A DNA stretch of 64,000 nt. It comes from Verrucomicrobiota bacterium. GTDB lineage: Bacteria > Verrucomicrobiota > Verrucomicrobiia > Limisphaerales > J093. The DNA is taken from positions 1 through 64,000 of the forward strand of contig JAKLFY010000007.1 in the NCBI GenBank assembly GCA_022710935.1. The letters are read 5' to 3'. The position numbers and the translations under genes were made by a program. Under the pieces are notes generated by a model. It saw only the letters and a list, made by a program, of their open reading frames with translations, made no database searches and was not told the DNA's origin. Of the stretch, positions 1 to 64,000 are shown piece after piece; position 1 is the stretch's first letter; every line of letters begins with the position of its first letter.

Positions 1-230
1 GGCGCGACGAAGGAGCATAGCCTTGACCTCTGTGACTGAGGAGCAATCCCGCGACGGCGGGACCAGCGAGCCAAAGCCCCCCAGCCCTGCGGGGCGGGGC
101 GGCACCGGGCCATCTGCGTCGTTCCTCGGTCGGTCGAGTATCTCAGCGGATACACTCCCTCCCTCGGGCCTCGCATCTGGCCCGGTGGCGCTCCCGCCAA
201 AACCGGAAGTAATTTTTGCACAGACCCTAA
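1..230. other. Intergenic region with an inverted repeat
   Basis: No convincing gene is seen here. Positions 103-111 (CACCGGGCC) and 179-187 (GGCCCGGTG) form a perfect 9-base inverted repeat about 68 bases apart. The last bases (229-250) match 26251-26272 at 20 of 22 positions, so the right edge belongs to a dispersed repeat. Confidence 0.5.
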
Positions 231-1679
231 ATGTCAACGCTCCCCATGAACACGCTGACGATTGTTCTCGTCACCGCGGTCGCGGCTTCGGCCATGCTGA
301 GCCGGCCCGCCCTCTCGGCGCCATTTCCCGCGCTGCCCAAACTGAAAGTCAGCGACAATGGCCGGTTTCTCGTCACGGAGGATGGCCGGCCGTTCTTCTG
401 GCTGGGCGACACGGCCTGGCAACTGTTCCACCGGCTCGATCGTGAGGATGCGCAACGTTATCTCGAACACCGGGCGCGGAACGGCTTCAACGTCGTCCAG
501 GCCGTTGCGATCGCCGAACTCGACGGCCACAAGGATCCCAACCCTTACGGGCACCTGCCACTCGAGAACTTCGATCCGGCGCGTCCCGCGGTCACGGAGG
601 GGCCGGACAATGATTATTGGGACCATGTGGACTTCATTGTGGATGCTGCCAATCGGCTGGGGATCTACATCGGGTTTCTGCCGACCTGGGGCCGTTACTG
701 GCATGACGCCGTGGAAGGCGGGAAGCCGCTGTTCACGCCGGCGAACGCCGGGATCTACGGCGAGTGGCTGGGCAAACGGTACCGGGACAAAGGCCTCGTC
801 TGGATCCTCGGCGGCGATCGCGGCATCGACAACGATTCCCACAAGGAAATCATCCGCGCCATGGCCCGGGGCCTGCGCCGCGGGGACGGCGGCGCGCATC
901 TGATGACCCTGCACCCGCCGGGCGGCAATGGTTCATCCACCTGGTTTCACAACGACGACTGGCTGGACTTCAACATGCGCCAGAACGGCCACGTGCCCGA
1001 GTTCACCGAACGCTATGACAACACCAGGGCCGACTACGACAAAACGCCCATCAAGCCCGTGCTCGATGGCGAGCCGATCTACGAGGATCATCCCGTCTCG
1101 TTCGACGCCAGGAAACTGGGCCACTCGACCGCCGCCGACGTGCGCCGCCCGATCTACTGGGATGTCTTCTCCGGCGCGTTCGGGCACACCTACGGCCATC
1201 ATTCGGTCTGGCAGATGTGGGCTCCCCCCAAGAACCCGATCAACAATCCGCTGATGCCCTGGTTCGAGGCGCTCGATCAGCCCGGCGCGGCGCAGATGCA
1301 GCACGCCAAGAACCTGATGCTCTCGCGCCCGTTTCTCACCCGCGTGCCCGATGACTCGGTCGTCGTCACCGACCGGGTGCCGACCTCCGTGCCGGGGGCC
1401 GGGCGCTACCGATTCGTGGCCACACGCGATGCAGACGGTCGCTACGCCATGATCTACGTGCCGGTTGGGCGCGCCTTCAAGGTCCGCATGGACAAGATCA
1501 CGGGTGCCAAGGTGAAAGCGTGGTGGTTCAATCCGCGTAACGGCGAGGCGACCGCCATTGGCGAGTTTCCGAATACCGGCGTCCGAGCGTTCACGCCGCC
1601 GGACTTGGGCGAGCACCTCGATTGGGTGCTCGTGCTGGACGACGCCGCCAGCCCGGATTTCTCACGACCGGGACGATGA
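231..1679 (+). CDS. Secreted DUF4038 (apiosidase-like) glycoside hydrolase
   Basis: A 482-residue protein with an N-terminal signal segment (hydrophobic stretch about residues 8-28, ending near LSAPFPALP) and a TIM-barrel-type body typical of the DUF4038 family, some members of which release apiose or other sugars from polysaccharides. Recognisable family phrases are [15 protein letters not shown] near residue 55, GFNVVQAVA near 85, and [11 protein letters not shown] near 280, whose Glu is a candidate catalytic residue. The last third resembles the putative collagen-binding domain often attached to this family. The start at 231 lies in a dispersed repeat; ATG at 246 (MNTLTIV) is an equally good start and gives a cleaner signal peptide. 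The last ten codons (SPDFSRPGR and stop) are made by a palindromic repeat at 1650-1695. Substrate is unknown. Confidence 0.8.
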
Positions 1680-1772
1680 CAACGAAATCCGGGCTTCTCC
1701 TGGCCTGCATGCTGACTTCTTATGTGAACTCCGGCTTGGCGGTGGCAAAAAGTGGTGCGAAATGCAGGCCAG
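1650..1772 (-). repeat. Dispersed repeat with two nested palindromes, copy 1
   Basis: Read on the minus strand this 123-base block aligns end to end with 49738-49864. It holds an inner perfect 12-base inverted repeat (AGCCCGGATTTC at 1650-1661, GAAATCCGGGCT at 1684-1695, 22-base spacer) and an outer perfect 11-base inverted repeat (1700-1710 and 1762-1772). It overlaps the end of the DUF4038 gene. Confidence 0.85.
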
Positions 1773-1833
1773 CAGTCCTCTTGCCAAGTCAGACCGTCTT
1801 GTGCGCCGTCGCGGTGTGAAACATGCGGGTTAG
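1767..1833. repeat. GGTCTGACTT-type repeat and REP-like arm
   Basis: On the minus strand, positions 1800-1767 carry a GGTCTGACTTGGCAAGAGGA-like segment that resembles 23911-23934 and 39638-39660. Positions 1816-1833 (GTGAAACATGCGGGTTAG) resemble REP-like arms elsewhere. The complement of 1830-1832 is the TAA stop of the convergent lipoprotein gene, so this repeat defines that protein's end. Confidence 0.7.
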
Positions 1834-4442
1834 TCCGGCCTGCCCGGCGCGGGTGCGCGGACCAAGTGATCGGGGCGCAGCCCCAACCGTTTCAAGCCTC
1901 TTCCGTGAGCCCCCGCAAAGGCCGCGGGATAGGGTTGATCGGCGCCTCGCACCGAGTGCCAGACAATCCGGTTCAGCGTGTCCTCGTCCGCCTGGTCGGG
2001 CTGGTTGAGCGGGAGAACCGCGCTCGATTCGGCCCAGTGCCTTTCCCGTGGCGACAGGTCGGTGGTCTCCTTGTTCATTTCGTCCAGGGGGATGTTTGTG
2101 GGCAGACAGGCGTACGGTGTCAGATCGGCCTTGCTTTGAAAGCAGGCGGTCATGAGAGGGGACAGGGCGTCCATCTGGTTCATGGGCGGGACGCCGAGCA
2201 TCCGTTGCATGGTGTGGAGCACGGAGGTCTGGTTGTAGAACTGGCTGATGACGGCCCCCCGCTTGGTGTACGGACTGACCACCAGACAGAGCGATCGGTG
2301 GCCGTCGACATGGTCGAATCCGTTCTGGGGATCATCCTCGATCACGAAGATGCAGGTCTTCGGCCAGAAGCGGCTGTGCGAAATGGCGTCCACGACCCGG
2401 CCCAGCGCCAGATCATTGTCGGCGACCTGCGCCCGCGGGGTCGGGCTGCCCGCGCGCGTGCCCGATGTGTGGTCGTTGGGAAGGTAGAGAATGACCAGGT
2501 TGGGCCAGTGCCCGTCGCGCTCGAACGCGCGGAATTCCTCGAGGAACGCGTCGGCCCGGATTTGATCCGGGATGCGCATGTTCCAGCCCGGCGATGCCGG
2601 GCAACTGTAGCGCCTCAAGGTATCGATCTCGATGTTGTGTTTGAAACCGATCGTGCCGGTCTTGGCGACGTAATCCTCGTGGATTGCCTTGAACGTGGCG
2701 TTGGCAGGCTGTGTGGCCGTGGTGTTCATCTCTCCGTAATTGCGGAACGAGAGCCCGTGCAACAGCACGTTGTCCCAGAGAAAGCCCGTGGCCGCGTAGC
2801 TCAACGGATCGTCTCCCGCGAAGGGGTAACTCCGGGTGAATCCGCCAAACGATTTCTCGAGGTAATCGGTGACATAGCCTTCCGTGGCCCACGCATGACC
2901 GTCGGCTGACAACACCCCGTTGCAGTAGAAGTTGTCCAGCAGCGCGAATTGTTCCGCCAGAGCATGGTGGTTGGGCGTCACCTCGCGTCCGAAAACGCAC
3001 AACGACGCGTCGCCGTTGCCTTGGGTGAGAGCGCCGAATACCTGGTCGTAGGTTCGATTCTCCTTAATGACGTACACCACATGCTCGAAGACTGACGGAT
3101 CCCCAAGCCGCTTTGGCACCGGCACCGGGCGCCGGGCCTGGCTCCTCCTCTCCCAAGCCCTGAGAATCTCCGGCACCCGCGCATCCGCGCTGACCTCTCG
3201 GGTATAGGCCGAGAGTTGGCCCGGGGTCGGAATCGCCACGCGCGTCACGCTGCCGCGATGTTGGTGGCTGTTCCACCCCTTCTTCTTCGGATCCGGATGG
3301 CGCGACCCGATCCCTTTGACATTCGCCACATAGAGATGCGAGCTGTCGGCGAAGAGCGCCCCCGGATACCACCCCGCGGGGATGAATCCCTCGACGCGCG
3401 GTTCGCTCGGTTGGCCAAGGTCGAGCACAGCGACGGCATTGTTGCCGCCGTTCGCCACGTAAAGCCGGCGGCCATCCGGTGACAGAGCCAGCGCATTGGG
3501 AGCGCTGCCAAAGGGCAAACCGGATGCCGGTCGGACGAGCGCTTCCCCGACCACAACGCGCCGCGCGACGTCGATCACGCTCACCGAATCGGAGTTGGCA
3601 TTGGCCACGTAGAGCAGATCGCCTCCTCTGCCCAACTCGAGGTCGGACGGATGCAGGCCCGTTGTGATCTGGGCGATTTCTGTTCCCTGGACCAGATCCA
3701 CCACCGAGACCGTCCCGCTGGCCGCGACGCCGCGCTCATCGATCAAGGCAGGCGTGCCGGAGGAGTTCGCCGCGGGCTCATTGCCGACCGGGTGCCGCCC
3801 ACCCCAGTTCGAAACGAACGCCACCGATTCGTTTCCGTCCCCGTTCGCACAGGCCACATCGTAAGGCGCAACGCCCACGGCAATCTCCCGCACCACCGCG
3901 CCCGCGCTGAGATCCACAACCGCCAGCGTGTTATTGCGCGACAAACAGACGTAGGCTTTCGTCTCGTCCTGCGACAGGGCGAGCCCCCCCACGTGGGAGT
4001 TGCCTTTTCCACCCGGACCGGGCAGGGCGATCTTCCTGCCCCAGGCGGCGACGCCCTGCGCATCGATCCGCGCTTCCCACAGGGCGTTGGCTGCGCCCGA
4101 CGCGAAGAGCCGACTCCCGTCGCGCGTAATGGCCAGGCCATGCGTCGAGCCTCCGCTTTCCTTGAACTTCAATTCCTGGCGCACGGACCAGTCCGCCGTG
4201 TCGATTGCCACGAGTCCGCGGCTGTCTTTGACCCAGACGGTCCGGCGATCGGGAGCCACGAGGAGATCGACGGGACGACCGCCGAACTCGACCGATTCGC
4301 CCGCCGGGCGCAGGAGTTGATATGTGGGGGCCAGATGGCCGCCCTCTTCGATCGGCCCGACCTGTTCGGGAGGCGTGGTCTGGCATCCGGCGACAATCAG
4401 CGCCGTCAGCGGCGCCCATGCGATGCGAAAACGAGTTTTCAT
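1830..4442 (-). CDS. Lipoprotein with YVTN beta-propeller and phosphoesterase domain
   Basis: An 870-residue two-part protein. It begins with a lipoprotein signal (LIVAGC, Cys20), so it is probably anchored in a membrane facing the periplasm or outside. Residues about 40-400 are repeated strands of the YVTN/YncE type (for example YVANANSDSVSVIDV and LYVANGGNNAVAVLDL), forming a beta-propeller. Residues about 450-800 are a phosphoesterase of the phospholipase C/acid phosphatase superfamily: VYVIKENRTYDQVFG carries the metal-binding Glu-Asn, and later segments LYLPNDHTSGT and FVIEDDPQNGFDHVDGHR carry further metal ligands. The combination recurs in soil bacteria, but the substrate is not known. 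I chose ATG at 4442 because the lipobox then lies at residue 20; an ATG at 4460 is also in frame. The C-terminal tail reads into a repeat. Confidence 0.82.
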   Translation of the reverse strand: MKTRFRIAWAPLTALIVAGCQTTPPEQVGPIEEGGHLAPTYQLLRPAGESVEFGGRPVDLLVAPDRRTVWVKDSRGLVAIDTADWSVRQELKFKESGGSTHGLAITRDGSRLFASGAANALWEARIDAQGVAAWGRKIALPGPGGKGNSHVGGLALSQDETKAYVCLSRNNTLAVVDLSAGAVVREIAVGVAPYDVACANGDGNESVAFVSNWGGRHPVGNEPAANSSGTPALIDERGVAASGTVSVVDLVQGTEIAQITTGLHPSDLELGRGGDLLYVANANSDSVSVIDVARRVVVGEALVRPASGLPFGSAPNALALSPDGRRLYVANGGNNAVAVLDLGQPSEPRVEGFIPAGWYPGALFADSSHLYVANVKGIGSRHPDPKKKGWNSHQHRGSVTRVAIPTPGQLSAYTREVSADARVPEILRAWERRSQARRPVPVPKRLGDPSVFEHVVYVIKENRTYDQVFGALTQGNGDASLCVFGREVTPNHHALAEQFALLDNFYCNGVLSADGHAWATEGYVTDYLEKSFGGFTRSYPFAGDDPLSYAATGFLWDNVLLHGLSFRNYGEMNTTATQPANATFKAIHEDYVAKTGTIGFKHNIEIDTLRRYSCPASPGWNMRIPDQIRADAFLEEFRAFERDGHWPNLVILYLPNDHTSGTRAGSPTPRAQVADNDLALGRVVDAISHSRFWPKTCIFVIEDDPQNGFDHVDGHRSLCLVVSPYTKRGAVISQFYNQTSVLHTMQRMLGVPPMNQMDALSPLMTACFQSKADLTPYACLPTNIPLDEMNKETTDLSPRERHWAESSAVLPLNQPDQADEDTLNRIVWHSVRGADQPYPAAFAGAHGRGLKRLGLRPDHLVRAPAPGRPD

Positions 4443-4689
4443 AGCGGAGAATATGTTCACCGAGCGTAGTGGGTCGCGTAGGGCGGGGCAACCCGGGATC
4501 TCGATAATGTGCGCGCATTTTTCGGATTTTTGCTCGACGCTGCGCGCCTCTCGGCCTACGCTCGCCGAGACTCAGCGGCAATGTTGCCGGGCGCGGCGCC
4601 CGGTCGAAACCCGTGGTCGGAGTCGTGATGCTCAGTTTCCTGCCATATGGCGCACCTGCGAGCCTCCGGCCCGAAGCGTCCTTCAACAC
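4443..4689. promoter_or_regulatory. Divergent intergenic region
   Basis: About 245 bases separate two divergent genes, so promoters for both should lie here. I see no convincing -35/-10 pair. A strong hairpin (CCGGGCGC, one base, GCGCCCGG) is present near 4588-4604. Confidence 0.3.
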
Positions 4690-7600
4690 ATGAACACATT
4701 CATCCGTACAAGCCGTGTCGTGGCGGTTTGCCTGCTCACATCACTCGTTTCGACGGCAGCCCTCGGGGCGAGCGCCACGCTCCTGTTTGAAGACACTTTC
4801 GACCGGGGCATCCCCGGCTGGACAGCAGTCCAACCCCCGGGCAATTATATCGATGGCCCCATGCGCTGGCAGTACGACATCGTGAGCGACGCTTTTGTCG
4901 AACAGAGCAATATCTATACTGATGCCTCGACCGTCTCGTCCACCGCGACTGCCGTCATGCTCGTCAACGACGCCGTTGCCGGCGCGACATTCACTTACAA
5001 GGCGCGCCTGATCGCGGGCGACGACGACGCCTTTGGCCTGATCTTCGGCTATCAGAACCCGACCAATTTCTATCGCGTCACCTTCACGCGCCAGGTGCGG
5101 GCCGACGCGGGCTTTCCGTGGAACGGATGGAATGTCGATCGCAAGGTCGACAATGTGGCCACCCCGCTGTTTGGCGACGGCACACCCTCGCACGTGCCCT
5201 CGTTCGTCAACGCCCAGTACGTGCCGTTCGATGTCACGATTACCGTTGGCGCCGGCAACCTTCTGACGCTGATTGTCGTGGATGATCCGGACGGCGCCGC
5301 GGTCGAGTATCGCCTGGTCGAAGCCCAACCCCTTCCGGGATCGGCCGCGGGTCAGGTCGGGCTCATGACCTGGGGCATGAGCGGCACCGTGGTGCGCGGG
5401 TTCCGCATTCTCAATCCCAGCCTCAGCCCTGTCAGCCTGGTCGGCGACCCCAATGCCCTGGGCGAGTGGACTCCAGTCGTCACTCTGGCCGACGACGGCA
5501 CCGGCCTGGACCCCAGCACCGGCAACGGCGGCATCCCCATCTGGTCGCTCGCACTCGGAGCGAATGGACAAATGGGGACGCTGCACGAGAACAGCGATTC
5601 GTTTGGAGGTAACACGGCTGACGGCGTGGTGGATTTTCCGGCGGCCACGCTCGTTGCAGGCAATGCGTCGTGGTCCGACTACGTCTACACCGCGCGGTTG
5701 ATTCCCGCCGACGATGACGGCCAGGGCATCGTGCTGCGTTACCAGGACGAGTCCAACTTCTACCGCATTGCCTTGCGCGCCCAGAGTTCGACCTCGGGCG
5801 TGCGGCGCGGCCTGTCGATCCAGAAGGTTGTGGCGGGCGTATGGGAAGAGGTGTTCTACGAAACCACGCCGCAGTTCGCCCCTCCATCCAACGTCCCCTA
5901 CGACATCACCGCCGTGGTCCTCGGCGATCGTCTGCAGGTTCAGATCATCGCCAACCCGCTGGGCGCTGCACAGACCTACTCCTACGGTCCGTTCGACCTC
6001 ACCGGCGACACGCTTGCGACCGGCAAGATCGGCATCTTCAGTTGGGCCATGGCACGGCTCGAAGCCGACTTCGTGCGGGTCTACGGGATCGACGGCCTGC
6101 CCTTCCAGGTCTCGTCTGTGCACGGCAACCCCAATCCGCCCGCGGGACTCTACGGCTATCCTCCCGGTTCCTCGGTCACCGCCTCGGTCCCCAGTCCGTT
6201 CGAGGAGTTTCCAGGCGTGCGCCGGGTCGCGACCGGGTGGACCGGACTCGGGTCCGTGCCCGCCAGCGGGACGGAATCGCAAGTCACCTTCACCATCGAC
6301 GACATCTCGTCGTTGACCTGGAACTGGCGCACCGAATTGCGCCTGGTCGCCACCGCCGGACCGGGCGGCCAAGTGACGGCTCCCGCCGAGCAATGGCTGT
6401 CCGAAGGCACAAGCGTCTCGTTGATCGCAATCCCCAACGACGGATTCCTCTTCACGGGTTGGTCGGGGGATATCGCGTCCTCGGATCCGACATTGGACAT
6501 CGCCCTGGTTCGACCGCTCACACTCGAAGCCCGGTTCGAGGCGGACAGCGACGGCGACGGCCTGCCCGATTCGTGGGAACAACTGCACTTCGGCAACCTG
6601 GCCGCCGGGCCCAACGGCGATCCGGACAGCGACGGCAAGAACAACAGCGTGGAATGGCAGAACGGAAGCGACCCGAATTTCGCCGAGGCGCTGCTGGTTT
6701 CCGACGGCTTCGATTCACGGTGGGTAAACGTCCAGCGCGATCCGATCCTGCCCGGTCAACTGATCGTGCGGGACTTCGGCAGCGGTTTCCGCGGGGTCTG
6801 GGAGAACAGCAACGATTATCGCTCGGCCGATGATCCCACCTTCATCGGCGCCGATGCGATCGTCCCGAACGTCAGTTTCGAGGGCCCGCGCATCGTGATC
6901 CGCCCCGAGTCCTGGAATTCGGCCTGGACCGACTTCTACGCCGAAGCCACGTTCAGCGTGGGCGATAACGACGCGAACTGCCTCTACTTCCGTTACCGCG
7001 ACGAGCAGAACTGGTATCGGATCACCATCAGCGGTGAGAACAACAACGCGGCGTGGCGGGCGCCTTATGGCGTCAGCGTTCAGAAGCGCTCGAATGGCCT
7101 GTTTACCGAACTGATGACCGACCCGAACATCGCCACCGACCCGACGGACATCGCCTGGTACAAACGCGTCCGGCTTGCCGTGACCGCGACCGGCTCCAAC
7201 TTCGAGGTCCGCACGACCGGTTGGAGCTGGGGCCTCGAACCGCCGGGTTGGGATGAGGGATTCCAGAGCGTCATCGCTTTCCAGGATGTCGATCATGCCG
7301 ACGGGCGTGTCGGGGTCGGCCTTTGGGGCCAGAGCGGCGGCGGCTCAGCCACGGCAACCAACCCCGTCGATGCCGGCGCACTGATCGAGGACGTGGTCGT
7401 TAAAGTCAACAACCAGGAGGTCTTCCTCGAGAATTGGGGAGCGGTGCCCCTGGCCGCAGAGCTTCCCGACGGCTGGGAAAACCCGGCGGGCGACGGCGGC
7501 GCCGGTGCCTGGTCCGTCACGGCGCACGGGACTTTTATGCAAACCTCGAACTACGGGACTTCCACCACGGGCACCCTCGCCCAACCGAAGGCCGATGCTG

Positions 7601-8274
7601 AGGGGACCGTCCTTTTGGCGCCTGCGTTCGATTCGGCCAATTACTTCCTCGAAGTCGGATTCCATCCCTTCGATGACGACGGTATCGGGTTCGTTTACGA
7701 CTTCAAGGATCCCGACAACTTCGCCCGCGTTCTCTTCGTGAGCGAAGCCACCGCCAACGGGCGGGTCCCCCGCGGCGTCAATGTCAGCCGCAAGGTGGCC
7801 GGCGTCTGGTCGGATGTCTTTGTCGGCGACGCGGCCTTTGTCTATACGAGCGGCAGTCCGTTCGCCGTCTCCTTCGCCAACTCGAACGGCGAGTGTCGTC
7901 TGACAGCACGCCAGATCGACGATCCGAGCGCGGTTTCCGCTTGGACCTGGACCGGGCCGGCCGCCCAAGCCGGAGCACGGGTCGGTCTGACCTGCTGGGG
8001 CGAGACCGATGCCCACTTCCTCTACGCGCGCGCCTACAGCCTGCCCGCGGGGCCGGGGCCCGGCGACCTCAAGATTACAACCGTGTCCGTGGCCGGGGGC
8101 AACCTGGTGCTGGCGATCGAAAACCCCGGTGGCGGCGCGTTCAGCGTCGAGCATTCATCCACGCTCCAGCCGGGGTCGTGGACCGCGGTGGCGACGGGGC
8201 TGACGGGCGGCCAGTGGACGACACCTCTGCCTGCCGCGCAGGGCCCCGGTTTCTATCGCCTCCGCCAGCCCTGA
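4690..8274 (+). CDS. Large secreted protein with four beta-sandwich repeats
   Basis: A 1,194-residue protein with a signal peptide (about residues 1-28, ending ALGASA). It contains four related blocks of about 200 residues that look like concanavalin-type beta-sandwiches. Each opens with a variant of 'DTFDRGIPGW' and then has a 'Y.ARL...DDDA.G..FRYQ...NFYRI' core; these are seen near residues 35-230, 255-440, 680-890 and 915-1110. Between the second and third blocks is an InlB-type divergent repeat (GPGGQVTAP ... GFLFTGWSGD) followed by a calcium-binding segment (DSDGDGLPDSWEQ, DPDSDGKN). The C-terminus ends FSVEHSSTLQPGSW ... FYRLRQP, a tail common in exported proteins of this phylum. A role in carbohydrate or surface binding is inferred. 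The ATG at 4690 gives a clean signal peptide; in-frame upstream sequence does not look coding. Confidence 0.75.
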   Translation: MNTFIRTSRVVAVCLLTSLVSTAALGASATLLFEDTFDRGIPGWTAVQPPGNYIDGPMRWQYDIVSDAFVEQSNIYTDASTVSSTATAVMLVNDAVAGATFTYKARLIAGDDDAFGLIFGYQNPTNFYRVTFTRQVRADAGFPWNGWNVDRKVDNVATPLFGDGTPSHVPSFVNAQYVPFDVTITVGAGNLLTLIVVDDPDGAAVEYRLVEAQPLPGSAAGQVGLMTWGMSGTVVRGFRILNPSLSPVSLVGDPNALGEWTPVVTLADDGTGLDPSTGNGGIPIWSLALGANGQMGTLHENSDSFGGNTADGVVDFPAATLVAGNASWSDYVYTARLIPADDDGQGIVLRYQDESNFYRIALRAQSSTSGVRRGLSIQKVVAGVWEEVFYETTPQFAPPSNVPYDITAVVLGDRLQVQIIANPLGAAQTYSYGPFDLTGDTLATGKIGIFSWAMARLEADFVRVYGIDGLPFQVSSVHGNPNPPAGLYGYPPGSSVTASVPSPFEEFPGVRRVATGWTGLGSVPASGTESQVTFTIDDISSLTWNWRTELRLVATAGPGGQVTAPAEQWLSEGTSVSLIAIPNDGFLFTGWSGDIASSDPTLDIALVRPLTLEARFEADSDGDGLPDSWEQLHFGNLAAGPNGDPDSDGKNNSVEWQNGSDPNFAEALLVSDGFDSRWVNVQRDPILPGQLIVRDFGSGFRGVWENSNDYRSADDPTFIGADAIVPNVSFEGPRIVIRPESWNSAWTDFYAEATFSVGDNDANCLYFRYRDEQNWYRITISGENNNAAWRAPYGVSVQKRSNGLFTELMTDPNIATDPTDIAWYKRVRLAVTATGSNFEVRTTGWSWGLEPPGWDEGFQSVIAFQDVDHADGRVGVGLWGQSGGGSATATNPVDAGALIEDVVVKVNNQEVFLENWGAVPLAAELPDGWENPAGDGGAGAWSVTAHGTFMQTSNYGTSTTGTLAQPKADAEGTVLLAPAFDSANYFLEVGFHPFDDDGIGFVYDFKDPDNFARVLFVSEATANGRVPRGVNVSRKVAGVWSDVFVGDAAFVYTSGSPFAVSFANSNGECRLTARQIDDPSAVSAWTWTGPAAQAGARVGLTCWGETDAHFLYARAYSLPAGPGPGDLKITTVSVAGGNLVLAIENPGGGAFSVEHSSTLQPGSWTAVATGLTGGQWTTPLPAAQGPGFYRLRQP

Positions 8275-8280
8275 CCGGCC

Positions 8281-8430
8281 ATGCAACGACGGGGCTTCAC
8301 GCTGATCGAGCTGCTGGTGGTGATCGCGATCATCGCGAAAAGGGGTGGAATTGGGGGTTTGTGGACGGCCATGCGGAGTGGGTCACCGGGCTACGGACAT
8401 CAGACGCCCTTCACGAAAGCTGGATGACCT
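8281..8430 (+). pseudogene. Collapsed prepilin-like (H-X9-DG) gene
   Basis: ATG at 8281 encodes MQRRGFTLIELLVVIAIIA, a textbook type IV prepilin/pseudopilin cleavage and methylation motif, only six bases after the previous gene. The frame is then lost: from 8346, in another frame, comes WNWGFVDGHAEWV, which is the conserved C-terminal end of verrucomicrobial and planctomycetal H-X9-DG pseudopilins. The roughly 200-residue middle of the protein is missing. The simplest reading is an internal deletion that fused the two ends out of frame. Before decay it would have been a secretion- or surface-associated pseudopilin. No protein of use is expected now, although a 44-residue peptide with an intact prepilin motif could be made. 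Confidence 0.75.
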
Positions 8431-8677
8431 CGGGCGTGGGCACCAAACCCTACGGTCAACGGTCGCACCTTGTTGGAGAGCACCTGCCAACATGTTGTCG
8501 TTCAGGGTCGAGCCCCGCGCGGCGGGGTCAGATCGTTCCGCGACGCAGGAGCGGAAAGATCTGGAATCCTCAAGCCCCGAGCGTGTTGCGATCTCGTCAA
8601 GCTTGGCCTTCATCCCTATCCCTTTCGCTCGGCAGGGACAGGCGCCGAGCCATGGAGCGTTCAGGTGATTCGACATC

Positions 8678-9421
8678 GTGGTTAAAGGCATGCCCGACAC
8701 GAGAAGTCATCGCGGTCCCGCGCCGGAGGACGAGCGATTGTTCAACGCGAAATGCTGGCCGGCGCTGCGGACGGCTATCGACGAGTTGTGCTGGCTACTG
8801 GACCGCGGCTACGCCCTGCATTCCGCGGCGGAGTTGGTCGGGAACCGACACACCCTAACCGCCCGGCAGCGGATGGCGGTGTCGCGTTCGGCCTGTACCG
8901 AGCGAGCCCGTGAGCGCCGTTGCCAGCATGAAGTCCAGCCGGCCCAACTCAGAGCCCAGGAGCTGTGGATCGACGGCTTGAACGTTCTCACAGGAGTGGA
9001 AGCGGCGCTGGCGGGCGGGGTCCTTCTGTTGGGCTGCGACGGTTGTCTGCGAGATCTGGCGAGCATCCACGCGCGCCACCACCACGTTGAAGAGACACTC
9101 CCCGCGCTCGACTGGATCGGAGTGGCGACGAGTGCCTGGGGGGTTGCGCGCTGCCGTTGGTGGCTGGACCGGCCGGTGGCCAATACCGGGCGTCTCAAGC
9201 GGACGATGCTCGAGATCGCCGCGGCCAACGCTTGGGCCTGGGAGGTCGAGTTGGTCTACAACCCGGACAAGGTGCTGATCGGGTCACCGGCGATCATTGC
9301 GTCGTCGGACAGTGCAATTCTGGATCGTTGCCAACGTTGGGTGAATCTGGCGCGCCACACGATCGAACGCCACGTGCCAACGGCGCGCGTCATCGATTTG
9401 CGGCGGACCATCGGCATCTGA
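8678..9421 (+). CDS. DUF434-family protein
   Basis: A 247-residue soluble protein resembling the DUF434 family (COG2454): the N-terminal segment AIDELCWLLDRGYALHSAAELVGNRHTL, here residues about 31-60, matches the family pattern of a 'LL.RGY....A...VG..Y.L' helix-turn unit, followed by RQRMAVSRSAC. Its C-terminal half (LWIDGLNVLTGVEAALAGG onward) has the alternating strand/helix character seen in the partner domain, with an early Asp-Gly-Asn that could bind a metal as in nuclease-like folds. The function of the family is unknown. ATG at 8678 and ATG at 8690 (MPDTRS) are both possible starts. It is flanked by two pseudogenes and shares no operon with either. Confidence 0.7.
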   Translation: MVKGMPDTRSHRGPAPEDERLFNAKCWPALRTAIDELCWLLDRGYALHSAAELVGNRHTLTARQRMAVSRSACTERARERRCQHEVQPAQLRAQELWIDGLNVLTGVEAALAGGVLLLGCDGCLRDLASIHARHHHVEETLPALDWIGVATSAWGVARCRWWLDRPVANTGRLKRTMLEIAAANAWAWEVELVYNPDKVLIGSPAIIASSDSAILDRCQRWVNLARHTIERHVPTARVIDLRRTIGI

Positions 9422-9954
9422 CCCGGCGCGCCCGCTGCCTGCTCAGGTTGCGCGATCAAGGTCCCCGTCAAAAGAAAGGCTGCCACAGGCAGAATCAACC
9501 GTCCCAGTCTGCCTCGGGTTCTGATGTTCTCAGGAGTCAATTGCGAAATCTGTGATGTGGTCTGACCCCTTTGACGCCAACGGCCTGAGGATGCGCGCGA
9601 GGTCGAGGAAGGCCGGTTGGGCGAGGTCGAACGCCGCAACCGACGCTTGCCCGGCGCTCGTGCCGTCGTGAGCTGGGAAACCCCGCCGCCGTTGGACTAA
9701 TCATGTTCACCCCCAGACGGTCAAAACGGGCAAGCTCACCGTGCTCATTGACGGACGCCCCGTGGACGCTGACTTCCTGAGCGAAGTCAAGGGACTCAAC
9801 AACCGGGAAATCCGCCAGACGGCACGGCGCATTGATTGGCAGGGATTCGCGCTGCGTCTGCTTCATCCGGCACAGGGGGAAAACGACCACGCCCCAAAGG
9901 AGCAACAGCAGCACATACTTGTCTTCCTGCTCTCGGAATCAGTAGTCTCTTCGC
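9422..9954. other. Gene-poor region with possible gene remnants
   Basis: No intact gene is supported. Two short stretches look like decayed coding sequence: 9589-9690 reads as a charged C-terminal tail ending SWETPPPLD and stop, and 9715-9880 reads as KTGKLTVLIDGRPVDADFL. Neither has a recognisable domain or start, so no function is proposed. 9551-9570 contains a TCTGACCCCTTTGA string that looks repeat-like. Confidence 0.35.
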
Positions 9955-10546
9955 ATGTCCTGCCGCCAACCGACACGGTTCAGCCTGCCTCGCTTTTCGA
10001 TCCTTGCCGCGGTCACTGTGCTGGCCTTCGTACCGCGGCTATTGGCCGCGGACGACCCGCTGATGGGCCACTGGCGGCTGGAGGGCGACGCCCGGGACGC
10101 CTCGTCCAACGCGTTGCACGCTTAGCCACATGAAGTCGTCTGGAGTTCGCCCGGCGCCGCATTCAACGGACGCTCGGCGTGGCTCGAGGTTCCGACTTCG
10201 CCCGCCCTCCGTTTGGGCACGAATGACTTCACACTGTCGCTCTGGCTTCACCTCGACACGACGCTCGATGATTCTCCCGGCGATCTCGCAACGCTGTTCG
10301 ATCCGGCCACGCGCGCCGGACGAACTGGTCGGATTGCGGCGCGCCGGATCGCTGCAACGCCGTTGCCGCACTGGCGGTGTTCAACGGCGAACTCTACGCC
10401 GGCGTCGCGAGTTACAGCGGCGCCGGCTCCCAGCTCGAACCCTCAACGAACACGACTACTTCCGCGGGCGCCTGCGCGAGGTGCGGCTTTATGGACGCGC
10501 TTTGAACGACCGCGAGGTGCAGCGCCTGTTCCGCGCACCTCGATGA
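9955..10546 (+). pseudogene. Broken LamG/concanavalin-like secreted protein gene
   Basis: ATG at 9955 starts a signal peptide (MSCRQPTRFS ... LLAADD) and the LamG opening phrase LMGHWRLEGDARDASSNALHA, then hits an in-frame TAG at 10123-10125. The same frame continues with FNGRSAWLEVP and NDFTLSLWLHLDTT, then shifts near 10315 (next piece VFNGELYAGVASYSG) and again near 10440, to finish with the canonical LamG end YFRGRLREVRLYGRAL and a stop at 10544-10546. At least one stop and two frameshifts make it a pseudogene. The intact form would have been a secreted carbohydrate- or protein-binding domain. Its last 100 bases are antisense to the end of the lyase gene. Confidence 0.72.
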
Positions 10547-13241
10547 ACGTGCCGCCGCACCGAGCCGCGTGTTCGACCTGACCCGCCGCGTTCAGACGCA
10601 CCAGGCAGAGCTCGGCGTCGGTCACCAGACCCCACGCGGGCACCTGGACCGCGCCGTCGGTCCGCGACGGGCGCAAGTTCAGAGGGTTCTCGGTGTCCAA
10701 CACCACAACGAGGTCCGCGCGACCGTCGGCGAGATCGACTCGAAGGGCCACGTTTCCGTCGGGCATCGCCTTCCCCTCGACGGTCGGGACGAGCCGCTCG
10801 ACGGCTTGGATGGCGGACTGATTCGAGTAGGGCTCGATGATGCCGACGAAGCAGGAGGCCAAAGGCTCGAGGTCCGCCGTCCGCCGCACCATGAGGCGCG
10901 GGATCCACGTTTCCTGGCTGCTGTCGTAGCCGCCTTGGATCACCCACGCGTCCGCCGTGGCCACCGCGCCGCCCGCCGTCAGATCCGTATAGCGCAGGTG
11001 CACCCTCGCCCCGTCCGTCAAGTACCCGTAGCGGTCCTCGATGTCCCAGGTCACGTTCCATCCCGGCTCGGGCGCGGTGTCGTGCCGGAAGTTGCGCATG
11101 TGGGTTCCGTGTTCGTAGTCCGGTCCCGGTTCGAGCTTCAGCCCCTCGGCACGCAGGGTCGCGAAGTGGCTGTGCATGAATTTGGCGTGATCCTTGCCGC
11201 CCACCACGCGGAACACATCGAGGACGTAGAAGCGATCGGTCCCTGCGTCCACCGAGGCCACGGTGCGTTCGTATTGCCTGCCGCCGATCATCGCCGGGCA
11301 CGAGGCGCGCACGGCTTTCAACACCTGTCCGTCCAACCACAGCGTGGTCGTTCCGGCGGCGTTGGCCTGGTTCTTCCCGTCCACCACAACCGTGTTGTGG
11401 CTGGCCGTCATGTGATACCAGCGGGAGCGGGCCGAATCCCACCCGCCGAATTGCACCGGCGGGTAGCCGAAGTCGGGCATCAGGTCGAGTCCCAACGCGA
11501 ACAGGCCCAGGTTCATGCCGTCCAGATGGCCGTGGCCGCCTCCGGCCTGGTAGTTGAGCCATGCGGCACGGGAGTTCGGCCCGGCGCCGGACTTGAGCAG
11601 GGCGATCCGCCACTGCTGCTTGTTCACCGATTCGTGCTTGGGCTCCGCCCCGTGTTGGGCGATCAGGCGTGCCACCCGCGCGCGGAAAGCGTCCGGGGCG
11701 GCGCCGAACACGTCATGCGGCAACCCCGCGACGGCGCGGTCGTTGGCCAGGTACATCACTTGGATGAAGGCGAGGTCCCGGGTCAGTTCGTGCAGTCGCC
11801 CCATGAAGGTGAACATCGACGGGGCCAGCACCGGATCCCTGCGGCTGGAAATGCTCGCCCCCCCTGGGCGCTGAAACCGCACGCCCTGGTACTGGTCGGT
11901 GCGCGCGGCGAACCAGCCGGTGTCGCCCACCAGCGGGTAGTACCGGGTGAAGCACCACGTGTCCACGTGGAAGCGATACATGTCATGGAGTTTCGGGTGG
12001 CGGCCGAGCATTTCTTCCAGGAAACCCGGGATCGCCCGGTCCCACAGGGCCAGGAACAGGGCCGTGCCCTGAAGGCCAAAGGCGGTGTACCCGGCCAGAC
12101 CCTTCTCTCCCGTCACGCCATCCACCGCCGTGGCCCGCCGGAGGAAGTCGTCGATGATCCCATAGACTTCGTCCCGGCTGCCCGGCCAGTCGAGGACCGC
12201 TTTGATCGTGGCGATGGCGATGGGCGTGCGCGGATAGTTGGACGTGATCTTCGGGACGTGGTCCAGCGCGTCGCGCAGGATCCGGTCTTCGATATTGCGG
12301 CGGATGTCTGCGGACGATTCCTTGCGGTTCTCGAGGCCGTGCTGCGCCGCTTTGCCCCGCAGCAGCGCCACCAGGTCGGCGTCGTCCGCGATCGCGTCGA
12401 AGACCGCGTCGTAGCCCTGCGCCAGTTCCCGGGTCTCCTCGCAGGCGTCGTGCCATACCGAAACGTACCCCGCGCTCTCCCTTCGCCGCTCGTAGATCAC
12501 CGCCTGTTGCGCGAAATCGAAGCCGGGGTACACGTCCGCCACCCGATCCAGCAGGAGGCCGGCCTTGCGGGCATACGATTTGTCGCCCGTCACGACGTAG
12601 GCTTCGCTCAGCGCGTTGATGCCACCGAGCACCGCTTGCTTCCACTGGCCGTAGATCAGGTACGCGCCGATGAACCGCCACCGCTTGCCGTCCTGCACGA
12701 ACCCCTCTCCGTCGTCCACGCCGAACCGGTGCCGCGGGTCGTTGGGGTCGGGATGCGCGGCGTTGAACAGCAGCGAGCGGTCGGCCAAGGCCGGGTCGAA
12801 GATGCCGCGCCGGTCGAGCCCCGAACGGTAAAAGGCCTCGAAGTCATTGGCGGGAAACACCGCCGCGCAGTGGGGACACCAGGTCTTCCACGGCCGACTC
12901 ATGGCATCCATCCGCCAGTTGTACATGGGCACGCTCTTGCCGCAGGCGGGGCAGTGACCGTCGGACCAGACCATCCAGGAACGGGTGATGCCGGGGCCGA
13001 ACATCAGTCCCCAGACCTGATCGTCGGACAACTCCATCCAGGGGCGGGCCCGCTCGACGATCTGGTCTCGCAGGCGCGTCATCGCTTCGTCCTGACGGAT
13101 GTTCGCCCAGGCCCGCTCGCGAAGCTCCCGCGGCATGAACAGGCTGCGCGTCTTCCCTTCGCCGCCCAACGCGCAGCGACACGGGCACCCGCACAGGGCG
13201 AACAACAGGACGGCGATCGTCGTGAGAGTCGGGTGGTTCAT
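10443..13241 (-). CDS. Heparinase II/III-type polysaccharide lyase
   Basis: A 932-residue secreted protein (signal segment about residues 1-25). The N-terminal half is an alpha-helical toroid as in uronic-acid polysaccharide lyases. It contains an unusual four-cysteine knuckle, CPAC near residue 95 and CPHC near 125, probably binding zinc. The C-terminal half has the heparinase II/III beta-sheet module, with YQAGGGHGHLDGMNLGL and TASHNTVVVDGK carrying the His residues expected at the active site and metal site. The family cleaves uronate-containing glycans by beta-elimination; the exact substrate (alginate, heparin-like, other) cannot be read from sequence. It is the last gene of a minus-strand set with the deacetylase-like and CotH genes. 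The final ~35 residues are low-complexity and Arg-rich because the frame runs into the LamG pseudogene; the native stop may have been lost. Confidence 0.82.
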   Translation of the reverse strand: MNHPTLTTIAVLLFALCGCPCRCALGGEGKTRSLFMPRELRERAWANIRQDEAMTRLRDQIVERARPWMELSDDQVWGLMFGPGITRSWMVWSDGHCPACGKSVPMYNWRMDAMSRPWKTWCPHCAAVFPANDFEAFYRSGLDRRGIFDPALADRSLLFNAAHPDPNDPRHRFGVDDGEGFVQDGKRWRFIGAYLIYGQWKQAVLGGINALSEAYVVTGDKSYARKAGLLLDRVADVYPGFDFAQQAVIYERRRESAGYVSVWHDACEETRELAQGYDAVFDAIADDADLVALLRGKAAQHGLENRKESSADIRRNIEDRILRDALDHVPKITSNYPRTPIAIATIKAVLDWPGSRDEVYGIIDDFLRRATAVDGVTGEKGLAGYTAFGLQGTALFLALWDRAIPGFLEEMLGRHPKLHDMYRFHVDTWCFTRYYPLVGDTGWFAARTDQYQGVRFQRPGGASISSRRDPVLAPSMFTFMGRLHELTRDLAFIQVMYLANDRAVAGLPHDVFGAAPDAFRARVARLIAQHGAEPKHESVNKQQWRIALLKSGAGPNSRAAWLNYQAGGGHGHLDGMNLGLFALGLDLMPDFGYPPVQFGGWDSARSRWYHMTASHNTVVVDGKNQANAAGTTTLWLDGQVLKAVRASCPAMIGGRQYERTVASVDAGTDRFYVLDVFRVVGGKDHAKFMHSHFATLRAEGLKLEPGPDYEHGTHMRNFRHDTAPEPGWNVTWDIEDRYGYLTDGARVHLRYTDLTAGGAVATADAWVIQGGYDSSQETWIPRLMVRRTADLEPLASCFVGIIEPYSNQSAIQAVERLVPTVEGKAMPDGNVALRVDLADGRADLVVVLDTENPLNLRPSRTDGAVQVPAWGLVTDAELCLVRLNAAGQVEHAARCGGTFIEVRGTGAAPRGRSKRVHKAAPRAGARGSSRVR

Positions 13242-13410
13242 GCGATTGGCTCCCTTCGGCTGGAGGCGGCCTCCGGCCTCTGGATTTCAGATCTCGGAGT
13301 GTTGCGTCAGCACCTCACCTCAAACTTGCTCTCGAAGTCGGCATTCCTCTGGGCGACACGACTTCCGCCCGGCCGTGGCTTCCGCCATCGGCGACGGGAC
13401 ATGGAAGCGT

Positions 13411-15183
13411 TCATGGGATGGTCTCTTCCACTCGGTCCAATTCGATTTCCACGGCTTTCGACTCCGGCAAGTCAGAGGTCAGCCGTCGTTGTTTGCCGTC
13501 CGGCTCGTGCACGATCAGGGTGGCATCCTTCAGCGGTTGTCCGCTCGACACCGTCACGCGCAACTTCGTTCCGACCGCGGTCACTTCCGTCAGCCGCACG
13601 CCGCGACGCGCGGTCTCCCACTCCCAGACTTCGGCGTGAGTCCACCATTCCATTCCGCGTTGGCGGCCCTCCCGCACCAGGGTGTGCAGCGCGTCGGCCA
13701 GACCGGGCTTCTGGATGTGCGCCGGATGAAACAGAAAATGCGCCACCCCGCCATGCGCCACCGCCTGGTCCAGCATCGTCGGCGCCAGTTTCGCCGGCAG
13801 GTGGATCTCCAGGTCCTGGGTAATCAACGGGATTTCATAAACGTCAAGAAACCGCAGCGGCGCGGCCTCGTCGTCCAAGGGCCGCCATGGATGACACGTG
13901 CCGCGCGGAAAGCCGCAGCCGCCGCGCTTGCTCGGCCCCATCGTGCCGTCGATTTTCAACCCGACCTTTTCGCACCAGCGGAAGAAGTCGAGCCGTCCCT
14001 CCCATCGCGTGTAATGGTTCTTGTTCGCGATGATGTTCGTCACGCCGCTTTCGGCGGTCAGTCCCTCGTACTGTTTGACCAGTTTGTCGAAGCCCCACTG
14101 GCGGTCCGGACCCTCTTTCATCGCGTCGTAGTGCAGGGCGATTTCGCAGCCCGCGGCGCGGATCTCGTCGTAGAGCGAGCGCGGGTACCCACAGGGGAAC
14201 AGCGTGCACCACGTCGTGCGGATGCCGGCCTGCTTCACCTCTTGCAGCATGGCCCGCGCGGCCGCCTCGATGTTGCCATCGGTGTCGTGGCTGACGCATC
14301 CCACGGCCGGCACATCGCGCGGCCACGGCGCGATTTGGAGGAGTGGCTGGCCGACGGCGCGCGCGGCGTATTGAATCGCGCGCAGAATCACCAGCCGCAG
14401 CTCATCCGCCACCGGGTACAGGAACGCCGGCGCCTCGCCCTGGGCCGGCACCACACGATCGAAGTCGTCGTCGAGCACCTGGCCATCGTCCGTCTTCAGG
14501 ATGCCATCGTTGATCGGCATGGTTCCATCGAACGCCGGCGCCCCGTCCCGCAGCACGGCGATGCCTTGCTGGATATGGACGATGCTGTTGAGGAGATCCG
14601 GCGCGATCAGCAGCGCCAGGCCGCGGCCGACGCGCCGCTCCGTCAGAACCGGGAAGGGCTTCGGCCGGCCATGACGGTCCAGCACCGTCCCCGTGGCCTC
14701 GGCTTCCGTAGCCCGCACCGCCAACCCGCCAAAGAAATGCGACGAGCTCCTCAGCCCGGCAAACACCGGATGCGGCGAACCCCGGACATCGAGGTAACCT
14801 TCGCCCAGTTGGAGGACGGCGCTCGCCCCGAAGCCCTTTGCGCCGCCCGACGGCACCAACTCCGCCCCGAACAGTTCCGGCATTCCGTGCAGCCCGCCCA
14901 GCGACACCAAAGCGCCGCCGTTCTCGACAAACACCGTGAGCTGCTTGCGCTGGTCGTCGGTCAACGGGTGCTCGCCGGCGAGCACCAGCACGCGATTGCG
15001 GCCCGCTTGGCCCGGCGGCTCTTCAGCGAAGAAGAAGCCGGCGCGCTGGGCCACTTCGACGATGTAAGCATTCGACGGCAACGCGGGAGAGACAGAGAGG
15101 GTGAAAGTCGCCTGCGCCAAGGCGCACGCGACGCTGGCCCACCCCATTCCCAGCAGGAAGCTCGGTCGTCTCATGTTGTGCAT
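13411..15183 (-). CDS. Secreted protein with NodB-like deacetylase domain
   Basis: A 590-residue protein. It starts at ATG 15183 (MHNMRRPSFLLG) or 15174 (MRRPSF), only 10-19 bases after the stop of the upstream CotH gene, and has a signal peptide ending near ALAQA. Residues about 25-270 resemble a ThuA/glutamine-amidotransferase-like fold (LVLAGEHPLTDDQRKQL ... GGALVSLGG). Residues about 310-520 resemble a polysaccharide deacetylase (NodB) barrel: VSHDTDGN supplies the Asp pair, EIALHYDAMKEG the first His, and HFLFHPAHI a second His region. A C-terminal beta-sandwich follows. Deacetylation or another modification of a polysaccharide cleaved by the downstream lyase is inferred from the gene order. 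Activity is uncertain because the motifs are variant. Confidence 0.68.
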   Translation of the reverse strand: MHNMRRPSFLLGMGWASVACALAQATFTLSVSPALPSNAYIVEVAQRAGFFFAEEPPGQAGRNRVLVLAGEHPLTDDQRKQLTVFVENGGALVSLGGLHGMPELFGAELVPSGGAKGFGASAVLQLGEGYLDVRGSPHPVFAGLRSSSHFFGGLAVRATEAEATGTVLDRHGRPKPFPVLTERRVGRGLALLIAPDLLNSIVHIQQGIAVLRDGAPAFDGTMPINDGILKTDDGQVLDDDFDRVVPAQGEAPAFLYPVADELRLVILRAIQYAARAVGQPLLQIAPWPRDVPAVGCVSHDTDGNIEAAARAMLQEVKQAGIRTTWCTLFPCGYPRSLYDEIRAAGCEIALHYDAMKEGPDRQWGFDKLVKQYEGLTAESGVTNIIANKNHYTRWEGRLDFFRWCEKVGLKIDGTMGPSKRGGCGFPRGTCHPWRPLDDEAAPLRFLDVYEIPLITQDLEIHLPAKLAPTMLDQAVAHGGVAHFLFHPAHIQKPGLADALHTLVREGRQRGMEWWTHAEVWEWETARRGVRLTEVTAVGTKLRVTVSSGQPLKDATLIVHEPDGKQRRLTSDLPESKAVEIELDRVEETIP

Positions 15184-15193
15184 CCACTCGTTG

Positions 15194-18100
15194 TTACTGG
15201 AGCCGCATGCGGTAGTAACGGCTGGGGGCGTCGGCGGAGATCGAGAGCTTGACCTCCGCGATTCCGCTGCCCGGCAGCGGCAGGAGATTCGTCCGATGCC
15301 GCCATTCGCCGGAGTCGAAAGCGTCTCGTTCCTCGACGGCATAGGTGCGGCCGGCGATGGCGTTGTAGGTGAGATGGACGCCGTCGGCGGTCACGGTGAG
15401 GCTGGTCAGAACCAGGTCCGGTGCCTGCGGGTCGGCGCCAAAAGCGTGCTCGAGCCCATTCAGGAGACCGTCGTTGTCGGGATCGCCATCGGGGCCGTCC
15501 GCGCCGGTCGCGACCTGAGGGTTCAAGCCGTGACTCAGCTCCCAATCGTCGGGCAGGGTGTCCTGGTCGGCATCGGTCTTGGTGGGCAGGCGGTTGGCTT
15601 CTCCGGGCGAGGCGGTGTGGGGGAACCGGACGATGACGGTGTGGCCGTCGGGGAAGCGCCCTTCCGCCAGCTCAGGCAACTGCACGAGCAAGTCCACGCT
15701 GTCGGCAATGGCTTGGCTGGCCGTGTAGAGGCGCACGGTCTCGCCCAACGCATCGAGTCGGAACGGCAGGTGGTCCGGACCCGCGGCGACCTCGTCGTCG
15801 GCGATCCACAGCACCCAGCCGCGTCCGTCGATGAAGGTCAACGGGCCGACGATGTGATTGGTCTGGCCGGCGAGCGAGGGATCGTCGGTAAGGACCATGC
15901 CCGCCAGGTTCACGGGGAGAGCGTCCAGGTTGTAGAGTTCAATCCAGTCCGGGCCGTCCGTGTTCGCCAGCCACTCATTCAGGCGCACGTTGAGCGAACT
16001 GCCCAGTTCGGACGGCGCGGCGTTGGCGCCTCCCGGGGTGGGCTGACCAAGCAAAACCCAGTTGCCGTTCACCCTTCCGATCGAGCGATCCGGCAGTTGA
16101 AAGCCATACTCGACGCCATCGACGAGCTGCCCCGTCGCGCCAAAGAGGTACACACCACCACCCTGGCCGCTCAAAGCCCGGCCACAATTGAGTTCCGGCT
16201 CGTTGACCAGCGAAGGCGCTCGAGTGGGGTCGCACCAGACCGTGAGGCGCCCGCCCGGGTCGAGAAGGGCCCCGACGGGGAAGAGCCACTGACCGAACCA
16301 AAGCTCGTTGACGCTCAGGCTCATGCCCGCCAGCGAGATGGCGGCGGCAGTGGGATTGTGAAGTTCGATCCAGCCCGCAAACTGGCCGGCGGCGGTGGCG
16401 TTGTGGGTGAGGTTCCGCGCCAGCACTTCCTCGATCACGATCCCGCGACCGTCGGCGAGATAATTGGCGGCGCCGGGGCTTGTCGAGAGGCCGAACGCGA
16501 CGAGGTTGGAGTTCCCATCCGGCAGGCGGCCCAGCGACACGCCTTCGAGTGCGTTCGTGTAGCTGACCTGGTTGAGGACCTTACCGAGGGAGTCGTGGAG
16601 GGCGATGGAACTCCGCGCCGGGGGAAGCCGGAAATCGACATGGTCCGGCCCGGGCTGCCCGTCGGCATGGAGGAGGACGTGACCGCCGGGACCGACGAAC
16701 GCAAGCGCGGTGATCTGGAACAGGGCGTTGGTGATGCTCAGCGAAAGCCCCTCGAGTGCGATCGGCAGGTTGGCATCGGCGTTGTAGAGTTCGATCCAGT
16801 CGTCCGCGCCGGGCAGGGCGTTGGCGACGAACTCGTTGATCACCAGGCGGCTGGGCGAGCCCAGCCGGGCGTCGGCATTCAAGGCGCCGGGCGTCGGCTC
16901 CGTCAGTTGCCAGGCCGCATCGGGGCCCGCGCGTCCGAGGGTAAAACCATCAGCCTGCGGGCCGAAGCGCAGCGCATCGACCCGCTGGCCGGCGGCGTCG
17001 TGAAGGAAGAGCTGATCCCCTTGCCGGTCCAGGCCGAAGCCGGTGTGCAGACCCGCCGACTGGAAATCGGCGTCGCAGAAGACGATCAGGTATTGATACG
17101 CGGGCAGGATCATCGGGGGAAACAGGAGACCGCGGTTCGCGCGGCCGTCGCCGAGAATCCAGCCCGTAAGGTCGGCGTCGGTTGGACCGGCGTTGTAGAG
17201 TTCGCACCAGTCGGAGGTGCGGGTGCCGGGTGGAGCGGACGGCGAAGGGGTCGCGGCGATCTCATTGAGACGCACCTGTGGCAGGGGCGGCAGAGGGTTG
17301 GCGGCGCCCGGGGACCCACCCGGTTGGGCGCTGGCCTGCCAGTTGGCCGGATCATCGGGGTCGCCACTGGGATCGATGATTTCCAGGGACCGTCCGGCGC
17401 CGTCCGCGTCGGCCGGCCATCCTGCCGCGTCCTGGTAGTCCACGGAGACGATGGTGCGATTGGCGCCATCGAGAAGCGCAAGGCGTTCGCCGCCGTTGGC
17501 GAGGCTGCCGTCGTACCGTCCAAAAACCGCGACGCCCGGATACCGCTGGGCAAAGGCGGTCGGATTCGCATCGGAGATGAGCAGCAATCGCGCGCCGCCC
17601 GCCAACAGTGTGCCCTTGGCGAAGCGGAACTTCACCCCCTCGAAGTGCACGCCGCTCAGGTCGATGGGCACGGCGCTCAGGTTCTGGAGCTCGATGAACT
17701 CGTATTCCTCGCCCCCGGACGGGTGATACATGATCTCCGTGATACGGAGCGGGAGACCGAATTCATCGACCTGGAAAGCGGCCTCGGTCACCGCGCTCCA
17801 GTTGGTGCCCCACTGGCTGCGTGCCCGGACGAGCACCGTGCGGTCGATCACGATCGAAGTCCCCGGCACGTAGGGGTAGGCGTCCGGCGCGACCGCTCCG
17901 CTGAAGCGAACGCGCGGGTCGGCGCCGTTGGTGGTGTAGTGGATCGTGCCCAGGCGGTTGGTGAGCGTGAGGTTGAAGCCGCGCGGGACCCGCCCGCCGA
18001 ACTGATTGAAGACCGGCGCGTTCGAGGAGGCGAGCAGGCCGGCTTGGGCGAGATGGTTGGTGAGGTAGCGCCGCCGCAAGGGAATCCAGCTCGTGGCGAT

Positions 18101-20716
18101 GGTGTTGTTGAACCCCGAGATGGCCGGGGCGATCATGGCCCGGAGCCATTCGTAGCGGGTCTTGAGCCGCTCGTCCGTCATCGCGCCCCCGTTGAAGAAG
18201 TGCTTGTGAACGCGATCGGCGAAGAGGAGCCGGAACTCCGGGCTGGCCTTGAGGCGAAGGAAGAGGGTCTGGATTTCCGAGCCTCCCCAGGGCGGGTTGA
18301 GGTTGCTGAGCTGGTTGGCGATGGTGTTGTGCGCGACGTCGTTGGCGTAGCCGAAAGACCACTCGGCGTCCCAGGCGTAAAAGCGATAGCGGCTGCCGGG
18401 GGTGCGTTCACGGGCCGCCCGCCAGTTGTTATGCGGCCAGTCGTCCGTGTCGGCGTAGATGAGCGGGATGAGGTATTCGACGAAATTGGTCGTGTCGAGG
18501 CGCCGTTCGATTTCGAGGTACTTGTCGGCGAGCGCGAGGTTGTTGGCACTCGCATAGCTGCGCAGCGCGTTCCAGGCAACGGCGTCGCCTTCGCGGATTT
18601 CGCCGCCCATGGCCATCACGTCCCAATCATTGGCGCCGCCGTGCCAGGTCCGCAGAAAGTCGACGTCGATGCGTTCGGTGGGATTGTAGTAGCCCTTGTA
18701 GACGCCGTTGAGGAAGAGATGGACGAACGTGCCGCGCGCGGAGACCTGGCCGACATCGGCTTCGAGTTGGCGGGCGAATTCGTCGCGCAGAAAAGGGTTG
18801 GTGGCATCGTTCATCCCGGCGCGCAGCACGATGGTGTCGAAGGAATCGACCGGCACCCCGGGAAAAATCGCCTGGCGCAGCCGGCCCTCGCCGTAATCTC
18901 CCCGGAAGTAGAGCCGGAACGAGTACTTGCTCTCGGGGATGGAGCCGCTGCGGTAGTTGTAGAGATTTCGAATGTAGCCGCCGCCCTGAATCCGAAGGCC
19001 ACAATCGATCTGGAAGCCTCCATTGTCCTCGGGCTGAATCCACTCGGCGGAGACCGGCCGTTCCCAGGCGAGACCGTGGTTGAGCGTGTTGCGCGGGTTG
19101 TACTCCATGATGCCGGTCCTGCCGTAGAGATGGTTTGAGGCGGTGACCAGCGAGAGCGCGGGCAACGTGCGCCGAAGCGGACTCTGGTTGTACAGATACG
19201 TGTGGGTGGTGACCTTCGAGGGGAGGCTGCTGCTCCGAAACGCCGCGGCCCGAATCACGCGCGTGCCATTGATGCCGATAAGGTTCGTGTAGAGCAGACC
19301 GTTCGTGAGACTGGGCGCGCTGCCGTCGATCGTGTACCGGATGGCCGCGCCGGGGGTGGGACACGCGAGCGACAGGTTGAATGGCTTGGCGAAAAAACCG
19401 CGCGGCACGCTGAAATGAACCGGCTCGACAACGTCACTCACCCAGGTCGAGGCGTTGGCCGCCCCCGGCGTGGCGATCATGAAGTAGCGCCACGCGCCGG
19501 ACGGGTGGCGCCCAAACGCCACGTCGTTGCGTTGCTCGGGGTATTGGGGGGCAAGTTCGCTGACGGCCAGGCGCGGCGACTCGGCGTTGTAGAGGCCGAG
19601 GTACTCGCCCGCGATGCCCAGCTTGAAGTTGGTGTGCAGTCGGGCGTTCGCCGCGGTGGGCCGGCGGTTCTTGCCCGAGGCAAACACGACCAGGTAGCGC
19701 TTCGCCGCCAGGCTCACTGCCGGAAAAACCCACCGGCCGGGCTGTTGGGGATCGTCGGTCAGGGACCAGCCATCGAGGTTCACGGAGGTGTCGCCAGCGT
19801 TGTAGATCTCGATCCAGTCCTCCCAATCCCCCTCCTCGTCTTTCAGGCCGCTAACGTTCTCCGCCATGAACTCGTTGATGACCAGGGCCGGCACGGACAC
19901 CGCGGGATTCACGGTGTACGACCACGGCTCACCCTCGAACGCGTGCGCCTCGGGCGTGAGATCGACAATGCCAGGCGCCGCCACCCAGGCGATCGAGACC
20001 GCGCCGGCAGGCGGCGGTGAAAAGAGGAACACGTAGGGCCCGGCGGCAGCGCCGGTCACCGCCGCGGTCGGAACACCGTTGATCAGGAGGTCCTGCGCGT
20101 CCACGCCCTCGACGGCTTTGTCGAAGAGCACCTCGATCTGGCTCAGTTGGCGGACGATGGCGTTGGCCGGCGGATTGAGGGCAGCCAATTTGGGCGCGAT
20201 GGGGTCGTAGAGTTCGTAGTACCAGGTCGCACCCGGGCCGGTGGGATTGAACGCGTTGGGGGGCTGGCTCAGGTCGGTGATCCCATGCCGCATGTCCCAC
20301 GAGGCCTGGATCGTGCCCCACGCGGGCTGGGGAAACGTGAAGGTATAGGTGGTGTCGCCGCCGCTCAGGCCGCTGCAGGGCATCCCGTTCAGCCACAAAT
20401 CCGCGGCGTTCACGCCGGTGACGGGCTTGCTGAAGGTGACGGTGACTTGCGTGAGTTGGGTCAGGGCAGACTCCGGCGCGGGCGTCACGGCGAGCACGCG
20501 CGGATCCGAACGCTCTCCCACCCTGTCTGTGAGCGCGGCATCAAACACCAGGTTGCGCCACGTCGCGTTGGCGTCGAAAAGCCCGAACGTCTGACCGCGG
20601 GCCGCAATCGGGCTGAGATCGAGAAGCAGCACCGCCAGGGCCAGTCTGAAGTCGAGACAACGACGCCAGCCCTGGAACGGCGGTGCGCTTGGTCCGGAAC
20701 AGAACTTCACGGGCAT
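15194..20716 (-). CDS. CotH-kinase/lamin-tail-domain giant secreted protein
   Basis: A 1,840-residue exported protein (signal peptide to about residue 42). Domains in order: two Ig-like/SbsA-type modules (about 60-280); a lamin-tail domain (VINEFMAENVSG, about 285-400); a chitobiase-type module (AAIRYTIDGSAPSLTNG, about 450); a CotH kinase-like domain (about 520-900, with SKYSFRLYFRGDYG, LFLNGVYKGYYNPTERID and YRFYAWDAEWSFGY); then five further lamin-tail domains, each with a 'VINEF/RLNE ... DWIELYN' core; and a calcium-binding C-terminal region (DADQDTLPDDWE, DPDNDGLLNG). CotH proteins of spore coats phosphorylate proteins; in this phylum CotH plus lamin-tail proteins are common but their targets are unknown. 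It lies first in a tight minus-strand pair with the deacetylase-like gene and about 60 bases after a broken glycosidase-like gene. Confidence 0.85.
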   Translation of the reverse strand: MPVKFCSGPSAPPFQGWRRCLDFRLALAVLLLDLSPIAARGQTFGLFDANATWRNLVFDAALTDRVGERSDPRVLAVTPAPESALTQLTQVTVTFSKPVTGVNAADLWLNGMPCSGLSGGDTTYTFTFPQPAWGTIQASWDMRHGITDLSQPPNAFNPTGPGATWYYELYDPIAPKLAALNPPANAIVRQLSQIEVLFDKAVEGVDAQDLLINGVPTAAVTGAAAGPYVFLFSPPPAGAVSIAWVAAPGIVDLTPEAHAFEGEPWSYTVNPAVSVPALVINEFMAENVSGLKDEEGDWEDWIEIYNAGDTSVNLDGWSLTDDPQQPGRWVFPAVSLAAKRYLVVFASGKNRRPTAANARLHTNFKLGIAGEYLGLYNAESPRLAVSELAPQYPEQRNDVAFGRHPSGAWRYFMIATPGAANASTWVSDVVEPVHFSVPRGFFAKPFNLSLACPTPGAAIRYTIDGSAPSLTNGLLYTNLIGINGTRVIRAAAFRSSSLPSKVTTHTYLYNQSPLRRTLPALSLVTASNHLYGRTGIMEYNPRNTLNHGLAWERPVSAEWIQPEDNGGFQIDCGLRIQGGGYIRNLYNYRSGSIPESKYSFRLYFRGDYGEGRLRQAIFPGVPVDSFDTIVLRAGMNDATNPFLRDEFARQLEADVGQVSARGTFVHLFLNGVYKGYYNPTERIDVDFLRTWHGGANDWDVMAMGGEIREGDAVAWNALRSYASANNLALADKYLEIERRLDTTNFVEYLIPLIYADTDDWPHNNWRAARERTPGSRYRFYAWDAEWSFGYANDVAHNTIANQLSNLNPPWGGSEIQTLFLRLKASPEFRLLFADRVHKHFFNGGAMTDERLKTRYEWLRAMIAPAISGFNNTIATSWIPLRRRYLTNHLAQAGLLASSNAPVFNQFGGRVPRGFNLTLTNRLGTIHYTTNGADPRVRFSGAVAPDAYPYVPGTSIVIDRTVLVRARSQWGTNWSAVTEAAFQVDEFGLPLRITEIMYHPSGGEEYEFIELQNLSAVPIDLSGVHFEGVKFRFAKGTLLAGGARLLLISDANPTAFAQRYPGVAVFGRYDGSLANGGERLALLDGANRTIVSVDYQDAAGWPADADGAGRSLEIIDPSGDPDDPANWQASAQPGGSPGAANPLPPLPQVRLNEIAATPSPSAPPGTRTSDWCELYNAGPTDADLTGWILGDGRANRGLLFPPMILPAYQYLIVFCDADFQSAGLHTGFGLDRQGDQLFLHDAAGQRVDALRFGPQADGFTLGRAGPDAAWQLTEPTPGALNADARLGSPSRLVINEFVANALPGADDWIELYNADANLPIALEGLSLSITNALFQITALAFVGPGGHVLLHADGQPGPDHVDFRLPPARSSIALHDSLGKVLNQVSYTNALEGVSLGRLPDGNSNLVAFGLSTSPGAANYLADGRGIVIEEVLARNLTHNATAAGQFAGWIELHNPTAAAISLAGMSLSVNELWFGQWLFPVGALLDPGGRLTVWCDPTRAPSLVNEPELNCGRALSGQGGGVYLFGATGQLVDGVEYGFQLPDRSIGRVNGNWVLLGQPTPGGANAAPSELGSSLNVRLNEWLANTDGPDWIELYNLDALPVNLAGMVLTDDPSLAGQTNHIVGPLTFIDGRGWVLWIADDEVAAGPDHLPFRLDALGETVRLYTASQAIADSVDLLVQLPELAEGRFPDGHTVIVRFPHTASPGEANRLPTKTDADQDTLPDDWELSHGLNPQVATGADGPDGDPDNDGLLNGLEHAFGADPQAPDLVLTSLTVTADGVHLTYNAIAGRTYAVEERDAFDSGEWRHRTNLLPLPGSGIAEVKLSISADAPSRYYRMRLQ

Positions 20717-20776
20717 GGACCGTAGCAGGCCCGCGCCCGCACACGAGCAAGAACTGGCGAGGCGCGCCCTACCGAC

Positions 20777-22652
20777 TCAGTGCTCAACCTCATGAACCAG
20801 CCCCGCCGTTTTCCCGTCGTCCGCGACGAGGATGGGCGCGCCTCGAGTCAGGAGTTGCAGGTCGATCCAAGGTGGAGGCGTGTCCGTATCGCCGCTGGTG
20901 AGCCGAAACTCGAATTGGCCTTCCGGGATATCTCGCAAGCCGCCGGTTACGGGCAATTCTCCGGTCCCGTTCCAGTTGGCATCATGAAGAACCGCTGTTG
21001 CGCCGCCGTCCCATGTCAGATAACTGCCGCTCGGCACGGCGCCCTGGATGGTGAGCGACTCATGTCCAAAATGAAGGACGGCGTCCTTGAGCTGTGTATC
21101 CACTTCACGCAAAGCGGTGAGGCCTTCGACCGTGACGCAAACCGTGGACTTGGCAGGCAACATGCCAAAACCCATTTTGATCCAATTCACCGCTTCGTAG
21201 TGCGCGTGCTTCGAGCCCATGCGCCACCCCCAGCGGCCGTCGCTCTGGACAAGCTCATGCACGACGCGCGACTTGAGATGATGGCCCGCCTGCTCGAGCG
21301 GATCGTTTTCAGAGCCATGGTCCGCAGAATCTGGCGGCGTTGTGCCGGTTGAATGAGGCCATTGATCCGCTTCCAGTTCCGTGCCGCTTCCAGGATGGCA
21401 CTGGTCCGGCCATGCTGCTTGAGCGTGTTGACGTTGATACCGAACAAGGGCTCCGGTTTTTGGATATTGTAGAAGTTGTAGCCGTGGGCGCACATCTGGC
21501 TGAGGCCCCAGTGCGCGTCCAGAACAGTGCTGGCGGGCCGGGCGGGTTCGTCGAGCATGATGGGCACGATCCCCTTGAGTCGCCCCTGGAACAGCCGACG
21601 TGTGGCATTCAGGCGATGTTCGAGGTAGCAGGGAGGCGGCACGCCGCTGCTGGAGAAAGCGGTCACCGGCTGATCCAGGTTCTGATAAACCAACGAGGCG
21701 AACTTGTGATACCCCCACATCCGACCGTTATAGGCGTGCAGCTCGGCACCGTCGTATTCGGTGTGGGGGATGCCGCAGCGATTGAGGAACTCGGCAAACT
21801 TCCGCGCCACTTCCTCGATCAAGGTGGAGTCGTTGTCCGGCAGGGCATTCTGGCCATAGGCGGTCACACGGCCGCGCACACGGGCCCCCGCGGCGTGCTG
21901 GCCGGGATCCGTCGTGAACAAGCCACGCTGGCAGCCTCCAGTGTCCACGGGTCTGCCACGCGCGGATGGGGCAGGCCTTCCTCGGTCCAAATGCGCAGAA
22001 TGGTCTCGTCCTCGTCCTGGGGATCGCGCGGACAGTAGAGCGCGAATCCCCCAAGCGGATTGGCCGCGCCGCGGTTCCAAACATGAGACCAATCGACCGT
22101 GGCCCGCCCGAGAGCCCGCCGGTCTTCGGTCTTCGCGGGGGAATGATCGGGGGAGTCCCTATGCGCGGCGAAGGTGTGAGGGTGTGCCACATGGACGTCG
22201 GTCATGTAGTCCAGCTCCAGGAGCCCGACCGGCTCGACACAATTGGAATGGAAGTGCAGGGAGACCTCGCGTGACGCCGGAACCGCTTCCATCCGTTCAA
22301 TGCGCAGGGATGCGTGCGTCTCCGAGGCGCGAACGACACACGTGATTCGAGGCCGTCCGTCCGGGCCGGCCGCCATGAGCCGATCGTTGACCATGCTCAG
22401 GCGTTCGAGGCGGACGCGCGCCCCACCGCGTGTCTCGAGGTAGAACCCCGGTCCCGGGTCGGCGAGGTTCAGCCACTCGCGCCCGTCGACCTTCGTCTTC
22501 AGCGAAGCGGGCCGCCCGTCAGCGGCGAACGCGAGCGAGAATCGCGGGGTATCCAGTGAGACGAGCCCCGAATTCGCACACGCCGGCTGCGCGTGCAGGA
22601 TGCCCAACAGCAGTGCAAGAACGCCACCCCGCGGGTGTTTGCTTTGACTCAT
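20777..22652 (-). pseudogene. Secreted glycosidase-like gene broken by two frameshifts
   Basis: Three overlapping frames read as one protein of about 620 residues. The N-terminal piece (from ATG 22652, signal peptide MSQSKHPRGG ... ACANS) runs to about 21930 (ADPWTLEAASV). The frame then moves to GLFTTDPGQHAAGARVRG and continues to about 21308 (ILRTMALK), then moves again to NDPLEQAGHHLKSRVVHEL and ends at 20777. Each shift is repaired by adding one base; the second lies in a run of four A bases. Sequence such as GIPHTEYDGAELHAYNGRMWGYHKFA suggests a TIM-barrel hydrolase acting on sugars, but I cannot assign a family. Either the gene has decayed recently or the assembly has two one-base errors. 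It sits at the head of the minus-strand polysaccharide locus. Confidence 0.65.
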
Positions 22653-22689
22653 AGGGATCTGGTCTTTCGAGGTGGCCGGAGCGTGCCCA

Positions 22690-22912
22690 GACAGAAGGCG
22701 CTGTTCAAGGCGAAATGAGGCAGAGTTGCGACCTCGCCCAGATTTGACCGGCCTTCAGAAGCCGCAAGGGGGTCAGTGTGCCGATGCCCAACCACGATCA
22801 CCTACTGGCAGAGACGCTGGAAGGCGACCTGGTGGCGGGGATGCGGTGGCTGCGGCGAGGCAGACGAACGATCGGCGGAACCTGGAGTGGCGGCGGAAGC
22901 TCGAGACCGAGC
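22690..22912 (+). pseudogene. Remnant of a RAYT (REP-associated tyrosine transposase) gene
   Basis: Around 22780 the sequence reads VPMPNHDHLLAETLEGDLVAGMRWL, the HUH-motif region of verrucomicrobial Y1-type transposases (normally 'MPNH.HLL.ET...LVAGM.WLQ'). Everything before and after is out of frame or missing, and the region after it ends in a short repeat (22913-22937). No start, no catalytic tyrosine segment and no intact frame remain. It lies just upstream of the ParA gene. Confidence 0.6.
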
Positions 22913-22937
22913 ATTCCTGAATTCCGGGACCGACCCC
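22913..22937 (+). repeat. GAATTCCGGGACCGACCCC repeat, copy 1
   Basis: This segment contains GAATTCCGGGACCGACCCC preceded by TTCCT; the same string occurs at 30995-31018. It abuts the transposase remnant. Confidence 0.75.
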
Positions 22938-23012
22938 GCTGCGCATCACCAGGAAACATGCGGGCTGGAATTCGCGTTTGAATTCGGGGCGCCTGTTGCC
23001 TTTAATCCCCGC

Positions 23013-23807
23013 GTGCCAAGTCAAGTCATCGCCGTTGCGAACCAGAAAGGGGGCGTCGGCAAGACCACCACGACCGTCAACCTGGCGGCATGCCTGGCCG
23101 CCATGGGGCAGCGCGTTCTGCTGATCGATCTCGATCCGCAAGCCAACGCCACAAGCGGTTTGGGTCTGCCCAAAACCGAGGGCGGCAGCGCCTACCGCGC
23201 CTTGCTCGGAGAGGAACCCCTGGCCGAGCGAATCAAGGCCACGGGGTGCGAGCGCCTCGAACTTCTCCCCAGCGAGCTGGATTTGTGCGGCGCGGACGTC
23301 GAATTGCCGCGCGTGGAGAATCATCTGCAGCGGCTGGCGCTCGTCCTCGAGCCCGTGCGGCGCGACGAGGGGCGCGACCTGATCCTGATCGATTGCCCTC
23401 CGTCCCTGGGCATTCTGACCCTCAACGCCTTCGCGGCGGCCGATTACGTCCTGGTCCCGCTGCAGTGCGAGTACTTCGCCCTCGAGGGGATCACGATGAT
23501 GAAGCGCCTGCTCGATCAGTTGCGGGCTTCGGGAACCAATCCCAAGCTGCAACTGCTCGGCGTGCTGATGACGATGTTCGACATCCGGACGCGCCTCTCC
23601 CAGCAGGTCGTGTCGGAGGTCCGCGAACACTTCACAGAGGCGGTGTTCGACACGGTGATCCCGCGCAGCACGCGCCTGGCCGAGGCCCCGAGCTTCGGCA
23701 AGCCAATCATCCAATACGATCCCTACGGCGCCGGCGCCGCCGCCTACGAGGTCCTGGCCCAGGAAGTCCTCGCCAGGCTCGGACGCACACCGGCTGAGGC
23801 CCACTAG
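23013..23807 (+). CDS. parA: ParA/Soj-family partition ATPase
   Basis: A 264-residue ATPase of the ParA/MinD superfamily. The deviant Walker A motif KGGVGKTT is at residues 12-19, the switch segment LLIDLDPQANATSGLG follows, and DLILIDCPPSLG is the Walker B region. It lacks the N-terminal DNA-binding extension of plasmid ParA proteins, as in chromosomal Soj-type proteins. These load onto DNA with ATP and, with ParB bound at parS, segregate the chromosome origin. I chose GTG at 23013 because the conserved VIAVANQKGG begins immediately after; the longer in-frame upstream extension is transposase-remnant sequence. No parB gene follows; the next 500 bases are repeats, so either parB lies elsewhere or the pair has been separated. 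Confidence 0.88.
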   Translation: MPSQVIAVANQKGGVGKTTTTVNLAACLAAMGQRVLLIDLDPQANATSGLGLPKTEGGSAYRALLGEEPLAERIKATGCERLELLPSELDLCGADVELPRVENHLQRLALVLEPVRRDEGRDLILIDCPPSLGILTLNAFAAADYVLVPLQCEYFALEGITMMKRLLDQLRASGTNPKLQLLGVLMTMFDIRTRLSQQVVSEVREHFTEAVFDTVIPRSTRLAEAPSFGKPIIQYDPYGAGAAAYEVLAQEVLARLGRTPAEAH

Positions 23808-24333
23808 CGCGTATTTCGTGGCCCAACGGTGCATAGCCCGCATTTGAGGTGAAATGTGACGGTGACCGGTCAGATGACACCAACAGTTGGTGAGAAATGC
23901 GGGATAGGGCGGTCAGACTTCGCAAGAGGACTGCCATGCGGGCTAGAAGAGCAAAACCGCGCCTCGTACCCTCGTTCCAGAGAATCCTCGACCCCTTGAA
24001 CGCAGCACGGAACCTTGACTCGTCTGAAACATGTTTCACCGGTCGAGGCTAAGGGTGGTTGGAGTGCGATTGGGGCGTCGCGTCCCTACAACAGTTGCCG
24101 GATCTTCGGTTTGACCTCCTGCAGCTTTGCGTCCTTCACTTTGCCAGCGGCGTTAAGCTCTGCTCCCTGCAACCATCGTCGGTGCTCGGCAGCGGGGATC
24201 ACTCGTCGCCTCTTGGGAGGGTGTAGGGCGGCTGGCCTCACCCGGTGGCAGCGTGAGAAGCGCTGCCCCGGATTGCGTGTTGCCGGACGCCGATCGAACT
24301 GCCAGAGTTGTTGCAGTGGCAAGGTCCGGTCCG
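23808..24333. other. Repeat-rich intergenic region
   Basis: 23831-23845 and 23894-23907 form a large imperfect inverted repeat (TAGCCCGCATTT with AAATGCGGGATA), with an internal hairpin CACCAAC-A-GTTGGTG at 23878-23892. 23908-23945 is a GGTCAGACTT-type repeat ending in CATGCGGGCTAG. On the minus strand, bases 24086-24190 read as a possible C-terminal gene remnant (ELNAAGKVKDAKLQEVKPKI), without a start or domain. Confidence 0.6.
23831..23945. repeat. REP-like palindrome cluster plus GGTCAGACTT repeat
   Basis: Three arms with the (A)AATGCGGG(C/A)TA core lie within 115 bases: 23831-23845 (reverse), 23890-23907 (forward) and 23935-23945 (forward). Between the last two is the segment GGTCAGACTTCGCAAGAGGA (23911-23930), matching the minus strand of 1767-1800 and, less well, 39638-39660. 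Confidence 0.75.
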
Positions 24334-26079
24334 ATGGCGCCCAGAATGATGAGAGCATGGTGGCATCCGATGCTTGGTCTGCTGGCGGCAATCTGCGCGG
24401 CGGCAGCGGCGGAGATCGGCTCGAACGTCTTCGAAGACCCCGCGCCCCCGACGCCGAACAACCGCATCGACGAATTGGTTTTCGCCAAATTGTCGTCTCT
24501 GGGCATCCAGCCGGTCCTTTGTTCGGATGCGGTCTTTGTCCGCCGCGCCTTCCTCGATCTCATCGGCACGCTGCCAACAGCCGACGAGGCCCGCCAGTTC
24601 ATCCGAGACCGCGACGCGCGGAACAAGCGTCGTCTCCTGATCGACCGGCTGCTCGATCGAGAGGAATACGCCGACTACTGGGGGATGAAGTGGGGCGACG
24701 TGCTGCGCATCAAAGCGGAGTTTCCGGTCAATCTCTGGCCCAACGCGGCCCAGGCCTATCATCGCTGGGTCCGAGCCTCCCTCGCCCAGAACAAGCCATA
24801 CGACCGGTTTGCCCGCGAACTGCTCACCGCCAGCGGCAGCAACTTCCGGGTCGGTCCTGTCAATTTCTACCGCGCGATCCAGAACCGAACGCCCGATGGA
24901 ATCGCCGGAGCGGTGGCTTTGGCGTTCCTGGGCGCGCGCATCGAGGGCTGGCCCGCCGACTGCGCGACCGGGATGGCGGCGTTCTTCGCCCAGGTGGGTT
25001 ACAAGCCCACCAGCGAGTGGAAGGAAGAACACGTCTTCTGGGATCCGCTGGGCGCCACCCGCATCGCGGCCAACATCGCGCCCGGACGCGATGCCGTTTC
25101 ATCCGTTGGACAGGCCCTTCAGGACGCGCCGCAACCGTGGGTCGGCACGCGCACGAACAGCCCGCCGCGGGATGCGGTCTTTCCGGACGGCACGGCTGTC
25201 GCGCTGCCCGCGGACCGCGATCCGCGCGAGGTTTTCGCCGACTGGCTGATCACGCCGCGGAACCCGTGGTTCACGCGGGCGATTGTGAACCGGGTGTGGG
25301 CCTGGCTGCTCGGGCGCGGCATCATCCACGAGCCGGATGATATTCGGGATGACAACCCGCCGAGCCATCCCGAGCTCCTGGCCTATCTCGAACAGGAGAC
25401 GGTGTCCGGAGGCTACGATCTGAAACACCTCTGCCGCGTCATTCTCAACTCGAAGACCTATCAGATGTCCTCGCTGGCGCGGCATCAGGGCGCCGAAGCC
25501 GAGGCCCAGTTCGCCAGTTACCCGCTCCGCCGTCTCGACGCCGAGGTGTTGATCGACGCCATCAACCAGATCACCGGCGCCTCGGACCTCTACACCAGCC
25601 CCATCCCGGAACCGTTCACCTACATCCCGGAAGACCTGCCGGCCATCGCGCTCCCGGACGGCAGCATCACAAGCCCGTTCCTGACCCTGTTCGGGCGCTC
25701 GGCGCGCGCCACCGGCATGGCGAATGAACGTGACAACAAGCCGATGCCCGCCCAGTGGCTGCATCTCCTCAACTCGAGCCACATCCAACGCAAGCTCGAA
25801 CAAGGTCCCCGGCTCAGGGCGCTTCTCGACTCGAAACGGAAGCAGGCGGAGATCATCGACGAACTCTTTCTGACAATTCTATCCCGTTTCCCAACGCCTG
25901 ACGAGGTACGGATCGTGGACGGCTATGGCCAGGTCCAGCCCCCAAGGGCGGCCCGACGCGGGCGGCCCGGCGCTCAACCCGCGGCGTCCGGAAAGCCCGT
26001 TGTCGTGAAAAACCGGGGCGACTGGGTAGACATCGCCTGGTCCCTGATCAACAGCAAGGAGTTCCTGTACCATCACTGA
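24334..26079 (+). CDS. DUF1549/DUF1553 domain secreted protein
   Basis: A 581-residue exported protein with a signal peptide (about residues 1-27, ending AAAAA). The DUF1549 domain follows (IDELVFAKLSSLGIQP ... FVRRAFLDLIGTLPT, about 40-200), then DUF1553 near the end (NPWFTRAIVNRVWAWLLGRGI and NDNPPSHPELLAYL, about 310-560). Large members of the family start with a cytochrome c-like domain; no CXXCH motif is seen here. Proteins of this kind are very abundant in Planctomycetes and Verrucomicrobia, usually beside DUF1501 genes and often near sulfatases, but no biochemical role is established. It is the first gene of a three-gene operon with DUF1501 and PPC proteins. Starts at 24334, 24346 and 24349 are all possible. 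Confidence 0.85.
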   Translation: MAPRMMRAWWHPMLGLLAAICAAAAAEIGSNVFEDPAPPTPNNRIDELVFAKLSSLGIQPVLCSDAVFVRRAFLDLIGTLPTADEARQFIRDRDARNKRRLLIDRLLDREEYADYWGMKWGDVLRIKAEFPVNLWPNAAQAYHRWVRASLAQNKPYDRFARELLTASGSNFRVGPVNFYRAIQNRTPDGIAGAVALAFLGARIEGWPADCATGMAAFFAQVGYKPTSEWKEEHVFWDPLGATRIAANIAPGRDAVSSVGQALQDAPQPWVGTRTNSPPRDAVFPDGTAVALPADRDPREVFADWLITPRNPWFTRAIVNRVWAWLLGRGIIHEPDDIRDDNPPSHPELLAYLEQETVSGGYDLKHLCRVILNSKTYQMSSLARHQGAEAEAQFASYPLRRLDAEVLIDAINQITGASDLYTSPIPEPFTYIPEDLPAIALPDGSITSPFLTLFGRSARATGMANERDNKPMPAQWLHLLNSSHIQRKLEQGPRLRALLDSKRKQAEIIDELFLTILSRFPTPDEVRIVDGYGQVQPPRAARRGRPGAQPAASGKPVVVKNRGDWVDIAWSLINSKEFLYHH

Positions 26080-26099
26080 CCGCGGCGCACAGCCAGAGA

Positions 26100-26272
26100 G
26101 GCCGAACAATGCAGCACGCTCTCTCCATGAACCGAACCTTGGAGGGGGGACGGCTCGTCCCCCGCCGAAGAGTGTTTTTGAAGGAGTTTGGGGCGACGAG
26201 GCCGTCGCCGCTCCGCACCGGTTCATGGCCCCCGTGCGCATTCAACCGTTGAATGTCAACGCTCTCCATGAA
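26100..26272. repeat. Dispersed repeat with inverted termini and hairpins
   Basis: CCATGAACCG at 26125-26134 and CGGTTCATGG at 26219-26228 form a perfect 10-base inverted repeat enclosing two smaller hairpins (GGGGGACG-GCT-CGTCCCCC around 26146-26164 and GACG-AGGC-CGTC near 26195-26206). 26251-26272 matches 229-250 in 20 of 22 bases (shared core AATGTCAACGCTC). It separates the DUF1553 and DUF1501 genes. Confidence 0.7.
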
Positions 26273-26564
26273 AGAACACCCTCACGATCGACAGGACGCT
26301 CCTGGTTCCCTTTCTGGGCGCGATTCTGCCACGGCTCCGACATCAGACGCCGCGAAGTCTTCGAGTGCGAGCGCCCGGAATTTGCGCAGCCGGCGACGGG
26401 TTTCGGAGGGCCGATCCCGCGGCTGCGGGAGAAGCCCCGTCTGCGAATCGCTCGGTGAGCAATCCAGGGCCTCTGCCACAGCCGCCGGATCGGCGCTACG
26501 ACCTTTGGCTGAAGCTCTGCCACGCGGCGAAACGTCCGGGCCGGGGCACAGCCTGAACGGGGGC

Positions 26565-27899
26565 ATGTCCCGGCGCGACCTGCTGCGGATTGCGTTGTTC
26601 GGCACGGCGGGATGGATGGTTGCGGACCGGGCGTTGTGGGCAGGGAGCGACGCGCCTGTTGCCGGGCGGGACCTCGAAACCCCGCGTCTCGAGCCCAAGG
26701 CCCGATCGGTCATCCAGATCTTTCTCTGGGGCGGCATGTCGCACATCGACACGTGGGATCCGAAACCGGACGCGGGCTACGATTATCTGGGCGAGTTCAA
26801 GAACGTCATCCCCACCAACGTAGACGGCATCCAACTCGGCGAGCTTTTCCCGAAGCTGGCCCGGCAGGCGGACAAGTACTCGCTGATCCGCGGCATGACG
26901 CACCGCAACAACGGCCACGAGACGGCGGCCTACCTCATGCAGACCGGCCACACCCCCGGCGAACGGCTCGCCTACCCGAGCATCGGCGCGGTGTTCGCCC
27001 TCTTCAAGAGCCCCACATACCAGGGCCTCATCCCGCCCTACGTGGTCCTGACCCAGCCGCAGGGGCGGTTCTCGGAAGAGGGTTTCCTCGGCCCCAAGTT
27101 CAAACCGTTCGCCACGGGCGGCGATCCCAACGCGCCGCAATTCGAGGTGGAAGGGATCGTCTCGCGGAACATCACCGACGCCCGACAGAAGAGCCGCCGC
27201 GAATTGCTCGACCGGATGGACACGCTGGGCCGCACGATGGCCGGAAACCCCCAGGTCGCAGCCTCGGAGGCCGCCAAGCAGCAGGCGTATGAACTCATTC
27301 TGGGTCGGGGCCGCGAGGTGTTCGATCTCTCGAAAGAGAAGCCTGAACTCCGGGACCGCTATGGCCGTCACACGTTCGGCCAGGATTGTCTGGCCGCGCG
27401 CCGACTGGTCGAGGCGGGTGTCCCGTACATCGTCATCAACTACCCCGGCGGCTGGGACACCCACAGCAATCACTTCGCAACCATGCGCCGGCAGTGCCCG
27501 CAACTCGACCAGGGGCTGGCCATGCTGCTCGAGGATTTGCACGATCGCGGCCTTCTCGAAAGCACGATCGTCTGGTGTTGCGGCGAGTTCGGGCGCGGAC
27601 CCAAGATCGACTGGCAGCCGCCCTGGAACGGCGGTCGCAACCACTACGGGAACGTCTTCACCGCGCTGGTCGCCGGCGGCGGTTTCAAGGGCGGGCGCAT
27701 CGTCGGTTCGTCCGACGACAAGGCCGCGGAGGTCAAGGAGCGGCTGGTCTACCCGGTCGACCTGCTCGGCAGCATCTATGCCCTGGGAGGCATCGACCCC
27801 CGCGCGCGGCTCCCCCATCCGATGGGCGCCGAGGCCTACGTGTTGCCCTCCGCCGACGAAGGTGTGAAGTCCGCCGGGATTCTGAGGGAGATCATGTGA
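26565..27899 (+). CDS. DUF1501 domain protein (Tat-exported)
   Basis: A 444-residue protein starting with a twin-arginine signal (SRRDLLRIALFGTAGWMV). The body is the DUF1501 family, which has an alkaline-phosphatase-like fold: FLWGGMSHIDTWDPKP near residue 50 holds the first conserved Asp/His set, YPGGWDTHSNHF near 295 the second, and WCCGEFGRGPKID near 345 the third. These residues are expected to bind metal, and hydrolysis of phosphate or sulfate esters is plausible but not shown. I chose ATG at 26565 because the Tat motif follows directly; a longer in-frame ORF begins at 26253 inside a repeat and its first 104 codons do not look like a conserved protein. The stop overlaps the GTG start of the next gene (27896-27899). 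Confidence 0.85.
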   Translation: MSRRDLLRIALFGTAGWMVADRALWAGSDAPVAGRDLETPRLEPKARSVIQIFLWGGMSHIDTWDPKPDAGYDYLGEFKNVIPTNVDGIQLGELFPKLARQADKYSLIRGMTHRNNGHETAAYLMQTGHTPGERLAYPSIGAVFALFKSPTYQGLIPPYVVLTQPQGRFSEEGFLGPKFKPFATGGDPNAPQFEVEGIVSRNITDARQKSRRELLDRMDTLGRTMAGNPQVAASEAAKQQAYELILGRGREVFDLSKEKPELRDRYGRHTFGQDCLAARRLVEAGVPYIVINYPGGWDTHSNHFATMRRQCPQLDQGLAMLLEDLHDRGLLESTIVWCCGEFGRGPKIDWQPPWNGGRNHYGNVFTALVAGGGFKGGRIVGSSDDKAAEVKERLVYPVDLLGSIYALGGIDPRARLPHPMGAEAYVLPSADEGVKSAGILREIM

Positions 27900-30079
27900 C
27901 TGGGAATTGGCGAACCTCACTGCCCTGGCTGATCGCCTGCCTGATCCTGGCGCCCGCCCTCCGCGCCCAGCCGCGCCCCTATATCGGCTTTGTCTATCCC
28001 GCCGGCGGACAGCAGGGCGGGTCCGTCCAGATCCGATTGGGCGGACAGAACCTCGACGGCGTCCACGCCGCAACGGTCACCGGCGCGGGCGTCACGGCGC
28101 GGGTAGTCGAATTCCATCGGCGCCTGAACAACCAGGAGGTGCAGTTGCTCAGGGAACAGTTGAAGGAGTTGAAGGGGGCGCCGGCCCAGGAAGAGGAGGC
28201 ATCCGATCTCATCGCGCGGATCGAGAAACGCACGCGCGAGTTTGTCCAGACACCGGCCTGCGCCGCGATCGCCACGGTGACGACCATCGAGGTCGCAATC
28301 GCCCCCGACGCCGAGCCCGGCGAACGGGAGATCCGCCTTGTCACGCCCCGCGGCGCGTCCAATCCGCTGCCATTTCACGTCGGCCAACTCCCCGAGCACA
28401 CGAGGAAACCGATGCCCACCACGCCGCGGCAGGTGCTGGGCAAGGAAGCCCAAGCCTTGCGAAAGAGACCGGCGGGCGAAGTCGAGGAGCGCATCGTTGT
28501 CCCGTGCGTCGTGAATGGCCAGATCGCCTCTGGCGAAATCAACCGCTATCGGTTCGAAGCCCGCCGAGGCCAGCGGCTGGTCATCTCGACCCTGGGCCGT
28601 CAGTTGATCCCGTTCATCGCCGATGCCGTTCCGGGCTGGTTCCAGCCCGTGATTGCCCTGTATGACGCGACTGGGAAAGAGGTGGTGTATGCCGACGATG
28701 ACCGGTTCAACCCCGATCCGACCATTCTCTACGAGGCACCCGAGGAGGGCGAATACGTCCTCGCGATCCACGACAGCATCTACCGGGGACGCGAGGATTT
28801 CATCTACCGCATCACCATCGGCGAGGTGCCATTTCTCGCGAGCATCTTTCCCTTGGGCGCGCCGGCGGGCAGTTCGCCGGAGATCCGGATGGCGGGCTGG
28901 AATCTCGATGACGCCCGTTTGTCGCGGCCGGCGACGGACGCAGGGCCTGGACTCGAGTGGCTGACCGCCACCCGCGCAGGTCTACGGTCCAACCGCGTGC
29001 CCTTTGCCCTGGACACGCTGCCCGAGACATTCGAGCAGCCATCCGACAACGACACGCCGAATCAGGCACAGGAAGTCGCGCTGCCGATCATCGTGAACGG
29101 GCGCATTGAACGGCCGGGCGACCTGGACGCGTTCGCCTTCTTCGCCAGGTCCAACGAAACGATCGTTGCCGAAGTCCAGGCCCGCCGACTCGATTCGCCT
29201 CTCGATTCCGTCATCAAGCTCACGGATGCCAATGGTACGGTGCTGGCTTTTAACGATGACTTCGAGGATCTGACGTTTGCCGCGAAGACGCACCACGCCG
29301 ATTCCCGCTTCATGGTCACCGTGCCGTCCGATGGCCGCTACGTCCTCCATCTGGGCGACACGGCGCGCCAGGGCGGCGAAGACTATGGTTACCGCCTGCG
29401 CCTGAGCCCGCCGCATCCGGACTTCGCGCTGCGCGTTGTGCCTTCGAGCATCGGGTTGCGCCCCAGGTCCACCGCGACGCTGACCGTCCATGCCCGGCGC
29501 ACAGACGGCTTCACAGGCCCCATCCGGCTGGCTCTCGACAGTCCGCCCGACGGATTCTCGTCGCAGCCCGTGACACTATCATCGACGCAGACGGTGGCGC
29601 GCCTCACGGTCCGAAACAGCGGCGCGGCAACCGGGATGCCGGTTGGTTTGTCCGTGGTGGGTAAGGCCAGGATCGGCGGACGCGAGGTCACGCGCCGGGC
29701 AGTGCCTGCCGAAGACATGATGCAGGCCTTCCTGTGGCGCCACCTGGTCCCCGCCACCGATCTCAAGGCCGTGGTCTCGAATCCCGCCGCCGCTACCCGG
29801 CCCGACCGCCTCGCGCAGACGCGTCCGCAGCCCTCGAAGACGACCAACGCACTCGAGGTCGCCATGATCAGCGGCGCAACAAACGCCCTGGCCGCCGTCA
29901 ATCCCGTTGGCGGAACGAATGTGGCCGCTGCGGCCTCCGGCGCGGCACCAGCTCCACCCAAGTTCACCAAGCAACAAATCGCCGGACGCCTGCGTCAGCT
30001 CCGCCTTCTCCACGAGGACGGCCTTCTTACGGACCGGTTCTACCAGGCCAAAGTCGCCGAATGCGAAGCCGCGCAGTGA
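27896..30079 (+). CDS. Secreted pre-peptidase C-terminal (PPC) domain protein
   Basis: A 727-residue exported protein (signal peptide through about residue 24, ending ALRAQPRP). It begins with an IPT/TIG-like start (IGFVYPAGGQQGGSVQIRLGGQNL), then two PPC-type beta-sandwich regions (INRYRFEARRGQRLVIST, about 215-320, and DLDAFAFFARSNETIVAEV, about 405-500), and an Ig-like region. The last 45 residues (IAGRLRQLRLLHEDGLLTDRFYQAKVAECEA) resemble a SHOCT-like oligomerisation helix. The GTG start overlaps the DUF1501 stop by four bases, so the two are translationally coupled. Proteins of this layout routinely follow DUF1501 genes in this phylum and may hold the complex to the cell surface or to substrate; that role is inferred. 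Confidence 0.8.
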   Translation: MTGNWRTSLPWLIACLILAPALRAQPRPYIGFVYPAGGQQGGSVQIRLGGQNLDGVHAATVTGAGVTARVVEFHRRLNNQEVQLLREQLKELKGAPAQEEEASDLIARIEKRTREFVQTPACAAIATVTTIEVAIAPDAEPGEREIRLVTPRGASNPLPFHVGQLPEHTRKPMPTTPRQVLGKEAQALRKRPAGEVEERIVVPCVVNGQIASGEINRYRFEARRGQRLVISTLGRQLIPFIADAVPGWFQPVIALYDATGKEVVYADDDRFNPDPTILYEAPEEGEYVLAIHDSIYRGREDFIYRITIGEVPFLASIFPLGAPAGSSPEIRMAGWNLDDARLSRPATDAGPGLEWLTATRAGLRSNRVPFALDTLPETFEQPSDNDTPNQAQEVALPIIVNGRIERPGDLDAFAFFARSNETIVAEVQARRLDSPLDSVIKLTDANGTVLAFNDDFEDLTFAAKTHHADSRFMVTVPSDGRYVLHLGDTARQGGEDYGYRLRLSPPHPDFALRVVPSSIGLRPRSTATLTVHARRTDGFTGPIRLALDSPPDGFSSQPVTLSSTQTVARLTVRNSGAATGMPVGLSVVGKARIGGREVTRRAVPAEDMMQAFLWRHLVPATDLKAVVSNPAAATRPDRLAQTRPQPSKTTNALEVAMISGATNALAAVNPVGGTNVAAAASGAAPAPPKFTKQQIAGRLRQLRLLHEDGLLTDRFYQAKVAECEAAQ

Positions 30080-30280
30080 GTTGCGCGGCGGCCTGATCGA
30101 ACAGAGCCTGCCGAACGATGAAGTGTGCGATGAAATGTGCGATGAAGGCCCTGCAACCGCATCGAGACGGCAACTCGAACTGTCATTTCAATCGCCGGAA
30201 CGCCGGGCTGTGTCGGATTTCATTTCCGGTCATTATGATCCGCCACCGCTGGCGGTGAACCTTCCTGCCGGACCTGTCCT
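30080..30280. other. Short intergenic region
   Basis: About 200 bases lie between the PPC gene and the FGE fragment. A short direct duplication (GTGCGATGAAATGTGCGATGAA) is visible near 30124-30146. Nothing else is supported. Confidence 0.35.
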
Positions 30281-30880
30281 ATGCCCGTCCCGCATCAAAG
30301 CCGCTCCATTGGGGATCGAGCTGCCGAGGATGCCGATCGCGTCATTGTTCTTCCCGGCAATGTGCCGATGTTTTTTCGGGGCATCTCCCCCGGCATTTTC
30401 CTCATGGGGTCGCGGGGGCCGTATGCGGATGAAGAGCCGGCGCATCGCGTGGTCATTCCCCGCGAGTTCTATCTGAGCACATTCGCGGTAACGCAAGAGC
30501 AGTATCGCGCTGTCGCCACCCAATGCCCTGCCTTGAGAAAGACGCCTGAGCCGAGTCACTACAAGGGCCTGCGCCGCCCGGTCGAAAACGTGAGTTGGTT
30601 CGATGCCTCCGCATTCTGCGAATGGCTGGCGAAGTGGGAGGGACTGCCAGACGACATCACGGACGTCCGTCTGCCCACCGAGGCGGAGTGGGAGTACGCC
30701 TGTCGCGGTCAGAAGGACGTGTCCTTGGGCCGGGATACGGAATTCTACAATGGCGACGGTGAGGCCGCTCTGGCCGAAGTAGGTTGGTACTCGGCGAATT
30801 CCGGCGGCGAAACGCATCCTGTCGACGAGCCCGCAGGCGAAAGGCCCGATGCATTCTTGCGCCGGTCCCATCGTGCTTGA
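30281..30880 (+). pseudogene. C-terminally truncated formylglycine-generating-enzyme-like gene
   Basis: The reading frame gives 199 residues with the N-terminal two thirds of an FGE-sulfatase (SUMF1-like) domain: FLMGSRGPYADEEPAHRVVI near residue 40, FAVTQEQYRAVA near 70, VENVSWFDASAFCEWLAK near 105, and LPTEAEWEYACRG near 130. The domain should continue from 'THPVDEPAGERPDAF' into 'GLYDMHGNV.EWC', but the sequence changes at about 30850 to unrelated, repeat-like DNA (LRRSHRA and stop). The catalytic/copper-binding C-terminal part is therefore gone. Intact relatives modify sulfatases or serve as binding domains. It is probably a deletion product. Confidence 0.75.
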
Positions 30881-30994
30881 AGAAGCCATTGTCTGCGGAT
30901 GCGGGGATCAATCGCGGGTGACGCAGGCAGTGGCGCCGGGTGAGACGGGCGAGCGCCAGATGTCGGGGGGCGCAGGATGCCCCAATGCCGAGTT

Positions 30995-31039
30995 TTCCTG
31001 AATTCCGGGACCGACCCCATGACGGGACCGACCCCATGA
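30995..31039 (+). repeat. GAATTCCGGGACCGACCCC repeat with 17-base tandem duplication
   Basis: The 22913-22937 repeat recurs here, and its second half, CGGGACCGACCCCATGA, is present twice in perfect tandem (31006-31022 and 31023-31039). Confidence 0.85.
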
Positions 31040-31040
31040 C

Positions 31041-31150
31041 GTCATGTCACTATCCGTGTTTCATCCGTGTTCGATCCGTGGCTCTTCACTGGCCGATCCG
31101 TGGTCCATCCTTAACACTGCACCATCCCATCCGTGTTCGGTCCGTGGGGC
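31041..31150 (+). repeat. ATCCGTGTTC-type degenerate tandem repeats
   Basis: At least five irregular copies of an ATCCGTG(T/G)TTC-like unit occur (ATCCGTGTTTC, ATCCGTGTTCG, ATCCGTGGCTC, ATCCGTGGTCC, ATCCGTGTTCGG). Spacers vary in length and sequence, unlike a CRISPR array. Confidence 0.7.
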
Positions 31151-31163
31151 AGCCTCACTCCGG

Positions 31164-31724
31164 CTATTCCGCATCGCGGTCCGCCTGTCCGAGCAATCCG
31201 CGCATCGCGGCCATCAGCACGGCTTCGGCCTCGGGTGTGGTGTTCGAGGAGGTCGGCTGGGTCTCGCAGCCGCCTTCGAGGTAGGCGACGGCGGTGCCGA
31301 TATACCCGGGGCCGTAATCGCCGTAGGCGGCCATCATGACACGCAGATCGGGACGCATGGCCTTGGCCGCAAGCTGGTACTCGACAAACAACTCGCCCGG
31401 CAGGTGCAGCATCCGCGTGGTGCCGACCCGCAGGCAGGTGACGTCGATCCGATGACAGGCATAGAAGCTCAACACAGCGACCGGCGACGCCCCATCCAAG
31501 AAACTCAGGACCGACACTACGGGATCGATCACACCCTCGGGATCAGCGCGGATTGCGGGATCGCGGGTCGAACTGGTGCGCGACGCGCGGATTCGTCCGT
31601 CCGGGCCCTGGATGCGGCGCTGGCTGGCGACCTCCACAACCACAGCCTCTCCGTATCCGTAATGGGTGATGGGACGGGCGCTGGGCATCGCCGCGCGGAT
31701 CGCGTCGGCGGCCCTTCGGATCAC
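31164..31724 (-). pseudogene. Remnant of a neutral ceramidase-like secreted protein gene
   Basis: The frame encodes 186 residues that look like the C-terminal part of verrucomicrobial ceramidase-like proteins: DPEGVIDPVVSVLSFLDGASPVAVLSFYACH, then RMLHLPGELFVEYQLAAKAM and GDYGPGYIGTAVAYLEGGCE. The long segment that normally lies between 'SFYA.H' and 'LHLPGELF', which carries metal-binding and catalytic residues, is missing, and there is no N-terminal signal peptide. This points to a 5' deletion plus an internal deletion. Family assignment is from memory of these conserved phrases. Gene order suggests no partner. Confidence 0.55.
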
Positions 31725-31742
31725 CTGGCGATGGAACGCGGG

Positions 31743-32549
31743 CTAATCAAGTTCGAGGGTGAACAACCGCTTGGGGGCGTCGCGCCGGAGTTCGACGTGC
31801 GAATCGAGAAACACGACGTTGGCCCGGCCCTTGGGCGCCTTGACGCCCTTGACACCGCGATCGGTTTCGGTGCTGCGCTCGTTGCCGCCGCTGTGCCGAT
31901 AGCACACATTGGCCGACGGATCGCCATCCGGATACAAACAGGCGTCCCAGCCGTCCGTATCCGCAAAGAGCAGCGTCCCCGACACGTCGCGGACACTGCT
32001 CGAACCGATGTCGCGGCGTCCGCCGTTGATGTAGCAGTTTTGGGCGTAAGCCAGGTAGCCCCAGAAGCCGCCTTCCCGCAGCGCGCTGCCCATCCGTTCG
32101 TCCGGTTGGGCTTTCTGGATGCTCGAAGGGCAGATGAAGACGCCGCGTCCGGAAACGTTCGTCCGACTGCCCAAATACGGCTGCAACTGCCGATACCAGA
32201 TCGGGAAATAGGTGCCGGTGAAACCGTCGGCCGGCGGCCAGCCGATCGGATAGACCTGGTGATCCTCCTCGTAGAGCATCGTGGCGATGGCGAGCTGCCG
32301 GAGGTTGTTCTGGCACCTCGCCGTCTTGCCCTTGTCGCGGGCGCGGGCCAGGACGGGCAACAACAGGCTCGCGAGGATGCCGATGATGGCCACCACGACA
32401 AGCAACTCGATGAGTGTGAACGCGGGCGGCCGCCGGGCGCGCTTCGAAGCGCCCTTGGGCCACAGGCTATTCACGTCCGTGCGATTCAATTCTCTCTTGG
32501 TCTTCAAGCCTGGGCCATCATGCTGGCCCGCAGGCACAGAGTCAATCAT
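31743..32549 (-). CDS. Prepilin-type N-terminal cleavage domain protein (H-X9-DG family)
   Basis: A 268-residue protein. About 40 residues in is the prepilin motif AFTLIELLVVVAIIGILASLLLP followed by the usual RCQNNLRQLAIATMLYEEDHQVYP. The C-terminal half has FADTDGWDACLYPDG and ANVVFLDSHVELRR, the H-X9-DG-like end. Such proteins are numerous in Verrucomicrobia and Planctomycetes and are probably processed by a prepilin peptidase and assembled by a type II secretion-like system; their function is not known. The basic leader is unusually long for a prepilin; ATG 32549 (MIDSVPAG) and ATG 32576 are possible, and the latter lies next to a repeat (32586-32609), so a start nearer the motif may be the true one. 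Confidence 0.75.
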   Translation of the reverse strand: MIDSVPAGQHDGPGLKTKRELNRTDVNSLWPKGASKRARRPPAFTLIELLVVVAIIGILASLLLPVLARARDKGKTARCQNNLRQLAIATMLYEEDHQVYPIGWPPADGFTGTYFPIWYRQLQPYLGSRTNVSGRGVFICPSSIQKAQPDERMGSALREGGFWGYLAYAQNCYINGGRRDIGSSSVRDVSGTLLFADTDGWDACLYPDGDPSANVCYRHSGGNERSTETDRGVKGVKAPKGRANVVFLDSHVELRRDAPKRLFTLELD

Positions 32550-32585
32550 CGGGCGGCGGTTCTCATTCCGCCGCATGGCCTTGGC

Positions 32586-32660
32586 GCCGGGTGAGGGCAC
32601 CCGGCCTACAGTGTAAGGCGATAGGGTCAGATCCATACTATTGACACATGGGACGCATGG
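32586..32660. repeat. GCCGGGT hairpin repeat and adjoining repeat-like sequence
   Basis: 32586-32609 forms a hairpin (GCCGGGTG..CACCCGGC) and matches 45454-45477 at 22 of 24 positions. It is followed by AGGGTCAGATCCATACTATTGACA and two CATGGG strings, which also look repeat-derived. Confidence 0.7.
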
Positions 32661-32828
32661 GCACGTGGTTGTCGAGGGTGGTCGAGCTGATGTGGCTTCA
32701 TGGAACTTCCGCCAAACCCTGGAGAAGTCTTTGAACTGGCCCGCGTCGTGGCACACTGCCTTGTCCGCATCCTCAGACGCGCCGTGGCGCTTGACGCCAA
32801 TACTGTCAGCCATTACTGTCTGACGACG

Positions 32829-33071
32829 ATGAAAACGGTCTCTTTGCGCACCCTGGTTCGGGAACCGCTCAAGGTCAAACGAATGACGCGGACCGGCCTG
32901 CCAGTGCAGGTCACCGATAACGGCCAGCCCTTGTGGGTGATCCAGGCGGCTCCGACACAAGATGACACGCCACGGCGACGGAGCGAAATCGAGGCCGAAC
33001 TCGCCGAGGTTCTGCGGGAACCGCCATCCAACCTTCCGCTCTCGACGATCGTCCTGGCATCCCGGCGATGA
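32829..33071 (+). CDS. Phd/YefM-like antitoxin
   Basis: An 80-residue protein. MKTVSLRTLVREPLKVKRMTRTGLPVQVTDNGQPLWVI resembles the N-terminal DNA-binding fold of Phd/YefM or related antitoxins ('...L.ref..vl..v..g..v.Vt..G.p.avl'). The C-terminal 35 residues are charged and would normally wrap the toxin. Its stop overlaps the start of a PIN-domain toxin gene (ATGA, 33068-33071), a classic toxin-antitoxin arrangement. The toxin is truncated, so this is probably an orphan antitoxin that may still repress its own promoter. Confidence 0.65.
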   Translation: MKTVSLRTLVREPLKVKRMTRTGLPVQVTDNGQPLWVIQAAPTQDDTPRRRSEIEAELAEVLREPPSNLPLSTIVLASRR

Positions 33072-33175
33072 AGGTTTACGCGGATACCAGTTTCCTCGTA
33101 AGACTGGCGACGCATGAGGCCGGTTCGGAGCAGGCGATGGCCGAGGGTCTGGAGGTCACGGTCACTCCCTCGTGA
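33068..33175 (+). pseudogene. Truncated PIN-domain (VapC-like) toxin
   Basis: Thirty-five residues beginning MKVYADTSFLVRLATHEAGSEQAM, the start of a PIN nuclease with the first catalytic Asp (YADTSFL, Asp6). The frame then ends in unrelated residues (VTVTPS, stop at 33173-33175). The remaining ~100 residues, including the other acidic residues, are absent; the fucosidase gene begins 45 bases further on. Loss of the toxin with retention of the antitoxin is the safe direction of decay. Confidence 0.7.
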
Positions 33176-33219
33176 CACCTTCCGTCGCCGCTCCACTTCA
33201 TGAATTGGCTCTGGAACGC

Positions 33220-34974
33220 CTACTCGAAGAGCGCGAACTCGAAAATGGTCGGGCCGTCGGTGGCCTCGATGAGATTCAGGCGCACGCGTTGGGCGGTGAC
33301 CGGTTCGAACCGGGCGTTAAGCCGGGCGCCAAGGCTCCCACCCCGGTAGCAGGCTTTCCATTCGCCTCGATCGAGATACTCGATCGCGAATTTGCGGACC
33401 CGGTCGAGCTCCGGGTAGGCTTGCTTGACCACCGCGCGGCGGAAGGTCAACGGCTGGCCGAGGTCCACTTCGAGCCAGGCGGACTTGACTCCCGCATCCG
33501 TCGCCCACCGGGTTTCGTCGGACCCATCGACCGCCTTTTCCGGACCGTACTCCGTCCGTTGCTGATAGACGTTCGACGCGGTGGCTTTGGCCCGGGCGGT
33601 CAGCGATCGCGGGCTGGGCACAGCCAAAGCCGGGAGGCGCAAGGCCTCGCCATCGAGTTCGAGCGCCACGATGGTGTCCAGCGGCTGGCGATCGCCCGCA
33701 GGCACTGAGATGTCCAGGCCGTTGGCGGTCTGCTTGACCGCCACCGTGCCGCCGGTCAAAACGCGGCTCGATACAACCCGAGCGGGGATGGGCGGAAGCC
33801 GCAGGCTCTCTTCGTCCCACTCGCGAATGTGGAGGTAGATCGTGTTGCCTTTGCGCGTCGAGGCGCCGTATCCGCCCGGCTTGAAAGGCCCGCCGCGCGT
33901 CCCGCGGATGCTCTCGCCGTACTGTGCCAGCCACGCTCCCAGTTCCTTGAGCCGCGCGGCCTGGTCCGAGGGGATTTCGCCATTGGGCATGGGCCCGACG
34001 TTGAGCAGCAGATTGCCGTCTCCGCCGGCGCATCCGATCAGCATGGCCAGGCAGGCGGCGAACGGCTTCACGCCGTCGGTGGGCCCGCCCCAGGCCCATT
34101 GATTCCGCGACGAGAGCGTCATGCACGATTCCCAGGGCCGCTGGTCGTCGTAGGCGCCGACATGTTGCTCGGGGGTGTAATAGTCGGCATGGGTCGACAG
34201 GATCTGGCGGTCGCTATTGCTCGGGCCCAAATCGAGACGGTTGTTGATGATGATCGAGGGCTGGAGCTGCCGCACAAGGCCGTAGGTGCGCGCCTGGTCG
34301 TAAAGCGGTTCGCCCCCGTCCCAGTCGAACCACAAGAGATCAATGCGCCCGTAATCGCTCAGCAGTTCGCGCACTTCGGCCTGCATCCGGTCCAGGAATG
34401 CGGCGTGGCGATCGGATCGGAAGTCCGGATCCCGCCAGTCCATCGGGGAGAAGTACCAGCCGAGGCGCACCTCGCCTGCGCGAGCCGCCTTCGCCAGCTC
34501 GGCGCACACATCGCGGCGGAAGGGTGTGGACCCGATGTTGTAGTCGCTCGCCTTCGAGTGCCAGAGCAGGAAACCGTCGCAGTGTTTGGCGGTCAGGACC
34601 ATGTACCCGGCGCCGGCAGCCCGGGTCAGGCCAATCCATTGACCCGCGTCGAAGTTGGTCGGGTTGAATTCCCTGTAGAGGTTGTCATAGACATCGGCCG
34701 GGATCGGCCCGCGGTTGGGACACTTCGGGTTCGTGTTGGCCCGCGACCAACTGATCTCGGTGCCTTTGAGGCTGACCGGTCCCCAATGCACAAAAATGCC
34801 GAACCGCGCCTCGGCCCACCAGCGGAGCCGTTCGGAATAGGGGCGCACCGTCGGGGTTTCGATCGCGGGCGCCGCTGGAGATGCCTGGTCAGCAGGACCG
34901 GCCAGGGCGGTTGCGGTGAGGGTGAAAGCGGCCAGGACAAGGCCAACGAGGCGACCTTTGATGCGCGTGAACAT
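33220..34974 (-). CDS. GH29 alpha-L-fucosidase with F5/8-type C-terminal domain
   Basis: A 584-residue exported enzyme (signal peptide about residues 1-25, ending ALAGPA). The catalytic barrel (about 40-370) has the GH29 hallmarks WWAEARFGIFVHWGP, GAGYMVLTAKHCDGFLLW, and GRIDLLWFDWDGG, in which the Asp of WFD is the expected nucleophile. GNLLLNVGPMPNGEI marks the end of the barrel. A small beta-sandwich follows, and the C-terminal ~130 residues (ATASNVYQQRTEYGPEKAVDGSDETRWAT) are an F5/8 type C (discoidin) carbohydrate-binding domain. It would release terminal fucose from glycans in the periplasm or outside. It lies alone on the minus strand, next to the large PA14 protein. The ATG at 34974 was chosen for the signal peptide. 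Confidence 0.9.
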   Translation of the reverse strand: MFTRIKGRLVGLVLAAFTLTATALAGPADQASPAAPAIETPTVRPYSERLRWWAEARFGIFVHWGPVSLKGTEISWSRANTNPKCPNRGPIPADVYDNLYREFNPTNFDAGQWIGLTRAAGAGYMVLTAKHCDGFLLWHSKASDYNIGSTPFRRDVCAELAKAARAGEVRLGWYFSPMDWRDPDFRSDRHAAFLDRMQAEVRELLSDYGRIDLLWFDWDGGEPLYDQARTYGLVRQLQPSIIINNRLDLGPSNSDRQILSTHADYYTPEQHVGAYDDQRPWESCMTLSSRNQWAWGGPTDGVKPFAACLAMLIGCAGGDGNLLLNVGPMPNGEIPSDQAARLKELGAWLAQYGESIRGTRGGPFKPGGYGASTRKGNTIYLHIREWDEESLRLPPIPARVVSSRVLTGGTVAVKQTANGLDISVPAGDRQPLDTIVALELDGEALRLPALAVPSPRSLTARAKATASNVYQQRTEYGPEKAVDGSDETRWATDAGVKSAWLEVDLGQPLTFRRAVVKQAYPELDRVRKFAIEYLDRGEWKACYRGGSLGARLNARFEPVTAQRVRLNLIEATDGPTIFEFALFE

Positions 34975-35248
34975 AGCGCAGACTCTGATGCGAGGAGGGG
35001 GCAGCGGCAAGCCGCGAGTTCGGTAAGACAAGTTAGCCCAGTGCCAATCCATGAAGGCGAAAGGGCCGCACCGGCGACGGCTTGTCCCCGGTGATTACGA
35101 GTGAAGACGCTGTCTGCCAGCGACCGGCCGTCGCCGTTCCATCGCAGCGCGGCGACCGACGTGATTTTGGGGCCAGGGATTTCCGAGAAACCCCTGGCTT
35201 TGGTTGCGGCTGTGCCGCGCCGCGAAATGTCCGGGCTGCGAGGCCGGA
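34975..35248. other. Repeat-like intergenic region
   Basis: A GCCAGGG/CCCTGGC hairpin lies near 35172-35198 and a REP-like arm, GCGAAATGTCCGGGCT, at 35222-35237, a few bases from the stop of the PA14 protein gene. No gene is seen. Confidence 0.5.
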
Positions 35249-38200
35249 CTATGGTCCAAGCCTGATGCAGTAGAACCTCATTCGTTCGCTGGTCTTCGTG
35301 CAATACGGCGAGGGCGTCGGGCCCGTGCTGGTCACGGGAGTCCAAGGCCCGAGCACCGTCGGCGCCGAGTAGAGCTCGCCCTTGTCGCAATCCCAGGTGA
35401 GGCACAAGGTATCCGGCGGATCGAAGACGTACGTGATCTTGCACTCCGGCGGGGCGACCCTGGTCATAACCAGTTGCACTGCGTTGACCGGGGCACGGTC
35501 GGTACCGCCGTAGCCGTGCGGGTCTGCCGTCGTGGCCTCGACGGTGATCGTGCTGGCCATTTGGCCTTTGAGGCCCTTGAACACGATGTAGTTGCCCACG
35601 GCCCACTGGCCCGGTGCAGGCACCGCCTCGACATACGTGGTCGGGTCCTGCGGACTTTGGGCGTCCACGTAATCCGCCAGCACCGTGGTGTTGTCGGCCC
35701 CAAGGATGCGGTACCCGCCGCCGCGCGCCTGAACACCACCCAGGGCATAGACGTAAACGTCGTAGCTGTTGCCGTAGAGGATGTCGGGCAGATTGCTGAT
35801 CTTCACGGTCGTGGTGGACGGGTCGCCTGTATCGAGATAGCCGGTCATCAGGATGTAGTCATTCCCCGGCATGGCGTTGTTCTCCTCGCCACGCCCAGTG
35901 GACGACCACGTGCCGGCCGAACCCCACTCCACACTGACCGCCGTCGGTTGCGCGACGCCTTTGACATCGGCGACCAGGCCCGAGGCACTGCCGGACGCGA
36001 GGTATAAGTTATTCCAGTTGGCCTGGATGACACCTGGCACACCCGCCGTCGCGATGGACGGCAAGGTGCCCGCGTTGCTGGCCACCGCCGGATCGCCCGT
36101 GTACCACTCGCCGGCACCGAAGTTCAGCCCGATGCCATAGTCCACTTGGGACGGATTCGCCTGGAAGCTGCCGTACTGGCGGAACTTGGCGACGGAGGAG
36201 TGGCCGACTCCCTCGCCGGCGGCGTTGTTGCAGAACTCAGGCGAGTAGTACGGCCCCACCAGCAGCGTGTCCGGCATCGGTTCGTCGGTGAACGTCGCCG
36301 TGCTGTACTGCGTCCAGTTTTGGCCGTCGTTGCTGTAGTAGCCGGTGAAGATCTGGCCCGAACGCACCATGCGCATCCAGGCGTTCGGATAGGCCGGATT
36401 GCTCGCTCCCGCACTGCTGTAGTTGCCGCCCTTGGTCAAACGCCAGGCAGCTTCGTACTGGTTGTTGCCCGCCGCGCCGTTCCATTGAATGGCCGGGTTG
36501 GCACGCTGCAGGAAGCGCCGTTCCATCATCGCTCCGCCGCTCACGGCGGCACGATTCATGCCTTCATCGTGCGCCGGGGTGGCGCAGAGCCCCGCCCGTG
36601 CCCATTGGCTGGTCGGGTCGTGGTACTCGACGCGCACCACCTTGTCAAAGTCGCCCGTGACTTCCTCGTACACGAACGTCGCTTCGTCGTAGTTGTTCCA
36701 GTTCGCCGTGCCGCTGCTGATGAGGTCGAAGTCCGATTCGCTGTAGGCCACCACGTCTTCCGGCCACAGGATCGGCTCCTCACTGATGTTCTGCGCCGGG
36801 TCGCAGAAGAAACCCTCGAGATAATCGGTGCCGCCGATGAAGGCGTACTTCATCTTCTTGGTGACGGTGAACGACTTGCTCTCGGCCGCGGTCATCGCAT
36901 TGCCTTTGATGTCCTTGACGTTGCTGACGCTTACGGTGACGTTGTCGCCCCCGGCCAGCCCGGAGGTTGTCAACACGAGAGCGGCGCCCTTGAACGGTCC
37001 CGCGCCGGCGCCGAGCTGGAAGAACGGCGCCCCGTCGTAATGATCGAACCGTTGGTACCGGACGCCGGTCACGGTGCCTTTCGACAACGCGTAGTTGGCC
37101 ACCGTGCTGGCGCTGACTTCATCGACGTTCTCGTCGAACCCGACGCCGATCTCGATGGCGTTGTTACGCTGGATCGCCCCCGCCGCCACCACCTGCGGCG
37201 GGAAGGTGTCCGGCACGACCGTCAGCGCCGCCGCCGCGCTGGCCTGGCTGAGCGTGGGCACGCTGCAAACCACCCGGTACTTGGTCCCGCTGTCGGCCAG
37301 CGCCAGGACCGGGGTGACGTACGAGGGGCCATTCGCGCCGGCGATGGGCGCCCAGGCGCCGCCAGGCGGCATCTTCTCCCACTGGTAGGTGACCGTGTTG
37401 CCGTAGGCCGACGTGCCGGTGGCCACAACCGTGAACTCCGCCGTCCGCTCCTCTTGCTGCGTCGCGTCCCGCGGCTGCTCTTCGATTGTGATCGAGGCGC
37501 CCGTCGGATCGAGGTACGTCGCGATGACCTCGCCTTTGAGGAACATGCCCGCCGCGGTCTGGGCCGGGGCTGCAGTCCCCAACGGGTCTTCGAGAACATA
37601 GGTCGCGTCCGCCCCGTCACCGCCGCCGCCTTCATCATGCACGATCTCGATGTAATAAGGCTGGTTGGCCCTGAGGCTGATGGTGGGGTAGTTGGGCCAA
37701 CTCTCCCACGCCGTGGTGTTCGAGAATGTGTCGGAACGCTTGTCCGCCGCGTTGCTGCCCCCGCCAATCGTCTGCCACTGATACTGGTTGCTCCAGCCGC
37801 TTTCGTAGGCGATGAGCTTTTTGTTCGCCGGCTTGTCGTCGGTGCTCAGGAACAGGTAGCTGGCGTCGTCGGAGGCCAGGAAAAACACATATTTGCCATC
37901 CACAGGCGGGAGGAACCACGCGAAGACCCTCGAAGAGTAGTTGTCACGCGCCCCCCACGGCGCGCCAAACTGCTGGTACGCACTGGTGAAATCCGGCGTG
38001 CGGATCGTGCCATTGGCGATCGCCGTGGCCACTGCGTTCACATCGCCCGGATCACCGCTTTCGTTGTGCCAGCGCTCATAGCTGGCCCAACCGCGCTCGA
38101 AGGTGAAAGACTTGAAGTCGATCGTGCTGTTCGGAGCAATGGCGTTGCCCGGAGCGTCCTTCACACCGTTCACTGTGATCGTGTAGACGGTGCCTTCCAC

Positions 38201-39355
38201 CTGCGTGCTGGTGGTCAGGATGACCCTGTTGTCGTTCGCCGAGCCCGGTGGGCCCGCCAATGCGGCCGCCGAAACGGCCAGCCCGCCGGAGATCGAGTAG
38301 TTGTCCTTGTTCTCAGCCGAGGTCTGATCCAGCGGTTCGGAGAACGTGACGGTCACCGCGTCAAAAGCCAGGGAGCCGCCAGCGATCACGAGCGTCGGCG
38401 GCGTGGTGTCCTTGTTCACGGCCAACACCGCGCCGGCACTCGTGACGGACGGTCCCTGGGCACCCGTGATGACAACCGAGTAGGTTCCGGCATCCGCGAC
38501 ATACGTTCTTGCAATGGAGAAGGATGCGCCTGTGCCCGTAGCGACCACATCGGTGCCCTTCCGCCACTCGTAGGTATACGGCGGGGTACCGTTCACGACC
38601 ACGCTGAACGTGACCGGTTCTCCTTCATTCACCGTGGCCCCCTGGGGTTGGGTGACGATGGTCAACGGACCAGTCTGCTTGTCGAACGATGACAGGTACT
38701 CGCCGGGAATCGGCGCATTGAAGTCGATGACGGCACCCGGGTCCCACACCGCCACCGAGAGGTTATCGCCGCCGCCACCTTCCTTTTGCAGGGCCTCGAT
38801 GTAGTAAGCCTGTCCTTGCGTAAGCGTAATCTTGGCGCCCAGATTGATCGGGTCCTTGACCGGCCACTGCGTGCCGGAAAACATTGACGAATCCTTTTCG
38901 GACGCGTCGCCGCCGTCGCCTCGGGCGAAATAATTCCGCACAGTGCTCCAGGTGGATTCCTGGGCAATCAGCTTCTTGTTGGCCGGGTCGGCGTCGGTGC
39001 TGAGAAACAGTTGGGCGCCGTCGTCCGCGGCGAGGTAGAACACGTAATCGCCCGTGCTCGGCGGGTAGAAGTAACCGATCATTTGGGCGCCGGCGTTGTT
39101 GTGGACGTCGCCGGGAGGCGGCGTCGTGATGTTCCCTGTCGCGTACAGCTCGAAGTAACTCGGGTACGTGACGAGGTCCGGATTGTCGGGGAACTTGGCG
39201 TTCCCGGTGAGGTCAGTCACGGCGGTTCCGCCCCCGATGTCCAGGAACACTTTGGCTGTGATGACTCCCTGTGGACTGGCTGGCTGGGCCTGGGTAGAGA
39301 CGACACCCGCAAACGCCAAGCCTGCAACTAAGGCACTGAGGTGTTTGTTTTGCAT
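35249..39355 (-). CDS. Surface protein with two PA14 domains and Ig-like modules
   Basis: A 1,368-residue exported protein (signal peptide MQNKHLSALVAGLAFAGVVSTQAQ). Two similar PA14-type carbohydrate-binding domains occur, near residues 30-215 (YFYPPSTGDYVFYLAADDGAQL, LSTDADPANKKLI) and 455-620 (WFLPPVDGKYVFFLASDDASYL, LSTDDKPANKKLI). Each is followed by an Ig-like module (ITIVTQPQGATVNEGEPVTFSV-like and IEEQPRDATQQEERTAEFTV-like) and an SbsA/Big_5-like module (FSEPLDQTSAENKDNYSI; FDENVDEVSASTVANYAL). The last 450 residues form a beta-rich region including a DUF1349-like stretch (WARAGLCATPAHDEGMN, YYSNDGQNWTQYSTATF). Binding of sugars or assembly on the cell surface is inferred. ATG at 39355 gives the signal peptide. 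Confidence 0.78.
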   Translation of the reverse strand: MQNKHLSALVAGLAFAGVVSTQAQPASPQGVITAKVFLDIGGGTAVTDLTGNAKFPDNPDLVTYPSYFELYATGNITTPPPGDVHNNAGAQMIGYFYPPSTGDYVFYLAADDGAQLFLSTDADPANKKLIAQESTWSTVRNYFARGDGGDASEKDSSMFSGTQWPVKDPINLGAKITLTQGQAYYIEALQKEGGGGDNLSVAVWDPGAVIDFNAPIPGEYLSSFDKQTGPLTIVTQPQGATVNEGEPVTFSVVVNGTPPYTYEWRKGTDVVATGTGASFSIARTYVADAGTYSVVITGAQGPSVTSAGAVLAVNKDTTPPTLVIAGGSLAFDAVTVTFSEPLDQTSAENKDNYSISGGLAVSAAALAGPPGSANDNRVILTTSTQVEGTVYTITVNGVKDAPGNAIAPNSTIDFKSFTFERGWASYERWHNESGDPGDVNAVATAIANGTIRTPDFTSAYQQFGAPWGARDNYSSRVFAWFLPPVDGKYVFFLASDDASYLFLSTDDKPANKKLIAYESGWSNQYQWQTIGGGSNAADKRSDTFSNTTAWESWPNYPTISLRANQPYYIEIVHDEGGGGDGADATYVLEDPLGTAAPAQTAAGMFLKGEVIATYLDPTGASITIEEQPRDATQQEERTAEFTVVATGTSAYGNTVTYQWEKMPPGGAWAPIAGANGPSYVTPVLALADSGTKYRVVCSVPTLSQASAAAALTVVPDTFPPQVVAAGAIQRNNAIEIGVGFDENVDEVSASTVANYALSKGTVTGVRYQRFDHYDGAPFFQLGAGAGPFKGAALVLTTSGLAGGDNVTVSVSNVKDIKGNAMTAAESKSFTVTKKMKYAFIGGTDYLEGFFCDPAQNISEEPILWPEDVVAYSESDFDLISSGTANWNNYDEATFVYEEVTGDFDKVVRVEYHDPTSQWARAGLCATPAHDEGMNRAAVSGGAMMERRFLQRANPAIQWNGAAGNNQYEAAWRLTKGGNYSSAGASNPAYPNAWMRMVRSGQIFTGYYSNDGQNWTQYSTATFTDEPMPDTLLVGPYYSPEFCNNAAGEGVGHSSVAKFRQYGSFQANPSQVDYGIGLNFGAGEWYTGDPAVASNAGTLPSIATAGVPGVIQANWNNLYLASGSASGLVADVKGVAQPTAVSVEWGSAGTWSSTGRGEENNAMPGNDYILMTGYLDTGDPSTTTVKISNLPDILYGNSYDVYVYALGGVQARGGGYRILGADNTTVLADYVDAQSPQDPTTYVEAVPAPGQWAVGNYIVFKGLKGQMASTITVEATTADPHGYGGTDRAPVNAVQLVMTRVAPPECKITYVFDPPDTLCLTWDCDKGELYSAPTVLGPWTPVTSTGPTPSPYCTKTSERMRFYCIRLGP

Positions 39356-39727
39356 AGGGTTGTACTGGTTTTGCCCCCCACTTCTGCCTGCCTGCCGCCC
39401 TCTTCCGCAAACCCTGACACCTCTCCCAGAACACACGCTCCCCTGCCGCGGAAAAACACCGCAGACGGATTCCTCTTTCGAATCCATGGCATACTGCGGG
39501 AGATCACTACATTCTAACCGCCCACCATGATTCTCGCAACATAAAACGCACACACATAACCGCGTGCCGCGAACGCAAGTCGCGGCCGAAAGTCCGGTCA
39601 AGATCATCGTACCCCCACACCCCTTGGGTGCACAGGGCGGTCAGACTTGTGAGATGACTCCCATGAGGGCCAGGTGGGAACGCCGCGTTGGGTGTGACAT
39701 CCGTGGCGGTGTGCGGTCCAATCGGGT
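39356..39727. other. Divergent intergenic region with repeat
   Basis: No gene is supported in these 372 bases. 39635-39670 is a GGTCAGACTT-type repeat ending in CCCATGAGGGC. Promoters for the PA14 gene (minus) and the radical SAM gene (plus) should be here, but none stands out. Confidence 0.45.
39635..39670 (+). repeat. GGTCAGACTT repeat, copy 3
   Basis: The segment GGCGGTCAGACTTGTGAGAT and what follows resembles 23908-23942 and the minus strand of 1767-1800; the first 13 bases match 23908-23920 exactly. Confidence 0.65.
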
Positions 39728-40636
39728 ATGACACACGCGCAGATCGAGCGCGAGGCGCAGGCGGCGAGGCCAGAGCGCTCGGACGCCCGGTCCGGCAGTC
39801 GGGCGCCCGCCCGGCGGTTCGCGGCTGCGGAACGTGCGATTGGGGCGCGCGAAGCTCTGGCTGACTGCCGATTGTGCGCCCGGGATTGCCGGGTGGACCG
39901 GCTTGCGGGGGAATTGGGGCTGTGCCGTGCCGGCGATCGGCCGTGCGTTCACATGGCCCAGATCGAGATGGGCGAGGAACTCGAACTGATTCCGACGTTC
40001 GCGGTGGCGCTCAGCGGATGCGATCTTCGATGCGCCTTCTGCATTGCGGGCGCGCGAAGCTGGGATCCGGGCGCGGGCGAAGCGATCCCGGCGGCGGCGC
40101 TGGCCCGACGGGCAACAGCGGCGTTGGCGGCAGGCGCCCGCACGGTCACCATCCTGGGTGGGGAACCGACGGTTCACGTGCCGTTCCTGCTGGCGTTGGT
40201 CGCGGCGCTGCCCGACGACGCCAAGCTCGTCCTGAAGACCAACGGTTACGGATCGGCCGTCAGCCGCCAGTTGTTGCAGGGGCTTTTCAACGTGTGGTGC
40301 ATCGACTGCAAGTTCGGCAACGACGCCTGCGCCGCGCGACTGGCCAACGCACCCCATTACTGCGCGGTGGTGCGGGAGAACGTGGTTTGGGCCGCCCTGC
40401 ACGCCGACCTGATCGTGCGTCACCTGGCGATGCCCGGGCATCTCGAGTGCTGCTGGCAACCCATCGCCGCGTGGCTCGGCAAGCATGTTCCCGGCGTCAA
40501 GGTCAGTCTCGGGACCGGCTTCTGGCCGGGCTGGCAGGCGCATCGGCATCAGGAGTTGAACCGCCCCCTCTCCGTCGGCGAGGCAGGGCGCGCCCGCGCG
40601 ATTGCCATCCAATCGGGACTCGATCTGGTCGAGTGA
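39728..40636 (+). CDS. PflX-like radical SAM protein
   Basis: A 302-residue protein resembling COG1313 (PflX, a homologue of pyruvate-formate-lyase-activating enzyme). After a variable 45-residue leader comes CRLCARDCRVDRLAGELGLC, the extra cysteine cluster of this family, then SGCDLRCAFC, the CX3CX2C motif that binds the radical 4Fe-4S cluster and S-adenosylmethionine, then TILGGEPTVH and LKTNGYGS from the SAM barrel. It should generate a 5'-deoxyadenosyl radical and modify a protein or small molecule; the target is unknown. It is first in a plus-strand run with a small protein (25 bases on) and a Ycf46-type ATPase, so a role in that system is likely. Confidence 0.82.
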   Translation: MTHAQIEREAQAARPERSDARSGSRAPARRFAAAERAIGAREALADCRLCARDCRVDRLAGELGLCRAGDRPCVHMAQIEMGEELELIPTFAVALSGCDLRCAFCIAGARSWDPGAGEAIPAAALARRATAALAAGARTVTILGGEPTVHVPFLLALVAALPDDAKLVLKTNGYGSAVSRQLLQGLFNVWCIDCKFGNDACAARLANAPHYCAVVRENVVWAALHADLIVRHLAMPGHLECCWQPIAAWLGKHVPGVKVSLGTGFWPGWQAHRHQELNRPLSVGEAGRARAIAIQSGLDLVE

Positions 40637-40661
40637 CGGGGGCTGCCGCTTTGAACAACTC

Positions 40662-41033
40662 ATGAACAAGGCACACCGAAAGCCGCATAAACAAGCCGCG
40701 TCGTCCGCGGCGGATCACACCGCGGCGTCAACTCCTCCAGCCGCGGGCGGAAGTGCTCCCCACCCGGCGGACACAGGGGCGGCAGCGAAGGGGCGGAGAG
40801 CCTGCGACGCGGCGCCTGCCCTGACGAGCGAAGTGCTGATCCTGCCCGACGGCCGGGTGCTCGCTCACGACCTGACGCCGGTCTTCGCGGGGATGCTGCG
40901 CGGGTTGAATCCCGACGATTCGCATTTCGCCGCGCGGCTTGCGGCCTCGGCCTGTTTGGCGCACTCTGCGCCGGACAATCTCAGAGGCCGGGAGGATGAA
41001 GACGACGGTTGGACGTTGGATGTTGAGCGTTGA
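40662..41033 (+). CDS. Small protein of the Ycf46 cluster, function unknown
   Basis: A 123-residue protein. The first 60 residues are low-complexity and rich in Ala, His and Pro. The core, residues about 53-90 (SEVLILPDGRVLAHDLTPVFAGML), reads as a compact two-strand-plus-helix unit ('vLILPDGrvlahnlTp.fa..L..lnP'), probably the conserved part. The final residues DGWTLDVER and stop are encoded by a dispersed repeat (41008-41034), so the true C-terminus may have been replaced. It sits 25 bases after the radical SAM gene and 12 bases before the ATPase gene, consistent with an operon. No enzyme motif is seen; it could be an adaptor. Confidence 0.6.
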   Translation: MNKAHRKPHKQAASSAADHTAASTPPAAGGSAPHPADTGAAAKGRRACDAAPALTSEVLILPDGRVLAHDLTPVFAGMLRGLNPDDSHFAARLAASACLAHSAPDNLRGREDEDDGWTLDVER

Positions 41034-41034
41034 A
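41008..41034. repeat. GACGTTGGATGTTGAG dispersed repeat
   Basis: The string GTTGGACGTTGGATGTTGAG followed by CGTTGAA is of the LNVQR-coding type that I recognise as a widespread dispersed repeat in this and related phyla. Here it provides the last codons and stop of the small protein gene. Only one clear copy lies in the window. Confidence 0.5.
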
Positions 41035-41045
41035 GGGCCTGCCCT

Positions 41046-42602
41046 ATGACCTTTGCCCAGGAAATCGAAACGCTGATTCGGGCGCGCTACCCGATCCTCT
41101 ACGTTCTTTCGAGCGAGGAGATGCGGGTGCAGAACCTGGTGGTGCAAGTGGCTCAGAAGCGCCAGAAGAAGGTCTTCGAGTGGAGCTACACCACGGGCAT
41201 CGTGCCGGCTGGCACGTCCATCCAATCGCAGAAGCACCGCAACGCCCCGAGCAAGGATCCGCTGGTCGCGCTGGACCTGGTGATTGACCAGGTCGAGCCG
41301 GCCATTTACGTCTTCAAGGACTTTCACCCGTTTCTGACCAAGAACAACTTCGCCGTGGTGCGCAAGCTCAAGGAAATCGCGCTGCATCTGAAAAACAGTC
41401 TCAAGACCGTCATCCTGATCGGGGCAACGCTCGAGATTCCGACGGAACTGGAGAAGGAAGTGACGGTGTTGAACCATCCGCTGCCGACGCGGGACGAGCT
41501 GGGGGAGTTGCTGGACAAGATCATCGAAGACGTGCGCGGGTTCAAGCAGGTGCGGATCGAGTTGGACGAGCCGGGCCGTGAGCGGCTTTTGCAGGCCGCG
41601 CTCGGGCTGACGTTGGGCGAGGCGGAGAACGTGTTCGCCAAGATCATCGTGAAAGACGAGCGGCTCAGCGGCGATGACGTGAACGAGGTGTTCGCCGAGA
41701 AGCAGCAGATCATCCGCAAGAACGGACTGCTCGAATACTACGCCACCGACGAGACCTTCGCACACGTGGGCGGGCTGGCCGTGCTCAAGGACTGGCTCCA
41801 GAGGCGGGCCCGGGCGCTGACCGCCCAGGCCCGTCAGTTCGGCCTGCCGCCCCCCAAGGGCATCCTGCTGCTCGGCGTGCAGGGATGCGGCAAGAGTCTA
41901 TGCGCCAAGGCGGTCTCGAGTCTCTGGCAACTCCCGCTGCTCCGCTTCGATATGGGGCGCATGTTCGGCAGCCTCGTCGGCTCTTCCGAGGAAAACGTGC
42001 GCAAAGCCATCGCCGTCGCCGAATCGGTCGCGCCGGCCATTCTATGGGTGGATGAAATCGACAAGGCCTTCGCCGGCTCGCAGGGCTCGGGAGCCACCGA
42101 CGGCGGCACAACCGCGCGCGTCTTTGGCACGTTCCTGACCTGGCTCTCGGAAAAGACCGCGCCCGTGTTCGTCGTGGCGACCGCCAACGACATTTCCCAA
42201 CTCCCGCCCGAGTTGCTCCGCAAGGGGCGCCTGGACGAGATCTTTTACGTGGACCTGCCGTCGACCGAAGAGCGTGTCGAGATCTTTCGGATTCACATTG
42301 CCAAGCGGGGACGCGATCCGGCCAACTTCGATCTGCCGGCTTTGGTCGAGCGGAGTCCGAATTTCAGCGGAGCGGAAATTGAAGAGGCGGTCATCAGCGG
42401 CCTCTATGATGCGTTTTACACCGGGAACGACCTGGCCACCGAGCATGTCCTCGAAGCCCTGCGCCAGACCGTGCCGCTGGCAAAGACGATGGACGAGCAG
42501 ATCAGCCGGTTGCGCGCCTGGGCCGAGGGCCGCGCTCGCAACGCCAGCGTGCCCCGCGAGCCCCCCCCAGGCGAAACGCCCGTGCGACGGATGGAGCTGT
42601 GA
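41046..42602 (+). CDS. ycf46: Ycf46-type AAA+ ATPase
   Basis: A 518-residue ATPase. The N-terminal 230 residues are the domain typical of Ycf46 ([23 protein letters not shown] at the start, and [13 protein letters not shown] near 85). The AAA+ module has Walker A GVQGCGKS (277-284), Walker B ILWVDEID (332-339), sensor 1 VVATAND (377-382) and an arginine-finger region [10 protein letters not shown] (391-400), all intact. Ycf46 is known from plastid and cyanobacterial genomes and many bacteria; its exact role is unsettled. It probably remodels or unfolds a partner using ATP. Neighbours upstream are a radical SAM protein and a small protein. Downstream, after an intruding gene, are DUF1257 and DUF2997 proteins, families also best known from cyanobacteria. 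Confidence 0.88.
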
Positions 42603-42609
42603 GCCGATC

Positions 42610-45396
42610 CTATCGCACCCGATAGAAGGCGGCGGCGGGCGGCGCGCTCAAGTCGCGAAACTCGTCCGTGTATTCGAGCATTCCCCCGGCTGGCGCGACG
42701 CCCGTCCAGATCGTCCGCCAGTGGACAAGGTCCGTCGAACGTTCGAGGTCATAAGCCCGCCCGGGCGCAGCCGAGAACCGGAGCAGAACGGCGCCGCCGC
42801 TGACGCTGGGCGGGCCAACGAACACCGCAGGCGGCTTCGCGCCGATGTTCACGATGCGGACCAGACCGGTCGACAGACCGCCCCGGCCATCGCTGAGCGT
42901 GTAGTTGAATTGGTCGGCGACGCTGGCGTCATTCGCGTAGGCGATGGTCTCCCCGTAGATCGCCAGGGGAATCCCGTTGGTGCTCGCGGATGCAACACCC
43001 GAAACGAAAAGCGCATCCCCGTCCGCGTCGGTGGCGCTCGCCGTCAGCAGCGCGAGGGGAATCTCCAACACCGCCGGGGCAACATTGGTCAGCGTCGGCA
43101 GCTCGCCCGCAACCGGTCCACGGTTCACAGCGATCGTGCCGTCCGCCACCAATACGTCCGTAAACCAGTTCAGGCCAGCGCCCAGTGGCGGCAGCCGCCA
43201 GCTCGCGAATGCGCCGGCGCGGGCCGGCGCGACGAACAGCCTGAACATCTCGCCGCCCGTCAGCGCCGCCCCCACGTTCGTCACCACCAGTGTCCCGCCA
43301 AAGTCGAGCGTGCCGTCGGTCAGAGCGATCCTGTCCGCCACGGGCGCGCCGCCATGGCGATCGATTTCCAGTATCAGCACGCCGCCCAATGCCGGCGGAC
43401 TTTGCAGGGTGAGGGTGCCGATGGACACGCCCGGAGCGAGCGTGCCGTCGGGATCGATGGTGACGGCGCCGGCGATGACGCCCGTGCCCCCGAGCGTGCC
43501 GCCCACGACGGTCACGCCGCCGACACCGGTCCCCGAGCCGGCGGAGTTGGTCACCAGCAATCGGCCGCCCATCACGGTGGTCCCGCCGGCGTAGGTGTTG
43601 GCCGATGCAAGACGCAGCGTCCCCGGACCCGTTTTCGACAGGCCGCCGTTGGCGAGCGGAACGTCGAGGGAGAGATCCACTTCACTGGCGCGATCGCTCA
43701 CGGCGATTGCGCGCGTGTCGCCGCCCAGGTCGATGGATCCGGAACTGCCGGCGCCGGCGCCCCTGGCGATGATGGCAGTGGCATCCGAGTGGGGATTCAC
43801 GCTCACGTGTCCCGTCACGAGAATCCTGGCGGGGGCCGTCGCGTGCGGCATCAGGCGGATGGTCTCGAAGGCGAGAGTGCCCCCGGCCAGCGTCAACACG
43901 CGGCTCGCATCCACCTGCAGCGTATGGACGGTGAGGCTGGCGTTGCCGCCGATCGAGACCGGACCGGAGAACTGGGCCGAGACGGGTCCGGCGTGCCGGA
44001 CGTGCGGCGAATCATCGGCCCGGTAATTGGGGTTGTAGTTGATCGTCAGCGAGCCGCCCGTGAGATCGAGCGCCTCGCGCAGGTAGAGCTTGCGGATGTT
44101 GTGGGTCCCGACGGAGACGGTAACGGTGACGTTCGCCGCGGGCCGCTCGATGATGACCGTGTCATACTGGCCAGAGGCTGGGCCGCTGCCCGGTGCGCCC
44201 GGCAGCCGCGGCGCGGGCAACGGGCCGGTGGCGTACGGAGTCGTCTGGCCGGGGGGCGTGACGGGCGCCGTGACCGGTTGACCACTGTTCCAGTTGGTCA
44301 GCACGCTCCAATCGCCGCCGCGGTCGCTCGACCAGACCGCTGGAACGAGAGAGTTGCGCACGAACTCGACGTCGCCGTGGGCGACGTTGCCATCCACGGT
44401 CCCATCGACCGTGGCGAAGCCGGGAATCGAGACCGTGCTGGCGTACTGCCAGAAGGACCACGGATCGGCGTCGCCGTAGTCGTCCCACGGACCGTAATAC
44501 CCCGCGTACGTTGTGTAGGTGTGCTTGGGGCTGCCCGTTTGCACCGGGATCGCGTTCGGGTTGCTGTTGTCCGAATAGCGCGCGTTCCAGAGCAGCGGGA
44601 AGGCCGGGCCGGTGACGCTGGGGGCGTACCCGACCGGTTTGGCGAGCAAGTCGCGACGCGCCGCCGTCGCCCCCTGGAGAATGCTCGAGTAGTTTCCGTT
44701 GATGTAGATGCCCGGTCGAATCCGCATGACCGCATACATCCGGTTCGAGAAATCGATGGCGAACTGAGCCAGCGCGTCGCTCCCCGCGCCCGCCTCCAGG
44801 TCGCAGATCGGCATCAGATACCCGGGCCGCATCCACGCCCCCGCCATCTGGGTGAAATGGTCCGCCTCGTCCGCACCGGTGTTCCCCGCCACGTCCGGGC
44901 GGGCAAAGTGGTACGGCCCGGCCAGCATCCCGGCGGCGACGGCGCGGGTGATATTCTGCACAAATCGCGGATCGTCGTACCGTCGTGAGAGGGTCGATGA
45001 GGTGCCGCCACCCGGGGTGCCCTGCGGTTGGTCGACGCCTGTGGTGCCGCCGCGCGTGGCCCGGATGAAAACAAATCGCCGCTGGCCGGTGGCGAAGGCG
45101 ATGTTCCAGTTGGCCTGGGAGATCCCGGCGCTGGAGCTGCCGCAGTTCCAGTAGGAAATGTCCGCGCCCAACACCCGCTCTTGAGCCGACGCAGGAAAAG
45201 CCGTGCTCACCAAAAGCGTCACGGCCGCGGCACGGACCGCTCTCGCGATCCCCGCTCGAGCGCCTGGCGCGACGAAGCCTGGCCCGGATCGATCACAGGC
45301 TGCGCGCGGAATCGGATCCGGGCTGGTTTGATTCACAAAGGGGTGAAAATGGCCGAAACGCGAGGTCGACACAAGCAGAAGCCGGTCTTTTCTCAC
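42610..45396 (-). CDS. GH25 lysozyme fused to autotransporter-type beta-strand repeats
   Basis: A 928-residue exported protein. After a long leader (hydrophobic stretch about 55-72, ending SAQERV) comes a glycoside hydrolase family 25 (Chalaropsis lysozyme) domain: VLGADISYWN with the early Asp, FVFIRATRGG, AGPYHFARPD, MPICDLEAG with the catalytic Asp-x-Glu, and a final DPWSFWQYAS (residues about 74-300). The middle contains autotransporter-associated beta-strand repeats (LSKTGPGTLRLASANTYAGGTTVMGGRLLV), then a cadherin-like module and the usual C-terminal tail (YDLERSTDLVHWRTI ... FYRVR). It would bind or cut peptidoglycan outside the cell. It is on the opposite strand, between Ycf46 (8 bases from its stop) and DUF1257, splitting an otherwise same-strand cluster. 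The start is unsure: no other ATG lies before the signal segment; GTG at 45336 is an alternative. Confidence 0.8.
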   Translation of the reverse strand: MRKDRLLLVSTSRFGHFHPFVNQTSPDPIPRAACDRSGPGFVAPGARAGIARAVRAAAVTLLVSTAFPASAQERVLGADISYWNCGSSSAGISQANWNIAFATGQRRFVFIRATRGGTTGVDQPQGTPGGGTSSTLSRRYDDPRFVQNITRAVAAGMLAGPYHFARPDVAGNTGADEADHFTQMAGAWMRPGYLMPICDLEAGAGSDALAQFAIDFSNRMYAVMRIRPGIYINGNYSSILQGATAARRDLLAKPVGYAPSVTGPAFPLLWNARYSDNSNPNAIPVQTGSPKHTYTTYAGYYGPWDDYGDADPWSFWQYASTVSIPGFATVDGTVDGNVAHGDVEFVRNSLVPAVWSSDRGGDWSVLTNWNSGQPVTAPVTPPGQTTPYATGPLPAPRLPGAPGSGPASGQYDTVIIERPAANVTVTVSVGTHNIRKLYLREALDLTGGSLTINYNPNYRADDSPHVRHAGPVSAQFSGPVSIGGNASLTVHTLQVDASRVLTLAGGTLAFETIRLMPHATAPARILVTGHVSVNPHSDATAIIARGAGAGSSGSIDLGGDTRAIAVSDRASEVDLSLDVPLANGGLSKTGPGTLRLASANTYAGGTTVMGGRLLVTNSAGSGTGVGGVTVVGGTLGGTGVIAGAVTIDPDGTLAPGVSIGTLTLQSPPALGGVLILEIDRHGGAPVADRIALTDGTLDFGGTLVVTNVGAALTGGEMFRLFVAPARAGAFASWRLPPLGAGLNWFTDVLVADGTIAVNRGPVAGELPTLTNVAPAVLEIPLALLTASATDADGDALFVSGVASASTNGIPLAIYGETIAYANDASVADQFNYTLSDGRGGLSTGLVRIVNIGAKPPAVFVGPPSVSGGAVLLRFSAAPGRAYDLERSTDLVHWRTIWTGVAPAGGMLEYTDEFRDLSAPPAAAFYRVR

Positions 45397-45647
45397 GCGC
45401 CCACGCGCCTGGATCCTTGTGCAGCAGGGTGAGAAGGTGTCACCAGGGTGGACGCCGGGTCAGGGGACCCGGCCTACGACAAGCTGTTGTGACTCAATTG
45501 GCAGGCCGCGTGCCCCCACGCGGCGCAAGGACAGCTCGCTCAGAATTTGTGGCACGCGCGCTGATCGCACGCCGCGTGACGAACCATGGCCCGCCCGGTC
45601 AAACCACCAGAGACCATGAGCCAGAGACCATCAGCTACTTTCGAGTT
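45397..45647. other. Intergenic region with hairpin repeat
   Basis: 45454-45477 is a hairpin (GCCGGGT..ACCCGGC) matching 32586-32609 at 22 of 24 positions. It lies between divergent genes, where a promoter for the DUF1257 operon would be expected. No clear promoter is seen. Confidence 0.5.
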
Positions 45648-46124
45648 ATGGGCGCAGTCACTGTCTTGACACCGATCGTCATTCTCGCGTGGCCAGCGTT
45701 CAGCGCGGTCGTGACCGCCGCCGCGGCCACGCTGGGCTATCAGGTTGCTGCCGCGACCACCGCGCATCGAGCCGCCGCGAAGGAAGAACGGGAACGACCC
45801 ACTCGGGTCGAGTTGGAGATCGACCAGAGCGAACTGGTGACGGACCAACTCGCCCGCGACCAATCCCTCACCGTCGAGCGCGACGGCGTTCAAGTGACGT
45901 TCTCGCGCGACGCCCGCGGCCGGGCAGCCTTATGTGTGACGGGCGTGGGGCGGACAGAGGAAGCCCTGCGGGTGTTGGGCCAGGAATTGAGCCAGCGTGT
46001 GGTGCAGCGCCATGTCTATCAGCGACTGATGGACGAAATCCGGGCCCGGCAGTTCGTCGTGGTCGAGGAGGAGGTGGACGAACACCACGCGATTCGGCTC
46101 AAGGTCCGGCATTGGGACGGTTGA
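45648..46124 (+). CDS. DUF1257 (Ycf35-like) protein
   Basis: A 158-residue protein. Its C-terminal third, LSQRVVQRHVYQRLMDEIRARQFVVVEEEVDEHHAIRLKVRHWDG, matches the end of DUF1257/Ycf35 proteins ('...tQRYayh.vl...r..GF.vveEev..dgsIrl.lrrw'). The N-terminal ~30 residues are hydrophobic (VLTPIVILAWPAFSAVVTAAAATLG), which is unusual for the family and might anchor it in the membrane. The family is found mainly in cyanobacteria and plastids, its function being unknown. I chose ATG 45648; a longer frame open from 45417 runs through a repeat. A DUF2997 gene follows 23 bases later, an association also seen in other genomes. Confidence 0.72.
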   Translation: MGAVTVLTPIVILAWPAFSAVVTAAAATLGYQVAAATTAHRAAAKEERERPTRVELEIDQSELVTDQLARDQSLTVERDGVQVTFSRDARGRAALCVTGVGRTEEALRVLGQELSQRVVQRHVYQRLMDEIRARQFVVVEEEVDEHHAIRLKVRHWDG

Positions 46125-46147
46125 AACCGCTGCAAAGGACGCCAATT

Positions 46148-46348
46148 ATGCCACAACGCCAATTCGATATCACCATCGCGTCCGATGGCCAGGTCCACCT
46201 GCACGTACAGGGCTATAAGGGCAAGAGCTGCCACGATGCGGTGAAGATGTTCGAGCGCATCGTCGGCGAGATCAAATCCCAGCAGATGACCAGCGAGTTC
46301 TACGAGCCCGACGAGCTCGTGCGCTATCACTTGGAGCAGAGACAGTAA
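46148..46348 (+). CDS. DUF2997 protein
   Basis: A 66-residue protein: FDITIASDGQVHLHVQGYKGKSCHDAVKMFERIVGEI shows the DUF2997 pattern of two strands ('i.i..dG.v...v.G.kGksC'), an invariant Lys-Ser-Cys (26-28) and a long helix, ending in a short acidic tail (EFYEPDE). The Gly-Lys-Ser-Cys tract could contact a cofactor or substrate, but no function is established. It lies 23 bases after DUF1257 and 19 bases before the S26-like gene, so it is almost certainly co-transcribed. Confidence 0.78.
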   Translation: MPQRQFDITIASDGQVHLHVQGYKGKSCHDAVKMFERIVGEIKSQQMTSEFYEPDELVRYHLEQRQ

Positions 46349-46367
46349 ACCCGAGGCTGCCTTGCCG

Positions 46368-47255
46368 ATGAAAGTGTCCCCTCACCCTGACCCGTTGCGG
46401 GCTTCGTCGTACTACCCGCCCCGGGCGAAATGGGGGGCCAAACTGGCCCGCCCGGCGCGGCATTGGGGGAGCAAGTTCGAACGGCTCGCCCGTCGTCTCC
46501 CGGCGCCGCAGGCGCTCTGTCGGCATGCGGTTTGCCTCCTGGCGCCCGGGGTTTCGTTCTCCCTGGGCGGATGGCGGGGGCTCGGCCTCTGCATTCTGGC
46601 GGGATGGCTGGCGGCTCTGGTGCTGTACCTGGTGTGTCTGGGTTCTTCGGTGGCCAACTGGGCGATCATGCTGATGATCGCGGCGCACACGGCCAGCGTC
46701 GCGCACCGATTTCAGCCGTGGCTTCTCCAACAGCGCTTGCCCGCCCAGATCGGCATTGGAATGTCTCTGTTCGCTGTCGTCAGTTTCTTCGTTTACGTCC
46801 CGGCGCGGGACGGGTTCGAGCGGTACGTGGCCACGCCGCTGCCTGCAGCCGGCCGTGTTGTGGTGGTGGACCCGCGGGTGCGTCCCGGCTCGATTCAGCG
46901 TGGCGACTGGTTGGCCTATCGTATCGAGGGCAGCTACGCCAACGGGGTCCAGATTCGCGCGGGCTTCGGTTTTGGTCCGGTGCTGGCCGTGCCGGGCGAT
47001 CGCGTCGCGTTCGGAGAACGAGTGTTTCGCGTCAACGATACAGTCGGCCTGCGCTTGACTCACATGCCGCGCATGGGCGAACTCGTGATTGCGCCGGAGC
47101 GATGGCTGGTCTGGCCCGATGTCGACGTGAGCATGCACGGCGTCGACGAGGACGTTGCGGTCCAGGCCGTGCTGAACGTCGCTTTGCCCAGGCGGAGCGA
47201 TCTGGTGGGTCAACCGTACAGACACTGGTTCTTCAGAAAGCAGAGTGCGCCATGA
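46368..47255 (+). CDS. Membrane protein with degenerate signal-peptidase (S26) fold
   Basis: A 295-residue protein. Three closely spaced hydrophobic segments (about residues 50-105: CLLAPGVSFSLGG, GLCILAGWLAALVLYLVCL, WAIMLMIAAHTASVA) and a fourth (IGIGMSLFAVVSFFVYV) precede a soluble domain with the S26/LexA-like core: PGSIQRGDWLAYRI corresponds to the 'SM.PTL..GD..lv' box, and VLAVPGDRVAF to the 'KRv.g.PGD.v' box. In active enzymes a Ser lies eight residues before the first GD and a Lys seven before the PGD Gly. Here those places hold Val and Gly, so both catalytic residues appear lost and the protein is probably a binding or structural module. Its stop overlaps the next gene's start (ATGA). 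Confidence 0.68.
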   Translation: MKVSPHPDPLRASSYYPPRAKWGAKLARPARHWGSKFERLARRLPAPQALCRHAVCLLAPGVSFSLGGWRGLGLCILAGWLAALVLYLVCLGSSVANWAIMLMIAAHTASVAHRFQPWLLQQRLPAQIGIGMSLFAVVSFFVYVPARDGFERYVATPLPAAGRVVVVDPRVRPGSIQRGDWLAYRIEGSYANGVQIRAGFGFGPVLAVPGDRVAFGERVFRVNDTVGLRLTHMPRMGELVIAPERWLVWPDVDVSMHGVDEDVAVQAVLNVALPRRSDLVGQPYRHWFFRKQSAP

Positions 47256-48025
47256 GCCGGTTTGAGAATCTGGAGCTGAACCCGGAATTCGATGGCGAGG
47301 TCAATCCCCGCGCCCCGGCCAAGGACGAAGCCTATTACGTGGCGGGAGCGCGCGCGGACTTCGAGAACGCCGAGTTCGAGCAGGCGTTGCGCGGGTTCGC
47401 CAAGGCGCTCGAGTTTAATCCGCACAATACGGCGGCCTGGGCCGGCCAGGTGCGCTCGCTCATCGAGTTGGGCGAATTTCGCGAGGCGTTGCTCTGGGCG
47501 AACAAGGCGCTCGAGCGGTTTCCGCACGATCCCGAGCTGCTGGCCGCCAAGGCCGTCGCGCTCGCCCGCAGGGGCGACCTCGATGAAGCCCTGGCCATCT
47601 CCGATGCCTCGATCGAGGAACGCGGCGACGCGCCTTACCTCTGGCTGGCGCGGGGCGACGTGCTGCTCGCCCGCGAGGAGAGCCGCGCCGACTATTGCTT
47701 CGACAAGGCCCTGGCGCTCGCCCCGGGCGACTGGGTGGTCGCCTGGCTGGCCGCGCGCATCCGCCATTACTACAGGCAATTCGTCGCGGCGATCAATCTG
47801 CTCCAACAAGCCATCGAATGGAATACGACCCATTTCCTCCTCTGGCTGGAACTGGGGCGTTGCCAGCTTGCCCTCGGTCTGGCCGGCCCGGCGGAACGTT
47901 CCTTTCACCAGGCCCGCCAGTTGAATCCACACTGCAGCGAGGCCGCATCCGGGGCGGGCCGGGCCGCGTCCACCGGCTGGTGGGCCCGGGGGAGCGGTTG
48001 GTGGCGCCGGATCTTTCATGCATGA
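47252..48025 (+). CDS. TPR-repeat protein
   Basis: A 257-residue soluble protein made of tetratricopeptide repeats: ADFENAEFEQALRGFAKALEFNPHN (about 35-60), VRSLIELGEFREALLWANKAL, AVALARRGDLDEALAISDASI, RGDVLLAREESRADYCFDKALAL and ELGRCQLALGLAGPAERSFHQ. Six or so repeats cover residues 25-230; a Gly/Trp-rich tail follows. It overlaps its neighbours by four bases on both sides (47252-47255 and 48022-48025), so translation of all three is coupled. TPR scaffolds commonly bring partners together, and here it could link the membrane protein to the PilT-type ATPase. Confidence 0.82.
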   Translation: MSRFENLELNPEFDGEVNPRAPAKDEAYYVAGARADFENAEFEQALRGFAKALEFNPHNTAAWAGQVRSLIELGEFREALLWANKALERFPHDPELLAAKAVALARRGDLDEALAISDASIEERGDAPYLWLARGDVLLAREESRADYCFDKALALAPGDWVVAWLAARIRHYYRQFVAAINLLQQAIEWNTTHFLLWLELGRCQLALGLAGPAERSFHQARQLNPHCSEAASGAGRAASTGWWARGSGWWRRIFHA

Positions 48026-49098
48026 ACACAGCTCCGCTGGATCGGCTTCTGCAAACCGCCGTCGATTATCAGGCCTCGGACCTGCACCTGGTCGTCGGCG
48101 TGCCGCCGGGCTATCGCGTGAACGGCGAGATCATCCTCGCCGACGGGGACGCGCTCACGGAGACCGAGGTCAACCGCATCACCAATGAACTGCTCAACGA
48201 GCCGCAGAAACGAAAATTCGAGGAGGATTGGGAGCTTTGCATGTCCTGGTGTCACCCGACGGCTGGCCGGATGCGGGTGACGATCTACCGGCACAATGGG
48301 CATCCCGAGCTGAGCCTGCGGTTCTGCGGGCACGAGATCGCCAGCCGCGAGACCCTCGGCCTGCCGCCGCAAATCGACGATTTGGCCCGCCGCCCGAACG
48401 GGCTGGTCCTGATCACCGGTCCGACCGGGTCCGGCAAGACAACCACCATGAATTACATGGTCGACCTGATCAATCGGGAGCGGCGCTGCAAAATCGTCAC
48501 CATCGAGGACCCGATCGAATTCGTGCATGAAAGCCAGTGCGCCATGGTGGTGCAGCAGGAGGTGATGACAGACGTCCGGTCCTTCCACCGCGCCTTGGTT
48601 CATGTCCTGCGCCAAGACCCCGACGTGATCGTGATCGGCGAACTCCGCGATCCGGAGACCATCGCCACCACCCTGACGGCGGCTGAAACCGGCCATCTGG
48701 TCCTGGCCACGATGCACGCCCCGAGCGTTGCCCATGCGGTCGAGCGCATCGTGGGCGTCTTCGAGGGGAGCACCGAACGGCAAGTGCGGATCATGCAACT
48801 GGCCAACGCGCTGCAGGGCATCATTGCCCAGGAACTGCTGCCGGCGATCGATCGCAACCGGCGCGTGCTCGCCTACGAGTTCGTCACGGCCACCGGCGCA
48901 GTGCGCAACATCATCCGCGAAAACCAACTCCACCAGTTGGAGAACATCCTCCAGACCGGCCGTCGCGAGGGCATGATCCTGATGGACAGTTGCCTCCATG
49001 ATCTGTACGTGAAGTGCCTCATCACTTACGACACCGCCCTGAGCCGCGCGCGCAATCCGGACGCGATCCTCAAACAGAAAGAGCCGGCCTTGGCGTAA
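48022..49098 (+). CDS. pilT: PilT-type twitching-motility ATPase
   Basis: A 358-residue member of the type II/IV secretion ATPase superfamily, of the PilT branch. The N-terminal PAS-like domain starts LDRLLQTAVDYQASDLHLVVGVPPGYRVNG. The RecA-like domain has Walker A GPTGSGKT (133-140), Asp box TIEDPIEFVH, Walker B VIVIGELRDPET and His box TGHLVLATMHA. PilT normally retracts type IV pili. No pilus genes lie nearby; instead it ends a Ycf46/DUF1257/DUF2997 cluster, coupled to a TPR gene, so it may serve another machine. A second possibility is that it acts with pilins encoded elsewhere, since prepilin-motif proteins occur in this genome. Confidence 0.85.
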   Translation: MNTAPLDRLLQTAVDYQASDLHLVVGVPPGYRVNGEIILADGDALTETEVNRITNELLNEPQKRKFEEDWELCMSWCHPTAGRMRVTIYRHNGHPELSLRFCGHEIASRETLGLPPQIDDLARRPNGLVLITGPTGSGKTTTMNYMVDLINRERRCKIVTIEDPIEFVHESQCAMVVQQEVMTDVRSFHRALVHVLRQDPDVIVIGELRDPETIATTLTAAETGHLVLATMHAPSVAHAVERIVGVFEGSTERQVRIMQLANALQGIIAQELLPAIDRNRRVLAYEFVTATGAVRNIIRENQLHQLENILQTGRREGMILMDSCLHDLYVKCLITYDTALSRARNPDAILKQKEPALA

Positions 49099-49411
49099 GC
49101 CTCCAGAGTCTCGCGATGTGGCGATGGAATCGGTCGCCAGGGCCTCCCTCTGCGGAGCGCCGGAGGTGGCCCGGGCTCTCCGTTTCGCCACCCCCTTGCG
49201 TCCACGCCAGGAGGCGGCCTTGGCTTTGCCGATCAGAAAGGCGACGCGCCGGTTCCATGAAGCCCCCTGTGTCAACGCCTTCCAGCCCCCATGTCTCATG
49301 GATCAATGAACACCGCGAAGCGGAGAACTCCAAAGTGTGTCCTCCTGCGGGCTCGTGTGGTGTCTCACGCTTTTGGATTGCTTCACGCCGTCTCTGGGGT
49401 ATCGGTCATGC
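49099..49411. other. Intergenic region
   Basis: No gene is supported in these 313 bases. The segment near 49271-49310 (GTCAACGCCTTCCAGCCCCC and CATGTCTCATGG) loosely resembles the 229-250/26251-26272 repeat but is too diverged to claim. Confidence 0.35.
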
Positions 49412-49732
49412 ATGATCACGACCACAACTCACACGATCGAGGGCAGAACCGTTCAGGAGTATCTCGGCATTGCGACCGGCGAGGCCATTATCGGGGCCAA
49501 TCTTTTCCGCGACGTGTTCGCCAGCGTGCGCGATCTGGTCGGCGGACGCTCCGGATCCTACGAGCGCGTTCTGGCCGATGCGCGGGCCACGGCGCTGCGC
49601 GAGATGGAAGAGGCGGCGTCCGCGCGCGGGGCGGACGCGGTGCTCGGGGTCGATCTCGATTACGAGGTCCTGGGCGCGCAGAACGGCATGCTGATGGTGA
49701 CGGCCAGCGGAACGGCGGTGAAACTGCGGTAG
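49412..49732 (+). CDS. YbjQ/UPF0145 family protein
   Basis: A 106-residue protein that fits the YbjQ (UPF0145) family: [49 protein letters not shown] followed by [28 protein letters not shown] and a final strand [13 protein letters not shown]. The family forms a small pentameric beta barrel; members are thought to bind heavy metals or sense the envelope, without firm proof. Length and all motifs are complete. ATG at 49412 was chosen as the conserved start; an upstream in-frame ATG at 49337 adds a non-conserved leader. Confidence 0.85.
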
Positions 49733-49737
49733 GCGCG

Positions 49738-49864
49738 AGCCTGCACTTCTGACAACTTTTTGCCGCCGCGAAGCCGGAGTTCACAAGAGAAGTCAGCATG
49801 CAGGCTGGGAAAAGCGCGGATTTCGATTTCGTTGTCATCTTCGCGGCAGTGGGAAATCCGGGCT
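49738..49864 (+). repeat. Dispersed repeat with two nested palindromes, copy 2
   Basis: This 127-base block matches the minus strand of 1650-1772 along its whole length, including the shared stretch AAGCCGGAGTTCACA and GAAGTCAGCATGCAGG-like segments. Its outer arms are AGCCTGCA (49738-49745) and TGCAGGCT (49799-49806). Its inner arms are AGCGCGGATTTC (49813-49824) and GAAATCCGGGCT (49853-49864). It lies six bases after the YbjQ stop and just before the FGE-domain gene. Confidence 0.85.
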
Positions 49865-49875
49865 CGTCCGCCCAA

Positions 49876-49904
49876 TTGACAAAACCGGTCCGGACGGGAA
49901 GAGT
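49876..49904 (+). promoter_or_regulatory. Possible sigma70-type promoter
   Basis: TTGACA at 49876-49881 is a perfect -35 box, and AAGAGT lies 17 bases downstream (49899-49904), a weak -10 match. It is 24 bases upstream of the ATG at 49928 and directly after the repeat block, so it may drive the FGE-domain gene. Confidence 0.25.
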
Positions 49905-49927
49905 ACGCGACATTTTTTGCGAACGTG

Positions 49928-52081
49928 ATGAAACGAATCAGGAACACAATACGATCGGCGGCGCGGGTGGTGGCCTTGAGCGTGGCGGGCGCCGGAGCCG
50001 CCTGGGCCTTCGTGTACGAGACGAACCACGAGTTGATTGGGACCGGCGATCTGGACGGCAACCGGCGGCAGGACGTGGTGATTTTCGACCGCGCCACCGG
50101 CAAGTACCGGGTCGGGTACCAGTCGACAGACGGCCTCTTCAACTGGGTCAACTACCGGGTCAGCGGTCTCAAGGATCCGACCTGGCTGACTCTGGGCAGG
50201 CTGATGGCGGACGACAAGGACGCGCTCGCGTTCACGGCAGCCGACGCCAACCTGGTCCATGTGGTCGAGGCAGCCAACCCCGGTTCCCCAGGCAAGCCGG
50301 TGGCGATCGAGTTCGAGACTCTCGGCCCCGGCGCGCTGGTGGCGGTGGACATCGGCGGCCCGGGCAACACGCCCCTCGACGATCTCGCCGTCAGTTCGGT
50401 CTATGACGATCCCAACAAGATTGTCCTCTTCCGGAATGACGCCGGCAGCTTCGCCGTGAATGCGCAACCCGAGATCAAGGCGACGTGGGTGCGGCCGAAC
50501 CGATTGGCGCTCAAACGCGGCGGACCGCTCTATGTCACCGGGCTTTGGAGCGGCGATGACAGCGATGCGTTCCGCGTTTCGGACTTCGCCAGCGGGCGCG
50601 AGGTGATCGTGGCGGAGGCGGGCGGGCTGCCCAAGGGCTCCGACTATGTCGTCGGGTTCTTTCGCGGCGCGCCCTTGGCGGACGTGGTCACCTACAAGAA
50701 GGGCGAGAAAACGATCCAGTTCCATCCTCTGACCGAGGCGGGCGGCAAGCTCGGCGTCGGGGAAGCCAAGACATTCGAACTGGCCAATCCGATCAACCTC
50801 CTTGTGGCCGTTCCCAAGGCCCAGGGCGCGGGCTTGCTGGCTGTCTACGGCAAGGGCGAATCGGCCGAGGTGCTTGCCCTCGATGCCGCGGGCGCCCCCG
50901 GCACTGTGCAGTCGATCCCGACGACATCCGGCGACCTGATCTTCGGGGCGGTCGGTCTCGAGGAGAGTTTCCTGGTGTTTACGGGCGCCGACTACATGAA
51001 GTTCGCCACCGACGCGCGCGTTTTCAAGCCCGAGGGCGCCACCTACGCCGCGGGCGAGTTGGTGAAACTGGCGTCGATGCAGGACAACGACGACGCGACC
51101 GTGCCGGACATCCACGAAAGGATCGTCACGATCCTCGAGAAGGAGGCCATCCGGAGCGCGGACGACATGAGGTTGTACACCAACGCCATCCCGGGCACAC
51201 AGGTCAATTATGTCATGGTGCCCATTCCGGGCGGAGAGTTCACGATGGGGAGCCCCGACTCGGAGGCAGGCCGCAACCCGGACGAAGGCCCCGCGCGCCG
51301 GGTGAAGATCGCGCCTTTCTGGATGGGGCGGCTCGAGGTGAGCTGGAACGAATACGAGCTGTTCATGTTCCCCGACGACGAGAAGAAACTTCGCGGCGAT
51401 CACCCCACCGAGGAATCGGTGAACGCGGTCTCGGATGCCGTCACCCGCCCTTCGAAGCCCTACATGGAAATGAGCTTCGGCATGGGCAAGGAAGGCTATC
51501 CGGCCATTTCGATGAGCCAACACGCCGCCAACAAGTATTGCCACTGGCTCAGCGCCAAGACCGGCCACTTCTACCGCCTGCCCACCGAAGCCGAATGGGA
51601 ATACGCCTGCCGGGCTGGCACCAGCACGGCCTACTCGTTCGGAGACGACGAGGGCAAGCTGGGCGAGTATGGGGTGTTCGAGGACAACAGCGATTTCAAG
51701 TACGGCAAGATCGGCAGGAAAAAGCCCAATCCGTGGGGCCTGCATGACATGCACGGCAACGTGGCCGAATGGTGCCTGGACCAGTACGAGGACAGTTACG
51801 AGAGCCTCAAGGACACCCTCGTCAACCCCTGGAACAAGGCAACCAAACCGTATCCGCACGTCGTGCGCGGCGGGTCATTCGACGACTCGGCCAGCAAGCT
51901 GCGCAGCGGCGCCCGCCGTGGGTCGGATAGAAACTGGAAGATGCGCGACCCGCAGTTGCCCAAGAGCATCTGGTGGCTCACCGACGCCCAGTTCGTCGGC
52001 TTCCGCATCGTACGCCCCCTCGAAGTGCCCTCGGCCGCCGAGCTCCAGAAGTACTGGACCAGCGGCGTCGAGAAGGAGTAA
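49928..52081 (+). CDS. Secreted protein: beta-propeller-like N-terminus plus FGE-sulfatase domain
   Basis: A 717-residue exported protein (signal peptide to about residue 27, ending AAWAFV). The first 400 residues resemble FG-GAP/VCBS-like blades (ELIGTGDLDGNRRQDVVIFDRATGKYRVGY; ADVVTYKKGEKTIQFHPL), suggesting a beta-propeller. The C-terminal 290 residues are a complete FGE-sulfatase (SUMF1-like) domain: VPIPGGEFTMGSPDSE, LPTEAEWEYACRAGTSTAY, WGLHDMHGNVAEWCLDQYED, and HVVRGGSFDD. Compare the truncated copy at 30281-30880. In bacteria this domain either makes formylglycine or acts as a binding module; the paired cysteines needed for classical FGE catalysis are not obvious here. GTG at 49925 is an alternative start. 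FKBP follows 68 bases later. Confidence 0.8.
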   Translation: MKRIRNTIRSAARVVALSVAGAGAAWAFVYETNHELIGTGDLDGNRRQDVVIFDRATGKYRVGYQSTDGLFNWVNYRVSGLKDPTWLTLGRLMADDKDALAFTAADANLVHVVEAANPGSPGKPVAIEFETLGPGALVAVDIGGPGNTPLDDLAVSSVYDDPNKIVLFRNDAGSFAVNAQPEIKATWVRPNRLALKRGGPLYVTGLWSGDDSDAFRVSDFASGREVIVAEAGGLPKGSDYVVGFFRGAPLADVVTYKKGEKTIQFHPLTEAGGKLGVGEAKTFELANPINLLVAVPKAQGAGLLAVYGKGESAEVLALDAAGAPGTVQSIPTTSGDLIFGAVGLEESFLVFTGADYMKFATDARVFKPEGATYAAGELVKLASMQDNDDATVPDIHERIVTILEKEAIRSADDMRLYTNAIPGTQVNYVMVPIPGGEFTMGSPDSEAGRNPDEGPARRVKIAPFWMGRLEVSWNEYELFMFPDDEKKLRGDHPTEESVNAVSDAVTRPSKPYMEMSFGMGKEGYPAISMSQHAANKYCHWLSAKTGHFYRLPTEAEWEYACRAGTSTAYSFGDDEGKLGEYGVFEDNSDFKYGKIGRKKPNPWGLHDMHGNVAEWCLDQYEDSYESLKDTLVNPWNKATKPYPHVVRGGSFDDSASKLRSGARRGSDRNWKMRDPQLPKSIWWLTDAQFVGFRIVRPLEVPSAAELQKYWTSGVEKE

Positions 52082-52149
52082 ACGGCATGATTTGAATTGA
52101 AAACCGGCGGTGGAATCTCGAAAGTCAACCGAAACAAAGACAGACACAC

Positions 52150-53043
52150 ATGAGACCTAGCTTCATTGCGATCGTTGCCCTGTGCGGCATCAGCGTGGCG
52201 GCTTCCGCGGCCGACGACGCATCCCAACTCAAGAACTCGAAGGAGAAGTTCTCCTACGGCCTGGGCATGAGCCTGGGGACCAACCTCAAGCGCAACAAAC
52301 TCAGCAACGACCAGTTCGACATCGAACTGATCTACCGCGGCCTGAAGGACGTGGTCGGCGGTTCGCCCACGCTTCTGGATGAAGCGCAGATGCGCCAGGC
52401 CATCATGGATTACCAGCAGGAGATGCGGACCCAACTGGGCGCCAAGAACAAGGAGACCGGCGCGAAATACCTGGCCGCGAACCGGGCCAAGGAAGGGATC
52501 AAGACGCACAGTGTCACCGTGGCCACCAACACCTACGAACTGCAATACAAGGTGCTGACCGAAGGCAGCGGGCAATCGCCCAGCACCAACGACATGGTCA
52601 CGGTCAACTACCGCGGCACGCTGATCGACGGCACCGAGTTCGACAGCTCCTACAAGCGCGGCCAACCTGCCACCTTCCCCGTCACCGGCGTCATTCGCGG
52701 CTGGACTGAGGCGCTGCGGTTGATGAAGCCGGGCGCCAAATGGGAGTTGTACCTGCCGTCCGAGCTGGCCTATGGCGAGCGCGGCACCGCCAGCATCGAG
52801 CCCAACTCGACGCTCATCTTCGAGGTCGAACTGATTTCCGCCCAGCCGCGTCAGACGCCCCAGGCGGCCCCCGCGGCCCAGCAGCCCGTCACCAGCGACA
52901 TCATCAAGGTGCCGTCCAAGGAAGAACTCGAAAAAGGCGCCAAGATCGAAGTGATCAAGGCCGCCGATCTCGAGAAACTCCAGGCCGCCGAGCGCGCCAA
53001 GGCCGAAGCCGAAAAGGCCAAGAACCAGCCGGACAAGAAGTAA
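52150..53043 (+). CDS. FKBP-type peptidyl-prolyl isomerase, Mip/FkpA-like
   Basis: A 297-residue periplasmic protein (signal peptide ending ASAADDA). Residues about 25-115 are the FKBP N-terminal dimerisation domain (SYGLGMSLGTNLKRNKL, a Mip/FkpA-type helix). Residues about 120-235 are the FKBP isomerase domain with MVTVNYRGTLIDGTEFDSSY, GVIRGWTEALRLMKPGAKWELYLPSELAYGERG and STLIFEVELIS. The last 60 residues are a charged Lys/Glu/Ala helix (ADLEKLQAAERAKAEAEKAK) unusual for the family and possibly a coiled coil. It catalyses proline isomerisation and chaperones exported proteins. It may be co-expressed with the preceding FGE-domain gene. Confidence 0.9.
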   Translation: MRPSFIAIVALCGISVAASAADDASQLKNSKEKFSYGLGMSLGTNLKRNKLSNDQFDIELIYRGLKDVVGGSPTLLDEAQMRQAIMDYQQEMRTQLGAKNKETGAKYLAANRAKEGIKTHSVTVATNTYELQYKVLTEGSGQSPSTNDMVTVNYRGTLIDGTEFDSSYKRGQPATFPVTGVIRGWTEALRLMKPGAKWELYLPSELAYGERGTASIEPNSTLIFEVELISAQPRQTPQAAPAAQQPVTSDIIKVPSKEELEKGAKIEVIKAADLEKLQAAERAKAEAEKAKNQPDKK

Positions 53044-53104
53044 AGACCACCGCGGGCGCCTCTGCCTGGTTGCTGCCTGATTTCGTCCGCCGCCCGTCCG
53101 CCTG

Positions 53105-53149
53105 AGCCCGGACATTCCACAACGCTGCGCGTGACCGCATGTCCGGGCT
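53105..53149. repeat. REP-like palindrome
   Basis: AGCCCGGACAT (53105-53115) and ATGTCCGGGCT (53139-53149) form a perfect 11-base inverted repeat with a 23-base spacer, closely parallel to the 12-base pair with 22-base spacer at 1650-1695. It lies 61 bases after the FKBP stop. Confidence 0.8.
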
Positions 53150-53202
53150 GTGGCAAAACCGCACCCGAACTTGTAGAAGGAGCATTCTTCGTCGGATCGG
53201 CT

Positions 53203-53310
53203 GGAGTGGGGGCGTCCTCGTCCCCGACCAATAGGGCAGCAGAATGTGTGCGCGGGCGACGAGGACCTCGCCCCTCCGGTGCTCTGCTCGCGCACACGAA
53301 AGCGCGGGAG
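53203..53310 (+). repeat. GTCCTCGTCCCC direct repeat, copy 1
   Basis: This 108-base unit (starting GGAGTGGGGGCGTCCTCGTC, with GCGGGCGACGAGGAC and TGCTCTGCTCGCGCAC further on) recurs in the same orientation at 55594-55702. A partial second unit begins directly after it, reaching the start codon of the topoisomerase gene. Confidence 0.85.
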
Positions 53311-53335
53311 TGGGGGCGTCCTCGTCCCCCGACCA

Positions 53336-55534
53336 ATGGGAAAGAAAAGAAGAACAGATCCGCACCAACTGGACTTGAGCATCCAAGGCGCTCGGGCGTC
53401 CGATGCCGCGCCGCAGCCGGACGGCCCCTCCTCGACGCCGGCGGCGGCTGACGACGCCGCGCGCCAGGATCAGGACGCTGAAGACAAAGCGGGCTCGAAG
53501 GCGCGCCCAACCCCGGCCGAGAGCCCCCACGAGATCATCGCCGAGGCCGTTTCGGCGACCCCCTCCCACGGCCCGTTCGACCCGAAGCGGATCGTTCTCC
53601 CGTTCCACCGTCGCGTCGACACCAGCTTTCTCGAGTACGCGTCCTACGTGATTCGCGACCGGGCGATTCCGGCGGTGGCGGACGGGTTGAAGCCGGTGCA
53701 ACGCCGCATTCTCTGGGCGATGCACCAGACCGACGACGGACGATTCACCAAGGTCGCGAACGTCATCGGCGACACCACCAAGTACCATCCGCACGGGGAC
53801 GCATCGATTGGCGACGCGCTGGTGGTGCTGGCGAACAAGCGGTACCTGATCGAGCGCCAAGGCAACTACGGCAACCTGTACACGGGCGACCCGGCGGCGG
53901 CGCCGCGCTACATCGAGTGCCGTCTGACCGAGCTGGCGCGGACGGAGCTTTTCAACGATGAGTTGACGGCGTTTGTGCCCAGCTACGACGGGCGCAAGCA
54001 GGAGCCGGTCGCGCTGCCCTCGAAACTGCCGCTTACCCTGATGCTCGGCGCCGAGGGCATTGCCGTCGGCCTTTCGGCGCGCATTCTCCCGCACAACTTT
54101 CCCGAGCTGCTCCGCGCCCAGGTCGCCATCCTCAAGGAGCAGCCCTTCAAATGCCTCCCCGACTTCCCGACCGGCGGTCTGATGGACGCGCGCGAATACG
54201 CGGACGGCAAGGGCAGCGTCAAGGTCCGCGCCCGGCTCCGGGTCAAGGACGAATCGACCATCGTCATCAAGGAGATCCCGCCCGGAACCACGACCGAATC
54301 GCTCATCGCCTCGATCGAGAACGCCGTTCGCAAGGGCAAACTCAAGGTCAAATCGGTCCACGACTACACCTCCGAAGACGTCGAGATCGAGATCAAGGCC
54401 CCCGCGGGGGTGGATCCGGACAAGCTGGCCGACGCGCTCTATGCGTTCACCGACTGCGAGGTCACGATCGCAAGCCGGATCGTCGTCATCAAAGACCATC
54501 GCCCGGTCGAGATGACGGTCTCCGCCATGCTGCGCGAGGCCACGGACCAGCTCTGCCGCCTGCTCCGGCTCGAACTCGAAAGGAAACAGGCCCAGCTCGA
54601 AGACGAACTCCACTTCCGCACCCTCGAACGGATTTTTATCGAGGAGCGCATCTACAAGAAGATCGAGCAGTGCAAGACCAACGAGGCGGTGGTGGCCGCC
54701 GTCTACGACGGTTTCAAACCGTTCCGCAAGGAATGCCTGCGCGCCCTCACCGACCCTGACGTCGAACGGCTGCTGGCCGTGCGCATCCGACGCATTTCGC
54801 TCTTCGACATCAACCGGCACCGCCAGGAGATGGAGGCCTTGAAGGCCGATCTCGCCCTGACCCGCAAGCACCTCAAACAACTCACCCCCTACGCCATCGC
54901 CCACCTCGAAGCCCTGATCGAACGCCACGGACCGCTCTACCCGCGCCTGACCAAATCCAGCCGGCACGACGAAATCGACGCGCGGGAAGTGGCGTTCCGG
55001 GCGTTCAAGGTCGCCTATGACCGCGAGACCGGTTACCTCGGCTACAAGGTCAACGGAGACGAGTTCAAGGTCGATTGCACCAAATACGACAAGATCCTGA
55101 TGGTGTTCAAGGATGGCCGCTACCGGGTGATCGAGCTGCCCGAAAAGCTGTTCGTCGGGCCGGACGTGATCTACGCCGGACTGCCTGAGCGCGACCGCGT
55201 CTTCACGCTCGCCTACGCCACGCGCGACTCGAATTACCTGAAGCGGTTCACCTTCGGCGGCGCCATTCTGGACAAGGACTACTGGCTCGCGCCCGAGAAA
55301 TCCAAGGTCCTTTTCTTCGAGCCCGACACGCCCCGCGAACTCTACATCCGCTATAAGCCGGCCCCCTATCAGAAGATCAACCAGCAGACGTGCGACCCGT
55401 CGCAAATCGAGGTCAAGGGCGCCAAGGCGCGCGGACGCCAGATCTCGATCAAGGACGTCGCCTCAATCACCAGCGCACCCACGCGCGGATGGGATTCCGA
55501 GGCCCCGACCACCCGGCTCCAGTTCGTCGGCTGA
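53336..55534 (+). CDS. GyrA/ParC-type topoisomerase subunit A
   Basis: A 732-residue type IIA topoisomerase breakage-reunion subunit. After an 80-residue disordered acidic/Ala-rich leader comes VDTSFLEYASYVIRDRAIPAVADGLKPVQRRILWAM, the family opening; KYHPHGDASIGDALVVLA, the helix in which quinolone-resistance residues lie; and AAPRYIECRLTELA, with the catalytic Tyr that forms the DNA link. A coiled-coil region (MLREATDQLCRLLRLELERKQAQLEDEL) and a short C-terminal beta-rich portion follow; a full six-bladed GyrA propeller with GyrA-box is not evident, so a ParC-like decatenase is more likely. Its B partner is not in the window. ATG 53336 falls exactly in the partial repeat unit; the leader before VDTSFLEY is long, so the start may be further inside. 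Confidence 0.83.
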   Translation: MGKKRRTDPHQLDLSIQGARASDAAPQPDGPSSTPAAADDAARQDQDAEDKAGSKARPTPAESPHEIIAEAVSATPSHGPFDPKRIVLPFHRRVDTSFLEYASYVIRDRAIPAVADGLKPVQRRILWAMHQTDDGRFTKVANVIGDTTKYHPHGDASIGDALVVLANKRYLIERQGNYGNLYTGDPAAAPRYIECRLTELARTELFNDELTAFVPSYDGRKQEPVALPSKLPLTLMLGAEGIAVGLSARILPHNFPELLRAQVAILKEQPFKCLPDFPTGGLMDAREYADGKGSVKVRARLRVKDESTIVIKEIPPGTTTESLIASIENAVRKGKLKVKSVHDYTSEDVEIEIKAPAGVDPDKLADALYAFTDCEVTIASRIVVIKDHRPVEMTVSAMLREATDQLCRLLRLELERKQAQLEDELHFRTLERIFIEERIYKKIEQCKTNEAVVAAVYDGFKPFRKECLRALTDPDVERLLAVRIRRISLFDINRHRQEMEALKADLALTRKHLKQLTPYAIAHLEALIERHGPLYPRLTKSSRHDEIDAREVAFRAFKVAYDRETGYLGYKVNGDEFKVDCTKYDKILMVFKDGRYRVIELPEKLFVGPDVIYAGLPERDRVFTLAYATRDSNYLKRFTFGGAILDKDYWLAPEKSKVLFFEPDTPRELYIRYKPAPYQKINQQTCDPSQIEVKGAKARGRQISIKDVASITSAPTRGWDSEAPTTRLQFVG

Positions 55535-55593
55535 GATGCCGGGCTTGGACGGAAGCTGCCCGGGCACGAACGTGTGCGGCAGCACGAAGGCGC

Positions 55594-55702
55594 GGGAGCG
55601 GGGACGTCCTCGTCCCCGGCCAACGGAGTCGCACAATGTGTTGGCGGGCGACGAGGACGTCGCCCCTCCCCTGCTCTGCTCGCGCACGCGAAGGCGCAGG
55701 AG
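55594..55702 (+). repeat. GTCCTCGTCCCC direct repeat, copy 2
   Basis: 109 bases matching 53203-53310 with scattered substitutions, same orientation. It holds an inverted pair GGGGACGTCCTCGTCCCC / GGGCGACGAGGACGTCGCCC that could fold. It lies between the convergent topoisomerase and ftsK genes. Confidence 0.85.
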
Positions 55703-55805
55703 CGGGAACGCCTTCGCACGCCGTGTTCGGAAAGCGGCGGTGATCCGCCGCACTCTCCCGCCCTGCGTTCTCAGAAAGGGGACTTCACTTCCCGGAACGC
55801 GGCCC

Positions 55806-58580
55806 TCAGGCCATCGGCCGCGGGCCGGCGCCGTCGTCTTCCGTCTCCTCGCCGACATCGAGGTCGATGAGGATGTCGCGGGGCTCGGCGCCTTTGCTGG
55901 GGCCGACGATGCCGCGGTTTTCGAGTTCATCCATGATGCGGGCGGCGCGCGTGTAACCGAGACGCAACCGCCGTTGCAGGAGCGACACACTGGCCTTCTG
56001 CTCGCTGCGGATGACCTCGACGCACTGCTCGATCAGGCTCTCGTCCTCATCGATGCCCTCGCCATCGTCGAAAGAGCTGCTCGGTTTCGAGAGCTGCTGG
56101 TGGATCTCGACGTCGTAGAGCGGCTTGCCCTGGCGGGCGATGAAGTCGACGACGCTCTGGATTTCCTGGTCGGTCACCAGCGCCCCTTGCGCCCGAATCA
56201 GCTTGGCCGAACCGGGCGGCAGATAGAGCATGTCGCCCTTCCCCAGCAGCTTGTCGGCGCCCATCGCGTCGAGAATCGTCCTCGAATCCACCTTGGCCGC
56301 GACCTGGAAGGCGATGCGGCAGGGGATGTTCGCCTTGATCACGCCGGTGATCACATCCACGCTCGGCCGCTGCGTGGCCACGATGCAATGGATTCCGGCC
56401 GCCCGCGCCATTTGCGTGATGCGCGCGATGGCCATCTCGACGTCGGCGGGCGCGACGAGCATGAGATCCGCCAGTTCGTCGATGATCACCACGATGTAAC
56501 TGAGCTTGTCCGGAATCACGATGTCATCGTCGCGCGGGACAACGATCTCCTCGTCGACCTCGACGGCGAATCCATCGGCACCGGCCTCGACTTTTTCGCG
56601 GCGGCCGCTCAAGGGAAGTTCGGGCTGGCGGACGGGCAGCGGTTTGTTCTTGGGACGCTCGTTGAACGACCGGATGTTGCGCACGCCGACCCGGGCGAAG
56701 ATCTGGTAGCGTTTCTCCATCTCGTTGACCACCCAGCGCAGGGCCAGGATGACCTTCTTGGGATCGGTCACCACCGGCACCACCAGGTGGGGGAGCGTGT
56801 TGTACTGCTGCAGCTCGACCACCTTCGGATCGATCATCACGAAACGGAGCTGGTCGGGGGGGAACTTGTAGAGCAGCGAGGCCACGATGGCATTGATGCA
56901 AACGGACTTGCCCGAGCCGGTGCTGCCCGCGATCAGGAGATGGGGCATCTCCGCCAAATCCGCCACGATGGGATGTCCGTAGACATCCTTGCCGATCGCC
57001 AGCGGGATGCGGGCCTTCGCGTTGCGCCACTCATCCGACTCGAGCAGCTCGCGCATGATCACCTTGGATTTGATCGCGTTGGGCACCTCGACGCCGACGG
57101 AACTCTTGCCCGGCACCGGGGCGAGGATGTGAATGCGCTCGGCCTTGAGCGCCGCGGCAATGTTGTTCGTCAGGGCGGTGATCTTCTCGAGCTTGACGCC
57201 GGGCGCCGGATGCAGCTCGTAGCGGGTGATGGTCGGCCCTTTGGTGATGTCGCCCAAAGCCACCTCGATGCCGAATTGGGCCAGGGTCTGCTGCATCAGA
57301 CGCGCGTTGGCCATCAACTCCTCTTTCGACTCGGTCGGTTTCACCGCCAAATCGGGCAGATTCAGCAGATCGATCGACGGCAGCTTGTAGTTGCCGATCA
57401 GCGGCGGCGTCGCCACCGACAGCGGCTTGGGCTTGCGCATGGCCGGCCTCGGACGCGCCGTTGCCGCCGCAGCCTCGCCTGCCCCTCCCCCGGCCTTCGC
57501 CGCGCCCGACTCCGACGCGCCAGGAGCGCCGTTGCCCTCCTTGCCCGGCGTGTCGGATGCCGGCGCATTCGGACTCGAATTCCCGCCCCCTCCGGCGGGC
57601 GCCAGCGCGGCCCCACCGGGCCCCGCCCCGGATGCCGCCACCTCCGTGGCCGGGATGATCTCGACCGCATCGTCGGCAGGCACCTCGATCGCCGGGCTCT
57701 CGGGCTTGAGGGGCGGCAGCAGGAGGCGCGACGGAGGCTTGGCTCCCACCTGCGGCACGCTCAGATCGCGCACCGTGGGTTCCGGCACCGGGCGCATATC
57801 GGGCCCCAATCCGATTCGGGCCGGCGCGGGAGCCGGCGGAGACGCAGCCGCCGGTTCAGCCGGTTCGGCGTTGGCGAGCTTCTCCTGGAGGCGGCGCGCC
57901 TCCCTTTCCAACTCCCGTTTGCGCCGTTCGAGCATCTTCTCGTTCTGGGGCGCGGCGGCCCTGGCGGCGCGGCGCCTCTCGAGATAATCGCGGATCCAGT
58001 CGCCCAGGTGAAAGTTCGTGAGGCCGTAGAGCGCGACAAGGTAAAGCGTCGCCAGCAGAATCGAGGAGCCGACCGTGCCGAAATAGCGGAAGCAGTAGCG
58101 ATTCAGGTTCATGCCGATCACCCCGCCGGCGCTCGGCGCGCTCAGGTTCAACGAGAGGCGGTCCAGGAAGCCCGCGGCATCCGCCGGGTTGCGGGCGAGC
58201 CGCTTCAAGGCTGCTTGATCCGTTCCAAGGTCGAGAGCGGCAGTGCAGACGAGCACCAGGAGGATCGCCCAGGGCCACTTGCGCTTGAGGTAATCCGCCT
58301 CGCTTAGAAAATGGGCCACGGCAAAGCCCAGAACCAGCACCGGCAGCAAATAGGCGCCCGCGCCGAAGTAGAGGAACAGCCAGTACGCCATCGACGCGCC
58401 GAACCGCCCGATCAGGTTGTGGGCCGGATCGTTGGGAGGCACGCGGTTGGCGGCCAGATCGAATCGGTCAAACGAGAAGAGCGCGGCGAACAAAAGCAAC
58501 GCCACGCAAAACAGAATGATGCCCACCAAATCGCCCCGACCGCGCCTGGCCTCGATCGCGCCGGGTTCTCTACGCGCCAT
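55806..58580 (-). CDS. ftsK: FtsK/SpoIIIE-family DNA translocase
   Basis: A 924-residue membrane-bound DNA pump that moves chromosome ends through the closing septum. Four or so membrane segments lie in the first 200 residues (GIILFCVALLLFAALF; MAYWLFLYFGAGAYLLPVLVLGFAVAHFL; WAILLVLVCTAALDLG; SSILLATLYLVALYGL). A Pro/Ala/Gly-rich linker covers about 200-420. The motor follows: an alpha domain (KGPTITRYELHPAPGVKLEKITALTNNIAAAL), Walker A IAGSTGSGKSVC, Walker B YIVVIIDELADLM, and IHCIVATQRPSVDVITGVIKANIPCRIAFQVAAKVDSRTILD. The C-terminal gamma winged helix that reads KOPS-type sequences is present (SVSLLQRRLRLGYTRAARIMDELE). All motifs are complete. Confidence 0.93.
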   Translation of the reverse strand: MARREPGAIEARRGRGDLVGIILFCVALLLFAALFSFDRFDLAANRVPPNDPAHNLIGRFGASMAYWLFLYFGAGAYLLPVLVLGFAVAHFLSEADYLKRKWPWAILLVLVCTAALDLGTDQAALKRLARNPADAAGFLDRLSLNLSAPSAGGVIGMNLNRYCFRYFGTVGSSILLATLYLVALYGLTNFHLGDWIRDYLERRRAARAAAPQNEKMLERRKRELEREARRLQEKLANAEPAEPAAASPPAPAPARIGLGPDMRPVPEPTVRDLSVPQVGAKPPSRLLLPPLKPESPAIEVPADDAVEIIPATEVAASGAGPGGAALAPAGGGGNSSPNAPASDTPGKEGNGAPGASESGAAKAGGGAGEAAAATARPRPAMRKPKPLSVATPPLIGNYKLPSIDLLNLPDLAVKPTESKEELMANARLMQQTLAQFGIEVALGDITKGPTITRYELHPAPGVKLEKITALTNNIAAALKAERIHILAPVPGKSSVGVEVPNAIKSKVIMRELLESDEWRNAKARIPLAIGKDVYGHPIVADLAEMPHLLIAGSTGSGKSVCINAIVASLLYKFPPDQLRFVMIDPKVVELQQYNTLPHLVVPVVTDPKKVILALRWVVNEMEKRYQIFARVGVRNIRSFNERPKNKPLPVRQPELPLSGRREKVEAGADGFAVEVDEEIVVPRDDDIVIPDKLSYIVVIIDELADLMLVAPADVEMAIARITQMARAAGIHCIVATQRPSVDVITGVIKANIPCRIAFQVAAKVDSRTILDAMGADKLLGKGDMLYLPPGSAKLIRAQGALVTDQEIQSVVDFIARQGKPLYDVEIHQQLSKPSSSFDDGEGIDEDESLIEQCVEVIRSEQKASVSLLQRRLRLGYTRAARIMDELENRGIVGPSKGAEPRDILIDLDVGEETEDDGAGPRPMA

Positions 58581-58702
58581 GCGTCCACTGTAAGAAACGC
58601 CCGACGAAGTTCAATGTGGAAAGTCCGGGCCGCGCCAACCGCATATTGCGCAGCGTCAGCGCACAGGGCGCTTTGGACCTGGCAGACAACGCGCGGACCC
58701 CA

Positions 58703-59869
58703 TCAGAGCGCGGCCAGGAGCGTCTGCTCGAGCTCGGTTGACGTCAGGGCGATCGGATTGGCCTTCATGCTGCTCGACGCGGCGGCTTGAGCCGCCACGG
58801 TCGGGATCTCGGCCGACGCAAGCCCGTGCCGCGCCAGAGGCCGGATTCTGAGATCGCGGCACAACTCCCGGACCCACGCGACGCCGTCATCGGCGACAGC
58901 TTGAGGGCGCCCGGTCAGCAGACGCGCGATTTCGTCGTAGCGCCGCAGGGCCTCGCTGTCCGGCTGGCGTTCACGCAGGGCGCGCAGGTTGGCGGCCATG
59001 ACGTGGGGCAGGAGCGCCGCGCACACCGCTCCATGCGGGGCGGCATAGCGTCCGCCGAGCGGGGCGGCGAAGCCGTGCACGGCCCCGAGGCCTGCGTTCG
59101 CCAGGGCCAGCCCGCCCAAGAGGCTCGCCAGGGCCATGTCCTCGCGCGCCGCGGCGTCGGCCCCGTTCTCGCAAGCCCGGCGCAGGGAACGCACAGCCCG
59201 GCGCATCCCCTCGACGCAGAAACCGTCGGACAAAGGGGTGGCGCGGATGGACACGTAGGGTTCGATGAGTTGTGTGAGGGCGTCCAAACCGGTCGTGGCG
59301 GTGATCCCGGGCGGAAGGCTGCGTGTCAATTCGGGATCGATCAGCGCGACGCGCGGCAGGATCCAGGGACTGCGGAGGCTGGCCTTGACGCGGTGGGCGG
59401 GCGAAGCGATCACGCTGTTGCGCGTCACCTCCGCGCCCGTGCCGGACGTCGTGGGGATCGCCAGGCAGGGCGCCGACGGGCGTTGCAGCGGCAGGCCGCG
59501 TCCGATGACTTCGAGGTAATCGAGCAGCTCGCCCGGGTTGGTGCGCATGGCTGCGATGGCCTTGGCCGCGTCGAGCGCGCTGCCGCCGCCCATGCCGATG
59601 ACCAGGTCGCACGCCTCGGTGCGGGCGATGGCCCGCCCTTCCATGACGGCGTCCAAGGTGGGCTCGCCCGAAACGGGGAAGGTGCACATGGCGACCCCGG
59701 CGGCATGGAGGGCTTCCAGGAGCGGAGCGGCTCGCCCCGTCTGGCCACCGGTCACGACCAGGGCGCGCGCGCCGAGCGACTTCGCGATGGCGCCGGCCTC
59801 ACGCAGAGTTCCGCCGCCAAACAGGATCCGACCCGCCGTGGCAAATTCGAAGCGCATGCAGTTCTTCAA
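58703..59869 (-). CDS. Iron-containing alcohol dehydrogenase family protein
   Basis: A 388-residue protein of the group III (iron-dependent) alcohol dehydrogenase family. The NAD(P)-binding half has ALVVTGGQTGRAAPLLEAL, then DLVIGMGGGSALDAAKAIA and PCLAIPTTSGTGAEVTRNSVI. The metal-binding half has TGLDALTQLIEPYVS, LGAVHGFAAPLGGRYAAPHGAVCAALLPHV. In most relatives the metal is held by Asp-x3-His-x(n)-His-x13-His; here the first Asp (TGLDALT) and both later His (VHGF and PHGA) are kept, but the His of 'DALTH' is Gln. Some family branches share that change. It should reduce an aldehyde or oxidise an alcohol with NAD(P). A small monooxygenase-fold gene lies just upstream on the same strand. Confidence 0.85.
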   Translation of the reverse strand: MKNCMRFEFATAGRILFGGGTLREAGAIAKSLGARALVVTGGQTGRAAPLLEALHAAGVAMCTFPVSGEPTLDAVMEGRAIARTEACDLVIGMGGGSALDAAKAIAAMRTNPGELLDYLEVIGRGLPLQRPSAPCLAIPTTSGTGAEVTRNSVIASPAHRVKASLRSPWILPRVALIDPELTRSLPPGITATTGLDALTQLIEPYVSIRATPLSDGFCVEGMRRAVRSLRRACENGADAAAREDMALASLLGGLALANAGLGAVHGFAAPLGGRYAAPHGAVCAALLPHVMAANLRALRERQPDSEALRRYDEIARLLTGRPQAVADDGVAWVRELCRDLRIRPLARHGLASAEIPTVAAQAAASSSMKANPIALTSTELEQTLLAAL

Positions 59870-59959
59870 TCCTCAAAACGCTCGTTCAATGCAGCCGTCC
59901 GATGCGTCTGGTCCCTGGCGCATCTCACGGTTTTCGCTCATGCGGGCTTAAGCCAGAAC

Positions 59960-60265
59960 TCACTCGGCGGCGTCGGGAGGAAACACTCTTGCGAGCTTCA
60001 CGCTGTGGCGGGGCTCGATCATCAGCGGGGCGACAGTGTCCCGCCACTTCGCGTAGTGGGCCGTTTCCTTGTGCCGGGCGGGGGCGTCGGCGGTGCGATA
60101 GGCCTCGACGAGAACGAACCGGGTCGGGTCGTCCGCCTGCTGCAGAATGTCGAATCGCGCGATCCCGGGTTCGCGCACGCTTTGAAGCGCGTTGTCGAGC
60201 GTGGCCTCTTTGAAGGCCTCGACGCCGTCGGGTTTCAGGTGGACATGGACATGGACGACAAGCAT
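59960..60265 (-). CDS. Antibiotic-biosynthesis-monooxygenase (ABM) domain protein
   Basis: A 101-residue dimeric-barrel protein. [56 protein letters not shown] is the ABM pattern, and [14 protein letters not shown] is the second helix. Relatives include LsrG-like and YgiN-like oxygenases that act on small quinones or signals without cofactors. It precedes the alcohol dehydrogenase gene by 90 bases on the same strand, a pairing that suggests one small-molecule pathway. A REP-like half-arm (CATGCGGGCTTA, 59939-59950) lies between them. ATG 60265 gives a complete domain. Confidence 0.85.
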
Positions 60266-60337
60266 GGGGGGAGTATTTGGACCGACCGGCCCGCCTGGCA
60301 ACCCAAAGTTGCGGTACACAAGGTGACAGGCTGATCG

Positions 60338-60367
60338 TTGACAAATGGCGCATCGCAGGGTCATCAT
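60338..60367 (+). promoter_or_regulatory. Possible sigma70-type promoter
   Basis: TTGACA (60338-60343) and CATCAT (60362-60367), spaced by 18 bases, lie 50 bases upstream of the transposase start. The -35 is perfect; the -10 matches at four of six positions. Confidence 0.3.
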
Positions 60368-60417
60368 GCCGCTCAACAATCAGGCGATAACACACCACCG
60401 CCTGACGTCGTATGCGC

Positions 60418-61383
60418 ATGGCACGAATCAAGGTGAGCGGCCGGGGGGCCGTGTATCACTGCATCTCGCGGGTGGTCGGCGGACAGATGCTCCTTGGCCC
60501 GCCGGAAAGGGACAAGCTTCAGGAGATGCTCTGGCAGCAGGCGGCATTCAGCGGGATCGAGATCGTCACCTACTGCCTGATGGCCAATCATATTCACCTG
60601 CTGCTCCGTGTCCCCGCCAAGTTCATGGCCACGGATGCCGAGTTGGTCGAACGCGCCCTCGCCCTTTACGGCAAGAACAACCTCTATGCCCAGACGCTGC
60701 GGACAGCCTTCGAGAAGCAAGGGGGCCTGCCCAAGGATCTGCGCGAGGGTCTCCGGCTGCGCATCGGAGACGTGTCGGAGTTCATGAAAGAGCTCAAGCA
60801 GCGGTTCAGCAAGTGGTTCAACCGGCAGCAGAATCGGTGTGGAACGCTCTGGGCGGAGCGGTTCAAGAGCGTGCTGGTCGAGGATCGCCACGGCGCCGTC
60901 CAGGCCGTGGCGGCGTATCTGGACTTGAATCCGGTGCGCGCGGGGTTGGTGAAGGACCCCAAGGATTACCGGTGGTGCGGGTACGCGGAGGCGGTTGCGG
61001 GAAACGCGTCAGCGCGCACGGGGCTGGCAAGTTTTCACCCGTCCTCCGACTGGGCGGAAGCGGCACGAGACTACCAGCAGCTCTTGTTGGTGACCGACGC
61101 CGGCACTGGGGAATCCGGCAAGCCGGTGCTGGAACGGAAGAAGATCCGGCAGAAGTTCGAGAAGAATGCGGATCTGGCCCTGGGCCAGGTATTGCGGTTG
61201 CGGGTAAGGTACTTCAGCGATGGCGTGGTGCTCGGGTCACGGGACTATGTCAACGAAATCTTCGGCGAGTATCGCGATCGGTTCGGACCCCGTCGGCGCA
61301 GCGGTGCGCGACCGATGCGCGGTTTGCCGTCTCTCGAGAACCTGGCGACGATGCGGGACCTGCAAGTCAACGTGGTGAGCTGA
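60418..61383 (+). CDS. REP-associated tyrosine transposase (RAYT, Y1 family)
   Basis: A 321-residue protein. The HUH single-strand nuclease core has ARIKVSGRGAVYHCISRVVGGQ at the start, the HUH motif LMANHIHLLLRVP (His58, His60) and the tyrosine helix VAAYLDLNPVRAGLV, whose Tyr167 aligns with the catalytic tyrosine of E. coli TnpA-REP (Y-x4-NP pattern). FMKELKQRFSKWFNRQQNRCGTLWAERFKSVLVED lies between. All catalytic residues are present, so the enzyme could act. The C-terminal ~120 residues are an extension seen in larger relatives. RAYTs are single-copy domesticated transposases that process REP palindromes; such palindromes are abundant in this window. ATG 60412 (MRMARI) is an alternative. 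Confidence 0.88.
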   Translation: MARIKVSGRGAVYHCISRVVGGQMLLGPPERDKLQEMLWQQAAFSGIEIVTYCLMANHIHLLLRVPAKFMATDAELVERALALYGKNNLYAQTLRTAFEKQGGLPKDLREGLRLRIGDVSEFMKELKQRFSKWFNRQQNRCGTLWAERFKSVLVEDRHGAVQAVAAYLDLNPVRAGLVKDPKDYRWCGYAEAVAGNASARTGLASFHPSSDWAEAARDYQQLLLVTDAGTGESGKPVLERKKIRQKFEKNADLALGQVLRLRVRYFSDGVVLGSRDYVNEIFGEYRDRFGPRRRSGARPMRGLPSLENLATMRDLQVNVVS

Positions 61384-61510
61384 GAGAGGCGGGGCAGGCG
61401 TCCGGACGGGCCGCGTATCGAGTCGTGTTCTGACGGGACGCAGGATCCGAACCGTTGGCGGAGCCGAGTTGGTGAGGGGTCTGTGGAGCGTATCCAACCG
61501 ACCAGGCAGT

Positions 61511-63391
61511 ATGCTCGCGATTATCAGCGACCTGCATGTTCAGGAAACGAGGTTTGACTGCCTTCGCTACCGGGCGAACGGCCAGCTCAAGCAGATCGGC
61601 GTGCGGCGCAATGTCAAGGCGGCCGCCTTCAAACGGCTCGTCACGCGGATTCGGGAGGCCGCCCGACGGCGGAAGTCCTCGGAGGTGCATCTGGTGTTTG
61701 CCGGCGACGTTTTCGAGTTGCATCGGGCGCCCGCCTGGTTTTTTGGACCAGACAACCATGTGCGCCCGACCGATCCGATCGGCGAGGATGTCCCCGAGAA
61801 TCCACTTCGACGGAAGGTCTCGGAGATCCTCACCCAACTCGAGACCGACGAGGATCATCGACAACTCTGGAAGGCAATTCGGAGGTTCGCCTCGAACCGC
61901 ACGAAGCGTCGGCTGCAGGTCTGCGTTCATTACCTGCCGGGCAACCACGATCGTCTTGCCAACGCCTGGCCCAGTGTGCGGCAACAGGTGCGCCGGATGC
62001 TGGGCATGGACGACAGCTCGAGCGCGCCCTTTCCCGTCTGTCTCGATTTCACCGGCCCGGCGCTGGGGGATTACGGCGTGCGGGTCCGTCACGGCCATGA
62101 ATATGATCCGCCCAACTTCCCCTGGTCCACGCCAACGCAGACGGCGTTGGACCGCGGCTGGCAGGACTATCTGAGGCCTGCGTTCGGCGACTATGTCACG
62201 GTGGATGTGGCCATGCGGCTGGCGCTCGCGTTTCGCGCCCGTTACGCCCAGGCCCTGCGCGGCCTGGTGAAGCGGAACGAGACACGGCCCGCGCCCGATC
62301 AGATGCGGCGGCTTTATCTGGCGTTGACCGAGTTTGACGACGTGCGCCCGGCATCGCTGCTCACCGAGTACCTGGCCGCGCAGATGGGGCCGAGCCGCAA
62401 GGACACGTTCAAGGCTCTGAAACCGGTCCTGCGCGATGTGGTCGAGACCGCTGTGGCGAATCGGTTCTTTCTGGATGAAGCATCGAAGCACGTGCCTCAG
62501 GTGCTCCTCAAGTTGCTACCAGGCCTGGTGAAGAACCTCTCCGCCCCGATGCTTGAAGACATCGTGCGCACGTTCTCGAAGGCCTCGGACAAACAGACGG
62601 ACAGCCCGGCGCAACGCGCTCTCGAAGAGTTCCGCCAGAACGCCGGCCTTCAGCTTGTGATCAGCGGCCACACCCACTCTCCCGAGCAGGTCCCGTTGAC
62701 CGGCGGGGCTGTGCCGCCCGGTGTCGAGGCGTTTTACCTCAACAGCGGCACCTGGCGCACCACCCTCCCCCACGGCGTCGGCGGCTTTGGTCGGTTGCGC
62801 GCCTCGACGATGATCTTCTGCTACAACACTCAGGAACAGCAGGAGGGTCCGGAGGACGGGCGCATGTTCGAGGTCTGGACCGGCCATCTCGCCGCCGGGA
62901 CGCTCGGGCCGTACGACGAGGCGGTGGAACGGCACTCGACCGCTCGATCGGGTGCGATGCAGTTGGTCTTCGAGTCCTTCGAAGCGCTCGCGGTGCAAGA
63001 GGAACTCAACGGCGCGGAACTGAAGGTGAGCTTCGGCGTGGACGAGCAGGGGTATGAGGCCGAATTCGACGGCATCCGGGCCGGAGACGGTCCGCGGCCC
63101 GTCTCGAACGCCCCGCTGTGGCTCGATCCGAATCTGGACGGAGACCTGTGGTTCCACGGAGTCGAGGTGGATTGGGGGAACAGCCCGTTGAACTATGACG
63201 ATCCGTTGCCGTGGGCGCTCGAACCGCTGCCGCGCGAGAGTCCGCACGGCCAGTTTCGAGCGGGCCGCCATGCCCTGCGGATTCTCGGCCGCGGGGTCGG
63301 AGGCGCCGACCGCAGCGAGTTCCTGCTGCGCTATCGGATCGAATCGCCCAGACATCAGATGACGCGCAGCGGCGTGAAATGTCCGGGCTAG
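61511..63391 (+). CDS. Large calcineurin-type metallophosphoesterase
   Basis: A 626-residue protein. The five metal motifs of the calcineurin-like superfamily are present in order: SDLH (6-9), AGDVFE (Gly65-Asp66), PGNHDR (144-147), RHGHEYD (near 195) and GHTHSPEQ (near 385). A helical insertion of about 190 residues lies between the fourth and fifth motifs, much larger than usual. A beta-rich C-terminal domain of 200 residues follows. The enzyme should hydrolyse a phosphate ester; substrate unknown. ATG 61511 was chosen because the first motif (MLAIISDLH) begins there. The final residues VKCPG and the TAG stop come from a REP-like arm at 63374-63391. Confidence 0.82.
   Translation: MLAIISDLHVQETRFDCLRYRANGQLKQIGVRRNVKAAAFKRLVTRIREAARRRKSSEVHLVFAGDVFELHRAPAWFFGPDNHVRPTDPIGEDVPENPLRRKVSEILTQLETDEDHRQLWKAIRRFASNRTKRRLQVCVHYLPGNHDRLANAWPSVRQQVRRMLGMDDSSSAPFPVCLDFTGPALGDYGVRVRHGHEYDPPNFPWSTPTQTALDRGWQDYLRPAFGDYVTVDVAMRLALAFRARYAQALRGLVKRNETRPAPDQMRRLYLALTEFDDVRPASLLTEYLAAQMGPSRKDTFKALKPVLRDVVETAVANRFFLDEASKHVPQVLLKLLPGLVKNLSAPMLEDIVRTFSKASDKQTDSPAQRALEEFRQNAGLQLVISGHTHSPEQVPLTGGAVPPGVEAFYLNSGTWRTTLPHGVGGFGRLRASTMIFCYNTQEQQEGPEDGRMFEVWTGHLAAGTLGPYDEAVERHSTARSGAMQLVFESFEALAVQEELNGAELKVSFGVDEQGYEAEFDGIRAGDGPRPVSNAPLWLDPNLDGDLWFHGVEVDWGNSPLNYDDPLPWALEPLPRESPHGQFRAGRHALRILGRGVGGADRSEFLLRYRIESPRHQMTRSGVKCPG
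63374..63391 (+). repeat. REP-like arm providing a stop codon
   Basis: GTGAAATGTCCGGGCTAG supplies the codons for VKCPG and the stop of the metallophosphoesterase. The same core occurs at 35222-35237, 53139-53149 and (variant) 1816-1833. Confidence 0.75.
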
Positions 63392-63504
63392 GCGGACGGG
63401 GCAATCCCGGGGGTGGCCGGCTCCTTGTTTTTCTCTTTTTCTTTTCCCGGTCGTTTCCTAGGCTGCCGATGCTGCCTCGAGACCGGGGCGCATCTGGAGT
63501 TTTT

Positions 63505-64000
63505 ATGGGTGAAGACAAGACTGTTGTGCAGCCGGCGGAGGCATCGCCGCTGCGTCCGCTGAACCGGCCTGCCAAGCTCGCCCCCACGCCGCCGGGCAAG
63601 CCCCAGTATGCCGTCACCATCCGCGACGCCGGCGGGCAGGAGGTTGTCCTGGCCGACCCGCGCGCCACGCGGGCTCTGGTTGCGCTGATGAACGTGCATG
63701 CGGTCAACGGGGGGGCAGCGTGCCACTGGGGCGGGCCCGCCGCCTTTGCGGAGATCATGGCGGCCATCCACGGCCTGATGTTCTCGACCCGGGGCCGCCC
63801 GTGGCACGAGGCCTACAATTTCGTCAACGACGCGGGCCACGCCGAGAATGGTGTTTACGCCCTCCGAGCCAACTATGGGTACGACGGGTTGACGTTCGAA
63901 TCGCTCAGGGCTTTTCGGAGTCTCGAGAGCAAGCTGACCGGTCACGGCGAGTCGCATCTCAATCCGGAGGGCGTTCTGCTGAGCAACGGCCCGCTGGGAT
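63505..64000 (+). CDS. Transketolase-like protein, N-terminal part (runs off the window)
   Basis: 165 codons are visible from ATG 63505 to the window edge. NRPAKLAPTPPGKPQYAVTIRDAG leads into VVLADPRATRALVALMNVHAVNGGAACHWGGPAAFAEIMAAIHGLMF, then FVNDAGHAENGVYALRANYGYDGLTFESLRAF and LTGHGESHLNPEGVLLSNGPLG, which I recognise as the thiamine-pyrophosphate-binding half of a transketolase-like family of Verrucomicrobia. GHGE and NGPLG correspond to the 'GH.E' and 'tGpLG' cofactor and substrate-loop motifs. The pyrimidine-binding half and C-terminal domain are outside the window. It would take part in the non-oxidative pentose phosphate pathway or a related ketol transfer. A pyrimidine-rich stretch (63424-63448) lies upstream. 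Confidence 0.75.
   Translation, partial: MGEDKTVVQPAEASPLRPLNRPAKLAPTPPGKPQYAVTIRDAGGQEVVLADPRATRALVALMNVHAVNGGAACHWGGPAAFAEIMAAIHGLMFSTRGRPWHEAYNFVNDAGHAENGVYALRANYGYDGLTFESLRAFRSLESKLTGHGESHLNPEGVLLSNGPLG

Follow-up and report, generated by a model that had tools for sequence, protein, structure and literature searches.

Positions 39728-49098 of the window (the whole 64,000-nucleotide stretch of Verrucomicrobiota DNA analysed here) carry eight plus-strand genes that are close-packed or overlap by ATGA, with a single break of 3045 bases. The genes, together with the one that lies within the break, are as follows.

39728..40636, plus strand: radical SAM protein, PflX/activase-like (Pfam PF04055, 1.2e-9; conserved residues in 49 sequences)
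40662..41033, plus strand: small protein of no known family (gap of 25 after the radical SAM gene)
41046..42602, plus strand: Ycf46-type tandem AAA ATPase (gap of 12; AAA 2e-28)
42610..45396, minus strand: inserted GH25/PATR/Big_9 surface-type gene, 928 aa, outside the system
45648..46124, plus strand: DUF1257 (Ycf35)-related protein (weak Pfam match; profile of relatives)
46148..46348, plus strand: DUF2997 protein (gap of 23; PF11211, 9e-14)
46362..47255, plus strand: S26-fold membrane protein lacking the Ser/Lys pair (gap of 13; TTG start, or ATG at 46368)
47252..48025, plus strand: TPR protein (ATGA overlap at 47252; TPR_19, 7e-19)
48022..49098, plus strand: PilT/PilU-family hexameric ATPase (ATGA overlap at 48022; TIGR01420, 7e-113)

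A preliminary description of this DNA had reported a tightly spaced eight-gene run with ATGA overlaps at 47252 and 48022 and one interruption, and all of its coordinates are confirmed. Its assignments to the radical SAM, AAA, DUF2997, TPR and PilT families are well backed by family searches, and the two remaining assignments hold in part. The DUF1257 call falls below the Pfam cut-off for the window protein alone (14.2 bits against a gathering threshold of 22.2; E 0.05), but a profile of its relatives does match true DUF1257, over the C-terminal half only (probability 96%, E 7e-9). Likewise, the S26 fold is unseen in the window protein alone, but Peptidase_S26 (PF10502) is matched by 19 of 29 relatives (best 1.7e-8).

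The break is filled by a minus-strand gene encoding 928 amino acids with Pfam matches to GH25 (2e-13), PATR (1e-9) and Big_9. The nearest relative (locus L032) has no GH25 gene and carries at the same position a gene for a 103-aa membrane protein; the break is thus a local one, in an operon that is uninterrupted elsewhere. The 103-aa protein fills this position in other loci as well; no trace of it is present within the window, and a search for repeats flanking the GH25 gene revealed no clear mobile-element ends. The GH25/PATR/Big_9 gene is an insertion that splits the operon here and is no part of the system.

The first two genes and the DUF1257 and DUF2997 genes have several recognizable features. 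The radical SAM protein, which we take to be a member of the PflX (COG1313)-like family, has a CX3CX2C motif at C98-C102-C105 and a GGE motif, with additional N-terminal cysteines at 47, 50, 54 and 66; it shares with PflX (COG1313)-like proteins the CX3CX2C motif, the N-terminal cysteine group and an RHLxxPGH segment, and differs from them in belonging to this gene set. Relatives of the small protein are about 65 aa long with a conserved segment, E-x-LILPDGRIlaHNLTP, and the gene adjoins the radical SAM gene in most loci. (Correspondence of this protein to the C-terminal hairpin of short radical SAM proteins was considered and found no support, with a profile probability of 6%.) The DUF1257-related protein has an altered, hydrophobic N-terminus; as its model is of low confidence (pLDDT 65) and no convincing PDB match was found (Foldseek best E 0.05; VIA best Z 6.9), we claim no fold for it. 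The DUF2997 protein scores 51.5 bits against a Pfam gathering threshold of 24.1 and contains an invariant GxxGxxC (G22, G25, C28), the cysteine of which is kept in all 23 of the divergent copies listed.

The Ycf46 protein models as a Cdc48/p97-like tandem AAA ATPase with a dead first ring, the reading of the first ring coming from one model (pLDDT 76). Residues 1–485 of that model align to p97 with a Z of 16.6, and 356 residues superimpose on Cdc48-Npl4 at 5.2 Å. The Walker A motif of the first AAA-like domain (D1) is missing in all 81 sequences compared, and the C-terminal AAA domain (D2) is intact, with K283, E337, R392 and R395 invariant in the same 81; profile comparison of the two halves found no likeness between them. 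Cdc48 and p97 are defined by two ATP-binding rings and an N-domain, whereas Ycf46 begins at D1 and has one ATP site. Alignment of the S26-like proteins shows no conserved Ser or Lys that could form a catalytic pair, and as judged from this alignment the membrane protein is a pseudopeptidase that retains the S26 fold. The N-terminus of the TPR protein is near-invariant (MSRFxNLE[LF]), and this holds in Planctomycetota too.

A scan of bacterial genomes for Ycf46 yielded 80 loci, nearly all of them in Verrucomicrobiota, and in 30 of these the eight genes occur in the order seen in the window. The same eight-gene order is present in a Planctomycetota MAG (L111), where the small protein is visible by translation. 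Searching the S26 profile against 294 Planctomycetota genomes gave eight strong matches, and the run is present at two loci with strong matches (L246 and L248) and one with a weaker match (L249), on contigs 3.9 to 7.4 Mb long, and also at L244, where it is accompanied by a rhomboid-like gene; the small protein was not found at L244, L246, L248 or L249 with the profile used. An order that recurs in two phyla is more than chance, and the prior question of whether these genes occur together in other genomes is answered affirmatively for Verrucomicrobiota and Planctomycetota alike. The S26 protein is encoded by 30 of 196 sampled genomes of the window's taxonomic order, 27 of which are among the 51 of 196 with DUF2997, by four of 388 genomes sampled evenly across the phylum, and by none of the nine further genomes sampled from the window's family.

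Relatives also reveal additional members, none of which was found in the window. An ECF sigma gene lies directly upstream in about 65 of the 80 loci and is followed by a gene for a conserved 73-aa protein in 61. Upstream of the radical SAM gene in 19 loci, and in L244, is a gene for a rhomboid-like membrane protein. The catalytic Ser is gone from the Verrucomicrobiota copies of this protein and from that of L244, with GASG kept in L107. Its C-terminal sequence (S-x-R-[IV]-x-x-LEL) is similar to the M-S-R-F-x-N-L-E-[LF] with which the TPR protein begins, and the two could possibly represent a common docking motif.

Some loci have a reduced form of the operon that keeps Ycf46, TPR and PilT and is devoid of the radical SAM, small protein, DUF1257, DUF2997 and S26 genes (e.g. 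L047, L054, L058, L061, L062 and L080). Full and reduced forms are interleaved in the Ycf46 tree (L034/L047, L038/L061, L068/L084, and the window plus L032/L086), and the states switch 10 to 12 times along it. Among the 49 loci with enough flanking sequence for co-presence to be counted, the radical SAM and small protein pair and the DUF1257, DUF2997 and S26 group occur together in 28, are jointly missing from 19 and are discordant in two; four loci were corrected beforehand for split operons, which introduces a slight bias towards agreement. In five well-supported independent pairs the two groups change in the same direction in 4.8 on average and never in opposite directions (sign test, p 0.06; p 0.05 is out of reach with so few independent pairs). 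One discordant locus (L046) is a split operon, and in the other (L057) the S26 block is elsewhere in the genome and a diverged radical SAM gene lies downstream of Ycf46. Where radical SAM, small protein and Ycf46 genes stand by themselves, the same genome has a block of DUF1257, DUF2997, S26, TPR and PilT elsewhere, seen in part or whole depending on contig ends (L043/L164, L050/L170, L072/L173, L046/L206, L036/L211, L039/L210 and L102/L209). DUF2997 is absent from the genome of L056, and none was found anywhere in most of the genomes with the reduced form that were checked. The radical SAM, small protein, DUF1257, DUF2997 and S26 genes are therefore gained and lost together, whereas Ycf46, TPR and PilT remain; as a dozen loci have only these three of the eight, the motor part can do without the radical SAM part.

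The PilT protein raises the question of a link to pili. It scores 377 bits against the TIGR01420 cut-off of 319, its Walker A and B residues are invariant, and in the PDB it matches pilus retraction ATPases best (4e-84). Moreover, PilC/GspF, the platform partner of PilT, is encoded within 5 kb on either side in eight loci, a proximity that makes for a weak pilus link. One could thus suppose that the operon is an accessory of a type IV pilus or type II secretion system, in which PilT retracts the cell's pili and the other proteins regulate or service it. However, the operon contains no pilin, PilB or PilQ gene, the PilC link is missing from most loci, and the genome has a dedicated PilB-PilT-PilB-PilC locus elsewhere with its own PilT, 37–38% identical to that of the operon. 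The operon PilTs form a clade of their own (support 100) that extends across both phyla and leaves out this genome's remaining PilT proteins, that of the pilus locus among them; the tree's outgroups all came from this genome. A second operon-type PilT in the genome (L126) falls inside this clade. The possibility that the PilT and TPR genes sit with pilus genes, raised in the preliminary description, is answered by the pilus locus having its own PilT and by a separate clade, and we regard the accessory explanation as unlikely, if still one to be reckoned with. Relative to the type IV pilus retraction ATPase, the operon PilT is alike in its full-length family match and motor motifs, and differs in its separate clade, its ties to TPR and Ycf46 and the lack of pilus genes alongside.

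Four lines of evidence, namely gene order across phyla, joint loss, the co-occurrence of split halves and the separate clade of the operon PilTs, make it very probable that the eight genes constitute one conserved functional system, as the preliminary description had proposed. Several members are widespread on their own and an ECF sigma gene heads most clusters, as would be expected if the genes were independent and the operon common for reasons of regulation only, with no joint complex; but the joint loss, the cross-phylum order and the co-occurrence of the parts when split make such independence improbable.

Part of this system is also found far more widely. Ycf46 and DUF2997, usually with DUF1257, are present on Paenarthrobacter, Bacillus and Geminocystis plasmids and on viral contigs, and divergent copies of this core occur within the window's taxonomic order as well. 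All these copies are often accompanied by a short NrdG-like radical SAM protein, and radical SAM proteins of two different subfamilies recur with the core; on a Treponema plasmid the short radical SAM gene is accompanied by Ycf46 alone. Some core triads have no radical SAM gene and adjoin DUF3150, others adjoin a WD40 protein gene, and phage copies lie near ParB, RecA or DNA polymerase genes. The system has two layers: a mobile core quartet (radical SAM, Ycf46, DUF1257 and DUF2997), and a membrane and motor layer in Verrucomicrobiota and Planctomycetota consisting of the S26-fold pseudopeptidase, the TPR protein and a dedicated PilT. The core quartet is older than the eight-gene form that contains it. 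Its presence on plasmids and viral contigs would suit a defence or selfish module borne by mobile elements, but PADLOC matches are generic only (an AAA protein, IetA, and a viperin-level radical SAM protein), no known defence genes recur among the clustered neighbours examined, and the eight-gene form tracks its phyla; we consider a module of this kind very improbable.

What might such a system do? Overall we favour one two-layer system acting as a Ycf46-driven, membrane-attached remodelling machine, with a probability of roughly 0.4, and we put forward the mechanism itself, that of a membrane-attached protein-remodelling machine, slightly more tentatively. Ycf46 would be a Cdc48-like unfoldase ring, in which a first ring with a structural role and a second driven by ATP thread a client, with DUF1257 and DUF2997 serving as its adaptor or as redox subunits. 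The radical SAM enzyme would modify, mature or switch a partner, the best candidate being the GxxGxxC of DUF2997. The TPR protein would link the Ycf46 and PilT rings at the inner membrane; there the substrate would be held by the catalytically dead S26 and rhomboid proteins, and the whole would extract or dismantle a membrane protein or filament subunit without cleavage. Several observations run counter to this mechanism: about 20 loci have the rhomboid gene and the window does not, the operon encodes no protease, pilin or obvious substrate, some core triads have no radical SAM gene, Ycf46, TPR and PilT occur in the reduced form by themselves, and the two Ycf46 halves are unlike by profile.

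The radical SAM enzyme could instead be at the centre of a modification system, in which it acts on the 65-aa protein or on DUF2997 and the remaining proteins handle and export the product. A small conserved protein does lie beside the radical SAM gene in most loci, L111 included, the DUF2997 cysteine is invariant, and a radical SAM protein accompanies the core in two subfamilies. However, there is no exporter and no active peptidase (the S26 protein lacks the Ser/Lys pair), no variable core peptide is present in the small protein, and triads without a radical SAM gene exist; this explanation is a decidedly unlikely one, and the remodelling machine remains our preferred reading.

For decades Ycf46, Ycf35/DUF1257 and DUF2997 have stood as orphan genes in cyanobacteria and plastids. 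These three families, with a radical SAM protein, are now placed in one mobile core found in bacteria, plasmids and phages, and they gain testable partners together with a tight genetic prediction, the joint loss of parts. Searches of open-access full-text literature for DUF1257, DUF2997, Ycf46 and Ycf35 recovered no description of the gene set, in agreement with the earlier statement that no described system is known to have it, and as far as that literature goes the eight-gene set is very probably an undescribed cell machine. It is a candidate for a bacterial system that brings together, at the membrane, radical chemistry and two hexameric motors of different kinds.

Two groups of known systems invite comparison. 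In Synechocystis, 'cluster g' consists of DUF2997-ycf35-fed7 (PMC4284462) and is like the operon in pairing DUF2997 and DUF1257 beside an iron-sulfur protein; Ycf46 (slr0374) is of the same family. It differs in that a ferredoxin replaces the radical SAM protein, Ycf46 is in a separate operon, and S26, TPR and PilT are lacking. Loss of slr0374 lowers EcaB activity, according to Jiang 2015 as cited in PMC7496141, and ycf35 and ycf46 tend to be lost, with other genes, from freshwater red algal plastids (PMC5940233).

The second group comprises Cdc48/p97 with Derlin in ERAD and YqgP-FtsH of Bacillus (PMC7231995). The Derlin-type Dfm1 recruits Cdc48 and its tail is functional (PMC8641752). The operon differs from both in having no N-domain, ubiquitin or protease, the rhomboid is absent from the window and from most loci, and neither system has a counterpart to the operon's PilT or radical SAM protein. 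The likeness lies in a tandem AAA ring and, in some relatives, a dead rhomboid with a conserved C-terminal motif. Taken at its most literal, the comparison would make the operon a Derlin-Cdc48-like machine for membrane-protein dislocation, with a tandem AAA ring, a dead rhomboid and S26 protein, a TPR-coupled PilT ring and a radical switch on an adaptor cysteine, which we see as a long shot. As a working analogy, and with no membership claimed, Cdc48 with the pseudoprotease Derlin (PMC8641752) and the bacterial YqgP-FtsH would be the closest systems.

The genome that contains the window carries, alongside the full system there, a second copy that is both reduced and split, with its two parts located on separate contigs. 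The second Ycf46 gene is solitary on its contig.

G000:C5:15963-17477 (locus L189), second Ycf46, 69% identical
G000:C205:20000-32000 (locus L183), second TPR-PilT-TPR410 set, PilT 65%

The operon within the window is interrupted by one inserted gene, and no such gene was seen at the corresponding place in the relatives compared. Two further genes lie in the wider surroundings; for the second, the resemblance given below is a judgement by eye.

Window 42610-45396, minus strand, GH25 + PATR + Big_9 gene inserted into the operon
G000:C227:66219-67376, PilB/GspE-type ATPase, 17 kb downstream of the operon
Window 60412-61383, ORF whose start resembles a REP-associated transposase

In approximately ten of the compared loci (those listed are L034, L047, L050, L052, L054, L058, L085, L094 and L098), genes for HSP20, Lon protease and a LolA-like protein are situated immediately 5′ of the ECF sigma factor gene that precedes the operon in most relatives.

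The TPR protein and the rhomboid-like membrane protein found in some relatives share a short terminal motif, which reads SRFxNLE[LF] at the N-terminus of the former (window 47252 onward) and SxR[IV]xxLEL at the C-termini of the latter (e.g. L042:8256-8903). A stricter form of the pattern matches 59 of 10652 ORFs, and 49 of the 53 TPR proteins.

Core triads that lack the radical SAM gene are adjoined by a DUF3150 protein (L137, L144, L147, L165 and L197), and at three loci with a short radical SAM gene Ycf46 is followed immediately by a large WD40 protein.

L131:9593-11668, large WD40 protein directly 3′ of Ycf46
L139:1506-3587, large WD40 protein directly 3′ of Ycf46
L140:5475-7976, large WD40 protein directly 3′ of Ycf46

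This short radical SAM gene is NrdG-like, with the motif QGCSLxCPGCFNPETH, and is found repeatedly with Ycf46, DUF1257 and DUF2997 (L128-L151 and L192-L196). The four genes together, carried on chromosomes, plasmids and phages, constitute a widespread module.
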